Assembly: GCA_947623455.1 (NCBI GenBank)
Contig: OX392530.1
Location: 4,439,501 to 4,503,500, forward strand
Length of the DNA: 64,000 nt
Direction of reading: 5' to 3'
Source of the DNA: Mimachlamys varia
Taxonomy: Eukaryota > Mollusca > Bivalvia > Pectinida > Pectinidae
The position numbers and the translations under genes are program-made. Below the pieces are notes generated by a model. The model did no database searches, was not told where the DNA came from, and worked only from the letters and a program-made list of their open reading frames with translations. Within the stretch, counting starts at the first letter, position 1. Each line of letters starts with the position of its first letter. Shown here piece by piece: positions 1-64,000 of the stretch.

Positions 1-299
1 TATCATTTCCTCTAAGATATATCATGACATCATATAAGTTGGTTTCCTCTTTAAATGTATGATAGTTGATCGAATGGCGTTGTTCCTTGAATTAATACCG
101 TATAAGGTTACATATTTACAGGCATCGTTTAATATTAAATGAAATTCTACAGATGCACAGTTGTTTCAGATTATACAAATTGGGTACGTAGTTCGACGAA
201 AGATTAATTTTAAAATGAAATATATCGTTCAGAATATATGATTGTATTTAAATATTGGTCAAAATATAATTATATCTTTGTTGCAATACTAACTGTTAT

Positions 300-1557
300 G
301 GTCCTTTTACAAAACTAGCCAACATCTGACTATGTCTTTACACATTGACCGGTTTTTCGAAAGATGAAATACTACCATGCTTCTGTATTACAATCTTTCC
401 AAGTACCGGTTAATGAGCAAGATGCTGACCTTCCTTGTCTTTATTGGATACCGAAACAACACAAGGATCCTTATAAGCAACGTTTTATCGCTGGCTCTGC
501 TAATTGCTCGTCCACGCCATTATCAAAACTTCTTACTACAATTCTTAATACCATAAAATCAGGGCTTCAGTCGTATTGTGACACTGTATACTCCAGAAGT
601 GGAATTAATGGGATGTGGATTTTGAAAAACTCGAAAGATCTTTTGATCAATCTTGAACACCCCCTCCTAAAAAATGTCTTTTTCGATCAAAACATTTGAT
701 TTTTCCACCCTGTACACTACCATACCTCATACAAAATTGAAGGAACGCCTCCGATCTCTTGTTATGAGAGCTTTCTTTTCCAAGAAAGGCGGACGACGAT
801 ACAAATATATGGTAGTGGGATATCTTGGAGCATACTTTGTAACAAACACGACAAAAGCTAAGAGGAAATATACTGAAGAAGATATAGTAAGGATGATTGA
901 TTTCCTGGTCGACAACATTTTTGTTGAGTTCGGAGGAAAGATTTTCCAGCAGACTGTTGGCATTCCCATGGGATTAAACTGTGCCCCACTCTTAGCTGAC
1001 TTGTTTTTGTTTTCATACGAGGCTGAATTTGTGGAGGAGCGTATCAGGACAGGTAACAAAAACCTTGCCAAATCTTTTAATTTCACTTTCAGATATATCG
1101 ACGATGTGTTGTCTATAAACAACAAGAAGTTTGCTGACCACGTCGATCGTATATACCCTTCTGAACTTTAAATAAAGGACACAACAGACTCTTCTACCTC
1201 GATCTCTACTTAAACTACGACCAACATGGACAGCTTACTACTAAGCTTTACGTTAAACGTGATGATTTCAATTTTCCGATCGTTAACTTTCCGTTTCTTG
1301 ATAGTAATATCCCTGCTTCTCTAACCAATGGTGTTTACATGTCGCAGTTGATTCGGTATTCCAGGGCTTGCTCTAAATATCAGGATTTTCGTGATCGATG
1401 TCGACTGCTGACAAACAAACTAACAACACAAGGATTCGAGACATGCAGGTTGATCAGAACTATGGGCAAGTTTTATGGTCCCCATCTTTGTCTCATTGAG
1501 AAATATTCTGTATCTTTAAGTGATATGAAGATGGACGTTTTTGAGTATGATCATTAG
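300..1557 (+). pseudogene. Penelope-like element RT, broken copy 1
   Basis: Decayed reverse transcriptase of a Penelope-like element, which would have copied the element's RNA into DNA. The frame from 364 to 699 holds the N-terminal RT block with LYWIPKQHKDPYKQRFIAGS. After a frameshift in an A/T-rich run near 665-690, the frame from 674 to 1171 continues with FDFSTLYTTIPH, then GIPMG (about 957-971) and the catalytic YIDD (1094-1105). Compared with the copy at 5.5 kb, a GAA codon became the stop at 1169-1171, and 13 bp are missing near 1191. The thumb/C-terminal part resumes at 1339-1557 (YSRACSKY, KFYGPHLCLIEKYS) and ends at TAG 1555-1557. No GIY-YIG endonuclease domain follows the RT. The 5' limit is unclear and probably truncated. 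The motifs leave little doubt about the PLE assignment; the clade is open. Confidence 0.88.
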
Positions 1558-2145
1558 TGTGTTTACTTGTTGTGATTGACAATGATACTCGGTTCTCATT
1601 TTGAGAACTTGATGTTTACCTAGATGTGACAAAGATTTACATGGCGGGTGTCCTCGATGAAGCAGAAGACGCTTACTCTTCCGGAACACCTGGTCTTATT
1701 CTCTTGTACTTTTGCAAGGGTCTCCCTGTGAATCTGTCCTTTGTTCATATTTTGCCCCTGGTTTTATTTTCTATCCTAGACCGAATTTCTTGGACTTATT
1801 GTACACATTTACTCTTTTATGTATACATACTTTATTGGTCATCTGTGTGATGAAGGTTACAGAATACGTAACGTACTGGTCATCGAAATGTCACATAAAC
1901 ATTCATTGGCTGTGTTAGCAGAAAAATCTTTACAAAAATACTTGATCATCTGAAAAATTATAAGAAATATATTGAGTCTACGATTCTAAGAAATATTTCT
2001 GTCGGTTACCTCTATTTTCACGGGGGTTTCCATGTAAATCTTCCATTTGTTCCTATTTAGCCTCTAGTTTAATTGATTTTAAGTTCGGATTATGATTTTG
2101 TTGACGCTTTGGTACTCTTTGGCTTTTTTTACGTTCTACACACAA
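1558..2145 (+). mobile_element. PLE 3' tail with second partial tail
   Basis: Non-coding 3' end of the PLE after its stop codon. Landmarks shared with the other copies are a CTCATTTTGAGAACTTGATG block, ACATGGCGGGTGTC, GACGCTTACTCTTCCGGAAC, ACACCTGGTCTTATTCTC and the terminal GACGCTTYGGTATTCTC. The first tail fades near 1795. About 190 bp of unplaced sequence follows, and a second tail fragment runs from about 1990 to 2145, repeating the last third (CATGTAAATCTT to GACGCTTTGGTACTC). The duplication points to a partial tandem copy. Confidence 0.75.
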
Positions 2146-2275
2146 GTACATCAATAATGTTGACGTCCTACACACAAGTACAACAACACTGTTGACGTCC
2201 TACACACAAGTACAACAACACTGTTGACGTCATACAAACACGTACAACAATACCGTTGAAGTAATACATTTATTT
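2129..2275. repeat. 32 bp tandem repeat, about 4 copies
   Basis: The unit GTTGACGTCCTACACACAAG plus 12 further bases (TACAACAACACT) repeats with exact 32 bp spacing at 2161, 2193 and 2225, with a degenerate copy on each side. The 2225 copy contains the palindrome TGACGTCA. It begins where the PLE tail ends. Confidence 0.8.
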
Positions 2276-2279
2276 GTTC

Positions 2280-3790
2280 AACAATGCTGCTGCAGGATGT
2301 TCACAACGCCAAACCCTCCGTGTGCCATATTGACACATGTTATGCTCTCTCTTATCGAACCTTATTTGCATTTTCCATTAGAGTTGGATCTAGATTGATA
2401 AATGTTTTTTTCAAACAATGTCTTCTTACCAATAAGACTCGTTAATGACGAAGGGTGTAAGAAAAGGAAATTCCACCCTAAGGATTTTCAAATTTGGTAA
2501 GACGCGAGGCTGTAGAGCATTTTTCATTCACTTCAACTACACCTGAATAAGCTCAAAAACCATGAAAAAATCATTTTTTTTCTTGGAGCTATTTTGACAA
2601 AAACAAATGTGTCAGCGAGATTAAACATACCTCCTTTTTGCAAACAATTTTTGTGCAGAAAAATTAATCTCACCTTTTTTAATGTTCACGGTTGAATTTT
2701 TTAAAACGTTTTAAATTCATTACGTCGGTTTTTTATCCTTTCGGTATAAGATTTTACCGTATTTGTGACGTCACGTCATTGTTGTGCTATTGTGACGTCA
2801 CATCGTGGCTGTACTGTACGGGTAGATGTGTGATACAACCACAGCGATCATAGGTGTATTGCCAAGTATTACACAGTAAGAAATGAGGAAAATACAAGAA
2901 AATTACGCGGATTACTTGAAATATTGTACTAGATGATTTTGTTTTCAATTTCAGGTTAAATGAGTGTCACATCAGTAGCTTATATCATCCTCATTTACTC
3001 GTTACGTTGATTTAACATTGGATCAAATTTCCCCTGATATTTCCAATAATGATCTGACTTAATCCTCAACTTAGTCTTTCTTGTTATGAGGAGGTTTGAA
3101 CTAGTTGCACTGAAAAACCAGCCCACCACAACCCGCATAACATGATGATAACACAGAATATGGCTGGTTTCTTCTGTTGGATGCGTTTTCAGCTCTCTCA
3201 CATCTCGGAACCATCATTAAACACACTTCTATCTTTCTCGGCTTTCTTGGACATCGTACTAACGAGATGGATTCAAAGAGCTCATACACGTTCGTGATGC
3301 CAGTGTTCTAAATGCGACTAATCGCCATGTAGGGACCGATAGTATCATGGCGCTTACCATTAGAACCATTAAGAAAGCATGGCCTATATATTGTGCCCAT
3401 GCTATAACTCGCAGACGGAACCTTTGTGACTATAAAAATACATGTTATCTTAATTGTATTTCCTTTGATATACATTAAGCACTATACAAATCTTGCTCAG
3501 TTAATTAAAACACTTCCTCATGTTTGTTAGCAGTTCCAATGCTGGTGTGGTAGGGAACGTTAGACAAACTGTCTTAACTTTCTTTTGTTTTTCTTTTTTT
3601 TTTTAAATTATGTCTAGCTGAACAAATACTTTGGCGTCACGTTTTTGCCTTTCTAACAATTTTTCCAAAGCTTTTATTCAACGTTGCACGATTTCTGATA
3701 TGGTATAACTGACAAACATTATAACTTTCATAAGCTCATGTTTGCTCTGTGTATGCTTGAACCCATTGCCGGAATATACATATGACATTA
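2280..3790. other. Gene-free stretch; two CRE palindromes, half foldback
   Basis: No gene recognised. Around 2450-2500 a segment (GGAAATTCCACCCTAAGG then TTTTCAAATTTGG) resembles one arm of the foldback element at 36955-37095. Perfect TGACGTCA palindromes lie at 2766-2773 and 2793-2800. Short open frames on the minus strand near 2995-3289 have no recognisable product. Confidence 0.5.
2766..2800. promoter_or_regulatory. Paired CRE-like palindromes
   Basis: Two perfect TGACGTCA octamers (2766-2773 and 2793-2800), both within TGTGACGTCAC contexts and 27 bp apart. This is the consensus for CREB/ATF bZIP dimers. No adjacent gene is recognised, so function is unknown. Confidence 0.35.
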
Positions 3791-3792
3791 TA

Positions 3793-3911
3793 GTCCGAAG
3801 GGTTCTGACTCTCTGATCGGGTCAATATTGGGACGTCGGCGGCTCTAAGAGTGCGAATTCCTTCTAATTAAATAACGTGAAATTTCAGCGGCCCGTACAC
3901 GGGTGTCGCAG
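3793..3911 (+). repeat. Dispersed short repeat, copy 1 (pair with 48492-48610)
   Basis: About 120 bp matching the reverse complement of 48492-48610. Shared blocks are GAAGGGTTCTGACTCTCTGA, an AATATT...GGACG block, GAATTCC and a palindromic end (CCCGTACACGGG here, CCCGTGCACGGG there). It is probably a small non-autonomous DNA element; superfamily not determined. Confidence 0.6.
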
Positions 3912-4614
3912 ATAAAGCAATGTTTTATGTTTTTATGACAACTTTATTGCATGCACATTATATCAATGGAAAGAACATATATTTGTCCACTAACCTTCTG
4001 ATGTTATCAAGTTTGAAAAGGTCATTAATTAATTGTGATCACCAATTTAAAAAAAAAACATATCTTCTTGAAATTGGCCAGCGTCTCATATCGCCTGATT
4101 CAAAATATGTAGTTCACAAAGAAGCTCTCTCGAACGGTGGGCCTTTTCAAAAACAACATCTGTAATAGTAATACCAGATGACCATCGACTGCAAGCAGTT
4201 CATACAGAGACGTCTGTGATTTTGGTTCACGTTATCGCTGACGACCGAATTAATAATGTAAGTTTAATTTCGGATTGTAAAAAAAGTATTTCAAACGCAA
4301 AAATGTTCCTTTTATAAGTTGCCTATAATAACATATCATACTAATAATCTATGCCTGCTACATGTATGTATAACCGCAATCCATATAGGTTGCTACCCCC
4401 TTGCTTGCCTCTTTAACAGTCTTACAAACCAGCTCACTTCGCAAGGCTTTGCCGTGTCATTTTTGTTAGTAGCCAAACGCGTAGGTGACGCCGCCTTAAG
4501 TATGCATTAGTTACGACCCGTAGTTTTAGCAAATTAAATACGTTTTTAAGCAAATTACGTTAATTTGAATTAGTGGTATTAAGAGAAAGTACAAGTTTTG
4601 TGGTATTTTAAAGA
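3912..4614. other. No gene recognised
   Basis: AT-rich sequence with short open frames (3920-4165 and 4319-4510) that lack any family signature. I see no repeat or RNA gene here. Confidence 0.5.
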
Positions 4615-4788
4615 TACAATAGAACCTCGTTATCTCAAAGTCGACTGTATTAAAACTTCGAGTTAACCGGGTATTCAAGTCACACGAGTTTAAATGATAT
4701 TAAAAGGTTGGCCAGAACCGACAAAATACTTCGAATTATACAGGGTCTGCGATTTATACGAGTTCGAGATAACGAGGATCGACTGTTG
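4615..4788. mobile_element. Pogo/mariner-like MITE, copy 1
   Basis: About 174 bp with imperfect terminal inverted repeats: the left end reads TAGAACCTCGTTATCTC, and the right end is the reverse complement of a CAGTCGATCCTCGTTATCTC-like sequence. Internal inverted blocks (ACTTCGAGTTA and ACGAGTTCGAGATAACGAGG) extend the foldback. It matches the copy at 9223-9402, which has clear TA ends. TIRs of this type fit Tc1/mariner (pogo) derived MITEs. Confidence 0.7.
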
Positions 4789-4789
4789 T

Positions 4790-5469
4790 TCACACAGTCA
4801 TTAATACGTGTATCACCATCATCATTTAAGACGATACATGTAAATGAATATCACCGTTTCGTTGATACCTAATTACACTAAAAATTAGAATGTTAATATT
4901 TTATTTTTAATTTAAATGGTTGCAATTAATTTTGTACATGACAAACGAGCCACAATCATATTTCTCCTTACTATGGATACGGAAAAACATAACCTCTATA
5001 ATTAACTTTACAAATTATCCAACTTAATTCCTGTTATAAGCGAACCTCCCCTAGGACGTTGGAAATAAGGGCATACATGCAGATCGTTAACAGAGTAGAT
5101 AGAGGCAAATGACTCAGCAGGACGGTCGATTACCTGTCTGATGCTCAGAATTCAGTGATTACATTCGATTACAATCCGTGGGAGCTATAACAACATCTGC
5201 AACGACCAACGTACGTTGTAGTCAGAGACTAATCTACGTTGTCAAATGTTTTATTGAATGCCTTCAGTTTTACTTCATCTGATTATTAATAAACAACAAA
5301 TAGCAGAGAGGATATATTATTTCTAAGATGGATATCGTATACCAAATAAGGTTAGGACAGGGCAAGTATGAAAATATTCATATTAAAAAGATAAATCATC
5401 GTGTACGATACATTTATCTGATTTGGGGCTGTCTTATATAAATATAAATGTATCGCCTATGTTTTTTGG
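4790..5469. other. No gene recognised
   Basis: AT-rich sequence without a coding or repeat signature that I can support. Confidence 0.5.
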
Positions 5470-6173
5470 TGAAAAGTACAACAAAAGTTAAGAGGAAATA
5501 TACTGAGAGGATATAGTACAAACGACATCATTCTTGGTTGACAATAGTATTGTTGAGTATGGCATTCCCATAGGAACACTCTATGACTCATTCTTAGCTG
5601 ACCTGGTTTTGTTTAAATACCAGGCTGAATTTGTAGAGGAGCTAATCAGGACAAGAAACGAAAACCTTGCCAAATCTTTTAATTTCACTTTCAGATATAT
5701 CGACGATGTGTTGATTATAAACAACAACAAGTTTTCTGCCAACGTCGATCGTATATACCCTTCTGAACTTGAAATAAAGGACACAACAGACTCTTCTACA
5801 TCAGCTGCTTACCTCGATCTCTGCTTAAACTACGACCAACATGGACAGCTTACTACTAAGCTATACGATAAACGTGATAAATTTCAATTTTCCGATCGTG
5901 AACTTTCCATTTCTTGATAATAATATCCATGCTTTTCCAACATATGGTGTTTACATGTCGCAGTTGACTAGGTATTCCAGGGCTTGCTCTAAATATCGGG
6001 ATTTTCGTGATCGATGTCGACTGCTGACAAGCAAACTAACAACACAAGGATTCGAGACATGCAGGTTGATCAGAACTATGGGCAAGTTTTATGGTCGTCA
6101 TCTTTGTCTCATTGAGAAATACTCTGCATCTTTAAGTGATATTAAGATGGACGTTTTTGAGTATGCTCATTAG
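5470..6173 (+). pseudogene. Penelope-like element RT, 5'-truncated copy 2
   Basis: This copy starts at about 5470 with the block matching position 850 of copy 1 (ACAAAAGCTAAGAGGAAATA), so it is 5'-truncated. The segment between that block and GIPMG carries internal deletions. The frame 5534-5917 covers a degraded GIP motif, then NLAKSFNFTFRYIDDVL with YIDD at 5696-5707, then AAYLDLCLNYDQHGQLTTKL. A frameshift near 5870-5880 moves the frame to 5841-6173, which carries NFPFLDNNI, YSRACSKYRDF and KFYGRHLCLIEKYS and ends in TAG. It keeps the LEIKDTTDSSTSAAYLDL region that copy 1 lost. It is not functional as it stands. Confidence 0.88.
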
Positions 6174-6432
6174 TGTGTTGTTGTGATTGACAATGATACT
6201 CGGTACTCATTTTATGAACTTGATGTTTACTTGGATGTGACAAAGATTTACATGGCGGTTGTCGTCGATGAAGCAGAAGACGCTTACTCTTCCGGAACAC
6301 CAGGTCTTATTCTCTTGTACTTTTGCAAGGGTCTTCATGTGAATCTTTCCTTTGTTCATATTTTGCCGATTTTGAGTTTAGATTATGATTTTGTAAACGC
6401 TTTGTTATTCTCTTATTTATTTTCTAGGGCTT
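6174..6432 (+). mobile_element. PLE 3' tail of copy 2
   Basis: The complete tail follows the stop codon: CTCATTTTATGAACTTGATG, ACATGGCGGTTGTC, GACGCTTACTCTTCCGGAAC, and a terminal GTTATTCTCTTATTT at about 6418-6432. The stretch around CCTGGTTTAATCG is deleted. Confidence 0.85.
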
Positions 6433-6872
6433 GCTCTAAATATCGATAATTTCGTTACAGATATCGGCTGTCAAACAAAGTTGTTGCACAGGGAGATGAA
6501 TGGTTGATGATGACTATGAACAAGTTTTAAGGTAGCCATCTTGGTCTCATGGAGAAATATGTTGAATACTATATGATACGTAGGTGGAAGGTTTTGAATA
6601 TTCATTAGTGTGCTTATTGGTTGTGATTGAGAATGATGACTCGGTTCTCATTTTGAGGACTTGATGCTTACTGGGATGTGACCAAGATTTTCATGGCGGG
6701 TAATGTTGATGTGCAGAAGACGCTTACTCTTCAGAAACACCTGGTCTTAATCGCTTGTACTGTTACAACGGTCGCCATGTAAATCTTTCCTTTGTCTATC
6801 TTGTATCTAGTTAAATCGATTTTGAGTTCTGATTATGGTTTTCCTTTACGCTTCGGTATTCGATATTTTTTC
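6427..6872 (+). mobile_element. Second PLE copy joined head to tail
   Basis: Directly after the first tail's terminal TTATTTATTT, the sequence re-enters PLE coding DNA at CTAGGGCTTGCTCTAAATAT (about 6424-6444). It runs through the degraded C-terminal coding part (GGTAGCCATCTTGGTCTCAT, AAGTTTTAAGG) and a second complete tail to TTCGGTATTCGATATTTTTT (about 6872). This is a 5'-truncated copy immediately downstream of another, the arrangement that creates pseudo-LTRs in PLEs. Confidence 0.85.
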
Positions 6873-9222
6873 ATAAACTAGAAACATAAAAAAAACCATA
6901 TATACAAATAACAAAACACACAAATTCAGAGAGTTAGGGTACTAACTACACATCCTAACCAAGTCACCCAACACCTTAAATATGTGATAAATGTCAAAAT
7001 AAAATAATGCAATTTGAACAAAATAATTCAAATTTCAATTAGTGCATTAGCCTTTGTATAATGAAATCTTTCTTAATACTGATTTATTGAAAGATAACGT
7101 GCGACCACGAATTCTTCCATTGAGGCATTTTCTTAAAACTGAATGTTCAAAGAAGTGTCAGTGGTCTACTTAAATTGATTGAAATTGAGTCGCGGCTAAT
7201 GGGCTTGCTGAAATAAGAATGATTACAACTTACAAAACATTTTAAAGATTGTAGAATGGGCACACTTCATCTCTTAATGACAAATAACCTTTTAACCATT
7301 TTATGCGAGAAGGTCATACAATGGTCAGCCGTAGTCGATGTTGCCGGCATTACCAGTTTCCATTATGAACAGTCCGTGTACTCGTACATCACTGAAGGGC
7401 TTAATGGTTAACGCCTGCTTAGAGGTAAATGACCAGATATGTCCATGCAAGAAAGTAATCTAAGTAGAATATCTACAGCGTATACTATTTAGGGTGTTTA
7501 CCGGCATGAGTCGTAGCTTTTACGAGTATGTACGGCTACTGCGTCTGGTTATCGAATCTGTGTCTGAAAGGTGTTTGTCATACTTATTGTTTAACGCCAA
7601 GTAGTTAGCTTATCCAGGACGCGGATGATTTGATAAGTATAGACACTTTATTGTGGTTGATCAATTCGGTAGGTGCTTTTCTCTGAAATTGTTGGTTGTT
7701 AATGCTTGATCTGGTTCTATCCCAAGTCTACAGACCAAGGAAGCTGTAGGGGACCGCGCTACATGTCCAAGCAATGAATCAATTTGGATGCGAATTTGTT
7801 CTTGCGACAGCAAACGTTGTTGTAAATGCGATGGATGAGGCAATTAGGAGACACCTCACACGACAGGATGCAAAATAATAGATCGTTTGCGAATTTAAGT
7901 TTTGTTTGGAAACTACAAAAACACTGTAGTGTCAGCTCAAGGTTAAATCAACGGATGTTCTATGTTCATATCAATTTCCATTTGCAAGTCATACATTTGT
8001 TTTATAATGTGTCTTAACATGCAAATATTCTTGATCATTGGTAAATTTAACGTGTAAATTGTATGGATATAATAAACATTTGTTTTGATGCTACCTGCAT
8101 AAATTGTATGAACCGTATGGCAATGGAATAAAATAACATGGAAATATCATTTATGTGCTTTTTCCTATTCTCATATCATGTCAACGCATTTAAACTTAGC
8201 AAACGCAACTCATTTAAACTTAGCCAAAAGCGCTGCATCGAAACAAAAAAAATATCGTTTTTATATGTTTTTGAACGATTGCAATGATTTAGAGGTACAA
8301 CAATTCATTTAAGCAACTGGATTCGACTTTAAACTTCAAATGTGTTCTTCTCGTATACTACTATTAACTCACACTGGCTCATCAGTATTGGTATTATAAC
8401 AGATACAAATTACACCATTCTGATCAATTTAGCAAAACAAATACCACTCGAAGTTCCTAGGAGATCCAACTTATAGCCTGGCGTGTGATGATTATGTCCT
8501 TTGCGCATGTGAAGATCAAATCAGCAAGCTGCTTGTCGGCTGCTCTGATTGAAAGGATAAATTTCACTTTCGCTGAGCGAGGATTTGGCGTGTTCTTAAC
8601 AGGTGCTACTTGTAACAGGGAAGGTTCAGAGTTACTTTCCCTGTTGCTTGTTATTGCTGTTTATCATGATTATGTTTAATTAGTGTGAAAAAACATAATT
8701 ATATCTATTGTTAGGGTTTAAGTAAAATATTATTTTATGTAAATTATGAATGTATATAATACTGTTAAGTATTACAGATTGAGGAATACGATGAATAATT
8801 CACTTCTTATTGTACGTTATTTTGCAAATTACAAAGATACCTGCTACTTTATATGTATTTTATTACATGTATATAATGAGTATCCTTGTAGGTCAAAGTG
8901 GGTCAAAGTTCTAGCTTTGACCCTTAGTAATGAATTACTTGTTCCGATAGGTTCTCTAGCATTGTTTATACCTATATATTTGAACACGGAATATTTCAAT
9001 GGGTCTTGTATAAATAAGGTGATTTTGAGATGCAAACTGAGTGTTCTGGTGGTAATTCGTTGTAAGACGAGTACATTAAACAGAAGATACCGAGGGCAAC
9101 TTAATCGAACCTTGGTTGACAGTGGGACTTCGTAGGTGGCAACAGCCAGTCCTGTTACATAAAGTATTGTAGTCAATATTAGGTAAATCGTCATTTGTGA
9201 CCACGTCACTCTGAATATAATG
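6873..9222. other. No gene recognised
   Basis: Low-complexity AT-rich DNA with several overlapping short frames (7661-7843 minus, 8485-8679 plus, 8746-9135 plus, 8844-9209 minus). None has a family signature. A small hairpin, GGGTCAAAG ... CTTTGACCC, lies at about 8898-8921. Confidence 0.5.
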
Positions 9223-9402
9223 TACAGTCGAACTTCGTTATCTTGAAGTCGACGGAACCATAGGGAAAATTCGAGGTATCAAAGTTTTCGAGTTATGCGA
9301 GTTTGAATGCTTGTGAAAAGTTTGGCTGGGGCTTACAAAATACTTCGAATTAAATGGGTTATTCGAGTTATATGAGTTTGAGATAACGAGGTTCTACTGT
9401 AT
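9223..9402. mobile_element. Pogo/mariner-like MITE, copy 2
   Basis: A 180 bp element bounded by TA. The left end is TACAGTCGAACTTCGTTATC, and the right end read on the minus strand is TACAGTAGAACCTCGTTATC. Sub-terminal inverted blocks (TTCGAGTTATGCGAGTTTGA against TTCGAGTTATATGAGTTTGA) are also present. The TA boundaries support Tc1/mariner-type (pogo) transposition. It has no coding capacity. Confidence 0.8.
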
Positions 9403-10020
9403 TTTGTAAGTGGAAAAGCAATAGTATTGTTTGCTAAGATATACATGTGTCTTCGTTCACTTTACGTATAGGAAATATAAGAAAACCGCTACCAGATAGT
9501 CTCGTAACTACGCTTAGTTTATAAGGTATATCAAACATGCAGTGTATGTATATCTCGACAAACCTTTATCAAATAATCAAACTTATATTTACACACCCGA
9601 CATTGACTTGACGTGGAAAACGAATCACGGTAAGATCAGTGTTTCCGCCTACATCATTATCCTGTAGCGATATTCTGTAATCAATTGATAGCTTTGATAT
9701 ACAATTGTGAGCTCTGCAAGAACAGTGGCGATTGCGTGATTACTTTTCATCTTGCTCCTTTGAATAAATGTCGGCAGCCTGTTATCAGCAACCAACGTAA
9801 ATTCAAATATATATTTAGAATTTTCCGATAACAAACACAAGAGTTACAAATAGTAAATGAATCTATGCTGAGGTGCTGCTTAGTTTTGATAGTTACGAAT
9901 GTTATTGATTATTTAGATCACACACATGTGGACCACTTATTTCGATTATTCATTGTTTCCTTGTAAACAATTCATTTGTTCATGAAAATAAATTGTTTAC
10001 AGTTGACACTTCCGAAAATC
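9403..10020. other. No gene recognised
   Basis: AT-rich sequence; the minus-strand frame at 9649-9840 has no recognisable product. Confidence 0.5.
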
Positions 10021-10222
10021 GGATGACACCTACATATTTATGGCGTGTGTCGTCGATGAAGTAGAGACGCTTACTCTTCCGAAACACCTGGTATTATTCT
10101 CTTGTATATTTTCGAGGGTCTCCATGTTTATCTTTCATTTGTTCATATTTGCTTCTAGTTTAATCGATTTTGAGTTCTAACTATGGTATTCTTGACGCGT
10201 TGGTATTCTCTGATTTTTTTTC
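10021..10222 (+). mobile_element. PLE 3' tail fragment
   Basis: Tail-only copy without RT: GGCGTGTGTCGTCGATGAAG, GACGCTTACTCTTCCGAAAC, TTTAATCGATTTTGAGTTC and the terminal GTTGGTATTCTCTGATTTTT. Confidence 0.85.
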
Positions 10223-10379
10223 CATCGACTGAAAATATATAGATAATTCGTTAGATGAATATCTATGTTTGTTAATATCATAAGCAAAATTCTGAGGTTT
10301 TCAACAAGTTCATCATTTGTCCGATTGCCACTTAGCATATGGATTAATTTGTATGCTTGTTCTGATCGCAAATAATGTC

Positions 10380-10834
10380 TACCTGTAATCTCTCATTTTG
10401 AGATCTTGGTATTTAATTTGAGGTGACCTAAATAAGTGTGATCGGGTGGTGCAGTGGATAGCATGTTTGTATTTTACAAAGACGGCCAGGGTTCCGTTCC
10501 CCGAACGGACGTGTAAATGTATGGGGTCACCTGCTCGACCACCTTGTACATATAATATTCGGACCAACAAGAGTGATTCATATGTATTGGATAAATTGTT
10601 TCATAATTGTTGTATATTAAATAAAGTTTATATTTAGATTAACATGGCGGATGGCGTCGATGAAGCAGAATACAATTACTCTTTCGGAACACCTGGTCGT
10701 ACATGTAAATAGCTCCAGTATTTGTCAATGGTCTCCGTAATACATGTAATTCCTTCGTTCATATCCTTCCCCTAATAGATTTAATCGATTATGATTTCGG
10801 ATTATGGTTTTGTTTACGCTTCGTAGATATTTTT
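10380..10834 (+). mobile_element. PLE tail interrupted by a SINE
   Basis: The PLE tail starts with CTCTCATTTTGAGATCTTGG and GAGGTGACCTAAA. It is cut by a SINE at about 10438-10636, then resumes with TTAACATGGCGGATGGCGTC, GAAGCAGAATACAATTACTC and TTTAATCGATTATGATTTC. The flanks match an uninterrupted tail on both sides, so the SINE arrived later. Confidence 0.8.
10438..10636 (+). mobile_element. tRNA-derived SINE nested in PLE tail
   Basis: The head resembles a tRNA: box A-like GGTGGTGCAGTGGATAGC (T replaced in part by the preceding CGGG) and box B-like GGTTCCGTTCCCCGAAC. The body GGTCACCTGCTCGACCACC follows, then a 3' end AATAAAGTTTATATTT shared with the SINE at 19344. The pol III boxes are partly degraded. 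Confidence 0.75.
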
Positions 10835-11194
10835 AGGTATACTTAGAAGGTCGGCTAGTACCGGTCAGACCTTTTTGCGATGTTCTGAATGTAATTTGCT
10901 TGTCTCAAGTGGAAAATCTTACGTTTATAGCTTACTTCTGGCAAAGATAAAGCTGGCGAAAGTTCTCCTCTGTTTGCATTCCCCTATATTACTTGTACGA
11001 AAGAAGACTTTTACTTTTTTTTTTTAACACTCTTGATAAGCCTTTGTCATTCATTTCTTATCGCCAAATTATATTGTTGAACTTTTGTTTTAAATGCGGC
11101 ATGGGGCTTATTTTTGAATATTTATTACTCAGTCTGTCTTGGAAATTTTGGGATCTGTTCTTACTTTAAGGACGCCATTTTGCTTTGGATTTGA

Positions 11195-11232
11195 ACTAGA
11201 TTAACATGGCAGGTATTGATGAAGCAGAAATC
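11195..11232 (+). mobile_element. Short PLE tail remnant
   Basis: Only about 38 bp match the tail (GATTAACATGGCAGG and TTGATGAAGCAGAAA). The remainder is lost or never copied. Confidence 0.45.
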
Positions 11233-11234
11233 TT

Positions 11235-12282
11235 TAAGAAACAATTTATGCATGTGGAACATTTTTCAGTCTTTAGCATGTAATTATTTTCTTTGCTCAA
11301 CTTTGTTTTAAAAAAATGTAGCCCCTTTCCTTGTCTCATCACCTTTGAAGTCAAAGTACGTGAGGTTGTCGTATTCACTTGATTATTTTAATGGTCTGAT
11401 TATTTGAAAGATAAAAATGGAGTTTTAATAACAAAAGTTATAATAAGGTTCCCCCACCCCACCCCCCACACACACACCTTTTAATATCCGTAATGTAATT
11501 TTCTTGCACACCTCTGCAGCACTTCTCCTGCATTGACGTCCTGTTTTGTTTGATAAAAAGCACTGATACGCTTCCCACCTAACCGATAATATAAAGGTGT
11601 ATCCTTTTAATAGATACCTGTATATATCAGGTATTGATAGCGCTTCAATATGTATAAGCTGTCATCAACATGTAAAGGTCAGGTGAATGTCAGTTAGATT
11701 AAAAGGTGTCATCAAAGTAATTATCTCTGACATTTCGCATAGGTTATCAACTTTCAAATGAATCCAGACAATTGGTTCACCTACGTTAGTGAACAATTTT
11801 CAAAGATTACCTTAACGTTATCAATATGGACTGTTTTATATTGTTCGCGTTTTTGCAGGTAGGGTTGATAAATAGATTATATATGGAAAAAACATGTACA
11901 AAAATAAATGACAATCGCTAACCAACCCGAATCAGTATGCATTTATAGATTAAGTCTTTAGGAAAATGCATGCAATATACATGTATGTATATCCAAGAAC
12001 AAGCGAGTATGCAATGATGCTACATGCTATCGTTATTTAGCCCTAGTTGATTAAGCTATTATCGCCAGGACATTTTAACAATGTATGAAGATAACGGGAT
12101 ATTGACATATCAAACAAAACAATCTAGGTCAAATATTTAAGCCACTCGATTGTAAATATACTTGAAGAGAAGCGTGTTAATTTTACAGAAAAGTATACAT
12201 ATGAGTTTGCAAATCATCCATGTTTATTTTAATGTTTGTGTAAGAAAGAAATGTTTTCTCATCTGTAGTTGTAAAAAAATTA
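11235..12282. other. No gene recognised
   Basis: Contains a C/A-rich simple stretch at about 11452-11478 and nothing else I can assign. Confidence 0.5.
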
Positions 12283-12530
12283 AAAGACCAACAAAGTATC
12301 AGCACAACCATAGTACGAACTCGAAATCCATACAAATTATGACAGATATAGACACAGGAGAGATTCAGACTTGAAAAAGACAAAATAATAAGACCAGATG
12401 TTTGGAAAGAGTAAGCGTCTTTTGCTTCATCGACGAAAACCGCCATGTAAATCTATGTCACATTCATGGAAATTCTATGTTCGCAAAGTGATACCTGAGG
12501 TTTTATTATCAATTATAACAATAACTGAAA
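12283..12530 (-). mobile_element. PLE 3' tail, minus strand
   Basis: Reverse-complement tail. AACCATAGTACGAACTCG marks the 3' end; AATAATAAGACCAGATGTTT, GTAAGCGTCTTTTGCTTCAT and CGCCATGTAAATCTATGTC follow toward higher coordinates. Confidence 0.75.
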
Positions 12531-13657
12531 TTAATATTAACACCCTGCTTAAACCGTAAAAAAACCGATAGTCCTCCCAGCTGTAATTGTAGAAAATGTG
12601 CACTGTGCTTCACTAAAATAACGTATAGAGCTTTCACAATCATGGACAATTATACGATCTTAAACACTATAAAAATAATTAATTATGAAGTAAATTTACG
12701 ATGTTAAATATTGAATTTAAATGATCGGATCAGTGTTATAAACCAGTTGCCTGGAGCTAATCTGAATGTACTGCTATTGTAACTTGAAATGCATTTTTAC
12801 TACACTTTCTTGTCTTCATTCAATGTGTTCCAAGCAGTTTTTACGATATTGCTGAGGTTTTCATTCTATATGGTCCAAGCTCCTGATTAGCAAAAATGTT
12901 TGATCAAATATACTGTCATCTTTATAGGATGTTACGTCATCTATCTTTATAAAACCGAGCATGCTGCCTCGTTCTACCAAACTAAGAACATCATACTCTT
13001 TCCCCCCTTTCAAACGTAACACAAATTTATTGGATTAAGGTCTGTCGGCTATGGTGCTTTTAGAAGTGATACACTTTAGCATTTCTCATTAGCTGTTCGC
13101 CGTACAACGAAAGACGTAATAGGGTTCCCGCCTGTGACAGGATGACATTGGCGATCATGAAATTAACACGGTGTTCCAATGACGTAATTACTAAAACTCT
13201 GCGCCCCTGTACGTGCTGGTATTACCAGCAGACAGCAGCCGCTTCAGTCAGGCTTACTCGCCTGATGCGTTTGATAGAATATTCCAAGCTACCAGTTCTG
13301 TTACTCTAGCACTGCAACGATTTCGCTTGTACCGGGCCATGCACAGTTTAGACATATCGTGTCAATTTCGGTATATAGGCATATAAAGTTAAGTACAAAA
13401 CCACGTACAGTTATGTGACATGTATTACACTGTAAGACATATAGTATCATAGTAGGTTTGAATGCTTTTGTTAAGACAGATTATACAGGCTCAATTTATA
13501 ATTATGTTCCTTGTGTTAAGACATATCAAAACAGGCTCAGGATACATCTATGCTACTTTTGTTAGGACATATAACATCTCAGATAAGACATATGACGATA
13601 AGGTTTGTATTTAAATGTGAAAATATATCTTTCAAGACTTAAGCTTACAAACATAAT

Positions 13658-13828
13658 TAAGAGAACCGAAGCATCATCAAAACTGTAATCCGAACTCAGT
13701 ATCGATTAAACCAGGGGTAAAAGGAAAGATCGAATAGGAGAATCTTGGTGTAAAAGTACAAGAGAATAAGACAAGGTGTTGCAGAAGAGTAAGCGTTTTC
13801 CGCTAAATCGACGACACCCGCCAACATA
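13658..13828 (-). mobile_element. PLE 3' tail, minus strand
   Basis: Begins at the conserved terminus AAGAGAACCGAAGCATC, continues with ATCGATTAAACCAGGGG and AAAGTACAAGAGAATAAGAC, and ends at CGACGACACCCGCCAACAT. Confidence 0.8.
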
Positions 13829-16571
13829 ACGAGGTCCTTTCAGTATGCTAGTTTGTTTTGTTTTTCAGTGCTCGAGCAGGAGGTACATAGATTTATTATA
13901 ATAGTTAGTTCAATGGTTGTCGCCTATTTTGCTTCAACAGTTGGATACACCATTTCTACTTCCTCTGGTATATTCGATTCCGATATTTTTCCGTTTCCCC
14001 TATATACGTTATTCTATGGTATTATGCGTGTCTCGGTTGATATTGTACACTTAGAACATGGCGATTATGACAATGACACGTTCTGAAGCCCCTGAAGCTG
14101 GTTTCCAAAGACGATAAGTGTTTGACAATACTATCGCACCGAAGTACTCGTGTCTTCGAAGAGGGATTCTCGACAGCTGTACGTAGTCGATATTTCTATA
14201 CATCTTTGTAATTGTCGTGTACAATTTACAGTCTCATGTTAGTAAAAATCCTAGACGATTTGAAATAGGATAGGTTAGTTCTATAGACGACAATAGTTCG
14301 ATAGCCTATCCACCAGACGTTAGTCGTCTAGGCGCGAATATGTTCGAGGCATTTGGATAACTTGATGATCTTCATACAAATGTAACGTTTTTTTACATGA
14401 CCAATTTGGAAGAAATATAATGTCGATTGATTATTGCAACTGACGCAAATAAATGCATTGTATTTGATCAAAGTATAACCAATACTATACACAAGTCTTC
14501 GTATTGACTAAAATCACTTCCTTGAAAACGTAACTTCTTTGAACAATGTAAAGAAAACTGTGAAAATGTAATGGAAACTGTGAAAAATGTAAAGAAAACT
14601 GTGAAAATGTTATGGAAACTGTGAAAAATGTAATGGAAACTGTAAAAAGCAATGGAACTATGAAAAAAGCTTTATTCCGTACTGGTGAAAACTTCAAAGC
14701 GTATTAAATGAAACAAAGCCATATTTCCTCTATTCTTATTTAATTTTTTTTCCTAAAAAAAAAACCCCAGAAAAATCGTGTTCTTACTTTGTATAAACAT
14801 ATCTGTAATGTACGTTACATGAAAACAAGAAATAATAACTTTAGATATAGATTATTTATGAACCAATCTGTCTGAAAGAGGGCTGCCTTCATACATCATT
14901 ACACATGCATGTCCGTGTCTAAATTTAGAACCAGAGTTACGTCGCGAGTCTGACCTCCGCTCGTGTTTCTATTTAGTACCCACACCATTTCCAGTTTTTA
15001 TACCTACAACTGTGCATTGTACCTGCCTTGCTTTGCCACAGATAATGTTACTGACGTCTGCTTGAATATCTATAACAGTGAGGTCACCTAGCCACTTCGC
15101 TAATCTCACCAAGGTACACATTCAAGGAAATATATGCTCATGACAACTTATATATATGTCTTCTTATCTTCTCGAGGGTTTTAATTTTGCCAAACTTGCG
15201 AAAGCATCAAAACTTGCATTTACCACGTCGAGAAAAATTTTGGATGATGACCATATAATATGGTTTCACAATTATTTTGTGGTCCGCTAAATTAAACTCA
15301 TGCGAATAATTTTCTGACAGAAACATCCACAAAATGTAACAACATAACAATTATACAAAGTAAAGGAACAAACTGATCACACAACAATGTATGTTCATAT
15401 ATTTACACCTCTCCATTCTTGACCATAGTAAGCTCTGACTGCGAATATATTAGCGTATACGCAACGAAAAATGCTCGGCGGATTGATATTTGTTCAAATA
15501 TGGCGTCGTTCACGCCCCAGAGCAATAAGTATTCGCTGACGGCCATTGTTTGGTTCCTTCAAGATTTTGTAACATGGAACATATACCTTGGTATGTAATC
15601 AATTTCGTATGATTTTGAAAAATGGAACATATATGGAATCCATACGTCTGATTATACAATAAACTGTTTCCGGCAAACTTTTGATTCTAATGATGCACAT
15701 TCGAAATTCTTTGACGGTAACGCAAACATGGCGGCGCCCTGCAGTTCAAGCGTCTGACGTCGGACCGCGTCACAACCAGATCACTGTGTTAATGCATGTA
15801 CTTAACGACCGTTTAAAATAAAGAAATAAATTCGAAATGCTAGTAATCTTATTTAATACCAAATGTACAAATGATGTAATGAAAAACAATATCGTTGTTC
15901 ACTGTGGGATTACTAAACTTACCAATATATTGATGAAATTCAATTGGACTATATCATCTTAGCAACCACGGCCATCGTAGTTACCGTGTTAGTGACCCGC
16001 TTCGAATGCTTGTTCTTCGTATAACACTTGAAAACTAATAATTATGTAAGTATAAGGATTGTACCTCATTTTGACTGTGTATACGGTAGTATGCCCGCAG
16101 TTGGCAACGAACTATAGAGCGCTAACGCATGACTAAAGCATGACTGATTTCGTCTCACTTTATGTTCTTACTGTGTATGATATGAACGTTTGGCTTCGTC
16201 AGTCAATATGGAAACTCCAAGACAAAGCGTGTCCGAATATTTTCGAAGGGTTCGACAGAATTTTCAACGGATGTAGATGCAGATCAATAACTATTTTCAG
16301 ATATAAGTGTGTGCCAATGTAGATCACTGTGACGATATAATACTCAGCTTGTATTTAATAAAACGTTGGAAATGCAATTTATGGTTATAATTTTCTTAAT
16401 TCGATACTATCGCGACCCTCGTTATACAAGTACAATACTTAATACATTTGATTTGTGAAAGTATTCAAATGAGCAGGTCACTTACCTTTGAACATATTTT
16501 TCAATTAAACTTCGATACAAAATTTCACATACCCGATAACACTCTCACAGGTGTTTTAGGGAGGCTTAATA
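13829..16571. other. Gene-free stretch with a short tandem repeat
   Basis: No gene recognised. At 15729 an isolated AACATGGCGGCGCCC is followed by CAGTTCAAGCGTCTG, which resembles the motif at 57491-57515. A perfect GCGTATACGC palindrome lies near 15452. Frames at 13853-14086 and 16140-16322 have no family signature. Confidence 0.45.
14546..14675. repeat. About 20 bp tandem repeat
   Basis: Roughly six degenerate copies of AATGTAATGGAAACTGTGAA, with variants such as AATGTAAAGAAAACTGTGAA. The minus-strand open frame across it is an artefact of the repeat. Confidence 0.75.
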
Positions 16572-16925
16572 TAAGAAAATAAGGGAATATCGAAGGGTCA
16601 GCTAAAACCTAATCCGAACTCAAAATCGATTAAACTAGGGGCAAAATATGAACAAAGCAAATATTTACATGGTGCCCATTGTAAAAGTCAAGAGAATGAG
16701 ACGAGGTGTTCTGACACAGTAATCGTCTTCTGCTTTGCTTTATCGACGACATTCTCCTTGTAAATCTTGGTCACATTTAAGTTAATATCACGTCCTCAAA
16801 GTGAGAACCAAGTTATCATTTCCAATTTCAGCAAATAAGCACACTGATGATTATACTCAAAAAAATTCATCCCCATATCATACAAAGATACAAGGTATTT
16901 GTCAATGAGACAAAAAAAAACAGGA
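16572..16925 (-). mobile_element. PLE tail plus end of RT coding, minus strand
   Basis: Starts with the terminus AATAAGGGAATATCGAAGGG, passes ATCGATTAAACTAGGGGCAA and AACCAAGTTATCATTTCC, and reaches degraded C-terminal RT DNA (CATACAAAGATACAAGG, CAATGAGACAAAA), where homology stops. Confidence 0.8.
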
Positions 16926-18869
16926 AGGCATAAGATAGATTAGAATCTCGGAGTCGTTTTATCGATGTTAAAGGTTGTTCACATCAAAGAAGTAAAGATT
17001 TTCTGGCATTAATTATTCTTCTCATATACAATTTTGGAAAAAGAAGCTCATGGCAAAACATAAAGATAATTATATGTCAGTGTGATGGTTTGAGTGCTAT
17101 GATCAGTCAAATATACAAATTTGACAAAATATGTGATTTAAAGTGAATTTTGTAGTTTTGACCAATCGCAGGATTTATAATCTGAAATAAACTACCGTTC
17201 GCAGAAATGACAAAAATATGATTCCCTTTTATTTTATGGAAGTAAAACTTCTCCATCTTACTATTGGAAGAACTTTGGAAAACAATTTTACCCCTACCCC
17301 TTTGTTTCGTAATGAGGACATTTTTTTCCACTTTGCAGATTTAACGCTTAATATAAAAAGTTCTTCTATAAAGCTGTTTTTGTTATTCGCGGATCAAACG
17401 AATATGAGTTTTGCTTTCGTCATAAAAACGTCATAAACAATGAGGGAGGATGTATACTTCATGTTTGTGAAAGACGGATATTTACACATTCGACAGTTAT
17501 TTAGGGAGGCGCTAGAAAACTAATATAATCTCAAAGTTGTTTGGTGAATAGCATACTCAAATAGTCAGCACTCTAAGGATCGCAGTCATGACGCAATATC
17601 CAGAATTGTATTAGATGTCTATCAAAATGTTTAGCTTATTCTCGGGTTAAGCTTGTTTTCCATTTTTAGGAACCATGTCTGCCGAATCATAATATTTGTT
17701 CCTACCTCAGGACGAGAGTCACATTGCTTTTATTTGGGTCATGAATTTGATGTTTTCTGAAGATAGGTATATGGGAAATAATTCGTAGTTTTCTGAAGAC
17801 AAGGATCCGGCAAGAATTTGTTGTTTTCTGAAGACAAGGATAAGGAAAATAATTCCTTGTTTTCTGAAGACAGGGATCCGGCAAGAATTTGTTGTTTTCG
17901 TAAGTACATTGTAGATAAGATGCCATCTGGGAACAGTCTTTATCCGTTGTCATTTGGAGGTGTTCATTGGGTAATATACTTATGTTGTTATTTTGGGATG
18001 CTCGTTTTGTTGAGTGAGGATATCGATTCGTTCTTATTTGAAGTAAGAAGAATGCGAGTTGGTGTTTATTACTATTCTATACAACACAACATAATAATTC
18101 CGAATTGTCAACGACGCTTGATCTTTAGGGATAGGATGCTTTCTGAGATTTGTTCTAACTCGGATAATGACAGGTTGCTGTCAGAATATTGGTATTGTTG
18201 TTAAATAAAAGATTATAAAATTACATAATGTCATTGTGTACATTAAGTTTGTTAACGAGATGTCTACCAAACCAACGCGTCCATAGTATAACTTTCCCGA
18301 TCTTTTTCCTTTGATAATTTGAATATTCATTGATCAGTCGAAACTTAAATTCAAATATCTGTCTGCGCTTGGAATTAACTGCCTTTATATGGCCTCATTA
18401 CGAGCCAGTTGTGGCCGACAAATGCCAAACGTGGCTTTAACAAAAACATTCATCTTTGAAATATTGTAGAAGAAGCAGCAGGTGGATTTGTCACAGGAGA
18501 CAATGCTATCAGGGTTGAAAATGAAAATCGTAAAGCGCCAACTAATTAGGGAATTTACGGAGAGGGATATCTCTGCTTCAGTTGGTACCGCGCGTTTCAC
18601 TTCGATATTGTTTTTGTTCGAGTTGGTAGTGCTTCCTGATGTTAAGAAGATGAAGCAGCAAGCCGAAGGCTACTTTTCTCGTCAAGTATTCATCTCTCGT
18701 ATGCTGCTGTATAATTACAATCCATGGGTAGTTACACCGATTAGGAATAGGATTGGTATCGTATTGGTTCCAAAACAGTTCCCGTTTTACATACTTGTAT
18801 CTAACCAAATCATTTTGTACAAGAGGTCCGGAAACCTAAGTGGTCACCTGAGTTATATCAAAGGAGGGA
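16926..18869. other. No convincing gene; tandem repeat at 17.75 kb
   Basis: Several open frames occur (17702-17953 minus, 17818-18204 plus, 18482-18877 plus, 18385-18600 minus). None carries a recognisable domain, and the first two are driven by the tandem repeat. Confidence 0.45.
17752..17898. repeat. 35-36 bp tandem repeat of alternating units
   Basis: Four units, each beginning TTTTCTGAAGA. They alternate between a type ending GGAAATAATTCSTWG (units 1 and 3) and a type ending GATCCGGCAAGAATTTGTTG (units 2 and 4), implying duplication of a two-unit block. A fifth partial TTTTCG follows. Confidence 0.8.
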
Positions 18870-18991
18870 TGACGTAACACACACGAATATGCTTCACCTT
18901 TTTAAATTTAGTAATAGATCCAGAATGCCAACAAAATCAATTTAACTGCATCATACAGCTGTTTCGTCCTTCTGGGACTCGTCAGTACTAG
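18870..18991 (-). mobile_element. Retrozyme-like fragment, minus strand
   Basis: Reverse complement of the retrozyme body seen at 52.5-53.4 kb: GTAATAGATCCAGAATGCC corresponds to the GGCATACTGTATCTATTAC block, and GATGACGTAACACACACG to its end. It includes a hammerhead-like core at 18948-18991. Confidence 0.7.
18948..18991 (-). ncRNA. Hammerhead ribozyme relic, core intact
   Basis: On the minus strand: box CTGACGA (18985-18979), stem II GTCC-CAGAA-GGAC, box GAAA (18965-18962), short stem III ACAGCTGT, GTA triplet and TGATGC. The partner of TGATGC upstream is CTAGTA instead of GCATCA, so stem I pairs poorly. It is probably inactive or weak. Confidence 0.65.
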
Positions 18992-19343
18992 TACTGGAAG
19001 GAACTGAAGCCTCTATATATTTGTCGAGATATGATTAGGATATTAACATGTAAACATTCCAAATATATTGTTTTGCTATTGCGGATGATTCTCACAAAGT
19101 TGTAATACTTTTTCTACTAAGGGAAACGGATGGCCAGGGAGTACTTGATCAATGTCCATGATGATTTTTCCATCCATACAGAGAAAACGAAAGTTGTATC
19201 TCGGAGTGTGGTGGAAAAAATGAAATAGAAATATAATGAACAAATACAAAAGGAAATTGATCAGAATATTTCACTTGAGCATAGCCCAACTGACCTGTAA
19301 ATGGGATATGAAAGCTAGGTCGGTTATAAACATACATTAGGGT
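18992..19343. other. No gene recognised
   Basis: No coding or repeat signature seen. The frame at 19149-19370 (minus) runs into the SINE. Confidence 0.5.
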
Positions 19344-19560
19344 GGTCGGGTGGTGCAGTGGATAGCGCACTTGCTTTTCATCAAGGCGGCCGGTGTTCGA
19401 TTCCCCGACCGGACGCGAAAAGGTATTGGGTCACCTACCCGACCTCATGGGTTTTCTCCGGGTACTTCGGTTTCCTCCCACAATAAAACCCATCGCGTGC
19501 TAACAACCGGGCCAACCATAATTAAATGATTAAAATAAGTTTATATTACATAAATTATGG
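19344..19560 (+). mobile_element. tRNA-derived SINE with intact head
   Basis: The head at 19344-19411 folds as a tRNA, with acceptor arms GGTCGGG and CCCGACC fully complementary. Box A is TGGTGCAGTGG and box B is GTGTTCGATTCC. The putative anticodon loop CTTTTCAT is irregular. The body contains GGTTTTCTCCGGGTACTTCG and GTTTCCTCCCAC, blocks common in invertebrate SINEs. The 3' end AATAAGTTTATATT matches the SINE at 10438. The attached body makes a SINE more likely than a functional tRNA gene. Confidence 0.85.
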
Positions 19561-20224
19561 AAACATGACAAGAAAGTTAGATAGGGTACACAAGTCTGGT
19601 GTATATGTATGACTATTGGTCTATGACGTATACCAATGTCTATCGTAGTACTTATGTTTATTGGTCTAATGATCTATAAGTCTTAATGTTTTAGTTTCGA
19701 TGTTGCTGTGATACATTTTCCCGCGTGTTTTGATGGATCTGTTTAATTTCCTGCAGACATCAGCTTACATCTGCCTATGTAATTTCCGTGTACTGCATGA
19801 GTTCAATGCCCTTGCTTTCTTCACATTTTATTACATTAAACGGCGATAGCACAAGCGTTATAAAATCATTAATTTCCGAACGTCTGTGATTGGTTACAAA
19901 CACACCACGTGACGTACAGATATGTGTAACAGGATATTGTTTCTGACATATACATGTACGCGTCCTCAATACAAAAGCACTGGCTGTCAGACACATAGAT
20001 ATCATTAGGTATATTAAACAGTACATCTCATGTTTATCACCATGGGGAAGGTATAGGGATATAGGCTGCTATTAGCTCACTATTATACTCAGCTACACGT
20101 GTTTTCAATCGTGTTCGGCTTGATTTACAGTATTAATTTCAACCTTAAAAGATTAGGTGTAACTTTTCCTACGTACAAGGTATTTAGAAAGTTTATTTCT
20201 GAATTACACATCGATTATTTAGTC
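19561..20224. other. No gene recognised
   Basis: AT-rich; the minus-strand frame at 19775-20026 has no recognisable product. Confidence 0.5.
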
Positions 20225-20400
20225 AAATACGTTATAGAATTTAATTTAATGGCTGGGGACCATCGTTTGTCACCTACCATCACTGACGAGTCCCAGAAGG
20301 ACGCAACAGCTGCATGGTGCAGTTAAATTCATTTTTTTTTGGCATAGGGTTTTACTAAATTCTTGAGCTGCAGTATGTGTTACGTCATCTTTAATATACA
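20225..20400 (+). mobile_element. Retrozyme-like fragment
   Basis: Shares ACCATCACTGACGAGTCC, GCAGTTAAATTCATTTTTT, a GGCATAGGGTTTTACTAAAT block and GTGTTACGTCATCTTTA with the repeats at 52.5-53.4 kb. Only the part around the hammerhead is preserved. Confidence 0.7.
20276..20320 (+). ncRNA. Hammerhead ribozyme relic, mutated core
   Basis: Box CTGACGA at 20283-20289, stem II GTCC-CAGAA-GGAC, and stem I ACCATCA against TGGTG (five pairs, one a wobble). The second box reads GCAA where GAAA is required. That substitution in the catalytic core predicts loss of activity. Confidence 0.65.
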
Positions 20401-21089
20401 ATGTACCTTTATTTGTTGGAAACCTCAATAGGAACATCTTGATTTATTTATGGAGTTGAGCAAACTTCACTTAGGCTTAGGTTCAGCAGCGATTGTCTAC
20501 AATGTATTTCTTCTTGACTATACACAATTTTGTCAATAATTTGTACTGAATCTGTATTAAGTGTCATTATATCGAGGTCATAATCAATCATATATATTTT
20601 TTCTTTATATATGAATGGTTATTGATGCATACATTTATGCAATATTTATTCTACTATTGATATAAAATAAGTAATACCGACTGTTTTTTCTTGGCCCGGA
20701 GAGAAGAACGAATGACTTTTATTGCGGGAGAAAACAATAAAACCCAGAGAAAACTCGTGTATATTATAGCTGGGCATGTAACCCAATACCTGTTCAGATC
20801 CGATCGGAAAATCGCGTTAGTAAAATGGGAGTGCGAAATTCAATTCTCTGTCCAACCCCCTTGTCATTTCCGAATCTATTTGATTCAAGCAAACCGTAAA
20901 CAAGTATTCGTTAAATACTTAATAGATGCTCGCTATTTTGGTAGTTTTTTTACTATCAAGTCTCTATAAGTTTACTGAGAGGAGCTAGTAACGGAAATTC
21001 AATGTATTTAGAAGAGCCAAAACTTGCACCTACGACAAAATCAAGGGTCGAGGTCAAATACGGGACATTTACAGTTACAAAGGTGTTTA
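20401..21089. other. No gene recognised
   Basis: Open frame 20691-20969 begins at a TTG codon and has no family signature. Confidence 0.45.
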
Positions 21090-21395
21090 CACAGAAATAT
21101 AAATACAAAGGTTACACTCATGACCTTCACAATGTAAAGGATACACTGTGCCAATGTTCCAGTTTATCAATGCACATTATCCAAAGAAATGTCAAACTAC
21201 TGACTATAACTGGACATTTAACTATAAACAAGAAGAAAAACTCGTCATATAACGGCCTACTGATAGACAATAAACACTCAACCAGGACAGAAAGCGTTAA
21301 ACTAATGCCTAATCAAGGCCAATAAACTCTCAACCAGGAAAGAAGTGTCATACTGCTGCCTATTAATTGACATGAAACAGGTAACCAAAACAAAA
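21090..21395 (+). repeat. Dispersed duplicate, copy 1
   Basis: Matches 22800-23040: GACCTTCACAATGTAAAGGA, CACTGTGCCAATGTTCC, GCACATTATCCAAAGAAATG, and reiterated AAACTCNNAACCAGGAMAGAA units. The internal CCAGGA-containing unit is itself repeated about every 50 bp. Nature unknown. Confidence 0.55.
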
Positions 21396-22799
21396 GCGCC
21401 TGGTTTCACTATCGTATCTATCAGTTTGCTGAGAGGATCGCGTCGTTGAAGCGATAAGGGGATTTAACCGCTATTTGAACCTGATACATCAACGGTTATT
21501 ATGGTTAAACGAAAAAAAACCAGATCAAATGTGTCGATGGACAGAGTGATTGGCACTGAATCGGCATAATAATGACGAGTATGATTAATTTGATATATAA
21601 CATGAGGGTAGAAAGAGAAGAAAAGCAAAAAACAAAATATGAAAATATCTATTTGCAAAGAATCAATATTAAGCCATTTTAAAATGCGGGTTTGCTCTTA
21701 ATAATTTAAATATAATTTTCGGTACAATAAAAGACAAATATGGAGCTCTTGACCCATCAAAAATCGCCTAACATCAATATATAAAAAAATTACAGTACCA
21801 GCTTATTTTGTATGTCGTAGAAAAGCAAAGATGCCGAAGGTTTTTCGCTTTTTCTGATATTTGATATGGTTATCAGTTTGACGCACATCATATATGCCTC
21901 TATTGCCAAGGATTATCACCCCGAGGTGAGTTGTAAAAGTTTCAAAGCAATAATTAAGATTAATAATAAGAAAATGTAATAGGGTTTCACCAGAGTAATC
22001 TCCGACGCTGACCTCTAGGTACACCTGCACTATCTTTTTAAACGTCATCATGCAATCTCGATTTCCCGCGTTGGGGTTGTGCTTAGTAGAACAGCCTTGT
22101 AAACAACGTCATCAAAAGCAATAGGCACAAAGCGCATACGTTGTAACTTAAGTGTATTACATGGATTTAACATTGAAAAGAAACGCATAGCCTATTGATA
22201 AATATGTATACAAGATAAGATTGAGTTCAAAAACCCATGATCATTTCTGTTTCGTTCCATTGTTTCACTTCACACCAGATCTTTCTTATGTTTATCATTA
22301 TCATTGAATCCGTTAAGATTTACTGTCAGAAGAACACCTTCATAATCGACTGATTCATAATAATCAGTTGATCCACGTTCTGACTGGTAAGGCCAGTCAT
22401 TATCAAATATTTGTCACCGACACAAAATAACCATGCAAAGAGTTTTGTAAGGACATAGACAGAAAATTAAAAGAAGAAGCAAGATAATATATGGTACCTT
22501 TCCCTACACGCAATGATCTATCCCAAAAAGAAAACTTTCAAAAATGTTAAAACAAAGGATACAGGTACATGTTTACCTACATAATCAACTTTTTCTTCAT
22601 TGTTACTTTTGTAAAATAAGCCACTTCTAAATAAAAAAAAACATGAAAAAAACAAAATTCGATTAAATTAACGGGACTAAATGCGTTCAAAATGCCCACG
22701 TCGGAAACACATTACCTAGACAATTAACTGATCCGAAAGCTAATACACAACCTTGACATTTATACAAATGTTCGAATGTCTTAAATGGAAATAAAAACA
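21396..22799. other. No gene recognised
   Basis: Short minus-strand frames (21464-21658, 21803-22051) lack domains. I searched this interval on the minus strand for further exons of the GPCR at 23.7 kb and saw none by eye. Confidence 0.4.
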
Positions 22800-23040
22800 G
22801 AAAACAGAAGACATGTAAAGGTTAACTCCACGACCTTTGTAATTCAAAGCATGCACTGTGCCAATTTAGGAATTATCTGCACATTATCCAAAACTATGTC
22901 AAACTACAGCTAAACTAAACTACTTTATTGACATTAAACTCGTTACCAGGAAAAGAAATGTCAAACAAAAGCGTATTTATTGACATTAATCTCGTAACCA
23001 GGAAAAACATGTCAATCTACATACTATTGGTTGCCATTAA
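22800..23040 (+). repeat. Dispersed duplicate, copy 2
   Basis: Second copy of the 21.1-21.4 kb repeat: GACCTTTGTAATTCAAAGCA, CACTGTGCCAATTTAGG, then ATTGACATTAAACTCGTTAC and ATTGACATTAATCTCGTAAC repeated. Confidence 0.55.
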
Positions 23041-23383
23041 CCTACTGTTGGTTACTTTATCATCTTTATTAAGAAAAAGAAACTTTTCGCGATATTAACT
23101 GATAAAATGGTGTTTTAACGCCAAGTTAATAAATGGTTGAGCATATTTACCTCACAACGTACCACTAAGAAAAAAAATCTCCCGGCAGTATACCTTAATA
23201 TTATGATGATATATATAAATACATATAAACTTCTATCAATTCATCATCGATGAAAACCACCTTACACTTGAAAAGTAAAGATTATGCATTTATAAAAGAC
23301 TGCACATAAAAACAACGTCTTGGCAAAGAGTTTCAACAGCAGAACAAAACTATAGAGATTGCAAATGTGCATTATTTGAATCA

Positions 23384-23577
23384 GGCCCCGGTGCCATCAA
23401 CATTCCTTAACTTAAGGAAACTCCTTAATTTAAAAATCTCCATAGGAAAGCATTACAGAATTGAAGGAAAGTTCATTAACTAAGGATTTTCCCCTTAACT
23501 TCTGTAATGCTTTCCTATGGAGATTTTTAGGTTAAGGAGTTTCCTTAAGTTAAGGAACGTTGATGAAACCAGGGCCA
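23384..23577. mobile_element. Foldback MITE (CCTTAACTTAAGG family), copy 1
   Basis: An almost complete palindrome of about 194 bp with arms of about 85 bp. The left arm reads CATCAACATTCCTTAACTTA and CTCCATAGGAAAGCATTACA; the right arm is its reverse complement, ending GGAACGTTGATGAAACCAGG. It has no coding capacity. It lies just downstream of the GPCR exon, inside the first intron. Confidence 0.85.
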
Positions 23578-23639
23578 GTTGTCGAATCAGCACCAAAACA
23601 ATAGCACAAAACAGAAAAACAAGATTTGTCGAGACTAAC

Positions 23640-23910
23640 CTGCAAGATCTGTGATAACGAGGTTGACGAGGTAAAGGTTTTTGATGTGGCGGGGACCTGA
23701 AGTCTTTCTGGTCAAAACAAAAAGGGCCGAGCAGTTCCCTAGTAAAGACACAACGAACACGGGGACGTACAGAATAGTAAGTACCAAGGACTCGGTGTCA
23801 CTAATCGAGTACAGTGCCCGAAAGTCTCTGAAGTCCGCCAGCATCACATCCCACGCGAGTACCTCGGTACCATTACGAGCGTTGGTGTCATTTGACGTTT
23901 CCTCCGCCAT
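23640..23910 (-). CDS. Class A GPCR, first coding exon (partial)
   Basis: A rhodopsin-family seven-transmembrane receptor would sit in the plasma membrane and signal through G proteins. Only the first coding exon is visible: 90 codons and one extra base. I chose the ATG at 23910 (AAAATGGCGG context) over an upstream one at 23976. The protein begins MAEETSNDTNARNGT, with two possible N-glycosylation sequons (NDT, NGT). TM1 follows (about residues 41-66, with the GN pair in LLGNCSALFVL), then a basic loop (TRKTSGPRHIK) and the start of TM2 (NLYLVNLVITDLA, with the conserved Asp). The exon ends in GCAG followed by GTTAGT, a good splice donor in phase 1. It resembles peptide-type receptors, but I cannot name the ligand. 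The other exons were not found; they may lie beyond the left window edge. Confidence 0.8.
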
Positions 23911-23976
23911 TTTAACGACAGAAGAGCACTTTTTGAGTGACAATGTGTAACTGATACGTCTGTCCAAACCGCTCAC

Positions 23977-24943
23977 AGTTTACAGTACATATCATCGACC
24001 ACGGGAAATAATGTGCTAACAAACCTGGGACTTTGAAAACATATGCCACGATGGTGTTTGGCTTCTTCTGTCCCCAGAATAAAATAATCATGCCACCAGA
24101 ATCGATATAGATAAGGACGACTGGTGCGGTGACATGCTTGCAATCAAGCCGCTTGCCCGTGCGGATACAGAGGTATCCGCGTCGTATTAGACAGAATTTC
24201 AAGCTCTTTTATCTTGTCAGGATATCCAGATGGTTAGTTAATTCGGTTTTACATTATTCATTTCTATTCACAATATCAAGACATCATGTAAATCCCAAAC
24301 AGTCCTCCTCTATAATAGCGTTGCATGGTTGTTTACGTAGAGCAAAAGCTAATAAAACATTGTAATATTCACTGCTAGGTATCGTAGTCATGGCGGACAT
24401 GTCTTTGATGTAGTCTGGTCACAATATAGCCAGGATTAAATATCAACGACGATTTGATCCATTATAAGCTAACTTATTTGTTCAGATCCCGATTAAGGTA
24501 AATATCGAAAGATTTTTGCTATCGTCCTTGATGACATCATTAGATACTAGTATCTCGTTTGCTCTGTTTTAACAACTACAAAGTAAGGGTTTGATACTAG
24601 AAAGGCATCAAACTCCCCTTCAGACGGTCGCCATCCCAACCTAATTACTCAATTCGGAATTTGCTAAGATTGCTGGTAAGAGATACGCATTTTATTATTG
24701 GAGAATATAAATGTACAAGGCCCACACATGATGCCTTAAAAGCGTATGAATCAGGATCGTCTGGTTTCCAGCTCTTTATGAGTGTCCATAAATTATATAT
24801 ATAAATTATGTTTCCTTCCTGTTTCTCTATATACTTGCACTGATGGAGATGTAATCTCGTATTTCAGAATTGCTATTTTTTATGTAAAATTGTATTACTT
24901 ATACGTGTTTGTTTATTATTGGTCCTGGTAAGAGACATCAAGA
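23977..24943. other. GPCR 5' side; nothing else recognised
   Basis: This is the upstream side of the GPCR exon on the minus strand and probably holds its 5' UTR or promoter, though I see no clear core-promoter motif. Frames at 23912-24202 (minus) and 24129-24365 (plus) have no signature. Confidence 0.4.
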
Positions 24944-25280
24944 AAAGCATATCAAATTGCTATTCAATTATATAAACGATGTCCTGTGTATGAATAACAT
25001 GGACATTACTTTACACATCGAGAGTGTGTACACTCCTAAACTTGGAGTCCAAACACAGTATGCCTTATTCTTGTAATTAAGCCATTTTCCTCGATATTAA
25101 CTTATGATTTTACTTGCAAAATGACAAACAAGTCGACTTTCTACTACTCAGTACGATAAACTGGATAATTTCGTTTTTGTCTACTCGTATGATATCCATT
25201 TCTTAATAAAACTCCACATCCCCTACTTTTGGTGGCTACAATTTACACTCAAGATCGTGTTTCCAATGTCACTTCTGCCC
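24944..25280 (+). pseudogene. Old PLE reverse transcriptase relic
   Basis: A frame around 24960-25075 reads EKHIKLLFNYINDVLCMNN and ESVYTPKLGVQT, aligning with the PLE RT block NLAKSFNFTFRYIDDVL. The catalytic YIDD is mutated to YIND. After stops and shifts, FLDIN and QYDKLDNFVF followed by IHFL match the YLDL, YDKRDDFNF and NFPFL segments. It is more divergent than the main family in this window and lacks the typical tail, so it is an older or different PLE lineage. Confidence 0.65.
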
Positions 25281-25386
25281 TGTTATACATAATGCAGTTT
25301 CTATGACGACTATAAGGTTTATGTCATCATGTATCTTGCAGGGAAATACCTTTGTAGCGGGTCTAGAATTATTTGATCGTCGACAA

Positions 25387-25456
25387 CCAGATAGCTCAAT
25401 TGATATAGCGTTCATCTAGAATTCGGAAGGTCCCGTGTTCGAATCCCGATCTGGCC
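25387..25456 (+). repeat. tRNA-like sequence, probable SINE head
   Basis: CCAGAT and ATCTGG arms enclose a box A-like TAGCTCAATTGATATAGCG and a box B-like GTGTTCGAATCCC. The T-stem pairs badly, so it is probably a decayed tRNA or SINE head. A related second half, GGTCCCAGTTCGAACCCCGG, lies at about 25778-25800. Confidence 0.45.
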
Positions 25457-25544
25457 ATTTCACTTTCCCTTTCTTCTATTTGGTGCTTTTGCCCAACCCC
25501 TATTTCATACATTCAGCATATTCTTGTCAACCGATTCCTGAACC

Positions 25545-25740
25545 CGAAATTAAATTAATTTAAGCACCAGACTCTTCCGCTTCTACATTAATTTAGACGA
25601 GTTCGAGTCCCACCTGGAGTAATTGACGAGTTCTAGAAGGACGAAACAGCTGTATGATGCATCTTAGTTCGTTTTGCGGCGTACTGCATATATTACTAAG
25701 GCGCAGCAGGTGTGTGTGTTACGTCATCTTCTTATGTCGT
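25545..25740 (+). mobile_element. Retrozyme-like fragment
   Basis: Begins CTTCCGCTTCTACATTAATT (body consensus CTTCTACTTCTACATTAGTT), includes a hammerhead-like core at 25617-25660, and ends GCAGCAGGTGTGTGTGTTAC then GTCATCTT, matching the downstream body. Confidence 0.65.
25617..25660 (+). ncRNA. Hammerhead ribozyme relic
   Basis: Box reads TTGACGA (C to T in the first core base). Stem II is GTTC-TAGAA-GGAC with one wobble, followed by GAAA, ACAGCTGT, GTA and TGATGC. No GCATCA partner precedes the core, so stem I is lost. Predicted inactive. Confidence 0.6.
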
Positions 25741-25947
25741 AAATAGATGTGACTTCTGGGTCTGAAACGGAGTTCCGAAGGTCCCAGTTCGAACCCCGGT
25801 CTGGTCTTTACATTTTCTTTCTGCTGCTACACGTTAGTGTTTTCTGTGCTATGGTCGATACATTGGTCTATATCCTTCATGAAAACGTTGTTGTTTTGAT
25901 GTCACTGACCGAGGTTGCGATGTGAGAACATGACCTTATCAGGTTTC

Positions 25948-26050
25948 GACTTAGATTACCATGGCAGTGTCATCGATGAAACAGAAACCTCATTTTCCTT
26001 CCGGTATTACCCGTCTTAATTTCGTTTTTCTAATTTTCCAAGGTTTCGTT
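25948..26050 (+). mobile_element. Diverged PLE tail fragment
   Basis: GATTACCATGGCAGTGTCAT, CGATGAAACAGAAACC and CTTCCGGTATTACCCGTC match the middle of the tail with many changes. Confidence 0.5.
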
Positions 26051-26689
26051 TGACCATATGTAACCTTGTTTGTACCAGTTTGGAATTAGATTGTTGATGA
26101 TATTGCTAGCACTGTTAATCTCTGAAATACTTTGAAGTTTATAGAATTCCCAACATAACTAATGCCCAATGATATGGGACCAAACTAACATGTACATCAT
26201 CACTTGTGATGATATAAGAAGTTATGATGTAGGTTTTATCAAATTGATATAATTTTTGATAATTCAATTGTAAAACGCAATACAATTGAAATTTGTTTTT
26301 ACTTTTCCGATGAATTTGTCAATGTATCATCCTTTACTTTAAAGCCGAGCTTATACAACGTGAATCTGTCAGTTCGCAGAGGAAATATAGTTTTTGTACC
26401 TGCTAAAGTGCAAACAATTGATCTGGGCAGATTATATTTGATGGAACAATAAAGAATAATACACTATTGGTTAGAATAAACAAGGGTTTGACAATTCATG
26501 AGGACATCGACTCCAATTAAAATTGAAAATCCAAATATCGCCTCCAAGTAATATTAAATTAGCAGAGAATAACTCCCTGTGGAATATCTTCTAGATTACT
26601 GATGCTCAAGCCGGAGTATTACAAATACTAATTCTGAAAGTCAGCTAATGAAAACAAACCAGATAAGATGATGAAGTGACGAACACAAA
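26051..26689. other. No gene recognised
   Basis: AT-rich sequence with no supported feature. Confidence 0.5.
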
Positions 26690-27340
26690 TAAGAGAATAC
26701 CAAAGCGTCAACAAAACCATTAATCCGAACTCAAAATCGATTAAATAAACTTGAGTTAAAATATGAACAAGGGAAGATTTAGATGGATACCCTTGTAAAA
26801 GTACAAGAGAATAACACCTGGGTCCGTATTCATGAAACCGTTCTCATGCTCAAGCATGGATTCTGTGCTCAAGCCAGCTTTCCTGAAACTCACTTGTATC
26901 ATCTGGAAGAGTAAAAAAAAAGTCATTATAAATATTGAAAACAGCTTTTGACTTCATGTCTCTCAAATTTTTTAACGAAACTTCGACAAAATTACACTGT
27001 TTAAATAATTTATAGCCAGAATAAGAAATACGACTTGAGCACAAAATCCATGCTTGAACATGAGAACGGTTTCGTGAATACGGGCCCAGGCCAGGTGTCT
27101 GCTTCATCGACGACACCATGTAAATCTAGGTCAAATAAAAGAACATGTCATGGCCTTAAAGTGAGAATTGAGGCATATTTATAAATCAGAACAAGCAGGC
27201 ATACTAATGAGCATGTTCAAAAATTCCCATCTTTATATCATACAAGGATGTAGAAAATGTCTTAATAAGACCTAGATGGCGACCATACAACTTGCCCATA
27301 GACTTCACAAACCCATATCTCTCTAAGTATAACACAACGC
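26690..27340 (-). mobile_element. PLE tail and RT end, with MITE insertion
   Basis: Minus-strand 5'-truncated PLE. Its terminus (AGAGAATACCAAAGCGTC) is at 26690, the tail is split by a MITE at 26819-27088, and it then continues to the RT C-terminal region (GACCTAGATGGCGACCATAC, CTTGCCCATAG). At 27340-27355 it abuts the 3' end of the next PLE copy on the same strand, a head-to-tail junction. Confidence 0.85.
26819..27088. mobile_element. MITE with about 60 bp TIRs, copy 1
   Basis: A 270 bp element. The left TIR reads TGGGTCCGTATTCATGAAAC and CTCATGCTCAAGCATGG. The right end on the minus strand reads TGGGCCCGTATTCACGAAAC and CTCATGTTCAAGCATGG. The interior is AT-rich and non-coding. It matches 33150-33412 in the same plus-strand orientation, although the host PLE tails there are in opposite orientation. 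End points are uncertain by a few bases because the target is palindromic. Confidence 0.85.
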
Positions 27341-27354
27341 AAAATATTTGCCTT

Positions 27355-28199
27355 TAACGAAAATAAATAAGAGAATACCGAAGCGTTAACAAAATCATAA
27401 TCCAAACTCGAAATCGATTAAACCAGGGTCAAAAATGACAAATGAAATATTTACATTGAGACTTTTGTAAAAGTACAAGAGAATAATACCAGGTGTTCCG
27501 GAAGAGTAAGCGTCTTCTGCTTCGTCGACGACACCCGTCATGTAAATATTTGTCACATCCAAGTAAACATCTAGTTCTCAAAATGAGAACCGAGTTTTAT
27601 TGTCAATCACAACAAGTAAGCACGCTAATGAGCATACTCAAAAACGTCCATCTTCATATCACTTAAAAGATACAAAATATTTTTCAATGAGACAACGATG
27701 GCGTCCATAAAACTTGCCCATAGTTCTGATCAACCTGCATCTCTCGAATCAATGTGTTGTTAGTTTGTTTGGCAGCAGTCGACTTCGATTACGAAAATAC
27801 CGATATTTAGAGCAAGCCCTAGAATATCGAATCAACTACGACATGTACACACCATAGGTTGGAGAAACAGGGATGTTACTAGCAAGAAATGGAAAGCTCA
27901 CGATCGGAAAGTTTTTGTGCCTGACCTGATTAGTTCCTGAAGTCAGCTAAGAATTGGGCGCAGTGTGTTCCCATGGGAATGCCAACAGCCTGCTGGAAAA
28001 TCTTTCCTCCGAACTCAACAAAAATGTTGTCGACCAGGAATTCAATCATCCGTACTATATATTCTTCAGTATATTTCCTCTTAGCTTTTGTTGTGTTTTT
28101 GACAAAGTATGCTCCGAGATAGCTCACTACCATATATTTGTATCGTCGTCCGCCTTTCTTAGAAAAGAAAGCTCTCATAACAAGAGATCGGAGACGTTA
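27355..28199 (-). pseudogene. Penelope-like element, minus strand, internally deleted
   Basis: 5'-truncated PLE. The frame 28178-27930 (minus) gives MRAFFSKKGGRRYKY, EFGGKIFQQAVG and GIPMGTHCAQFLADF. A deletion then removes everything from there, including the YIDD catalytic motif, to the SNI/NFPFL region near 27905. C-terminal coding remnants follow (YSRACSKY and KFYGRH equivalents, with stops), then a full tail ending in the terminus GAATACCGAAGCG at about 27363-27375. Downstream on the same strand it adjoins another truncated copy (27340-26690). Confidence 0.88.
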
Positions 28200-28279
28200 A
28201 AAACAAAAAGAAAATTACACGTATACTTCACTTGCCACGTGGACAGCGTACATCTCAGCTGAAACGTGACGATATAAGT

Positions 28280-28635
28280 TTTCCTATCATGAACTTTCCG
28301 TTTCTCGATATTAACACCCCTGCTTTCGAAACAATGGTGTAACGTGTTGCTGTTGATTCGTTATTCTGGGGCTTGTTTTAAATGTTGAGATTTTCGTGAT
28401 AGATGCACTTTCGAACCAGCTTTTCGAGAGCAGCGGATTGGTGAAAAATAATATTGTGCAAAAAACTCACTTTAAGGACGTAGACTTTTGGAACAACTGG
28501 TCGTATTATCTTGTTCATTTTAAGGGTGTAGGTTTAAATTTGCATTTGTTCATATTTGGTCCTTGTTTTAATTAATCATGTTTAGCTTGGATTATTGCTT
28601 TGTTAACGCTGTGGTATTTCCTAATTTATTGATAA
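28280..28635 (+). mobile_element. Diverged PLE C-terminal coding and tail
   Basis: ATGAACTTTCCGTTTCTCGA, GATTCGTTATTCTGGGGCTT and GAGATTTTCGTGATAGATG correspond to NFPFL, IRYSRAC and DFRDR. The tail is strongly diverged but ends TTGTTAACGCTGTGGTATTT. It faces the minus-strand cluster tail to head. Confidence 0.7.
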
Positions 28636-29540
28636 ACAATTACGTAGAGTCCCATTTTCAGATGTTTAACTGTAATGCTGTATTGTTTTAAATAAATCGG
28701 AAAGTTAGATATAAAGAGTGTAAAAAAACCTAAATATTTGACCTGTAGTAGATCTATATCTATGTTATATAGGGTTATATGATATGACCAAGTATGCATG
28801 TCCTGATATTTCGGAACATACCTATACCACCCAATACACTCTTATTATCGTTAACTCTGACATTAAAAACTGTAGATTGTCACGTAAATCTGGAATGACA
28901 TATTACTAACGAAATTGACTCTCGTGCCCTAATAACTCCCACTTTTGGAAAATTGCTCTTCCCTGTACTCATCTATGTAATTATGTTGCATCCGCTCCAT
29001 CCTGATGCCATTAAGACAGCTTGTCCACGTGATAATCCTATCACCAACGACATTGAGCTTTTTTACTATAGCATCAACAGTTTCTAGACAAGATTATGAT
29101 ACATAACGTCACTCAATGATACATGACATTTAAGGTAATATCAACGGCGCGACATGTGGTGTGTCATATATAGATGCTAACTGCTTTTGGCAAAGGTTTC
29201 TTAGTGAATTTTGAAAGTAACTGTGATATTTCATCAGCAAATACAATTACTGGGATTTTATCACAAATTCAACTTTTAAAGTCTGATCTAATTCCCATGA
29301 CGTTCATGAACTTTATGAAGGCGGATTTCGAAAACAAAGGGGGGAAAGGATTCATCCTTCATCAACGTCTGCCAAAGCCTAAATGTTATAATGTAGATTC
29401 AAAGTTTCACGAATTGTCCTGCTGTTTTTTTAAACTATTTGATTATAAAATCATTTTTCGCTAATTGCTAACCGCTTAGATCATTGCTTATAACATAACT
29501 ACATGTAACAACACGGGGATTCTTGATTCAAGTTTAATGG
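28636..29540. other. No gene recognised
   Basis: Includes open frame 29174-29464 (96 codons), starting MLTAFGKGFLVNFES. It shows no known domain, signal peptide or membrane segment. Confidence 0.45.
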
Positions 29541-29660
29541 ATCTCATTTAGAAATATTATGCAACCTTGTATGAAATGAAGATGGACATTTTAGATTATG
29601 CTAATTAGTGGTCTCCTTTCTTGTGATTGACACTGATGACTCGGTTCTCATGTATAGCAC
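29541..29660 (+). mobile_element. PLE coding end and tail start
   Basis: ATCTCATTTAGAAATATTAT, GAAATGAAGATGGACATTTT and TGATGACTCGGTTCTCAT match the last RT codons and first tail bases. The rest of the tail is absent. Confidence 0.65.
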
Positions 29661-31184
29661 GCAAAATATCGTATAGAGTAAAACAGGTGTTATTAAATTG
29701 CGCTGATCTTCAGCTTACTCGAGAATGGTTTTTATTCTCACCATTGCCTGTCCATATATTAAAAAAAAATAAACACTGTACATTTTAACTATCTTAAACT
29801 TATTAATCTATTATATAATAGATCACAGTGGCGTTATTTAATATAAAACAAAATGTCGTTTTTTGTTTTGTTTTGGTTTTTCACAGTTATGATTTGTTGG
29901 CGTCTTTTTATCTTAACATAGGTTATGATGTTAGATAACAAGAAAATGCTGCAACCGCTAAATTTTGGCGACATTAGAAAACTTATTTATTGCTATTTTT
30001 ACACAACCAATTATGTAGTTTTTATGTGACATGTCGATGACTGGTACGATATCAGACCTTAACCAGCAAAGTATATGCACACGTACACATAGGTTACGAC
30101 AAATCGGTCGATTTCGTCTACCCTGTATACAATAGTTAAGTTATTGTACCGAAATGACTCGTTAAGCTACGTTTTGTTTAAGTCTTGATCATAGATGTGC
30201 GAAAGTTTCCGTAACGGGCCCTAAAACGGGTACGACAGTATCAAGGTAAGCCGGAAAACAAGACAGGATGTATTAAGGATGATATGAAAACTAAAGGCCA
30301 AGTGGTCATCTTGTATATCAAAGGTTTACCCTCCAGAGGATAGATCGCAGCCATGGCATAGCAACAGCCATGAATCCCCGGAAGACCCTTCGAAATAGCC
30401 CTGTACGCAATGAGGATAACACCTTTTGCGATATGATAGTCAATGATTTAAATGTTTACTGCTGTCATTCTGTCAGTTGTCATTAACCCGTTCTTAAATA
30501 CATATTTTTTCATTCCCATTTGTCTTTGTTTTACTAATTTGGTTATTTTTTATGAGTTATGTTCATTATATTACATTTTCACTAAGTTTGAACCAATTGT
30601 ATATATGTATATATAAGGATCTTCGTTCTCAAGATCTATTTATAAAATAACAATTACATTTGTTCTGCACCTTTTCATTGTAATCCATTACGAAGGCAAA
30701 TGCTGTTACAAAATTATAACAACATTAACATTTGTTACGTCATCAACAGTTATTTTTACGTCATCATGATATGCTGTTCAGCAACAGTTTAAAATAACTT
30801 ATAAAACACACTGATTCAATAAATAGCTAAATATAATTAATTAACGCGATTTTAGCAAATGTTTTAACAGTTCTATAACACGCATTGATATTGCTGTCAA
30901 ACTTATATAAAGCCTTATCGGGTTTTATTAAGTCAATAGCACTCTGGGTTATAGGACTGTTACAACATTTGCTAAAACATTCATTGTTAAAGCAAATCAT
31001 CAAATCTGCATTTGTTGTCATTTTAATATTAGGTACAGTATAGTTCAATAATTGACGCCCTAATAGGTGATTTAAATTCAATATTTGTTCATAAGATAAT
31101 CTGTTTTGTTTTTTCTAAGTACAGCTTTGTTCCGTATTGTAAATGATCTGCTGAGGCTTGTTAAGGTTTTTTGTTTAGTATTAT
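29661..31184. other. Gene-free stretch with one dispersed repeat
   Basis: No gene recognised. The segment 30655-30775 is homologous to 51508-51630. Confidence 0.45.
30655..30775 (+). repeat. Dispersed repeat, copy 1 (pair with 51508-51630)
   Basis: Shared blocks are ACATTTGYTCTGCAYC, TTGTAAT, AAGGCAAATGCTGTTA/AAGCGAATGATGTTA, then TTACGTCATCAA or AACGTCATCAA, followed by GTT and ATTTT. Type unknown. Confidence 0.45.
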
Positions 31185-31345
31185 AAGACGCTTACTCTTC
31201 CGGAACACCTGGTCTTATTCTCTTGTACTTTTACAAGGGTCTCCATGTAAATCTTTCCTTTGTTCAAATGTTTCCCCTGGTTTAATCGATTTTGAGTTTG
31301 GATTATGATTATGTTGACGCTTCGGTATTCTCTTATTTTATTGAT
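31185..31345 (+). mobile_element. PLE 3' tail fragment
   Basis: Well-preserved distal tail: GACGCTTACTCTTCCGGAAC, CACCTGGTCTTATTCTCTTG, TTTAATCGATTTTGAGTTTG and GACGCTTCGGTATTCTCTTA at the terminus. Confidence 0.88.
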
Positions 31346-32412
31346 GTAAATCCTGTTAATAAAAACCTAAAATTAGATTTTCGTTAATAATGACGTACTT
31401 CCTAGATGTATTGATGTGTTGATCATTTAGTTAAATATTAACAATATTTTGTTATTATGCCAATGAAATTCTAATATCAAATATTTTGGTCAATGTTACT
31501 ATTTTTGTGTGCTTAACATTTTTTGAGATTTTGTTTTTTCCTGAAAATGTCCTGTTGACATTTTCCTAACAGTTGTCTGTTATTAACATTGCATGCTGTT
31601 TTTGACGTTGTCGTGACGTAACAACGTTAATTGATACTCTTTGACATAAACAAGCTAGAAGTCGTTATCACGCCATACTATAATGGTTTTAACTCGTAAT
31701 GGCGGCTGCTTTCGACAACTTGATAACAGTGCAGTAGACGAGTGATATTCTACTATCAGCTAATGTGTTAAGCCTCCAAAATTGACCGCCAATCGTGCAA
31801 TCGCGATCGTGTAAATCCGGTGATAATGGTGTCATCACAACCAGTCTTAATGCGGTCGACTGGTGTCGTCTGCCGACGGCTCCTCCTGGGTTGTCATCAA
31901 TCAGGACAGGACCTTCATTCTTTTACTGGTACGTACAGATCGTAGTGGAATTCAAGCAGAGATGTGACTCGGGTTGCACAGACATGTAAACTCGAATTGA
32001 TCGCTCGACGGCACATCAGGCTAACTGTAAAGTCTATCTACAAATGAAAACAGCGAACCTCTGTGTTAAATCCTTAATCAACAATTTCCGTAAGAACGGA
32101 ACTAAAGCAATGACATGATTAAACTTGTTGTAGAATCCATTTATAGCATGGAATGATCATTCCCTACCGTCAAACTGAAGGTTAGACTGTGAACAAAGCT
32201 CCCTGTTAAAATGGGCATTAACCATCAGTGGTAGTTCAATTGTACCTACGGGATGAAATAAAATATTGATATGGATATATAGCATGCTCAAAGATGTAAT
32301 TGCTATTCCACAACACACTACACGTATTGCTTCCTGCTCACTACAGCCTAGTATGTCCAGTTTGACTGTTTCCTTTAAACGGTTGTATTTACTCGAAAAC
32401 AAATAGACTATA
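31346..32412. other. No gene recognised
   Basis: The stretch 31700-31990 is richer in GC, contains GTAATGGCGGCTGC at about 31717, and has a 64-codon frame (31795-31989). No product can be named. Confidence 0.4.
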
Positions 32413-32534
32413 CCTAACGATAATCCAAACTCAAAATATATAAAAACCAGAGGCTAAATATGTACAAGGGGAAGAACAATATGGTAACCCTTGATAAGGT
32501 AAAAGAGAATAAGATTAAGTTTTCCGGAAGAGCA
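32413..32534 (-). mobile_element. PLE 3' tail fragment, minus strand
   Basis: CGATAATCCAAACTCAAAAT, ACCAGAGGCTAAATATG, AAAGAGAATAAGATTAAG and TTTCCGGAAGAGC match the distal tail. Confidence 0.65.
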
Positions 32535-33109
32535 TATTACCAAAACCGAAACAAGCATAGTAAATATTAAAAAGTATAACTTACTTCAACCGTTAAGAAT
32601 GACGTAGAAAGATAACATTAAGTCACAATTAGGAGCGTTAAATATTTGGAGCCATGGTGTCTACAGCATCAAAATGAGAAATTCAAATCTAATTTAGGTT
32701 GAACAAACCAAAAACGGTAATGCCATTTGATGCGTGCACTACGAACTTGATAGTGGGTCGGTAATTAGAAGTAGATGACGGCAAGGAAATGTGTGGGTTA
32801 GCTTATAATCTAGTTAATTGTTAATTTAACTCGGTGATGCATGTTTTCAGTAATATGGTTACAGAATGATCTATACAGTTTTAATTAAGATGTGTGTAAC
32901 TGAATTAAATGTTCATTACGGCGTTTGAAATAGGATCCGGTATGACACATTACGTTATTTGACACATGTTTACAAGTCTCTAGTAATGAACTGATTGCTA
33001 CAAACAATACTTAGGTGTTCATTTGTGCTCACTCTTGCGTCTTCAGCAAGCAATATGGGCTCATGGGGTGATAAAGTCATGCTGTAAATAGATGTACAGG
33101 CGGCTTTCC
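32535..33109. other. No gene recognised
   Basis: AT-rich; nothing supportable. Confidence 0.5.
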
Positions 33110-33556
33110 CGTGCATTGAAGCAGAATACACTTACTCTTCCGCAACACCAGGGTCCGTATTCATGAAACTGTTCTCATGCTCAAGCATAGATTTGTGCTC
33201 AAGTCAGGATTCTTGGAATTTACTTAAATCATGTCAAATGCTCAAAAAGTAAACCGAAAACACTGAAAACAGTATTTGGCTTCAACAATCTTCAAATTAT
33301 TTCGAAATCTTCATATATCATTTCATTATCAAATTATAACCGGATCAAGAAATTGGGCTTGAACACAGAATCCATGCTTGAGCATGAGAACTTTTTCATG
33401 AATACGAGCCCTGGTCTCATTCTATTGTATTGTTATTGTACTTTTACAATGGTCTCCATGTAAATCTTTCCTTTGTTCATATTTTGCCCATAGTTTAATC
33501 GATTTTGAGTACGGATTAAGATTTTGTTAGCGCTTCGGTAGTCTCTTTTTTTTCGA
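33110..33556 (+). mobile_element. PLE tail with MITE insertion
   Basis: Plus-strand tail (GAAGCAGAATACACTTACTC, TTCCGCAACACC) interrupted at ACC|GGT by a MITE (33150-33412). It then resumes GGTCTCATTCTATTG and ends GCTTCGGTAGTCTC. Confidence 0.85.
33150..33412. mobile_element. MITE with long TIRs, copy 2
   Basis: A 263 bp element with ends AGGGTCCGTATTCATGAAAC and, on the minus strand, AGGGCTCGTATTCATGAAAA; CTCATGCTCAAGCAT appears in both arms. It was inserted in the palindromic ACCTGGT of the PLE tail, the same position as copy 1. Confidence 0.85.
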
Positions 33557-34431
33557 TTTTCTACTGTAGCCATACTGTATTTGCTAATTTAAAAACATCA
33601 CTATTTGAGAATGGTATACTGTGGAGATACATATGTGAGTGGTTATCTTATTATTGGGTTTTTCGCGCTGAAAGCAATTCGCTAAATTATGATTTCGCTA
33701 ATTATAATTTCTTAATATTGCTTTCTACAGCAAGTGTTTTTTAGTGGGCTTATTAATTGCGCTTATCTGTTTCAATTCGGTTATGCGCAAAAATTTGAGT
33801 GCATAAAGATAACAATGTTAACAGTGTGTTTTTATGTTACAATACGTACATACGTATTTTTGGCGTCTCCTTGGTTTCATCTATAAACGTTTCCAATATT
33901 TGTTACGGATTTCTACAATTTGCATACATTCAACAGATTCCTGGATCCAACCTACATCCACAGCACAAAAAACGACACACACTGTAATCTTCTGAATATT
34001 CTTCTCCGTATCGATCAAAGAAAATTACTTCTTCGATCTTCAATGCAGTAAGCTATTTATAAACAATTGTGGTAAGAGAACTTATCTATCATCAGGGACG
34101 TCTATGAAATAGATATCTGCGTTGGGGAGTATTTATATAAAAACAACGCAGATAATACAAGCTACTTCATAAGAGTGTCATACTGTATCAAAGATTGTGA
34201 TAAGTCTATTTTATTGACAAGTAAAACTGAACATATTACCCTGTATACGATGAGAGTATGTGTTACGTCTAAACAAAGATAACATATTTTAATAGGTATG
34301 TATGACGTGCAAAACATAGTTATACTGTGTTGTATTAATAGCTATTTTTTATTATCATATTATTCATGATAAAGCGGATGCGATTTGAGTTGAATTAAGT
34401 CAATGGGATGATAATGAGTATATCAGAGTAT
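33557..34431. other. No gene recognised
   Basis: AT-rich; the frame at 33799-33987 has no signature. Confidence 0.5.
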
Positions 34432-34770
34432 ATAAATAATAAATAAGAGAATAACGAAGCGTTAACCAAATCATAATCCAATCTCAAAATCGATTAAACC
34501 AGGGGCAAAATATTAACAATGGAAAGATTTACTTGGAGACTCTTGTAAAAGTACAATAGAATAAGACCAGGTGTTCCGGAAGAGTAAGCGTCTTCTGCTT
34601 CATCGACGACACCCGCCATTCAAATCTTTGTCACATCCATGTAAACATAAAGTTCTCAAAATGAGAACCGAGTATCATTGTCAATCACAACAAGTAACCA
34701 CACTAATACGCATACTCAAAAACGTCCATCTTCATATCTCTTTAAGATACAGAATATTTCTTAACTAGAA
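34432..34770 (-). mobile_element. PLE tail plus end of RT coding, minus strand
   Basis: Near-consensus tail from AAATAAGAGAATAACGAAGC through ATCGATTAAACCAGGGGCAA and GGAAGAGTAAGCGTCTTCTG to GTCCATCTTCATATCTCTTT (last RT codons). Confidence 0.88.
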
Positions 34771-34911
34771 AAAGATAAAAACAATATTGAAATAGATAAA
34801 AGCTCAATGTTGTATAATATATTTTTGATAAATTGACATTTCCAAGGAGTGGCGGATGGCGTGATTTGTACACCCTGTGAAATTACTTTCAGATGTCTTT
34901 ATCAAAATAAA

Positions 34912-35416
34912 CAAAGAATACCGAAACGTCAACAAAACCATCATCCGAACTCAAATTCAATTAAACTATTGGCAAAATAACACATAGGAAAGGATTTACA
35001 AGGAGACCCTCGAACAAATATAAAATATGTATTCCAGTTGTTGGAAAAGAGTCAGCGTGTTTTTTTTATTTTTTTATTTGTTTTTTATGTTTTACTTCAC
35101 CTGCCATGTAAAAACATCCACGTAAATGCCAAGTCCTCAAAGTGAAAAGTTGGGTACCATTCTCAATCACAATAAACAAAATTACAAAATGAGAATACTA
35201 ACCTTCATACCAAACAGGGCTGTATTTCTCAATGATATATTTCTCTTTGAGACCAAGATGCTAACTTTCCAACGTACTCATACTCTTCATCAACCTGCAA
35301 CTCTCGAATCCCTGAGCCGCATGTTTGTTCGTCAGAAAGCAAACTTAACACATATCCTTAAAGTCTCGATAATTAGAGCAAACTATAGAATAACGAAACA
35401 ACATTGACATGTAAAC
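34912..35416 (-). mobile_element. PLE tail plus RT C-terminus, minus strand
   Basis: Terminus AACAAAGAATACCGAAACGT, then a diverged tail carrying a T-rich expansion near 35060-35090. The RT end follows (TTTGAGACCAAGATGC, CATCAACCTGCAACTCTCGA, ATTAGAGCAAACTATAGAAT, GACATGTAAACAC). The plus-strand frame here is a shadow. Confidence 0.8.
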
Positions 35417-35771
35417 ACACGTAAACTTCGAATCTAAATTACGTTCAATAAATTATGTAATTATTTTGCGATTCACCTGATGTATAGTATCAAAGCTTGA
35501 ACATAAAACAAGTGTTTACAAGATGCTAATACATTGTACTTACACAATAGTAACACAGAGTAATTGGGTACAGTTATCCGTATTTATCATACTGTGACCC
35601 AGTGAACATGTACTTAGAAAACAAAACTTTGGTTGTGACGTTGTTACATAATTATAGTATTCGGGAACACATTTTCTATGGTTGTAATTTTTATATATGC
35701 ATAATATTTAGGACCACATTATATTTGTTTGCAATATTGTTACGCAGTGTTTTTGAGACCACATTACCTAT
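35417..35771. other. No gene recognised
   Basis: AT-rich spacer between PLE copies on opposite strands. Confidence 0.5.
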
Positions 35772-35927
35772 GAGTTCCTCTTCCGGAACACTTGGTCTAA
35801 TTCTCTTGTACTTTTACAAGAGTCTCCATGTAAATCTTTCCTTTGTTCATATTTTGCCACTGGTTTAATCGATTTTGGGTTTGGATTATGCTTTTGTTAA
35901 CGCTTCGGTATTCTCTTATTTATTTTG
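35772..35927 (+). mobile_element. PLE 3' tail fragment
   Basis: TCCTCTTCCGGAACACTTGG, TTGTACTTTTACAAGAGTCT, TTTAATCGATTTTGGGTTTG and the terminus ACGCTTCGGTATTCTCTTAT. Confidence 0.85.
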
Positions 35928-36519
35928 TAACATATAACATATATCAATATATTACCTATAAGTGCAAGATTGTTACGCATTTGGTAACAAAATGCTACAT
36001 GTGGTGTTAAGCAACACAAATCATATATGTGTACGTGATAAGCATTTTGTTAGAAACTAGTTATCGACAAAATTGTTACAAGGCAATTACACATTAATTG
36101 ATGATAACTGAATTTAGTGGTTCATTGCATTTTTGATAATTTACCTATATTATATATGATCAACTGAGGCCGGAAAAACATTTCCATGCTAGGTCAATCT
36201 TCATTCTCTCACAACGTTGAAACGTTAATACTATCACTAACATCATTGGGATATTCAAGTCGTGATACACAATAAAAGGATATTGGTATTACCATCAAAT
36301 AATTTCTATGACAACAAACGTATGTAGGCGGTATTATTGCTTACATGATATAAAGTTTATTGCACGCTTGACAAAAAGACCATTATAGATATACATACAA
36401 CGTATCGTGTATGTTGATTAATATATCATTTATTATTATGGCAAAATCATATGTTGCCAGTACAGACGACGTTTACTCGAGCACAAGCACCTGTTTGTTC
36501 GATCTCATTTTAGTTATTT
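35928..36519. other. No gene recognised
   Basis: AT-rich; nothing supportable. Confidence 0.5.
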
Positions 36520-36660
36520 TGCCGGATCATTCATAGCCACAGTTATCCCAATTCATAAGTAGCATGATTCATATTTTAACATTTTCGTAGTACAAGATTT
36601 GAAATTATACAGTACTAATGTATTTCGTTCCGAATTCATAAATTAAATCATTCGTGTTAT
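36520..36660 (+). mobile_element. Retrozyme body fragment without ribozyme
   Basis: CATAGCCACAGTTATCCCAA, ACATTTTCGTAGTACAAGAT and TTTGAAATTATACAGTACTA match the inter-ribozyme body at 53040-53165. The hammerhead itself is absent. Confidence 0.65.
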
Positions 36661-36954
36661 ACTTGTACATACAAAGGGTTGATTTATCAAATCATCATTT
36701 CTGCTACACATGCTATAATGATAGTTGATGTAGGGCCTTATTTAGCTACCATTAACGACTCTAGCACGCTGTATACAGTGAATAATTTAACCGTGTACAT
36801 TAGAAAGCTATTTTTTCTGTGCAAACTATGTTTGCAAATAGGGGGTATGTTTAATATCGCTGTCATCATTCAAAAAAACTCGAGGGAAAAGTAAATATTT
36901 TCAAAATGGTGGTCAATCAAAAGTATTTACATGGTATTTTAGCATATTCAGGTA

Positions 36955-37095
36955 GTTGAAAGGAGAGAAAAATACTCTTTCATGGCCATAGGTGTGAGAT
37001 AGAGAAATTCCGCCCGAGTGGTTTTCAAATTTGAAAAACCCTCGGGTGGAATTTCCCTATCTTATAGGTCATGGAAGAGTCTTATAATATTCAAC
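36955..37095. mobile_element. Near-perfect palindromic foldback element
   Basis: A 141 bp inverted repeat centred on TTTTCAAATTTGAAAA (about 37029). Left arm CTCTTTCATGGCCATAGGTG and GAAATTCCGCCCGAGTGG; right arm is its reverse complement (CCTCGGGTGGAATTTCCC, TAGGTCATGGAAGAGTC). It would form a long hairpin. A diverged half copy lies at about 2450-2500. Confidence 0.8.
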
Positions 37096-38469
37096 CTAGG
37101 TTGTCGGAGTCATATGTACTATACAGGTATAGTACCAATTATATATTAAGCCTGGTTGAATTTTTCAAACATAGGTCTAAAGATATTAGCCGGAGTATCT
37201 GCAATACATGTGCAAACATCGGTCTCATTAGTTAAGCCGTTTATCCTGATCCTGCAATACATACTATTATATAAATAGCTGTCTATTTACATAAACCTAA
37301 AGACTTCATTAGATAAGACGGAAGTCATGCAATGCATATACAAATAAAGAGATAATTAGATAAACCGGAAGTCCTGTTGTACGTATATGTAAAGATTTTA
37401 GTTTAGTAACACACGCTTACTGGACGACTCCAGTTAGCATCTGATCGTACTAATACGTCAAGGCAATTACACCACCATTGCAGAATGCAGCTCGACAAAA
37501 TCCGTTCCTTCTGGGAGGGGGTCAGGAACAAGGCTCATCGAGTCCGCATTTCCATTTATTGTAACTTTCAGTGCGTTATTAGTGCTAGCCGATTCTCCGG
37601 TTATTTATATTGGGCTTTGTACCGTGTCATCGATTTTATGGGATGGTTTTAAGTAGACAACTGTCACATGTGCTATTGGCATTAATAAGTATAGGAAAGC
37701 CTTTAGCAATAACATTAATTAGCAATGTGGTGCGCACATTTGGTAGCGCTGGGAAAACACACAATATCCAGCCTCGAATACATCTTAAATGTCAGGTGTT
37801 GCAATTTGAGCGTTTGATATTGAACAGGCTTAATACACTCGGGCAGATAATGCTGTCTGGTGAAAGTAAATCTTCAGGATGACGTCACCAAGGACTGTCA
37901 AACTACGTAAATAACTATTTCTATTTGAGAATGGTTCTTAGAACTAGATATCAATTAACATAAGAATGACATATATATACTGTAAAAATGGATTTATCTC
38001 TTGGACATTACTGTTTGGGGTGCAAATTACGTCATTATGGCCAACCAGAATACTTTTTGGTATAATAAAAATTTTGAAGATTTTTTTGATTTTTTTTTTT
38101 AAGTATAAGTACCTTCGTATATCTATTAAAAGAACACAGGATCGATAGCCAAGGGGCATCTTCACTTATAATGTGGACATCAAACGCGTCTCAAAATGTC
38201 AAGGCCGAATGGCCCGTTGTCAAGCTATAATTGAATGACAGTTGCGACGAACACGTATATTTTCAAAGGCACTCGATCCGGATTGACGATATAAGATCCC
38301 TGACTATGAACATCTACAACTATTTATTGTGTAAGGGATTGCACACCTTTGGGCAAATCTTGTAGCACTCGTCAAACACAAAATTATGCAGTTTATATTA
38401 AATTTGAATAATGGTTCAAATACTAATTTCAACTTTAAATTTGTTCTGCTTTTTTATCATCTTTTGTTT
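37096..38469. other. No gene recognised; weak tandem repetition
   Basis: Degenerate repeats of ATTAGATAARMCGGAAGTC occur at about 37228-37375. Frame 37610-37882 (90 codons) has no signature. Confidence 0.4.
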
Positions 38470-38985
38470 CGTTGCGAAGCTTAATAACGATTATGTTTGT
38501 TGTCATGCTTAATAAAGAATATGTTCGTTGCCGGGCTTAGTGACGAATATGTTCGTTGCCAGGATTAATAAAGAATATGCACATTGCCGGGTTTCATCAA
38601 AAATATCTTCGTTGCCGAGCTTAATAAAGAATATGTTCGTTGCCATGCTTGAAAAAGAATATGTTTGTTGCCGGGCTTAATAAAGAATATGTTCGTTGCC
38701 GGGCTTAACAAAGAATGTGATCTTTGCTGGGTTTTTGAAAGAACAGGTATGCTCGTTATTGAGCTTAATAAAGAACTGTTCGTTGTGGGGCATCATAAAG
38801 AATATGTTCATCGATGGACTTATTGAAGAATAGGTTCGTTGCCTGACTTGCTAAAGACCATGTTCGTTGCCGGGCTTTATAATAATTATGTTCCTTGCGT
38901 GTCTAAATAAAAACAATAAGTTCGTTGCCGGGATTAACAAAGAATATGTTCGTTTTCATGCTTAATAAAGACTATGTGTGTTGCC
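38470..38985. repeat. 28 bp minisatellite, about 18 copies
   Basis: Unit AATAAAGAATATGTTCGTTG plus CCGGGCTT, with substitutions and small indels throughout. The divergence between units suggests an old array. Confidence 0.88.
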
Positions 38986-40388
38986 ATTTGTATTCATACA
39001 GCCTAAAGCAACCATTTGGGTAAAAACCACTGATCAAAAATAACCTAAAAAGTTTCATTATTAGATAGTCTGTGTAAGAAAGGAATACCAATTAGTGAAC
39101 CTGGTACGCGTGTCTTTGTTTACAAACACTTTGGTTTATTTTTTTTTTTTGCTGTGATGGGGCGGGGCTGAATTTCTCGTGACAGATAAAATGTGTCCAA
39201 ATTTATCAACGTTTGCGGTGTGGCCGGGAAAATCCTTTAATTTTGGTCGATTTAAACAATTATTGCATTGATTTCCTGTTTCCTTGCTATGAAATATACG
39301 GCAATAGTCCCTTTAAACGAATAGCAGTTTGTTTAGTTAGAACAAAACATAAATGTGTGATATCGCATTGCATGACCCAAGAAATAAGGGTTTGATTTCA
39401 AGAACAAAAATCTGTTCCTCTTAAATTGGGATTAATTCCTTATGACAAGTTTTTTTCGACATCTAAAGCAGCTTTATCTTAATACTGGTTTCGATATTGA
39501 CGGTGTTACGTCCGCCATCAGATCGCATTACTGTATATAACAATGCCCGGGCAAAACGTGCAGAACATACATTCATTACAATTTACTAGAACGAAAGCCT
39601 GATATCACCACTTTAATATCTAATGTTAAAATTGTTAAAAATGAGTACTTCTCAACCATAGTGCTTAGCTCTTCTAATATCAAAATCGTCCTTCAGACCT
39701 CGTTATATTGATGAGATACGAGTAGGCACTGGCGTCAATATGATTCACTTGTAGGTAACAGCCATGTTGTTCGTAAGCAAAACTATTGATTGCAAGGCCT
39801 ACTTGTGACGGAGAAATTCACATCATATTCACATTAATATTGATATGATGATAGGTTATCATTTCAGCAGTTATAATATTGTGCGATAAAACGACAATAT
39901 AATAATGAAAAAAGAACGTGAAAACATAATGCAAAGTCACAATTGTCAATAGCACACTTCTTGAATGTCAATAGTTTAGTATTTTACAGAAAGTTAACAA
40001 GATAAATAACAAAACGTGAACACAGGTTGTGTACAAAATACAGAATGTACTAAAACGAACGTACGGAATAAAGAAGGTCCAATATTATATGTTTTTGTTA
40101 ATGTCCTGTGGAAACGTTTCAGTATATTTGTGCCATGTTACCTTTCCTTGTACATATTTCGCTTTGTTTTCATTCCGTATGTAAGTTTTAATACACTATT
40201 TGCTCCAAGGTAAACGTTTATATAGAACAAGATTTACCGAAACGTGTACACACAATGTAAACATAACGTGTAATATACCGAAACAAATATTAATCGAAAA
40301 AACATCAAACGAAAAGGAAAGGTATCATACACACTAGTGTTTATAACAGGGGTTAGTTGATATGTCTATCTCTATTATACTTCTTGTA
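38986..40388. other. No gene recognised
   Basis: AT-rich; frames at 39213-39395 and 40016-40213 have no domain. Confidence 0.45.
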
Positions 40389-40602
40389 TGATGACTCGCT
40401 TTTAATTTTTAGAACTTGATGTGCCCAAAATTTACAAGGCGGGTTTCGTCGAGAAGCAGAAGACGATTACTCCTCCGGAACACCTGGTCTTCTTCTCTTG
40501 TACTTTTACTTTTGTAAATCTGTCCTTTGTTTTTTCCTCCTCTAGTTTAATCGATTATGAGTTCAGATTATGGTTTTGTTGACGCTTTGGTATTTGATTT
40601 TG
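40389..40602 (+). mobile_element. PLE 3' tail fragment
   Basis: ATGATGACTCGCTTTTAATT, GAAGCAGAAGACGATTACTC, CTCCGGAACACCTGGTCTTC and GACGCTTTGGTATT. A short deletion removes the GGTCTCCAT block. Confidence 0.8.
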
Positions 40603-41667
40603 TATTTTGTATTAAGATTGTTTTTTAAAAAGCCTGTGCACATTCGCCAGTCAGTGGTTGAACCTGTTTTGTCCATAGATATGCACATAAATGTTGTATT
40701 GCATTCAACGGCTTTTTTCAGAGTTTTATTTTTAGTTACTCTCAATTTGTGGAATGTAAGCTTAATATTCTAACGCTGCAAATATCAAATCCTATAGAGA
40801 CAATCATAATATTTCAGTCAACAGCAGTTTTAGGTTTTCGAACTCAATCATTGCTAGCATCCTCTATCTTCCAGTACCATGAATCCCTTGAATCGAATCG
40901 AAAGAATTTTATGGATTTTATATTTGAAACCTAAATCCGGCAGATGTGTGTTGACATACTTTCAAGGTCGATTCAAATTCTTGTTTTTCAGTCAATATCA
41001 AATTGCAGCTCAAATCTAAATCCTCCTAAATGTTTTAAGGTCAAAATCAATTTTCTCTGAAGGTCTCGATTAAATGGTGAAATCTCAAGAAGTCCTTTGA
41101 GAGCGGATTAATGTATTGAACCGCTCCAAACCAAATAGTAACTGAAACCGGAAAATATAATTGGACAGCCGAACAAAAAAGACAGAAGTCAAATTCCGTA
41201 GGAGCCAAATGTGAAACATTCATCACTTTAGGTTTTTGTAGTAAAACCTACACAGTTACAAATATCACATCATGACGTATTAAGTTAGGAATTAAACGTT
41301 GACATCAATCAGAAAAGAGGAGACAAAAACAAACAAGATAAAGGAATAAACAGAACAAAAGGAAATAAAATGACAACAGAAATGGAGCTGTCACTTTATG
41401 GTTAAAAATGACTGAAATCTCGAAACAATGGTTTTAACGAGATATTGGTACCAAATGAGTTTAGTAAAGAAACAACAGATAAGAAAACATCAGAGCAAAC
41501 GTCAATGGGTAGAATACCAACCAATGAAACAAAAAGCCACCAAAAATAAAAAGGGATACATCTCAAAACTTTAAACACTGACTAAATAACCACTTGACTT
41601 GAAAATCAATTCGTCAGTTTTAGATCATTTCTGATATTTTAAGATACATGATAATCGCACTGGGATA
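40603..41667. other. No gene recognised
   Basis: AT-rich; frames at 40570-40773 and 40749-40934 have no domain. Confidence 0.45.
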
Positions 41668-41850
41668 TATCATTGTCTCACTGGGAGGTGTTTTGTATCC
41701 TTGTATCAAATGAAGGTGGAGGATTTTGAATATGATCATTCGTATGCCTAGTTGTCGTAATCGAGAATGATGCCTTAGTTTTCACTTCGAGGATGTGATA
41801 TTTACTTGGACCTAGCTTAAGATTGCGGGTGTCGTCAATGAAGCAAGACT
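41668..41850 (+). mobile_element. PLE RT end and proximal tail
   Basis: TCATTGTCTCACTGGGAGG, AAATGAAGGTGGAGGATTTT, GATCATTCGTATG and GATTGCGGGTGTCGTCAATG match the last RT codons and first half of the tail, with many substitutions. Confidence 0.65.
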
Positions 41851-42664
41851 TCCAATCGGTCCTCACTCTGATTAACCTTACATACTATGAATATGTTCTA
41901 ACATATAAATCAATGGTACACAAAAACAAAAAAGTACATAACACTTTTTTCAATCCTTTCAATCTATGCTACAATATATGAAATGCAACAGGACACGAAG
42001 ACAATGACTATCGAATTAATAAAGAAAATATGCAAAACGTATAACATTTCAGTTTTGGGAGAGGATAACATAGGACTCGATATTATCATGTCATTTCTGT
42101 GTGTCATTGTAGCTCAATAGAAATTCCCACGCACTTGAGGGCGGGATGCGCGCACTGGTGTTTTATTCGTTGGTTGGTTGTGTTTCACAAAAGAGAGTGA
42201 CAATTGTCATGTCACGTTTTGCTGAGTATTTAAGTGTAATGTTTACTTTGGTTTTTATCGCTGTTGTGATTGACAAGAAGCTGTTGTTTTCATTGCCGTA
42301 TTTGTGAAGACTTTTTCATCGACGTTTTGATTAATGAATCTCATTTTCTATCACTGATTTGATATATAATGCAAGAATGTCTCTTTCAGTTGTTTTCATT
42401 AATTGGTTATTGTATAACTCAATTAATCGCTGATTTGATATCCAAAAGACTATCAGTCGCTGAATTTATTTAAGAATGTCACTTTCCATTGTATTATTTC
42501 GTGAAGATTTCTCATTTTATCGTAATTGTTTGAGTTAACGAGGTCCCGTTTTAATATTTCAAATAATTGCATTGATTAATGACGTAAAGGTAATTTCAAT
42601 GACTTACACTTTACATTGTACTAAAATAAATGTATAAAACAATTTTTTTTGGTCCATGGTTGTC
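41851..42664. other. No gene recognised
   Basis: AT-rich; nothing supportable. Confidence 0.5.
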
Positions 42665-43056
42665 CCGCATGTCTATCTGAAATGTCGCAATTGATTCGTT
42701 ATTCTAGGGCTTGCTCTGAATATCGAGATTTTCATGATAGTTGTCAGCAACTTACGGCACAGATATTTGCCGTTTTTTAGTATGCTTATAAGTGTGCTTA
42801 CTTGTTGTTATTGACAATGATGACTAGGTTCTTGTTTTTACTTGATGTTTACTTAGATGTGACAAAGATTTACATGGCGGGTGTCGTCGATGAAACAGAA
42901 GACGCTTACTCTTCCTAAACAACTGGTCTTATCTTCTTGAACTTTTACAAGAGTTCCCATGTTAATCTCTCCTTTGTTCATAGTTTTCCTCTAGTTTAAT
43001 CGATTTCGAGTTCGGATTATGGGTTTGTTGACGCTTTGGTAATCCCTGTTTTTTCC
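42665..43056 (+). mobile_element. PLE RT end and full tail
   Basis: GAAATGTCGCAATTGATTCG, TATTCTAGGGCTTGCTCTGA and ATCGAGATTTTCATGATAG encode degraded MSQLIRYSRAC..YRDF. An internal deletion joins this to the tail, which runs to GACGCTTTGGTAATCCC. Confidence 0.85.
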
Positions 43057-44067
43057 TTGTACTCACGTACGACGTTTGACGCTTCCCTTACTTTCATGAT
43101 ACCCCTTGTCATCTCACCGCGATACTACTGACTGCAACCTAAACTGCAAACGCAACTGAAACTCATAATTCATGTTCATTTCTATTTTCTACGAAATCTG
43201 ACGGCCATTAATATGTTCAAGAGGGCATCGACGTCTTCACGTTTGCATACGTAAACTTGCCCTGAGCGTACTAATAAAGTACGAGAGCGAGGCTGCCGGA
43301 TACGGAAGTCATATATTCTATATGCGGTGGGTTATAGCCTACGATATGTCACCTGGACAGCGGAGATCTGTGACAGGGGGTTGACAGTTAAAGATGTTTC
43401 ACGTAGATAACAGTCAGGCTTCCCGCCAGCCACTGAGGCCCCCCGCCACAACCATCACTCGCGTCGAATAAGCGAAACTTTAAAGAAAACATCTTTGATT
43501 ATAACGTAGAAAGACAACTAGAAATGACGCAGAAGTTCTATCGTCACAAACATCAACACCGTCATTACAGTTAACGGTGAAGGTTTTACAAACATGGCCA
43601 ATAAACCAAGCAGGGGGAGACATTAGCTCAGCACGACCACATAGAGTGGGTGTCAGAGAGCGAAACGTTGTACATAAAGGGGAACGACCTGGACGTTTAA
43701 CCTTATCACAACACGTATTAAAATAGTGAAAAAGACAAAGTAAATCACAAAAGATGACACTTGATATTCAAAAAACAACAATAAGAGAAGATTGAGCACA
43801 AGGACAGACGTTTCCTGTCAGAATTTTATGCATCTGCTGAATAAGGTTTTGTACCATTTCCGGAGCAAAACACGTTATGTAGAAACTTTTAGGGTTGTGT
43901 TTTAAACATCACATCATTTAATTTTTTAAAGACCAACAACATTTATTTTCAAATTATTTCTTCCTAGCACGGTATTAAATGAACATGAACTGCCTTCTTT
44001 ATGCTCAGTTGGTGCAGCTGTCAAAAACAATACCTTTTGTTCGGACTAAATATCGACAAAAAAAAAA
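43057..44067. other. No gene recognised; relatively GC-rich
   Basis: The stretch 43250-43700 has more CpG than its surroundings (ACTCGCGTCGAATAAGCG, GACTGTTATC-type short inverted pieces). No exon or RNA gene can be named. Confidence 0.4.
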
Positions 44068-44702
44068 TAGAAAATACCGAAGGGTTAACAAAATCATAAT
44101 CTGAACTCAAAACCATTCAACTTACTGCAAAATATGATCAAAAGAAATATTTAAATGATGACCTTGTAAAAGTACAAGATAATAAGACCAGGTGTTCCAG
44201 AGTAGTAAGCGTCTTCTGCTTCATCGACAGCACCCGCCATGTAAAGCTTGGTCACATTCAAGTAAACATCAAGCCCTCGAAATGAGAACCAAGTCATTGT
44301 CAATCACAACAAGTATTCATACTAAGGAGCTTACACAAAAACGTTCATCTTCATATCACACAAAGTTACAGAATAACGTTCAATGAGACAAAGATGGCGA
44401 CCATAAAACTTGTCTATATTTCTGATCAACCTGCCTCTCTCGAATCCCTGTGTTGTTAGTTTGTTTGTCAGCAGTCTACATCGACCACGAAAATCCCGAT
44501 ATTTAGAGCAAGCCCTAGAATAACAAATCAGCTGCGACATGTAAACATCATAAGTTGTAGAAGCAGGGATGTTACTATCAAGAAAAGGAAAGTTCACGAG
44601 CGGAAACTTTAAATCATCTCGTTTGTCGTATAGCTTAGTAGTAAGCTGTCCATGTTGGTCGTAGTTTAAGTAGAGATCGAGGTAAGCAGCTGATGTAGAA
44701 GA
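44068..44702 (-). pseudogene. Penelope-like element RT C-terminus and tail, minus strand
   Basis: 5'-truncated at STSAAYLDL (about 44702). The minus-strand frame ending at 44331 gives AAYLDLYLNYDQHGQLTTKL, YDKRDDLKFPLVNFPFLDSN, YSRACSKYRDFRGRC and KFYGRHLCLIERYSVTL, well conserved to the end of the RT. The tail continues to about 44068 with AAAATACCGAAGGGTTAAC. The open frame extends upstream to 44885 only because non-PLE flanking DNA happens to be open. The catalytic YIDD region is absent. Confidence 0.88.
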
Positions 44703-44944
44703 AGAAAAAAAGTCATAAAATACCAATACATTTGGGTCACGGCATACGTGGGGAAGCCGCCTGGTACTCGCCTGGGTTTTGTTTTTCTTCTGAAAGACTG
44801 GATACCTTCCATCACTTAAAACTGGAAAACAAACCAAACCAAACCATGATATATTACAAGGTAAACTTGCCAGGATGGTGACCACATAACTAGTAAACAG
44901 TTTACATCAACCTGCATAATTATGTCAGTGAGTCGTCCTTCTTC
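44703..44944. other. Flank of PLE, no gene recognised
   Basis: Short spacer between the truncated PLE and the retrozyme-like fragment. It contains AAACCAAACCAAACC at about 44830. Confidence 0.4.
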
Positions 44945-45120
44945 GAAATGTTGTCGGCATTACTTTAGAAATTTTGGATTCCCACCTTTTAGCCTCTAGC
45001 ATCACTGACGAGGGGAGGCCTAGAAAGCCAAAATAGCTTTATAATGCAGTTTAATTGTTTTTCGGGATATTGTATCTATTAATAGATTTTTAAGGTGTAG
45101 CATGAGTGTGTGTGTTACGT
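44945..45120 (+). mobile_element. Retrozyme-like fragment
   Basis: TTTAGAAATTTTGGATTCCC, CCTTTTAGCCTCTAGCATCA, CTGACGAG, TGCAGTTTAATTG and GCATGAGTGTGTGTGTTACG match the 53.2 kb copy. The right end is fused to a PLE tail at GTTAAC. Confidence 0.7.
44999..45047 (+). ncRNA. Hammerhead ribozyme relic, degenerate
   Basis: Stem I strand GCATCA and box CTGACGA are intact (44999-45011). The stem II hairpin and GAAA box have decayed (CCAAAATAGC where GGACGAAACAGC is expected), and the distal stem I reads TAATGC. Predicted inactive. Confidence 0.5.
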
Positions 45121-45210
45121 TAACAAAACCATAATCTGAATTCCAAATTCTTGCAAAAGTACACCAAACGAAGACCAGGTGTTCCGAAAGAGTAAGCGTC
45201 GGGGTAAGAG
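45115..45210 (-). mobile_element. PLE tail fragment, minus strand
   Basis: GTTAACAAAACCATAATCTG, then a deletion, then CTTGCAAAAGTACACC and AAGACCAGGTGTTCCGAAAG with AGTAAGCGTC. It begins inside the retrozyme end. Confidence 0.7.
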
Positions 45211-45737
45211 TAAACAACAAGAATGCCCCTAATCTAGTAATGCCCATTCCGTCAACGGCCTTGAACATAAAGACCTGCTTTGATAATAAGCTTTGGAATC
45301 CTTACTAGAACCGAAAATAAGCCGCGGCTTATTATCAGGATTTTAGGGCATTTGGTTTGCGGTTTGACAGTGGCTCTTTTGTTAAGAACAAAGAAGAGAA
45401 TTTGTGCAAGCTACATTATTTTTTCTGCCAAATGCCATTATCAATATCCCCATTTTATAATACTCGCTAGACCTCGAATGTCGCTGTATCGGAACTATAA
45501 CAATGCATTACCTGGTAGAAGGCTAGCTTACGATTGCTCGAAATTATTTGAGAAGAGATGGCTCAAGTGATTCAAGGACTTTGGGGACTAAGATTGCTTT
45601 TTAAAGCAGGGAAATGAATGCATATAATACGAAACAGACAGGCAGACTCACTGAATCCATAGAGCGATTTTCCCTCAGTTTTTAGAATATTGTATGTCTG
45701 AAAAATATCAACTTTCAAACGTCAATGTAACATTACA
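45211..45737. other. No gene recognised
   Basis: Contains the frame 45280-45570 (96 codons) with a hydrophobic stretch (ILGHLVCGLTVALLL). No family is recognised, and coding status is doubtful. Confidence 0.4.
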
Positions 45738-45990
45738 AAAAAAACAGAGAATACCAAAACGTCAACAAAACCATAATCCGAACTCAAATTCGATGAAACT
45801 ACAGAAAAAATAGGAAATATTTGCATGGAGACCCTCGTAAAAGTACAAGATAATAAGACCAGGTGTTCCGGAAGAGTAAGCGTCTTCTGCTTCGTCGACG
45901 ACATCCGCCATATAAATATAAATCAAATCCAAGTTAATGTCATTGTCTCAAAGTGAGAGCTGAGGCATAATTCGATATCACAACAAGCAC
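45738..45990 (-). mobile_element. PLE 3' tail, minus strand
   Basis: ACAGAGAATACCAAAACGTC, AAAGTACAAGATAATAAGAC, CCGGAAGAGTAAGCGTCTTC and CGACGACATCCGCCATATAA, then CTCAAAGTGAGAGCTGAGG. Confidence 0.85.
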
Positions 45991-46004
45991 CTTTATTTAA
46001 AGAC

Positions 46005-46260
46005 TGGTTCCAAAAACTTTGCAGAGTCCTTAAGTTTACTTTAGAATGTATCGACGATATGTTATCCTGTACAAGAATGTTTATTGGCCATGAAACATGA
46101 CCTGACAAAACCAAGAATTCAAGGAAGAGTCATTCATGCTAATTGTCGACCTCGATCTTTACTTACAATATGATAGTAACCTTGTCTGTTTCGGTACATA
46201 GATTATAAATCATCCTTTTCTTTCTAGTAACATGTTTACTTGTTCGGGATTCGCTGTATT
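46005..46260 (+). pseudogene. PLE RT relic around YIDD, plus strand
   Basis: CAAAAACTTTGCAGAGTCCT, AAGTTTACTTTAGAATG and TATCGACGATATGTTATCCT correspond to the NLAKSFNFTFRYIDDVLS block (here CIDDMLSC). GACCTCGATCTTTACTTACA and ATATGATAGTAACC match YLDLYLNYDQ. CATCCTTTTCTTTCTAGTAAC matches NFPFLDSN. It is heavily mutated and faces the minus-strand tail at 45738-45990. Confidence 0.65.
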
Positions 46261-47949
46261 AATTTTAGGCTGATTTGATGTGCACGTGCTTTCTCTCACT
46301 GTCGTGGTTTCCGAAATGTGTGTACATTGTTAACGTGCAAACAAACGATGGAAAACATTCACAAGTTTTATTCTCATCGCATTCGGGTTATAGTATAAAC
46401 AAATTAGAGGTGTGAAAGATTAATATCGGCTCATTTGTGTACCTGGTGAGAAATGGCGATGACTTCTTACACTTTAATTTTAAACTTTCTGGAAACCCTA
46501 TTTCTCCTTTTACTGATTTGAAAAATCTCAGATAAACGTGTAAACGATTTGATCTGTTTAAAACGTGAACTCGTTTTAATTAATTTTGAGTTGGAATCGA
46601 TGTTTTGCTTACATTTCGGAAAGTTTCTTCTTAATTTATTTATTGGTGGCAGAAGGTAAGCATCAATCTGGCCAGCGATGAACATGAGAGCAGGTGATAA
46701 TAGGTTTTGTGAGAGATTACCGTGGATAGGGAAAAAGTACAAAAATGGTAAAGAGATGAACTGGAGAGGAGATTAAATACGAAGAGGGATTAACGGGTGA
46801 TCAGAAAATCTGGTAAAGAAAAAAACACAGTGTGCCAGGAGAAACAGTGAAAGCAGCAATGCAATTGCTGATTTACAAGAGCAGAAGATATGCATGAGCA
46901 AGGTAAGGCACTAATTGATATGCAGGGATACACACTAAACTGTATGAATACATACTCAATTGATATTTAAACATTGGCAACATCGTTCAATGAACACGAT
47001 ATTTGCATAATTAAGTACGCTTATGCATCGCACCAAATGCTGATTGTTAAGCACGTAATCTTTGATAATGTCTTGTGTGATTATTATATATTCTTCGTTT
47101 CGATTTCGAAATAGCTAACAAAATCGAAACTAAAGTGCGAAGTTGGACATTCCTCTGTAGAATGACGAAGACTGCAGGACTTACTTCCCTTGGGATGAAC
47201 ACATATCGATACATCTATTTTGGTACTTACACACTGCAAATGTACGTAGTGTAATGTAATCATGGAATCATCATGTTCATGAAAAAGGTAGAATCCTCCA
47301 AACATTATTTATTTTCAATGACATAAAAATAGGTTTACGTGCCTATTATTTAGGTAGATGCTAAACGATTTTATGATATGCACATGTATAGCATGTTCTT
47401 TCTTTATCACTAAAGACAAAGTGTCATTAATGCAAAATGTTATATATATATGACAAATTAACCGGTTTTTCTACCTCACTAGAGTTTTTCGATTCAAATT
47501 GGTATATATCTATAATAAATTATACACAGCCAATGTTTCTTCGTGTGAATTTTACGTGAATTTGCACAGTTATTTTCAAGTGAAATCCACATCAATTTTG
47601 TTCACCTGAAATTCCCTTTTCAGCACATTTCGCGTGAAATTCAAGGAAAATTTGCATGTGAATTTCACGGGAAATTTTCATGTGAATTTCACGTGAATTA
47701 CGAATATTCCGTGAAATTCTCGTGACGACATTTTGCCTGTGTAGACTAATTTTCTATCTCACAATATCAACAATTCAAAACTATATAATATGTACTCCCT
47801 ATATCACAATACTCTTAAATATAATATTACATTCATTTCTATCTCGCATTTTTATCAGTTCAAAATAGTATATATAAATAATATTATTTAAACTTCTATC
47901 TCACAATACTATCAGTATTCAATACAAAATTACATTCTATGTCAATAAC
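46261..47949. other. No gene recognised
   Basis: AT-rich. A locally repeated GTGAATTTCACGTGAATT motif, partly palindromic, occurs several times at about 47540-47720 (for example CATGTGAATTTCACGGG, CATGTGAATTTCACGTG). No exons recognised. Confidence 0.45.
47540..47722. repeat. Repeated CGTGAATTTCACG-like palindromes
   Basis: About eight short blocks of the form GTGAATTT or AAATTCAC lie head to head (GTGTGAATTTTACGTGAATT, CGCGTGAAATTCAAGG, GTGAATTTCACGGGAAATTT). The arrangement can form many alternative hairpins. Origin unknown. Confidence 0.5.
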
Positions 47950-48232
47950 CAAATTGTACAGGTACAGATAAAGTGTGTACGACGTACAGGTACACATACA
48001 GTACACTCCACGCACAGGTACACATACAGTGTACACCACGTACAGGTATACATACAGTGTTCTCCACGTACAGGTACACATACAGTGTACAACACGTACA
48101 GGTACACATACAGTACACTCCACGTACAGGTACATGTACCAATACAGTGTACACCGCATACAGCTACACATACAGTGTACTCGCATACAGCTTAACATAC
48201 AGTGTACTCCACGTACAGGTACATGCACGTCT
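47950..48232. repeat. 28 bp minisatellite array A
   Basis: About ten copies of CACGTACAGGTACACATACA plus GTGTACAC, variously changed (GTACTC in place of GTACAC; one copy extended by GTACATGTACCAATACA). The unit lacks stop codons in most frames and 28 is not a multiple of 3, so long open frames arise on both strands without being genes. Confidence 0.92.
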
Positions 48233-48236
48233 GTTT

Positions 48237-48324
48237 TAAAATAGCCGCGCGTCGCGAGATCACGCGAGAATTTCTTTCTAATCCAGCTATTTTTGATCAC
48301 GTGACGTGAGGCGGCGGCCATTTT
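48237..48324. promoter_or_regulatory. CpG-rich inverted-repeat island between arrays
   Basis: A CpG-rich block bounded by AAAATAGCCGCGCG (48237-48250) and GCGGCGGCCATTTT (48311-48324), which are imperfect inverted repeats. It contains CACGTG at 48298-48303 overlapping a TGACGTG. On the minus strand it gives AAAATGGCCGCCGCC, resembling a YY1-type promoter/start motif. It may be a small MITE or a promoter; I cannot decide which. Confidence 0.4.
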
Positions 48325-48491
48325 CAACAGATTTCAGGAAACTGGTAATATTTTAGAAATGGATGACGACAGTTAGTTTACGACCTCCTGTGACTTAATT
48401 AAATGTGTAGGTTAGTAGAAAAAATCTGTCCTTTCCGTTGATACTTAATTTACATGTGATCGGAAATGTTTCATATTATAAAACACGGCTT

Positions 48492-48610
48492 AAAAGGCGA
48501 CCCGTGCACGGGTCGGTAAAATTTCCACTTTTTTACAAAGGAGGAATTCTGACTCTCGCACCCGCCTGTCGTCCAAATATTTAGCGGGTCAGAGAGTCAG
48601 AACCCTTCAT
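48492..48610 (-). repeat. Dispersed short repeat, copy 2 (pair with 3793-3911)
   Basis: Contains the perfect palindrome GACCCGTGCACGGGTC at 48499-48514. It also contains an inverted pair, CTGACTCTCGCACCCGC and GCGGGTCAGAGAGTCAG, at about 48551-48602. The reverse complement matches 3793-3911. It lies between the two 28 bp arrays. Confidence 0.65.
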
Positions 48611-48614
48611 ACTA

Positions 48615-49035
48615 ATATACAATGTACATCACGTACAGGTATACATACAGTGTGCACCAGGTTCAGGTACACATAAAGTGTACTCCACGTACAGGTACAC
48701 ATACAGTGTACACCAGGTACAGGTACACATACAGTGTACTCCACGTACAAGTATACATACAGTGCACACCACGTACAGGTACACATACATTGTACACCGC
48801 GTACAGGTACACATACAGTGTACACCACGTACAGGTACACATACAGTGTACTCCACGTACAGGTACACATACAGTGTACACCACGTACAGGTACACATAC
48901 AGTGTACACCACGTACAGGTACACATACAGTGTACTCCACGTACATGTACACATACAGTGTACTCCACGTACAGCTACACAAACAGTGTACTCCACGTAC
49001 AGGTACACATACAGTATACTCCACGTGCAGGTCAT
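48615..49035. repeat. 28 bp minisatellite array B
   Basis: About 15 copies of the same 28 bp unit as array A, in the same orientation, with exact 28 bp spacing through the middle (for example 48801 and 48829). The two arrays are separated by about 380 bp of unrelated sequence. Confidence 0.95.
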
Positions 49036-49408
49036 CACACTGATTTTTCAACGTCTTGTACATTATTATACTCATTCGTAGTATACATATTACAGATTTG
49101 TTAGATGATTGCAACATGTATCTGAAAACTTGTTATCGCAATGGGGAAGTGGGATGATTCCACGTAGAATAGCATCCACAAAATGAATAAAACCAGCCAC
49201 ATCATTGAGATAGTTCTCATTTAACAACGGAAGTTAACAGAACATGACCCCTGACACCAATATAAGTAAGCAGCAATCTGCTTAAACATTAAAAGTCACC
49301 ATAAGACATTAGTTTTATTATTATTATCGTCCTTAATTTTCTGCTTGTGGAAAATGGGGAGAAGAAAATCCCGTACCCCAAACCTAACCATGGTACCACA
49401 CATCGATA
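49036..49408. other. No gene recognised
   Basis: Spacer between minisatellite and TIR element; nothing supportable. Confidence 0.5.
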
Positions 49409-49818
49409 TACCGTATAACGGGAAATTTTAGCGGGGCTTTAGTGTTGCTTTTAGGCGGGTCCGTATAAAGATCGCCAAAATTTAACCCGTCAAATTTTAA
49501 CATCGTCAATTAAAAAGACGCGAAAATTTAGTTTTCAGCAACAGTTTCCGTTCCGACCGTCATTTATCTTCGATAACTCCTGTTGTTCCGATAACTCCCG
49601 AGAGTAACGAGTGGTGTGTATTGTTGGACATGGATAGGATGTATTGATATAACATAATTATCTATATACACCGGTAGGTAATATATATGCTCAACGCCAA
49701 ATTAAAACCCTAGATATCAGGGATGAGGCCAAATCTTAACTAGCCAAAATGAAACTTTCAGTTTTTTATGACCAAATCACCAAATTTTATGACCGCTAAA
49801 ATATCCCGCTATACGGTA
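49409..49818. mobile_element. Tc1/mariner-like MITE, TA ends
   Basis: A 410 bp element. Its left end TACCGTATAACGGGAAATTT plus TAGCGG matches the minus-strand right end TACCGTATAGCGGGATATTT plus TAGCGG. Both ends carry TA. Non-coding. It sits about 420 bp upstream of the VWA gene. Confidence 0.82.
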
Positions 49819-50113
49819 ACATTATGCGCTAATAACTGACATCATCTGATTCTACGTATCATAGTCGCGGATCAACAATGGATATTATATAACCAAATGA
49901 TAACGCTTATATAAGTATGTTACTGTACCTTGTACATGTACATTGTATGTGTATATCGCATACCTGGGTAATAATGAGACTACACTGCCTCGTTCTCACA
50001 GACTACCGCTACCCGAGTCAATACACATGTACGTATACTCTAGTTACATACATTTGTAGTGCTCAATCGACCGATTGTTGATAGCTACCCTACCATAGCC
50101 GGGTCACAAATAT

Positions 50114-50145
50114 CTAAATATAAACGTGTGTTGACGTCGTGTGTG
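50114..50145 (+). promoter_or_regulatory. Candidate core promoter of VWA gene
   Basis: CTAAATATAAACG at about 50114-50126 resembles a TATA box, and GTTGACGTCGTG follows at about 50131. It lies about 120 bp upstream of the start codon. This is a motif match only; no transcription start is known. Confidence 0.35.
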
Positions 50146-50240
50146 TAGCTGTCCGATACCCTGTTAAGTATGGGTAGTATCACCTGCTTGAAGAGAAACA
50201 AATGAGATAGTCAAGCTCAAACAATTGTACGTTTAAGAGT

Positions 50241-51401
50241 ATGGCATCGAGTGTACAACAAGTGGAAGTTAATCGTGCAGGGCCTTCCCTGATCAACCAT
50301 GACAGTTCAGTCCTTGATCTCGTCTTCGCCCTCGACTGTACTGCCAGTATGGGTAGTTACATTGGGACGGCCCGCAGGAATATACGGACCATTGTTGAGA
50401 GGATCGTATCGTCTGAGAAGAGTGATGTACGCCTGGCCCTGGTGGAGTACAGAGACCATCCACCACAGGATGACACGTTTGTGACTCGCCCTCACGACTT
50501 CAGCACCTCCGTGTCCACCATGAGAAAATGGCTGGAGGGGTGTAATGCACAGGGAGGGGGAGATATCCCCGAGGCTGTAACTGACGCTCTGAATGAAGTA
50601 CTCAAACTTTCGTGGAGGGAGAATTCTACAAAGATATGTGTGTTGATATCGGATGCTCCGCCACACGGTCTGCACTCTGTAGGGGACACGTTCCCAAACG
50701 GATGTCCAGCAGGGCTCGACCCGATGTTCATTGTCCGACAAATGGCCGAAAAGGGAATTACGTTATACTGTGTTGGCTGTGAACCTGCAATCGTTCCTTA
50801 TAAGGAATTCTTTACGGCCATTGCATTTCTGACCGGTGGACAATACGTACCCCTTCTTGGAGCCAAAGCACTTACTCAGATAATCATAGGCGGCGCCCAG
50901 GAAGAAATTTCTCTGGATAGATGGATGGCCGAGGTTGATCGAGAAGTCCAAGAAGAAATGAAAAATGGGCGTGAAGTGAACGAGGAAAACATTTCAAAGA
51001 AGATTACAGCGACGTTAAAATCGAAAGGAGCAAAGAGTAAAACGTTGATGCGAAATAGCTTCGCTCTAAAGGCAGCGTCTGCGTTCTCCATGGTATTATC
51101 CAAATGTAAAAGTATGATGCAACTGAAAGGAAAATTTAAGCTTGCGGAGTTACCTTCATCCGTTGGTTGTAAAGCGAGGAAAATGTGTAAGGGGAAAAAG
51201 GGTAAAACGGCGACGAAGGGTATCAAACGTAAAAAGTGTGCCCCGGTAAAAAGAGGAAGAACACGAAAAACATCAAAGGTTACAGTAGCTGATGAAGAGG
51301 AGGAGGAGAGCGAGGAATTTAACGCCGTGGAGAGCACTATATCTCAATCACAGGTTTTAAGAATGGTGAGAAAATCGAAGGCGAGGATCATGAAAAAGTG
51401 A
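50241..51401 (+). CDS. VWA domain protein, vwkA-like, basic C-terminal tail
   Basis: A 386-residue protein in one uninterrupted frame with ATG at 50241 (GAGTATGGCATC). A VWA fold covers about residues 24-215. Its metal-ion-dependent adhesion site has DCTASM (32-37, the DxSxS position with Thr in place of the first Ser) and GGGDIPEAV (105-113), and the strand CVLISDAPPHG (133-143) follows. This pattern is typical of the VWA domain of alpha-kinase vwkA-type proteins and their kinase-less animal relatives. No alpha-kinase domain follows. A helical, charged segment (about 220-285) leads to a Lys/Arg-rich tail (about 308-347, KGKKGKTATKG, IKRKK, RGRTRKTSK), an acidic run DEEEEESEE and a basic end. 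The tail suggests nuclear targeting or binding to nucleic acid or chromatin, which is inference. Lack of introns could mean a retrocopy or a naturally single-exon gene. There is no signal peptide. Overall family assignment is firm; role unknown. Confidence 0.9.
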   Translation: MASSVQQVEVNRAGPSLINHDSSVLDLVFALDCTASMGSYIGTARRNIRTIVERIVSSEKSDVRLALVEYRDHPPQDDTFVTRPHDFSTSVSTMRKWLEGCNAQGGGDIPEAVTDALNEVLKLSWRENSTKICVLISDAPPHGLHSVGDTFPNGCPAGLDPMFIVRQMAEKGITLYCVGCEPAIVPYKEFFTAIAFLTGGQYVPLLGAKALTQIIIGGAQEEISLDRWMAEVDREVQEEMKNGREVNEENISKKITATLKSKGAKSKTLMRNSFALKAASAFSMVLSKCKSMMQLKGKFKLAELPSSVGCKARKMCKGKKGKTATKGIKRKKCAPVKRGRTRKTSKVTVADEEEEESEEFNAVESTISQSQVLRMVRKSKARIMKK

Positions 51402-52469
51402 CTGGGTAACGCTGTGTTAAATTCGACATGAGTTATAATTTTGGAAGCCCATTGTTTCAGTGACATATCTGCACTCTAGTGTTGATGAATTGGAATAAGT
51501 TACGATATTTACATTTGCTCTGCATCCTGGCTTTGTAATATATTGCGGAAGCGAATGATGTTATGAGATCATAGCTCACTGTTACCTTTGCTAACGTAAC
51601 GTCATCAATTTCAGAGTTGTTAACATTTTATTGTCGGTTCAAAAAATGTAAGAATAACAAAATTATCAACCAAAATTACTCTATTGAAACGAAATATGAT
51701 TAATGAATATTTCAGCAAATATTGTTATGGTCCTACTATATAACACATCTCTATTGTTGACAATCTTACCAGTCTTTATTTAGCTCGCCAGCAGTAGCAC
51801 TAATATAATTGCCTTAAGCTTTCATTGCTTAATCAAGTTTTTGTTTCCTATGGGCTTCGTTTGATTTATGTTATCAACATTGAGAACTTGTTCGCATATT
51901 TATTGAAAACAGCGAATGTTTCACAATGCTTACCCAATGAAGTCATGGACTGTTTTGAATTCAAGTAGTGCAAAATGGTTAAATCCACGTTAATGTTTTG
52001 TACTCTCACGTTTTGAATTACCTTTTAATGGCGGTCAACGAACCCTAGTCCTAACGCTGACTCGTACAATGGTCAACTTTGTTTGTGAGTTATAAAATCT
52101 AAAAGGATTGGACCTGGTTGACGAAATATTGCAATATATAATAGACATTTGTATCTTTATAGATAATTATCAGTTTCCAATATCTATTCACAAATTCTGT
52201 TGTTGACATACCCGACAGTTGTTGCTATCTAATCACTGAAAAGTCAGAGAACATGATAACGGCACTTTCCTGGGTCGGTATCGTAACACAACATCGTCAG
52301 ATTCATGTAGCATTGTATGAGAACACTCTCCCTTATTCGTCAGTATTCCCTCTTTAAGCGTTGCATTGAAACGGTCCTTTCGTATGTGCATGTATTTTTT
52401 TTTTTTTTATAAAATTTGCACAATAAGCATGTGAGTTGTAAATTTATATTGTTTTTCATTTGATTGTTT
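51402..52469. other. VWA gene 3' flank; one dispersed repeat
   Basis: No clear AATAAA was seen just after the stop. The segment 51508-51630 matches 30655-30775. Otherwise nothing supportable. Confidence 0.45.
51508..51630 (+). repeat. Dispersed repeat, copy 2
   Basis: ACATTTGCTCTGCATCCTGG, GCGGAAGCGAATGATGTTAT and AACGTAACGTCATCAATTTC match the 30.7 kb copy. It lies just downstream of the VWA gene. Confidence 0.45.
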
Positions 52470-52549
52470 GTTATTAAAAGTGTTTTACGCACTTGACCCT
52501 TCTACTTCTACATTAGTTTAGAAATTTAGGATTCCTATCTTTTGGCTTA

Positions 52550-52593
52550 GCATCACTGAAGAGTCCTACGAGGACGAAACAGCTGTATGATGC
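52550..52593 (+). ncRNA. Type I hammerhead ribozyme, copy 1 (intact)
   Basis: A self-cleaving RNA. Stem I GCATCA (52550-52555) pairs with TGATGC (52588-52593). Conserved box CTGAAGA is at 52556-52562. Stem II is GTCC-TACGA-GGAC (52563-52575). Box GAAA is at 52576-52579. A minimal stem III comes from ACAGCTGT, and the GTA triplet puts cleavage after 52587. All core positions are present. Very short stem III is typical of PLE and metazoan retrozyme hammerheads, which are thought to work best as dimers. Confidence 0.88.
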
Positions 52594-52861
52594 AGTTTAA
52601 TTCATTTTTTCGGCATACTGTATATATTACTAAATTTAAGAGGTGCAGCATATGTGTGCGTTACATGATCTTTATGATAGGGGTGGCAGACTCTGCTGGT
52701 GGATTTTTTAGTCCCCTAGGTTTGCTGGAGCCTCCATAGCCACAGTTAATCTCATTTGAGTAGTGGCACGGTACTTAATATACACATTTTCGTAGTAAAC
52801 GCACCTGACCATTCTGCTTCTACATTAGTTCAGAAATTTTGGATTCCTACCTTTTGGCCCT

Positions 52862-52906
52862 ACCATCACTAAAGAGTCCTAAGGGGACGAAACAGCTGTA
52901 TGATGC
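52862..52906 (+). ncRNA. Hammerhead ribozyme, copy 2 (core mutated)
   Basis: Stem II GTCC-TAAGG-GGAC, GAAA and GTA are intact. The first box reads CTAAAGA (the conserved G is A), and stem I has ACCATCA against TGATGC with one mismatch. The core change predicts loss of cleavage, so only the outer heads may be active. Confidence 0.8.
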
Positions 52907-53240
52907 AGTTTAATTCATTTTTTCGGCATACTGTATCTATTACTAATTTAAGAGGTGCAGCATATGTGTGTGTAACATCATCTTTATGATAGAGGGTGGC
53001 AGACTCTGCTAGTGGATTTTTTAGTCCCCGAGGTTTGCTGGAGCCTCCATATCCACAGTTAATCTCATTTGAGTAGTGGCACGGTACTTAATATACACAT
53101 TTTCGTAGTACACTATTTGAAATTATACAGAACTAGTTTAATCTTACTTCTAAATTAATAAATTAAAGGAGTTTTACGTACCTGACCTGTCTGCTTCTAC
53201 ATTAGTTTAGAAATTTTGTATTCCTACCTTTTGGCCCCTA

Positions 53241-53287
53241 GCATCACTGAAGAGTCCTAGGAGGACGAAACAGCTGTATGATTGCAG
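53241..53287 (+). ncRNA. Type I hammerhead ribozyme, copy 3
   Basis: GCATCA (53241-53246), CTGAAGA (53247-53253), stem II GTCC-TAGGA-GGAC, GAAA (53267-53270), ACAGCTGT and cleavage after 53278. The distal stem I strand is TGATTGC with one inserted T, giving a bulge. The core is complete, so it is probably still active. Confidence 0.85.
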
Positions 53288-53370
53288 TTTAATTCATTTT
53301 TTTCGGCATACCGCGTCTATTACTAAATTTAAGAGGTGCAGCATATGTGTGTGTTACGTCAACCTTATCA

Positions 53371-53711
53371 AACATTAGCCCGCTTTATCAAGAACGGAAG
53401 TAAACAATATACAACTAAATGTGACAAACGAATTGGAGGTGGTCTGGGGTTTCCGGATTTGTGATTTATTCTTTATTCTCTTTTTGACTAGTATTACAGG
53501 TAAATTTATAAACGACATCTGATTTGCATACTGTGATAGCCTAATGTTTTTTGAGTTTTTTTTTTAATATTGTTCTGAAATAAAATAATCTACACATGGA
53601 CTTTGTTCTGTCATTTTATACATGTTTCTCATCACGGCCCTGTCCTGGATAGTCGTTATATTATCTTTTGCCAGGGTATGTCACCTTCATAGTGTGGGTA
53701 CATTAAGCTTT
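53371..53711. other. No gene recognised
   Basis: Spacer between retrozyme array and minisatellite; nothing supportable. Confidence 0.5.
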
Positions 53712-54172
53712 GTAATGTTCTTTGGCTCTAGATCTATCGAAAAACAAAGGGGTCCATGGGCCCGTATACTCCTCACCTTTGGCTCTAAATCTATAAAAAC
53801 CAAAGGGGTCTATATATGGGCCCGTAGACGCCTGGCTTTTGGCTCTATATCTATAACAAATCAAACGGGGTATGTGGGCCAGTAGACGCCTCGCCTATGA
53901 CTATAGATATATAAAAACCAAACGGGGCCTATGGGTGCGTAGACGCCTGGCCTTTGGCTCTATATCTATAACAAATCAAACGGAGTATGTGGGCCAGTAG
54001 ACGCCTCGCCTATGGCTATAGATATATAAAAACCAAACGGGGCCTATGGGTGCTTAGACCCTCGCCTTTTGCTCTAGATCTATAAAAACCAAACGCGGTT
54101 CTGTGGACCAGCAGACCCCTCGCCTTTAGCTCTAGATCTATAATAATCAAACGGGGTCTGTGGGTATGTAGC
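53712..54172. repeat. 57-60 bp minisatellite, 8 units, dimeric order
   Basis: Units begin GCTCTAGATCTATAAAAACC and end near GTAGACGCCTCGCCTTTG. Units 3+4 and 5+6 are nearly identical as pairs (about 115 bp), showing that the array last expanded by a two-unit block. Confidence 0.9.
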
Positions 54173-54177
54173 CCGTT

Positions 54178-54935
54178 TTAACCCAGAGATAACTTATGAC
54201 AAGCTATCTATCAAATCTTTTTTACCCCTCAGTAGGTGATAACAATCCATATGTTTTTTGAAATAAGGAAAACTTAAGGATTCCAAATTATCGACTTTCT
54301 GCAACACACAAATCTTTCTTACTTCTACATTAAGTAACTGGAACTCTTTAGAGAATGATATCAAATCCCTTCCTCTCCCATCTTTTACACTAGCTCTCTC
54401 CCAAAAGTCAACCCTGCTTAATAGTTATGGGGAAAGAAAATTAAATAGTATACATGCTAGACTAAGACACCATTGTAGCTCTCTTAAAGATGATCACTTT
54501 CATGTTAATCTAGTTCAAGACTCCCAATGTTTACATTGTGGGCATTTTTGTGAAAATGTATACCATTTCCTTTTTGAGGGTCAATGTTTTCCCACTTCCC
54601 GTTCAGAAATGTTTAAAGCATTAAATCACTTGAATGTAGAAATTAATTTTAAATTGCTACTTTTTGGTAATGAAGACTTGGCTTTGGATGTTAATTATTA
54701 TGTGTTTGAACATGTGCAGGTTTTCATCAAATCCAACAAAAGATTTTAAACATTCAATTTATGTCTATCTCTATATCACTTATTATGTAAAATTGACTTA
54801 TTTCAACTTTGAAATTGTAAATGTCTATTTCATCATTTGTGTAAATATTGTTTGTTGATAGGAAAGGGCTTCATAATTTGTTATGACTTGTGCCTAATCC
54901 TTTGGCCTATTTTTGACAATAAATATGTTTAACGT
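54178..54935 (+). pseudogene. LINE (non-LTR retrotransposon) RT 3' end
   Basis: No ATG is present because only the C-terminus survives. The first frame has NLRIPNYRLSATHKSF (about 54268-54316), preceded by a stop at about 54258. A one-base shift follows, and the frame 54306-54749 reads FLTSTLSNWNSLENDIKSLP, GERKLNSIHARLRHHCSSLK, then a Cys-rich CLHCGHFCENVYHFLFEGQC and FKLLLFGNE, ending FIKSNKRF and TAA (54747-54749). The HARLR block followed by a CxxC...H knuckle is typical of the 3' end of many CR1/jockey-like LINE ORF2 proteins. A 3' UTR follows with AATAAA at 54918-54923. Clade not assigned. Confidence 0.75.
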
Positions 54936-55480
54936 CAAGACAATGTATTTAGTAGTCCTCGTTTTCTAGTATGTTAAACACTGCATTAAAGGGCTAAATC
55001 ATCATAATTTGATTTATCAGATCCCTGTTTTCTCTTGTTAAATTATTACGCTCTATCAAGTAATGATGTATGCACTTTATGAGATCGTAAATCCAATGGA
55101 GCATTAACGTAAATTGCGTAAACGCTGTACAATTTACCGACTACTCCGTTAGATTTATGATTTTATAAATAAAACAAAATAAAAAGGCTAACCCTTAGAT
55201 TAACTGTATTTTTCTGTAAATGGTTAATGACTACTATGTTCATTATAGTCGCATCTGCGGACATAAGATTTGAAATCTAAACTTATAAACCTGAGAACGA
55301 TTCAATAAATGTTACAGCATAAAATTTGCATCAGCCGTGGTTAACCCCACTCATGTCTATTTTTGATGACGTCACAAAATGTGTCCCGAACTGGATAATT
55401 TACATAACTCCGCTCACATGTGTTAATGACGTCATACAATTGTGTCTGGATTGCCAAATTTGCATAGCTGTGTCCTTATG
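54936..55480. other. No gene recognised
   Basis: AT-rich; the frame at 55326-55511 overlaps the next TIR element. Nothing supportable. Confidence 0.5.
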
Positions 55481-56023
55481 TATTGCTGCATCGTCGGATA
55501 CCCACGGTTGATCTCGCTTCGCTAACTCACTCATCACCCGTGGGCAAACTCGCCAAGAAATCCTCGTAAAATATGGTAATTCGTATATTAGAACGGACCA
55601 ATCAGAAAATCCGATATGTAATTTGGAACTCTCCAGTTTTAAGACCCGTTTCGTGGTATACCATACACAACAATGGCTGCGCCCATGAGAAAGCGTGTAA
55701 ACGGCGAGTAGAAGACTTGTTCACAACGATGGCGGCACCAATTAAGTCTTGTGAATTTGTTTAAAAATCATACGAGACAAGTCTTACAGGTCAAAATCAA
55801 GTCAAGAGCAATACAGTGCTACTTATCTAAGTTACGATTCCGTATAGATTATATAACGCTAATTCTGATTGGTTTAAAATCCCATCGCGAAACTGCACTG
55901 GAACCAATCAAATGCTTCGTACATATTAATTACCTACGAGGATTTCTCGGCGAGTTTGCCCACGGTTGATGAGTGAGTTAGCGAAGCGATATCAACCGTG
56001 GGTATCCGACGATGGTATTGCTG
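55481..56023. mobile_element. Long-TIR DNA element with 8 bp target duplication
   Basis: TATTGCTG flanks the element on both sides (55481-55488 and 56016-56023). TIRs of about 83 bp start CATCGTCGGATACCCACGG on the left and, on the minus strand, CATCGTCGGATACCCACGG on the right. Each TIR is itself partly palindromic (CCCACGGTTGAT and ATCAACCGTGGG). The interior (about 370 bp) has three CCAAT-type boxes (GACCAATCAG, CTGATTGG, AACCAATCAA) and two ATGGCKGC sequences. An 8 bp duplication fits hAT or P superfamilies; the long TIRs also recall Mutator. No transposase. Confidence 0.88.
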
Positions 56024-56966
56024 TCGACACCATAGATATTTGGCACGTTCTCAAATAAAGTTATGAGTTAATAACTCTAGTTTGCGGGGAAATGGTTACC
56101 GAGTGAATGTAAATATTGAAGTTTTATAGAAAAATGTAAATATTAAAGGATTCAAGCAAAATGTATAGCTAAAACAAAATCCTGTGATTAATGCGAAGAA
56201 ATGAAGTGCCCGACACCATGCTACATCAGATAACAAGTCCTAAGAGTCTACTTTGAGTTTTTTCTGAGTTTGATACATTAGCGGTAAATGTTTATTTTGT
56301 TCCTTCACCAGACAGACTGACAGTAAAGTACGTTAACACTTTACGTGATGCATTTTCGTAGATACTGCAAGATGGCGTCCATGGTCTGCTGCTTCCTCCC
56401 CTCTATCTACTACTACTACTATTACTATGCGGCTATCCGAGTCATTTTAAAGGATTTGATGTTTAGGACCAGAATATTCCGGATCGTGTTGAAGGGTTTC
56501 ATGGCTGTTGATACGCATTGGCCATTATCGGTTTCAAATAATATCTCTATAAAAGAGGTAAACTTGTATTCTGATTTCTTTCTCGTACGTAATGTGAGGT
56601 CTGTAGGTAGACTCTGTTGTGATCCTTTGTTTAATATCTGTGGCTCAGCATGTACTTTATGGGGAGAGAGGCTACATCTTCCGGCTCCAGACATCCTTAT
56701 TGTACATTGTAAACAATCTGACCATGATAGACTACCCAACTGGCCGTAGCTATGCCGACGCGGTACAGATAGGCGATGTCCTGGAAGTTGAAGTCTGTTC
56801 CTGTCAAGGCAAATTCTAACAGATCCTTGATCGTTTATCAAACCGTTTCACGTCTGAGATGTTTTGGCTTTCACAAACCACACGTTTTGTTTACTATATT
56901 GTAAATGACCTTTGTTATGTTTGGCGGTCGCCTGTTAGTAATGACATTTTACCGAGCTACCTGTCT
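56024..56966. other. Open frames without recognisable product
   Basis: A plus-strand frame starting in AAGATGGCGTCC (about 56370) gives MASMVCCFLPSIYYYYYYY then AAIRVILKDLMF. It could end at a GAGGTAAAC donor near 56560. A minus-strand frame (56841-56425) overlaps it. I recognise no family in either, so neither is called as a gene. Confidence 0.35.
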
Positions 56967-57151
56967 GGCCCTTTCACAAACATTCCTTAACTTAAGGAAA
57001 TTCCTTAACTTTAAAGTCTCCGTAGAAAGCTGTGCAGACGTAAAGGAAATAATCCTTAACTTAAGATTTTTATTTTAACTTATGTAATGCTTTCCTTTTG
57101 GAATTTTCAGGAATTTCCTTAAGTTAAGGAACGTTGATGAAACCGGACCAG
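56967..57151. mobile_element. Foldback MITE (CCTTAACTTAAGG family), copy 2
   Basis: CACAAACATTCCTTAACTTA, AGGAAATTCCTTAAC and the right arm TTCCTTAAGTTAAGGAACG with TTGATGAAACCGG match the element at 23384-23577. The arms are more diverged. Confidence 0.8.
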
Positions 57152-57282
57152 GGACATTATATTGAATTAATAAATTATTGTGGGCATTGATTAAAGCCTT
57201 ATCAAGAGAATACATGAATTATTTCTTGAACATCTTGAAAATAAAACTTTTATGTTCTTCAAGACAAGGCCATGGATTATTT

Positions 57283-57855
57283 CAATCTAATTAAAATACA
57301 GATCCTCACTATTACTATCGTGTGTATGATCTGACAGCGACCAGTAGAAGGTCATGTGCAGATGACCTTTGTATTCAACAATCAAATCGCTGCTTACCAG
57401 ATTCTGAAAGTGAAAAGCTAATTTCGGTTTGTTTCTACACTTGACGTTAAACCAGAGCAAAGTAGCGAGAAACTCGATGGACCATATACAAAAATGGCGG
57501 CGCCCAGTTCAGCAGTCTGTACGCCAAGGCGTAGACATGATCTTTTTAGATATTATCTATTTGATTTGTAGTTTTTCGTTCGTCCGAACAGAAATAACAA
57601 CTGAAGGTAAAGAAATTATCACAAAATATACTAATCAAATTGTTATATAACGCCCTAAATAATTTTCTCATCTTCGCTTCGATCCACAGCCATTTTTGTT
57701 CGTCTTCCAAACCCCGTTTACAAGGTGCATTTTGATTGGCTGTTCATTTCCTAGATATGGAAATAATAAAGTTCATCTGCACATGACTTTCTACTGGTCG
57801 CTTTCAGATCCTACACACGATAGTAATAGTGAGGATCTGTATTTTAATCAGATTG
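57283..57855. mobile_element. TIR element with about 85-90 bp arms
   Basis: Left arm at 57285-57373 (CAATCTAATTAAAATACAG, ATCCTCACTATTACTATCG, GCGACCAGTAGAAGGTCATG) is the inverted complement of 57768-57855. The interior has ATGGCGGCGCCCAGTTCAG at about 57493 and a TTTTGATTGGCTG (inverted CCAAT) near 57730. A possible 9 bp duplication, GGATTATTT versus GGGTTATTT, flanks it imperfectly. No transposase. Confidence 0.78.
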
Positions 57856-59272
57856 TGGGTTATTTAAGTCCATATACACTATCATTTGTAATCACTCAAG
57901 AAGTTCTGTTTCTTACACTTATTCTTAAGAAACATTGTATTAACGGTGAAATTGTCCAAGCGTCTGACTCTGACTGAGGACCCTTTCATTCGACAGAACC
58001 AAAAATTTATAAAAGCACGACAGAGTGTGTGTAATCATTTCCGCCTCTTCACAACTATATAGTTCCGTCTTTATTCTTCGTAATTCTGTGTATGGATACC
58101 TCACCACGTTATATACTATTAATTCAGACGGTTACACTTTGGTATTTAGAACGCTGAATTCTTCAGTATATCAAGATACATGTACGCATTACCTTGTCGA
58201 TTGAAAATCCGACTATGATTGTAATAATTTTAGGAATTCAAAATTATCTTGAACTATAAATTGTCTGCAGCCATATCCTAGTTTCATATGTTCCAATTTC
58301 GGACAACCAATACATTGCGCCCATTACACCTGTCCTGGATTTACCATTGAGTTTGGGAAACGGGACAAAATTTTAAAAGTATACAAGAAGCGGCACACTG
58401 TGTCTTTGACGGCAGGGAAGATGGTTGTCCCGTCATAGGAATATATGTCAATTAAAAAATCAGGTCGCGATCGCTGATTGGCTATGCCATTGCATCATAC
58501 CGTGTGATCACTGAATGGGGAGCAGGACTACACCACACATTTCCGAATCCACTAGACTGCAAAGGGAGGTAACTACATGTAGGTACTGACACTAAATATA
58601 CCGCACTTTCTGAAGAATTCATATAAAAACATACATGAAACTGATCAAATATAACGGTATTTTATTAGTCAGTAAAGCTAATTCATTGTATAGTGTGATT
58701 TAAAAAGCATATTTTATTTTTTACTTCAGTATAACATTCAATAACAAAATTTATTGAAATAGTTTAAAGAAAAAAAAGTTTTCAAGACGTTTTGTTTATT
58801 TTTGTTGGTTTATTTTTCATTGGATGTATTGCTATGTTGTAATAAAATAAGGCATTCCTTAAATCTCGATCGACACGAATGCTCCCGTTAATATCCAAAG
58901 ATTTTTTTTTTCATTTCCACTGATGTTAGACAAGGATCTCCAATATGTTAGCACATTGACTATGCGTTTGTCGATACAATGGTAAGAATATGCCTGTATT
59001 CACACTATTATATGCTACATGTATTTGTTCAAGCATGGTTCGAAATCTAATTCCTGTTTCGCTCCAATCATTATTGGTGCAAGATGTAGTTCCGTCCCAG
59101 CCAGTCGTCAATGACATAGTGTACCGTTTATTGTACTTTTCAAACATTGCCCCGTTACCGTACCTCAACCCAATGGAAAATTCGGACCAGGTGTATAATT
59201 TATGTTCATAATGCTTTACCATATATGGGAAACAAGAGATGCACTAAATATCTTCCATCGTCGTTTACACCA
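57856..59272. other. No gene recognised
   Basis: AT-rich with T/A homopolymers around 58700-58920. The overlapping frames at 58926-59222 have no signature. Confidence 0.45.
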
Positions 59273-59328
59273 TCGATATCCAGGGGCTACACTCTCCTAC
59301 GCTCTCGATACCCCTGGAATATGTCACA
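59273..59328 (-). repeat. Single inverted unit of the CCAGGGGT hairpin repeat
   Basis: The minus strand reads ATTCCAGGGGTATCGAGAGC, then GTAGGAGAGTGTAGCCCCTG and GATATCGATG. It is the same unit as at 59539-59757 but in reverse orientation. Confidence 0.8.
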
Positions 59329-59538
59329 TGCTTCCAAAAACATTAACTCTGATTATAAAAACATAAATACTCTGAATATCTCGGGCACATAACGGTAAAA
59401 TATGACAGGCTTTGAAGTCGGTTGCGGCTCCTTTGTGATATTCATAGACAAGTATCAGCCTAGCGATTGGCCAGTTCCTTTTTACCTGAGACCAATCAAA
59501 CTGTTATCTCTGTGCCTTCAGTTTGGTTGCCATGACAT

Positions 59539-59757
59539 ATTCCAGGGGTGTAGAGAGCGTAGGTGAGCGTAGGTGAGCGTAACCCCTGGATATCGAAGAT
59601 GATTCCAGGGGTGTACAGAGCGAAGGTAAATGTAACCCCTGGGTATCGAGAATGATTCCAGGGGTGTAGAGAGCTTAGGTGAAGGTAACCCCTGGATATC
59701 GAGAATGAGTCCAGGGGTGTAGAGAGCGAAGGTGAGCGTAACCCCTGGATATCGAGG
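59539..59757 (+). repeat. Tandem of four 53-63 bp hairpin units
   Basis: Units start at 59539, 59602, 59655 and 59708. Each runs ATTCCAGGGGTGTAGAGAGC, then GWAGGTGAGCGTAACCCCTG, then GATATCGAGAATG. Within each unit CCAGGGGT and ACCCCTGG can pair to form a hairpin. Unit 1 has a 10 bp internal duplication of GTAGGTGAGC. Confidence 0.9.
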
Positions 59758-59861
59758 TTTGGTCCTTTACTCTCAGTGATCTGGTTCTGTATTAGCATAC
59801 CTCATTGCTTCTTTTTAAGGATGTACTAGCTGCTCTTCGTGTGTTGTTCTAGACTTAATAG

Positions 59862-59903
59862 ACCACCACCCCCCACCCCCCACCCCCCCCCCCCCCCCCC
59901 CTC
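59862..59903. repeat. Poly-C tract
   Basis: About 40 bases of C with a few A and T. The complementary G-rich strand could form a G-quadruplex. Assembly length here is unreliable. Confidence 0.85.
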
Positions 59904-62679
59904 CTTTCTATAGTATGCTCAATATTTGGATCACACGACGTTTGACGAGGAACTGTGGACATGTCTACGTTAACTATGTACAGAGAGTTTATCGATACGG
60001 GACGGATTATTAAAAAATCATTATTTGTTCCATAAATTATTACCCTTTCTTTAGTTTGGGACTTTGCTGATGTTTCTTTGCTAAATGGTCGTCTTAGGTT
60101 ATGTTAAGAAGACCAAGGACAAAACAAAATTTATCACAGAGATAAAATCGTAAGCATGATCGAATTCAGGTTCGAAATATTTTTGCTATAATGGCCATAA
60201 TCCCCCGCAGATCAGTAGAGACAAACGGTGCCCGTCTATGTCAATGAATATTGGACTTCATTTATAATCTTAATCCACACCATAACCAGCCGAAGGTTCT
60301 TGCCAACTTTGAAAACCGTAATGGTGAAATTTCCACAATCTACACCCAATGGGTTGATTATCTATCTCATTCCAACTACCGAAATAGATTCATAAACCGT
60401 GAATATGCGTTCAGAGTGACTATACTATCCATGTGTTTCCTCTGTGGTTTTAAGACGAAAACGAATCTATCTTAAAAAAAATTCACAGAAATAAAATATT
60501 CCAATATTTCAAACTTGTACAGTCTATAAAAAAGGGGGTTTTCTTCATTGCATAACGTTGCCTTTTCCACATTGGGCATTTCATAATTCGAGATGTTACA
60601 TTATTGGTGAGCCATTTTGAAATGGGAGGAACTATATCATACAATAAATATGTAATCAACTATTTTGATTATGCAATGAACATGTATATAACATTGATGT
60701 ATATCTCATGTACAGCATGCATGTCTGTAGCTGTTATCAGTCAATGTTATTGTTATAACTGTTATCAATTCCGTTATTGGACTCCTGGGATCTATTGAAT
60801 AACACTAAAAATAATGATAATTGTAATAAAATCAAACTGGAATATTACATCCGAGACACGTTAACATTGTTTTATTCTATGAAATTCGGGACTGTACAGG
60901 AATTTTAAAAATGCCTTAATTTTCATTCATTCTAACGCCTTATCTCTAGTCAAAATATTTCTGAAATGCCTTATTTTAATGCTACCATTTCAATTTTAGA
61001 AACAAATATGGCAGGGCAGCCACTGTTTTGAACAATATTTAGACAATAAAACTCATACAAATAAAAGTCCAATGCTTCTTTTAAGTTACGATTAATTGAT
61101 TTTTAGGACGATTATAAATGTCTGTTTTTCAACTGGTATTCCTTTTCAAACACGTGAAAATATATTAGCGAATCCATTTATTGTTCCTCTTGGAGAGTTT
61201 AATTGCTTTGGGTCTCTTGCGACCGTTTATAAAAGCGCTTTTGGGTTTTAATAAACTCTTTACATTAACCTTAGTGCACCGACTCATTTGTCATCAGATT
61301 TATCAATCCTATCTCTAACGGTGCTATTTCTATCTTTCAAACAATACATGGAATCGCCTTACAGAGACGGCATTCTAACTCGGAGTTGATACCACATCAT
61401 CATCATGAAATCCTAAACGACAATTCCTCCTTATCCCAGATCATCTTCTTTTACTCCCTAATCGAGTGAGGCTGGTTCTCTCTGTATTTCTGTTAAACAG
61501 ACGGCTATTTTCTCAATTTTTAAATATACAAAAAAAAAGAGCTAACCATTCGACCAATCAAGAAATTGCAGCACTGTTGTAGGACACCTAATCTGTTGAT
61601 GACTATCACTTACTGATAGTCAAAAATAACTGAGAGGTATGGATCCTGCACACTTGGGTTTTTCTTCGGATATTAATATTATCAATGAATCATTCAGAGT
61701 ATTCTGACACAGTTTTTTCCCCATATCACCCATCAATTATCCTAATTGCATTATCAAATGTCAAGCTTTTTAGACTTTTCAAGACAATGTAGCCATTTTT
61801 CAATTTGCGTGGATGCGAGAAAAAGCTATCTGATAGGAACATGTTCGTGTGGGGGAAAAAGCAAAGTCGTCGAAGAAGAGTCAAACAGAACCTACATTTG
61901 AACACTTAAAAAACCGTTAAAACTTTTTGCGTAGTGTCGTACGCGTATCGTGTTTTTTTCTTGAAAATAAAACATGCACGCACGTTTTGAATAACTACAT
62001 GTAAAAGTAGCCATTATTAATTTGTTTAAGCAATACCTGCATGTAAAATGTAAAAAAAGGAATTATTTTGTTAAACACAAAATCGTAAGCATTTGGCAAA
62101 ACCACGACATAAGCACAACTTTTGACAGTAAATTACTCTGTGTTAGCACAATGGCTATGAATTTCATCAATAAATTGATGAACATACACTGGTGTAAAGC
62201 GATTTAAAAGCGATCAAATAAAGCAGCTCGTTTGTTGTTATTACCGACAGTTCATATAATCCTCACTTTAACTTGCTATAGAGTATTTCCAATTAAATGT
62301 TATTGGTATGCAAGCCATCAGCGCCGTACCGTTTGATGTGCTGTAATCCTAACTCATGAAGAGTTGGTCACCGCGACATCACAGAACGCAGGCTTACATC
62401 TCATAACCCAACTTGTGTCGGTACAGCATGATAAAGACTCGGGCCAATGCGCATAATCAATTATCTACAATAAATAAAAGGGTTTAAGCATTTAATTTAG
62501 TTGATCTTCCTGTGATGTTGGATTATAAATATAAAAAACAAACATATTTTAATTATAAATATTTAATATCAACAAATGAAGACACATCAAAGAAACAAAC
62601 ATTGTATGCTTAATGTAATGCCTTGTAGTGATAATTAAACATCAAATAATGAAAAGCATAACCTCAAAACTCTTAAGTG
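59904..62679. other. No gene recognised
   Basis: A 2.8 kb AT-rich interval. Frames at 60251-60475, 60604-60798 and 62022-62207 have no domain, and no repeat family shared with the rest of the window was seen. Confidence 0.45.
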
Positions 62680-64000
62680 TGTCCCGTAGTGCCGTGTATC
62701 CCGTAGTGTTGTGTATCCAATATTGTTGTGTATCCCGTAGTGTTGTGTATCCCGCAGTGTTGTGTATTCCGTAGTGTTGTATATCCCGTAGTGTTGTGTG
62801 TCCCGTAGTGTTGTGTATCCCGTTGTGTTGTGTATCCCGTAGTGTTGTATATCCCGTAGTATTGTGTTTCCCGTGGTGTTGTGTCTTCCATAGTGTTGTG
62901 TATCCCGTAGTGTTGTGTATCCCGTAGTGTTGTGTATCCCGTGGTGTTGTGTATTCCATAGTGTTGTGTATCCCGCAGTGTTGTGTATCCCGTAGTGTTG
63001 TGTATCCCGTGTTGTTGTGTATTCCATAGTGTTGTGTATTCCATTGTGTTGTGTATCCCGTAGTGCTGTGTATACCGTAGTGTTGTGTATCCCATAGTGT
63101 TGTGTATCCCGTAGTGTTGTGTATCCCGTGGTGTTGTGTCTTCCATAGTGTTGTGTATCCCGTAGTGTTGTGTATCCCGTAGTGTTGTGTATCCCGTGGT
63201 GTTGTGTATTCCATAGTGTTGTGTATTCCATTGTGTTGTGTATCCCGTAGTGCTGTGTATACCGTAGTGTTGTGTATCCCATAGTGTTGTGTATCACATA
63301 GTGTTGTGTATCCCGTGGTGTTGTGTATTCCATAGTGTTGTGTATTCCATTGTGTTGTGTATCCCGTAGTGCTGTGTATACCGTAGTGTTGTGTATCCCA
63401 TAGTGTTGTGTATCCCGTAGTGTTGTGTATCCCGTAGTGTTGTGTATCCCGTGGTGTTGTGTATTCCATAGTGTTGTGTATTCCATTGTGTTGTGTATCC
63501 CGTAGTGTTGTGTATCCCGTGGTGTTGTGTCTTCCATAGTGTTGTGTATCCCGTAGTGTTGTGTATCCCGTAGTGTTGTGTATCCCGTGGTGTTGTGTAT
63601 TCCATAGTGTTGTGTATTCCATTGTGTTGTGTATCCCGTAGTGCTGTGTATACCGTAGTGTTGTGTATCCCATAGTGTTGTGTATCACATAGTGTTGTGT
63701 ATCCCGTGGTGTTGTGTATTCCATAGTATTGTGTATTCCATAGTGTTGTGTATCCCATAGTGTTGTGTATCCCGTGGTGTTGTGTATTCCATAATGTTGT
63801 GTATCCCGTAGTGTTGTGTATTCCGTAGTGTTGTGTATCCCGTGGTGTTGTGTATCCCGTAGTGCTGTGTATTCCGTAGTGTTGTGTATCCCGTAGTGTT
63901 GTGTATCCAGTAGTGTTGTATATCCCGTAGTGTTGTGTATCCCGTAGTGTTGTGTATTCCGTAGTGTTGTATATCCCGTGGTGTTGTGTATCCCGTAGTG
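62680..64000. repeat. 17 bp minisatellite running to window edge
   Basis: About 77 copies of TCCCGTAGTGTTGTGTA with point variants (ATTCCATAG, CCGTGG, GTGCTG, ATACCG). Variant units recur at multiples of 17: CTTCCATAG at about 62885, 63140 and 63531 (255 and 391 bp apart), and TACCG at about 63073, 63260, 63379 and 63651 (187, 119 and 272 bp). That shows higher-order block duplication. The long minus-strand frames (up to 360 codons, repeating a 17-residue peptide) follow from the stop-free unit. Confidence 0.95.

Follow-up and report, generated by a model that had tools for sequence, protein, structure and literature searches.

The array of hammerhead ribozymes at positions 52473..53368 of a 64,000-nt stretch of Mimachlamys varia DNA (contig OX392530.1; the window) raises the question of what kind of element it is and how such an element comes to be copied more than once, head-to-tail, at one place. 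The array is best explained as a long-resident copy of a non-LTR retrozyme of M. varia that is non-autonomous and probably non-coding; blastn and alignment to the unit delimit it on the plus strand as a run of some 2.5 laps, the unit being ~378 nt long (locus label L001). It contains three direct repeats, at 52473-52675, 52785-52987 and 53162-53368, each with a hammerhead, and the hammerhead-to-hammerhead distances are 313 and 378 nt. In these respects the original prediction was confirmed by the sequence and by matches to Rfam Hammerhead_1.

Hammerhead 1 (52550..52593, plus strand; cmscan RF00163 32.7 bits, E = 5.2e-6) is of type I and complete in core and stems, with a predicted cut after A52587. 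Its elements follow in the order GCATCA, CTGAAGA, GTCCT-ACG-AGGAC, GAAA, ACAGCTGTA and TGATGC, with GTA at 52585-52587, and every element claimed for this copy is found in the sequence. Hammerhead 2 (52863..52906, plus strand; 24.5 bits, E = 0.0026) is probably inactive, as its core, correctly reported to carry a G to A change, reads CTAAAGA and its outer stem-I pair is a C-C mismatch. Hammerhead 3 (53243..53282, plus strand; 23.9 bits, E = 0.0043) had been called healthy; an intact core with a one-base bulge, the extra T of TGATTGC in stem I, is present, but the description is too simple because the bulge allele was found at only three places genome-wide. The stems are GCAUCA/UGAUGC (I), GUCC/GGAC (II) and a two-pair stem III capped by the palindromic loop AGCU, which is the form given for invertebrates in PMC7229834. 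Stem I has six pairs with at most one bulge, and two further pairs were seen by eye when loop 1-loop 2 contacts were considered; the mussel ribozymes, as presented in PMC7229834, are without most of the loop-contact nucleotides.

The scores above were obtained by cmscan on a 1.1-kb stretch. The proposed Rfam search matched Hammerhead_1 in all three copies, although every score lies under the RF00163 gathering cut-off of 34 bits. Across the whole window cmscan gave no hammerhead at the gathering score, and with matches listed by E-value copy 2 was absent and copy 3 had E = 0.25. A motif pattern had four matches in the window against a mean of 0.14 in shuffled sequence, with none of 100 shuffles reaching four, so the motif is present more often than by chance. 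The four are copies 1 and 3, a relative at 18954-18985 (minus strand) and 58610-58659, the last of which is probably a chance match since the stems are absent by eye. The conserved core and three stems of the type I hammerhead are seen both in the RF00163 matches and in 1217 exact intact copies in the genome.

Comparison of the copies indicates that the unit is ~378 nt and that the 313-nt spacing is the same unit shortened by a deletion of ~65 nt. One full unit, measured from the predicted cut site of copy 2 to that of copy 3, is 52901..53278 (plus strand) and serves as the reference for unit positions. The interval from copy 2 to copy 3 includes a stretch (53114..53175, plus strand, approximate limits) that has no counterpart between copies 1 and 2 and is also present in a spacer-only fragment without ribozyme at 36518..36647 (plus strand), which matches 53034-53167 and covers the stretch. 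The claim of a separate 313-nt monomer is therefore ruled out. Nor is the array a neat trimer, as had been supposed: its 5' end is internal to the unit and its 3' end, at 53345..53368 (plus strand) and ~86 nt past the cut site, is the fixed end point of the family, which in other copies reads GTTACGTSATCTTT. With the spacer-only fragment, blastn found five further pieces in the window. The other four are a 5'-truncated solo relative with a CTGACGA hammerhead core (18867..18986, minus strand), a solo relative with GCAA replacing GAAA (20266..20393, plus strand), a diverged solo relative (25547..25730, plus strand) and a solo relative with a decayed hammerhead (44958..45124, plus strand).

Pairwise divergence among the laps of the window insertion is 6.4, 8.5 and 10.4 percent, close to their divergence from other insertions, and the three comparisons gave 0, 0 and 1 shared rare variants. 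It therefore looks old and decayed. No ORF of at least 150 aa overlaps 52473-53368, a cut-off that exceeds what the unit could hold, and the G+C content of the window as a whole (not of the unit) is 36 percent. A 58/115-nt tandem repeat lies directly 3' of the insertion, at 53720-54165. tRNA-derived SINEs with a hammerhead exist, such as Sm-alpha of Schistosoma, and are recognised by a tRNA-like pol III promoter within the element; cmscan found no tRNA family match at 52473-53368, which speaks against a tRNA-derived SINE.

In the 975,302,275-base assembly (71 contigs) the family is dispersed and abundant. An exact search for one 38-nt hammerhead gave 1217 hits, 594 on one strand and 623 on the other, compared with none on either strand for the reversed control. 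A 17-base piece of the unit had 5696 hits (0 and 1 in the control), and a 161-base query gave 1813 first-look candidates, 40 of them being scored. A hammerhead scan of viral contigs gave 0 matches. The 78 loci examined consist of 28 of the 40 best-scoring places and 50 of the 1217 exact hammerheads, the latter taken in order of position and nearly all from chromosome 1. They yielded 94 matches, of which 85 were kept after dropping seven duplicate loci (L014, L015, L020, L026, L038, L054 and L075) and one match at a locus edge. The pattern sample (n=58) requires an intact hammerhead, and shorter copies are therefore missed; the best-scoring sample has n=27.

The type I hammerhead, whose stem III has two pairs and a palindromic loop, the apparently non-coding unit of ~378 nt and the dispersed high copy number in a mollusc make a metazoan retrozyme the best reading of the element, as originally proposed. 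The unit also falls within the tandem units of ~170-400 nt, from dimers upward, that are expected of such elements, with 11 of the 58 pattern-sampled matches longer than 385 nt, and hence over one lap; the longest is 876 nt, and some approach three laps. The element belongs to the known metazoan non-LTR retrozymes, as these are described in PMC7229834, and the scallop is a new host.

The ends of the insertions are strongly asymmetric. The 3' end falls at unit positions 80-93 in 44/58 pattern-sampled and 24/27 best-scoring matches, and at positions 68-93 in 50/58 of the former, where the shared tail GTTACGTSATCTTT gives way to unrelated flank. Fourteen of the 58 end outside 80-93 and eight outside 68-93, six of these at 31-43 (L043, L056, L066, L068, L073 and L076); L043 looks like an internal deletion. 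In the best-scoring set the exceptions are L019, L027 and a fragment of L018. The 5' ends of the pattern sample, by contrast with this single end point, are spread round the unit and occupy 13 of 14 position bins. Variable 5' ends combined with one constant 3' end are characteristic of truncated reverse transcription. The remaining 47 of the 58 matches are no longer than 385 nt, and most of the sampled copies are solo. No long target-site duplication was found among 26 insertions at score 10 (0/26) or 72 at score 15, where there were four candidates (4/72), two of them within tandem repeats; short flank matches at score 8 showed a weak excess (9/67 against 11/335). In metazoan non-LTR retrozymes such duplications, where they occur, are expected to exceed 4 bp. 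Some individual ends deserve mention. At five independent loci the 5' end is at position 134-135, beside a predicted hairpin, and this is perhaps a pause site. The tail is doubled in L064, and at L025 2166 the final 23 nt of the tail stand alone, joined to unrelated DNA, being either a very short copy or a different element with the same tail.

Copying of cut, linear units should make 5' ends accumulate at the first base past the cut. Exact matches, counted upstream at 3-nt intervals from unit positions 4, 1, -3 and -6, numbered 5696, 3616, 3025 and 2375. Of the three steps, the one across the cut retains the largest share of matches, 84 percent (63 and 79 percent for its neighbours), which suggests that the template was usually continuous over the ribozyme site, either as a closed circle or as an uncut multimer. 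The 36.5 percent drop from position 4 to position 1 was considered as a stop beside the cut and rejected, since the ribozyme is present upstream in 16 of the 20 first-listed sites. It is absent in the other four of the 20, among which L087 and L091 have 5' ends near position 4. A G at position 3 was found in 11 of the same 20 sites, with stem I kept by a G-U pair, and the drop is largely due to this variant. The bulge of copy 3 was also considered as its cause and dismissed, as it occurs at three sites only. Starts exactly at or near the cut were seen in L018 (position 1) and L056 (position 3) and, by eye, are no more frequent than by chance.

Agreement between laps was assessed in 44 lap pairs from 30 insertions, with substitutions only and with a rare variant defined as one present in at most 10 percent of other insertions. 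The input was limited to matches ending at 80-93 (68 elements, seven duplicate loci removed), and the pairs are non-independent, as seven insertions supply three pairs each. Both laps carried the same variant in 52 of 457 cases, whereas pairing with other insertions, leaving out comparisons more than 16 percent divergent, gave 6.1 shared variants on average and never more than 17.3 over 2000 draws. Mean divergence was 0.053 between laps of one insertion and 0.072 between insertions, and was lower within the insertion in 33/44 pairs; for 10 lap pairs (8 insertions) no other insertion was equally close. At least one shared rare variant was found in 16 of the 30 multi-lap insertions and none in 14. 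The shared variants would fit a single template per insertion.

Taken together, the fixed 3' end, the free 5' ends, the runs of up to three laps, the agreement between laps and the lack of a stop at the cut point to reverse transcription from a fixed site round a ligated circle. Copying from ligated RNA circles of ~378 nt with a fixed-site start is, in our judgement, probably the best explanation of both the window insertion and the family. In such a cycle, a multi-lap genomic copy would be transcribed and the intact hammerheads, to judge from their cores, would cut the RNA into ~378-nt units, which a host RNA ligase could close to circles by analogy with what PMC7229834 describes for mussel, coral and axolotl. 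A reverse transcriptase from some other element would then start at one internal site, always ~86 nt downstream of the cut, and run round from less than one to about three times, halting anywhere, and the resulting cDNA would be inserted in the genome; we observe the end patterns of this step and infer its template and enzyme. With somewhat more reserve, we consider it rather likely that hundreds or thousands of insertions are each a multi-lap reading of one RNA circle from a fixed start ~86 nt past the ribozyme scar.

The template for the same element could instead be linear multimers that are transcribed from multi-lap genomic copies and stay uncut, with circles as by-products, and we regard this as unlikely while giving it some weight. 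Uncut multimers would likewise account for insertions of several laps that continue past the cut. Many hammerheads have a decayed core that should prevent cutting, and the 14 multi-lap insertions with no shared rare variant agree with such templates. Multimers alone, however, leave the single fixed 3' end inside the unit unexplained, and the private variants common to laps as well, unless each source array was homogeneous. Two readings that dispense with reverse transcription altogether fare worse. That the laps arose by rolling-circle DNA transposition or from extrachromosomal DNA circles would suit the homogeneity of laps inside an insertion and the absence of a clear target-site duplication, yet it is highly improbable, as the variable 5' ends and one fixed 3' end point to truncated reverse transcription and an intact ribozyme would have no use. 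That the repeats are an ordinary satellite, expanded by unequal crossing-over and with the ribozyme merely carried by descent, would account for the head-to-tail order of the copies but is barely credible. Of the 58 pattern-sampled matches, 47 do not exceed 385 nt, and they are scattered over chromosome 1, share their 3' end and have different flanks. We rejected the satellite reading on the ground that solo copies with this shared end make up most of the sample.

It is also very unlikely that the repeats are terminal-repeat pieces of an autonomous element with minimal hammerheads of the Penelope type. A reverse transcriptase family that its motifs suggest to be Penelope-like is very abundant in the M. 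varia genome (17475 first-look candidates, 150 of them scored), with fragments in the window at 671-1168 (plus strand) and 44331-44906 (minus strand), and Pfam gave it only a sub-threshold RVT_1 match. Two of the four sampled copies, L080 and L081, have inverted repeats on either side; in L081 the inverted terminal repeats are 838-1081 and 2693-2449 (87.5 percent). According to PMC7761336, Penelope pseudo-LTRs do carry minimal type I hammerheads. None of the four sampled copies, however, has a hammerhead of its own by the pattern, their match to the unit is at most 15-17 nt, bar one separate retrozyme copy, and stem III in the scallop unit has two pairs and a tetraloop, as in invertebrate retrozymes. 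A Penelope-like partner sharing the retrozyme tail was likewise sought, and the tail was not found in the four sampled copies. A retrozyme copy at L080 622-925 lies close to the reverse transcriptase element, possibly by chance.

Copying from RNA circles thus remains our preferred reading, and its relation to known systems can be considered. The closest is the retrozyme of Mytilus galloprovincialis, which as presented by Cervera and de la Pena (2020, PMC7229834) also has a type I hammerhead with a short stem III, in a unit of 350-390 bp compared with ~378 here; tandem arrangement, thousands of copies and a mollusc host are further likenesses to the retrozymes of that paper, and low G+C may be another. 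Compared with those retrozymes as described there, the scallop family is mostly solo and 5'-truncated with one fixed 3' end, and both the sharing of variants among its laps and its continuation across the cut were measured in the present analysis. The satellites of newts and salamanders in the same paper have similar tandem units of ~330-350 bp with a type I hammerhead, whereas the scallop stem III has two pairs and its copies are mainly dispersed. Penelope-like elements with minimal hammerheads, as outlined in PMC7761336, share the type I hammerhead within a retroelement, but the scallop unit seems to have no protein-coding part and the sampled Penelope-like family is without its tail. Plant LTR retrozymes, as characterised in PMC4918200, are kindred as ribozyme-flanked non-coding retroelements with circular RNA and differ in their type III hammerheads and LTRs.

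The kind of element was therefore already known, and what is new here is the fixed 3' end with free 5' ends, the variants shared between laps and the reading through the cut. PMC7229834 demonstrated circles in tissue and put them forward as templates for tandem cDNA; its passages on this proposal give no end or lap statistics. One 3' end, free 5' ends and agreeing laps provide genomic evidence for circle copying, a still hypothetical retrozyme step, and the M. varia family may offer unusually direct evidence of this kind on an open question of retrozyme replication. The fixed 3' end also defines the start site that the reverse transcriptase must recognise, and the host, a common edible scallop, is suited to testing both circle copying and this start site.

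Several other features were seen in the window. Tandem arrays of 28 nt are present at 38468-38985 and 47956-49032, and 78 copies of a 17-nt satellite, GTGTATCCCGTAGTGTT, occupy 62677-64000 and continue beyond the window end. tRNA-like sequences at 19344-19411 (a sub-threshold tRNA match, 24.1 bits) and ~25385-25460 (by eye) are probably SINE heads. A hairpin region at 23419-23541, with a sub-threshold MIR1509 match on the plus strand and a different microRNA family on the minus strand, is probably a palindromic transposon. Upstream of the retrozyme insertion, 50211-51401 (plus strand) holds an uninterrupted 396-aa reading frame with a VWA domain, closest to Pecten maximus (73 percent).
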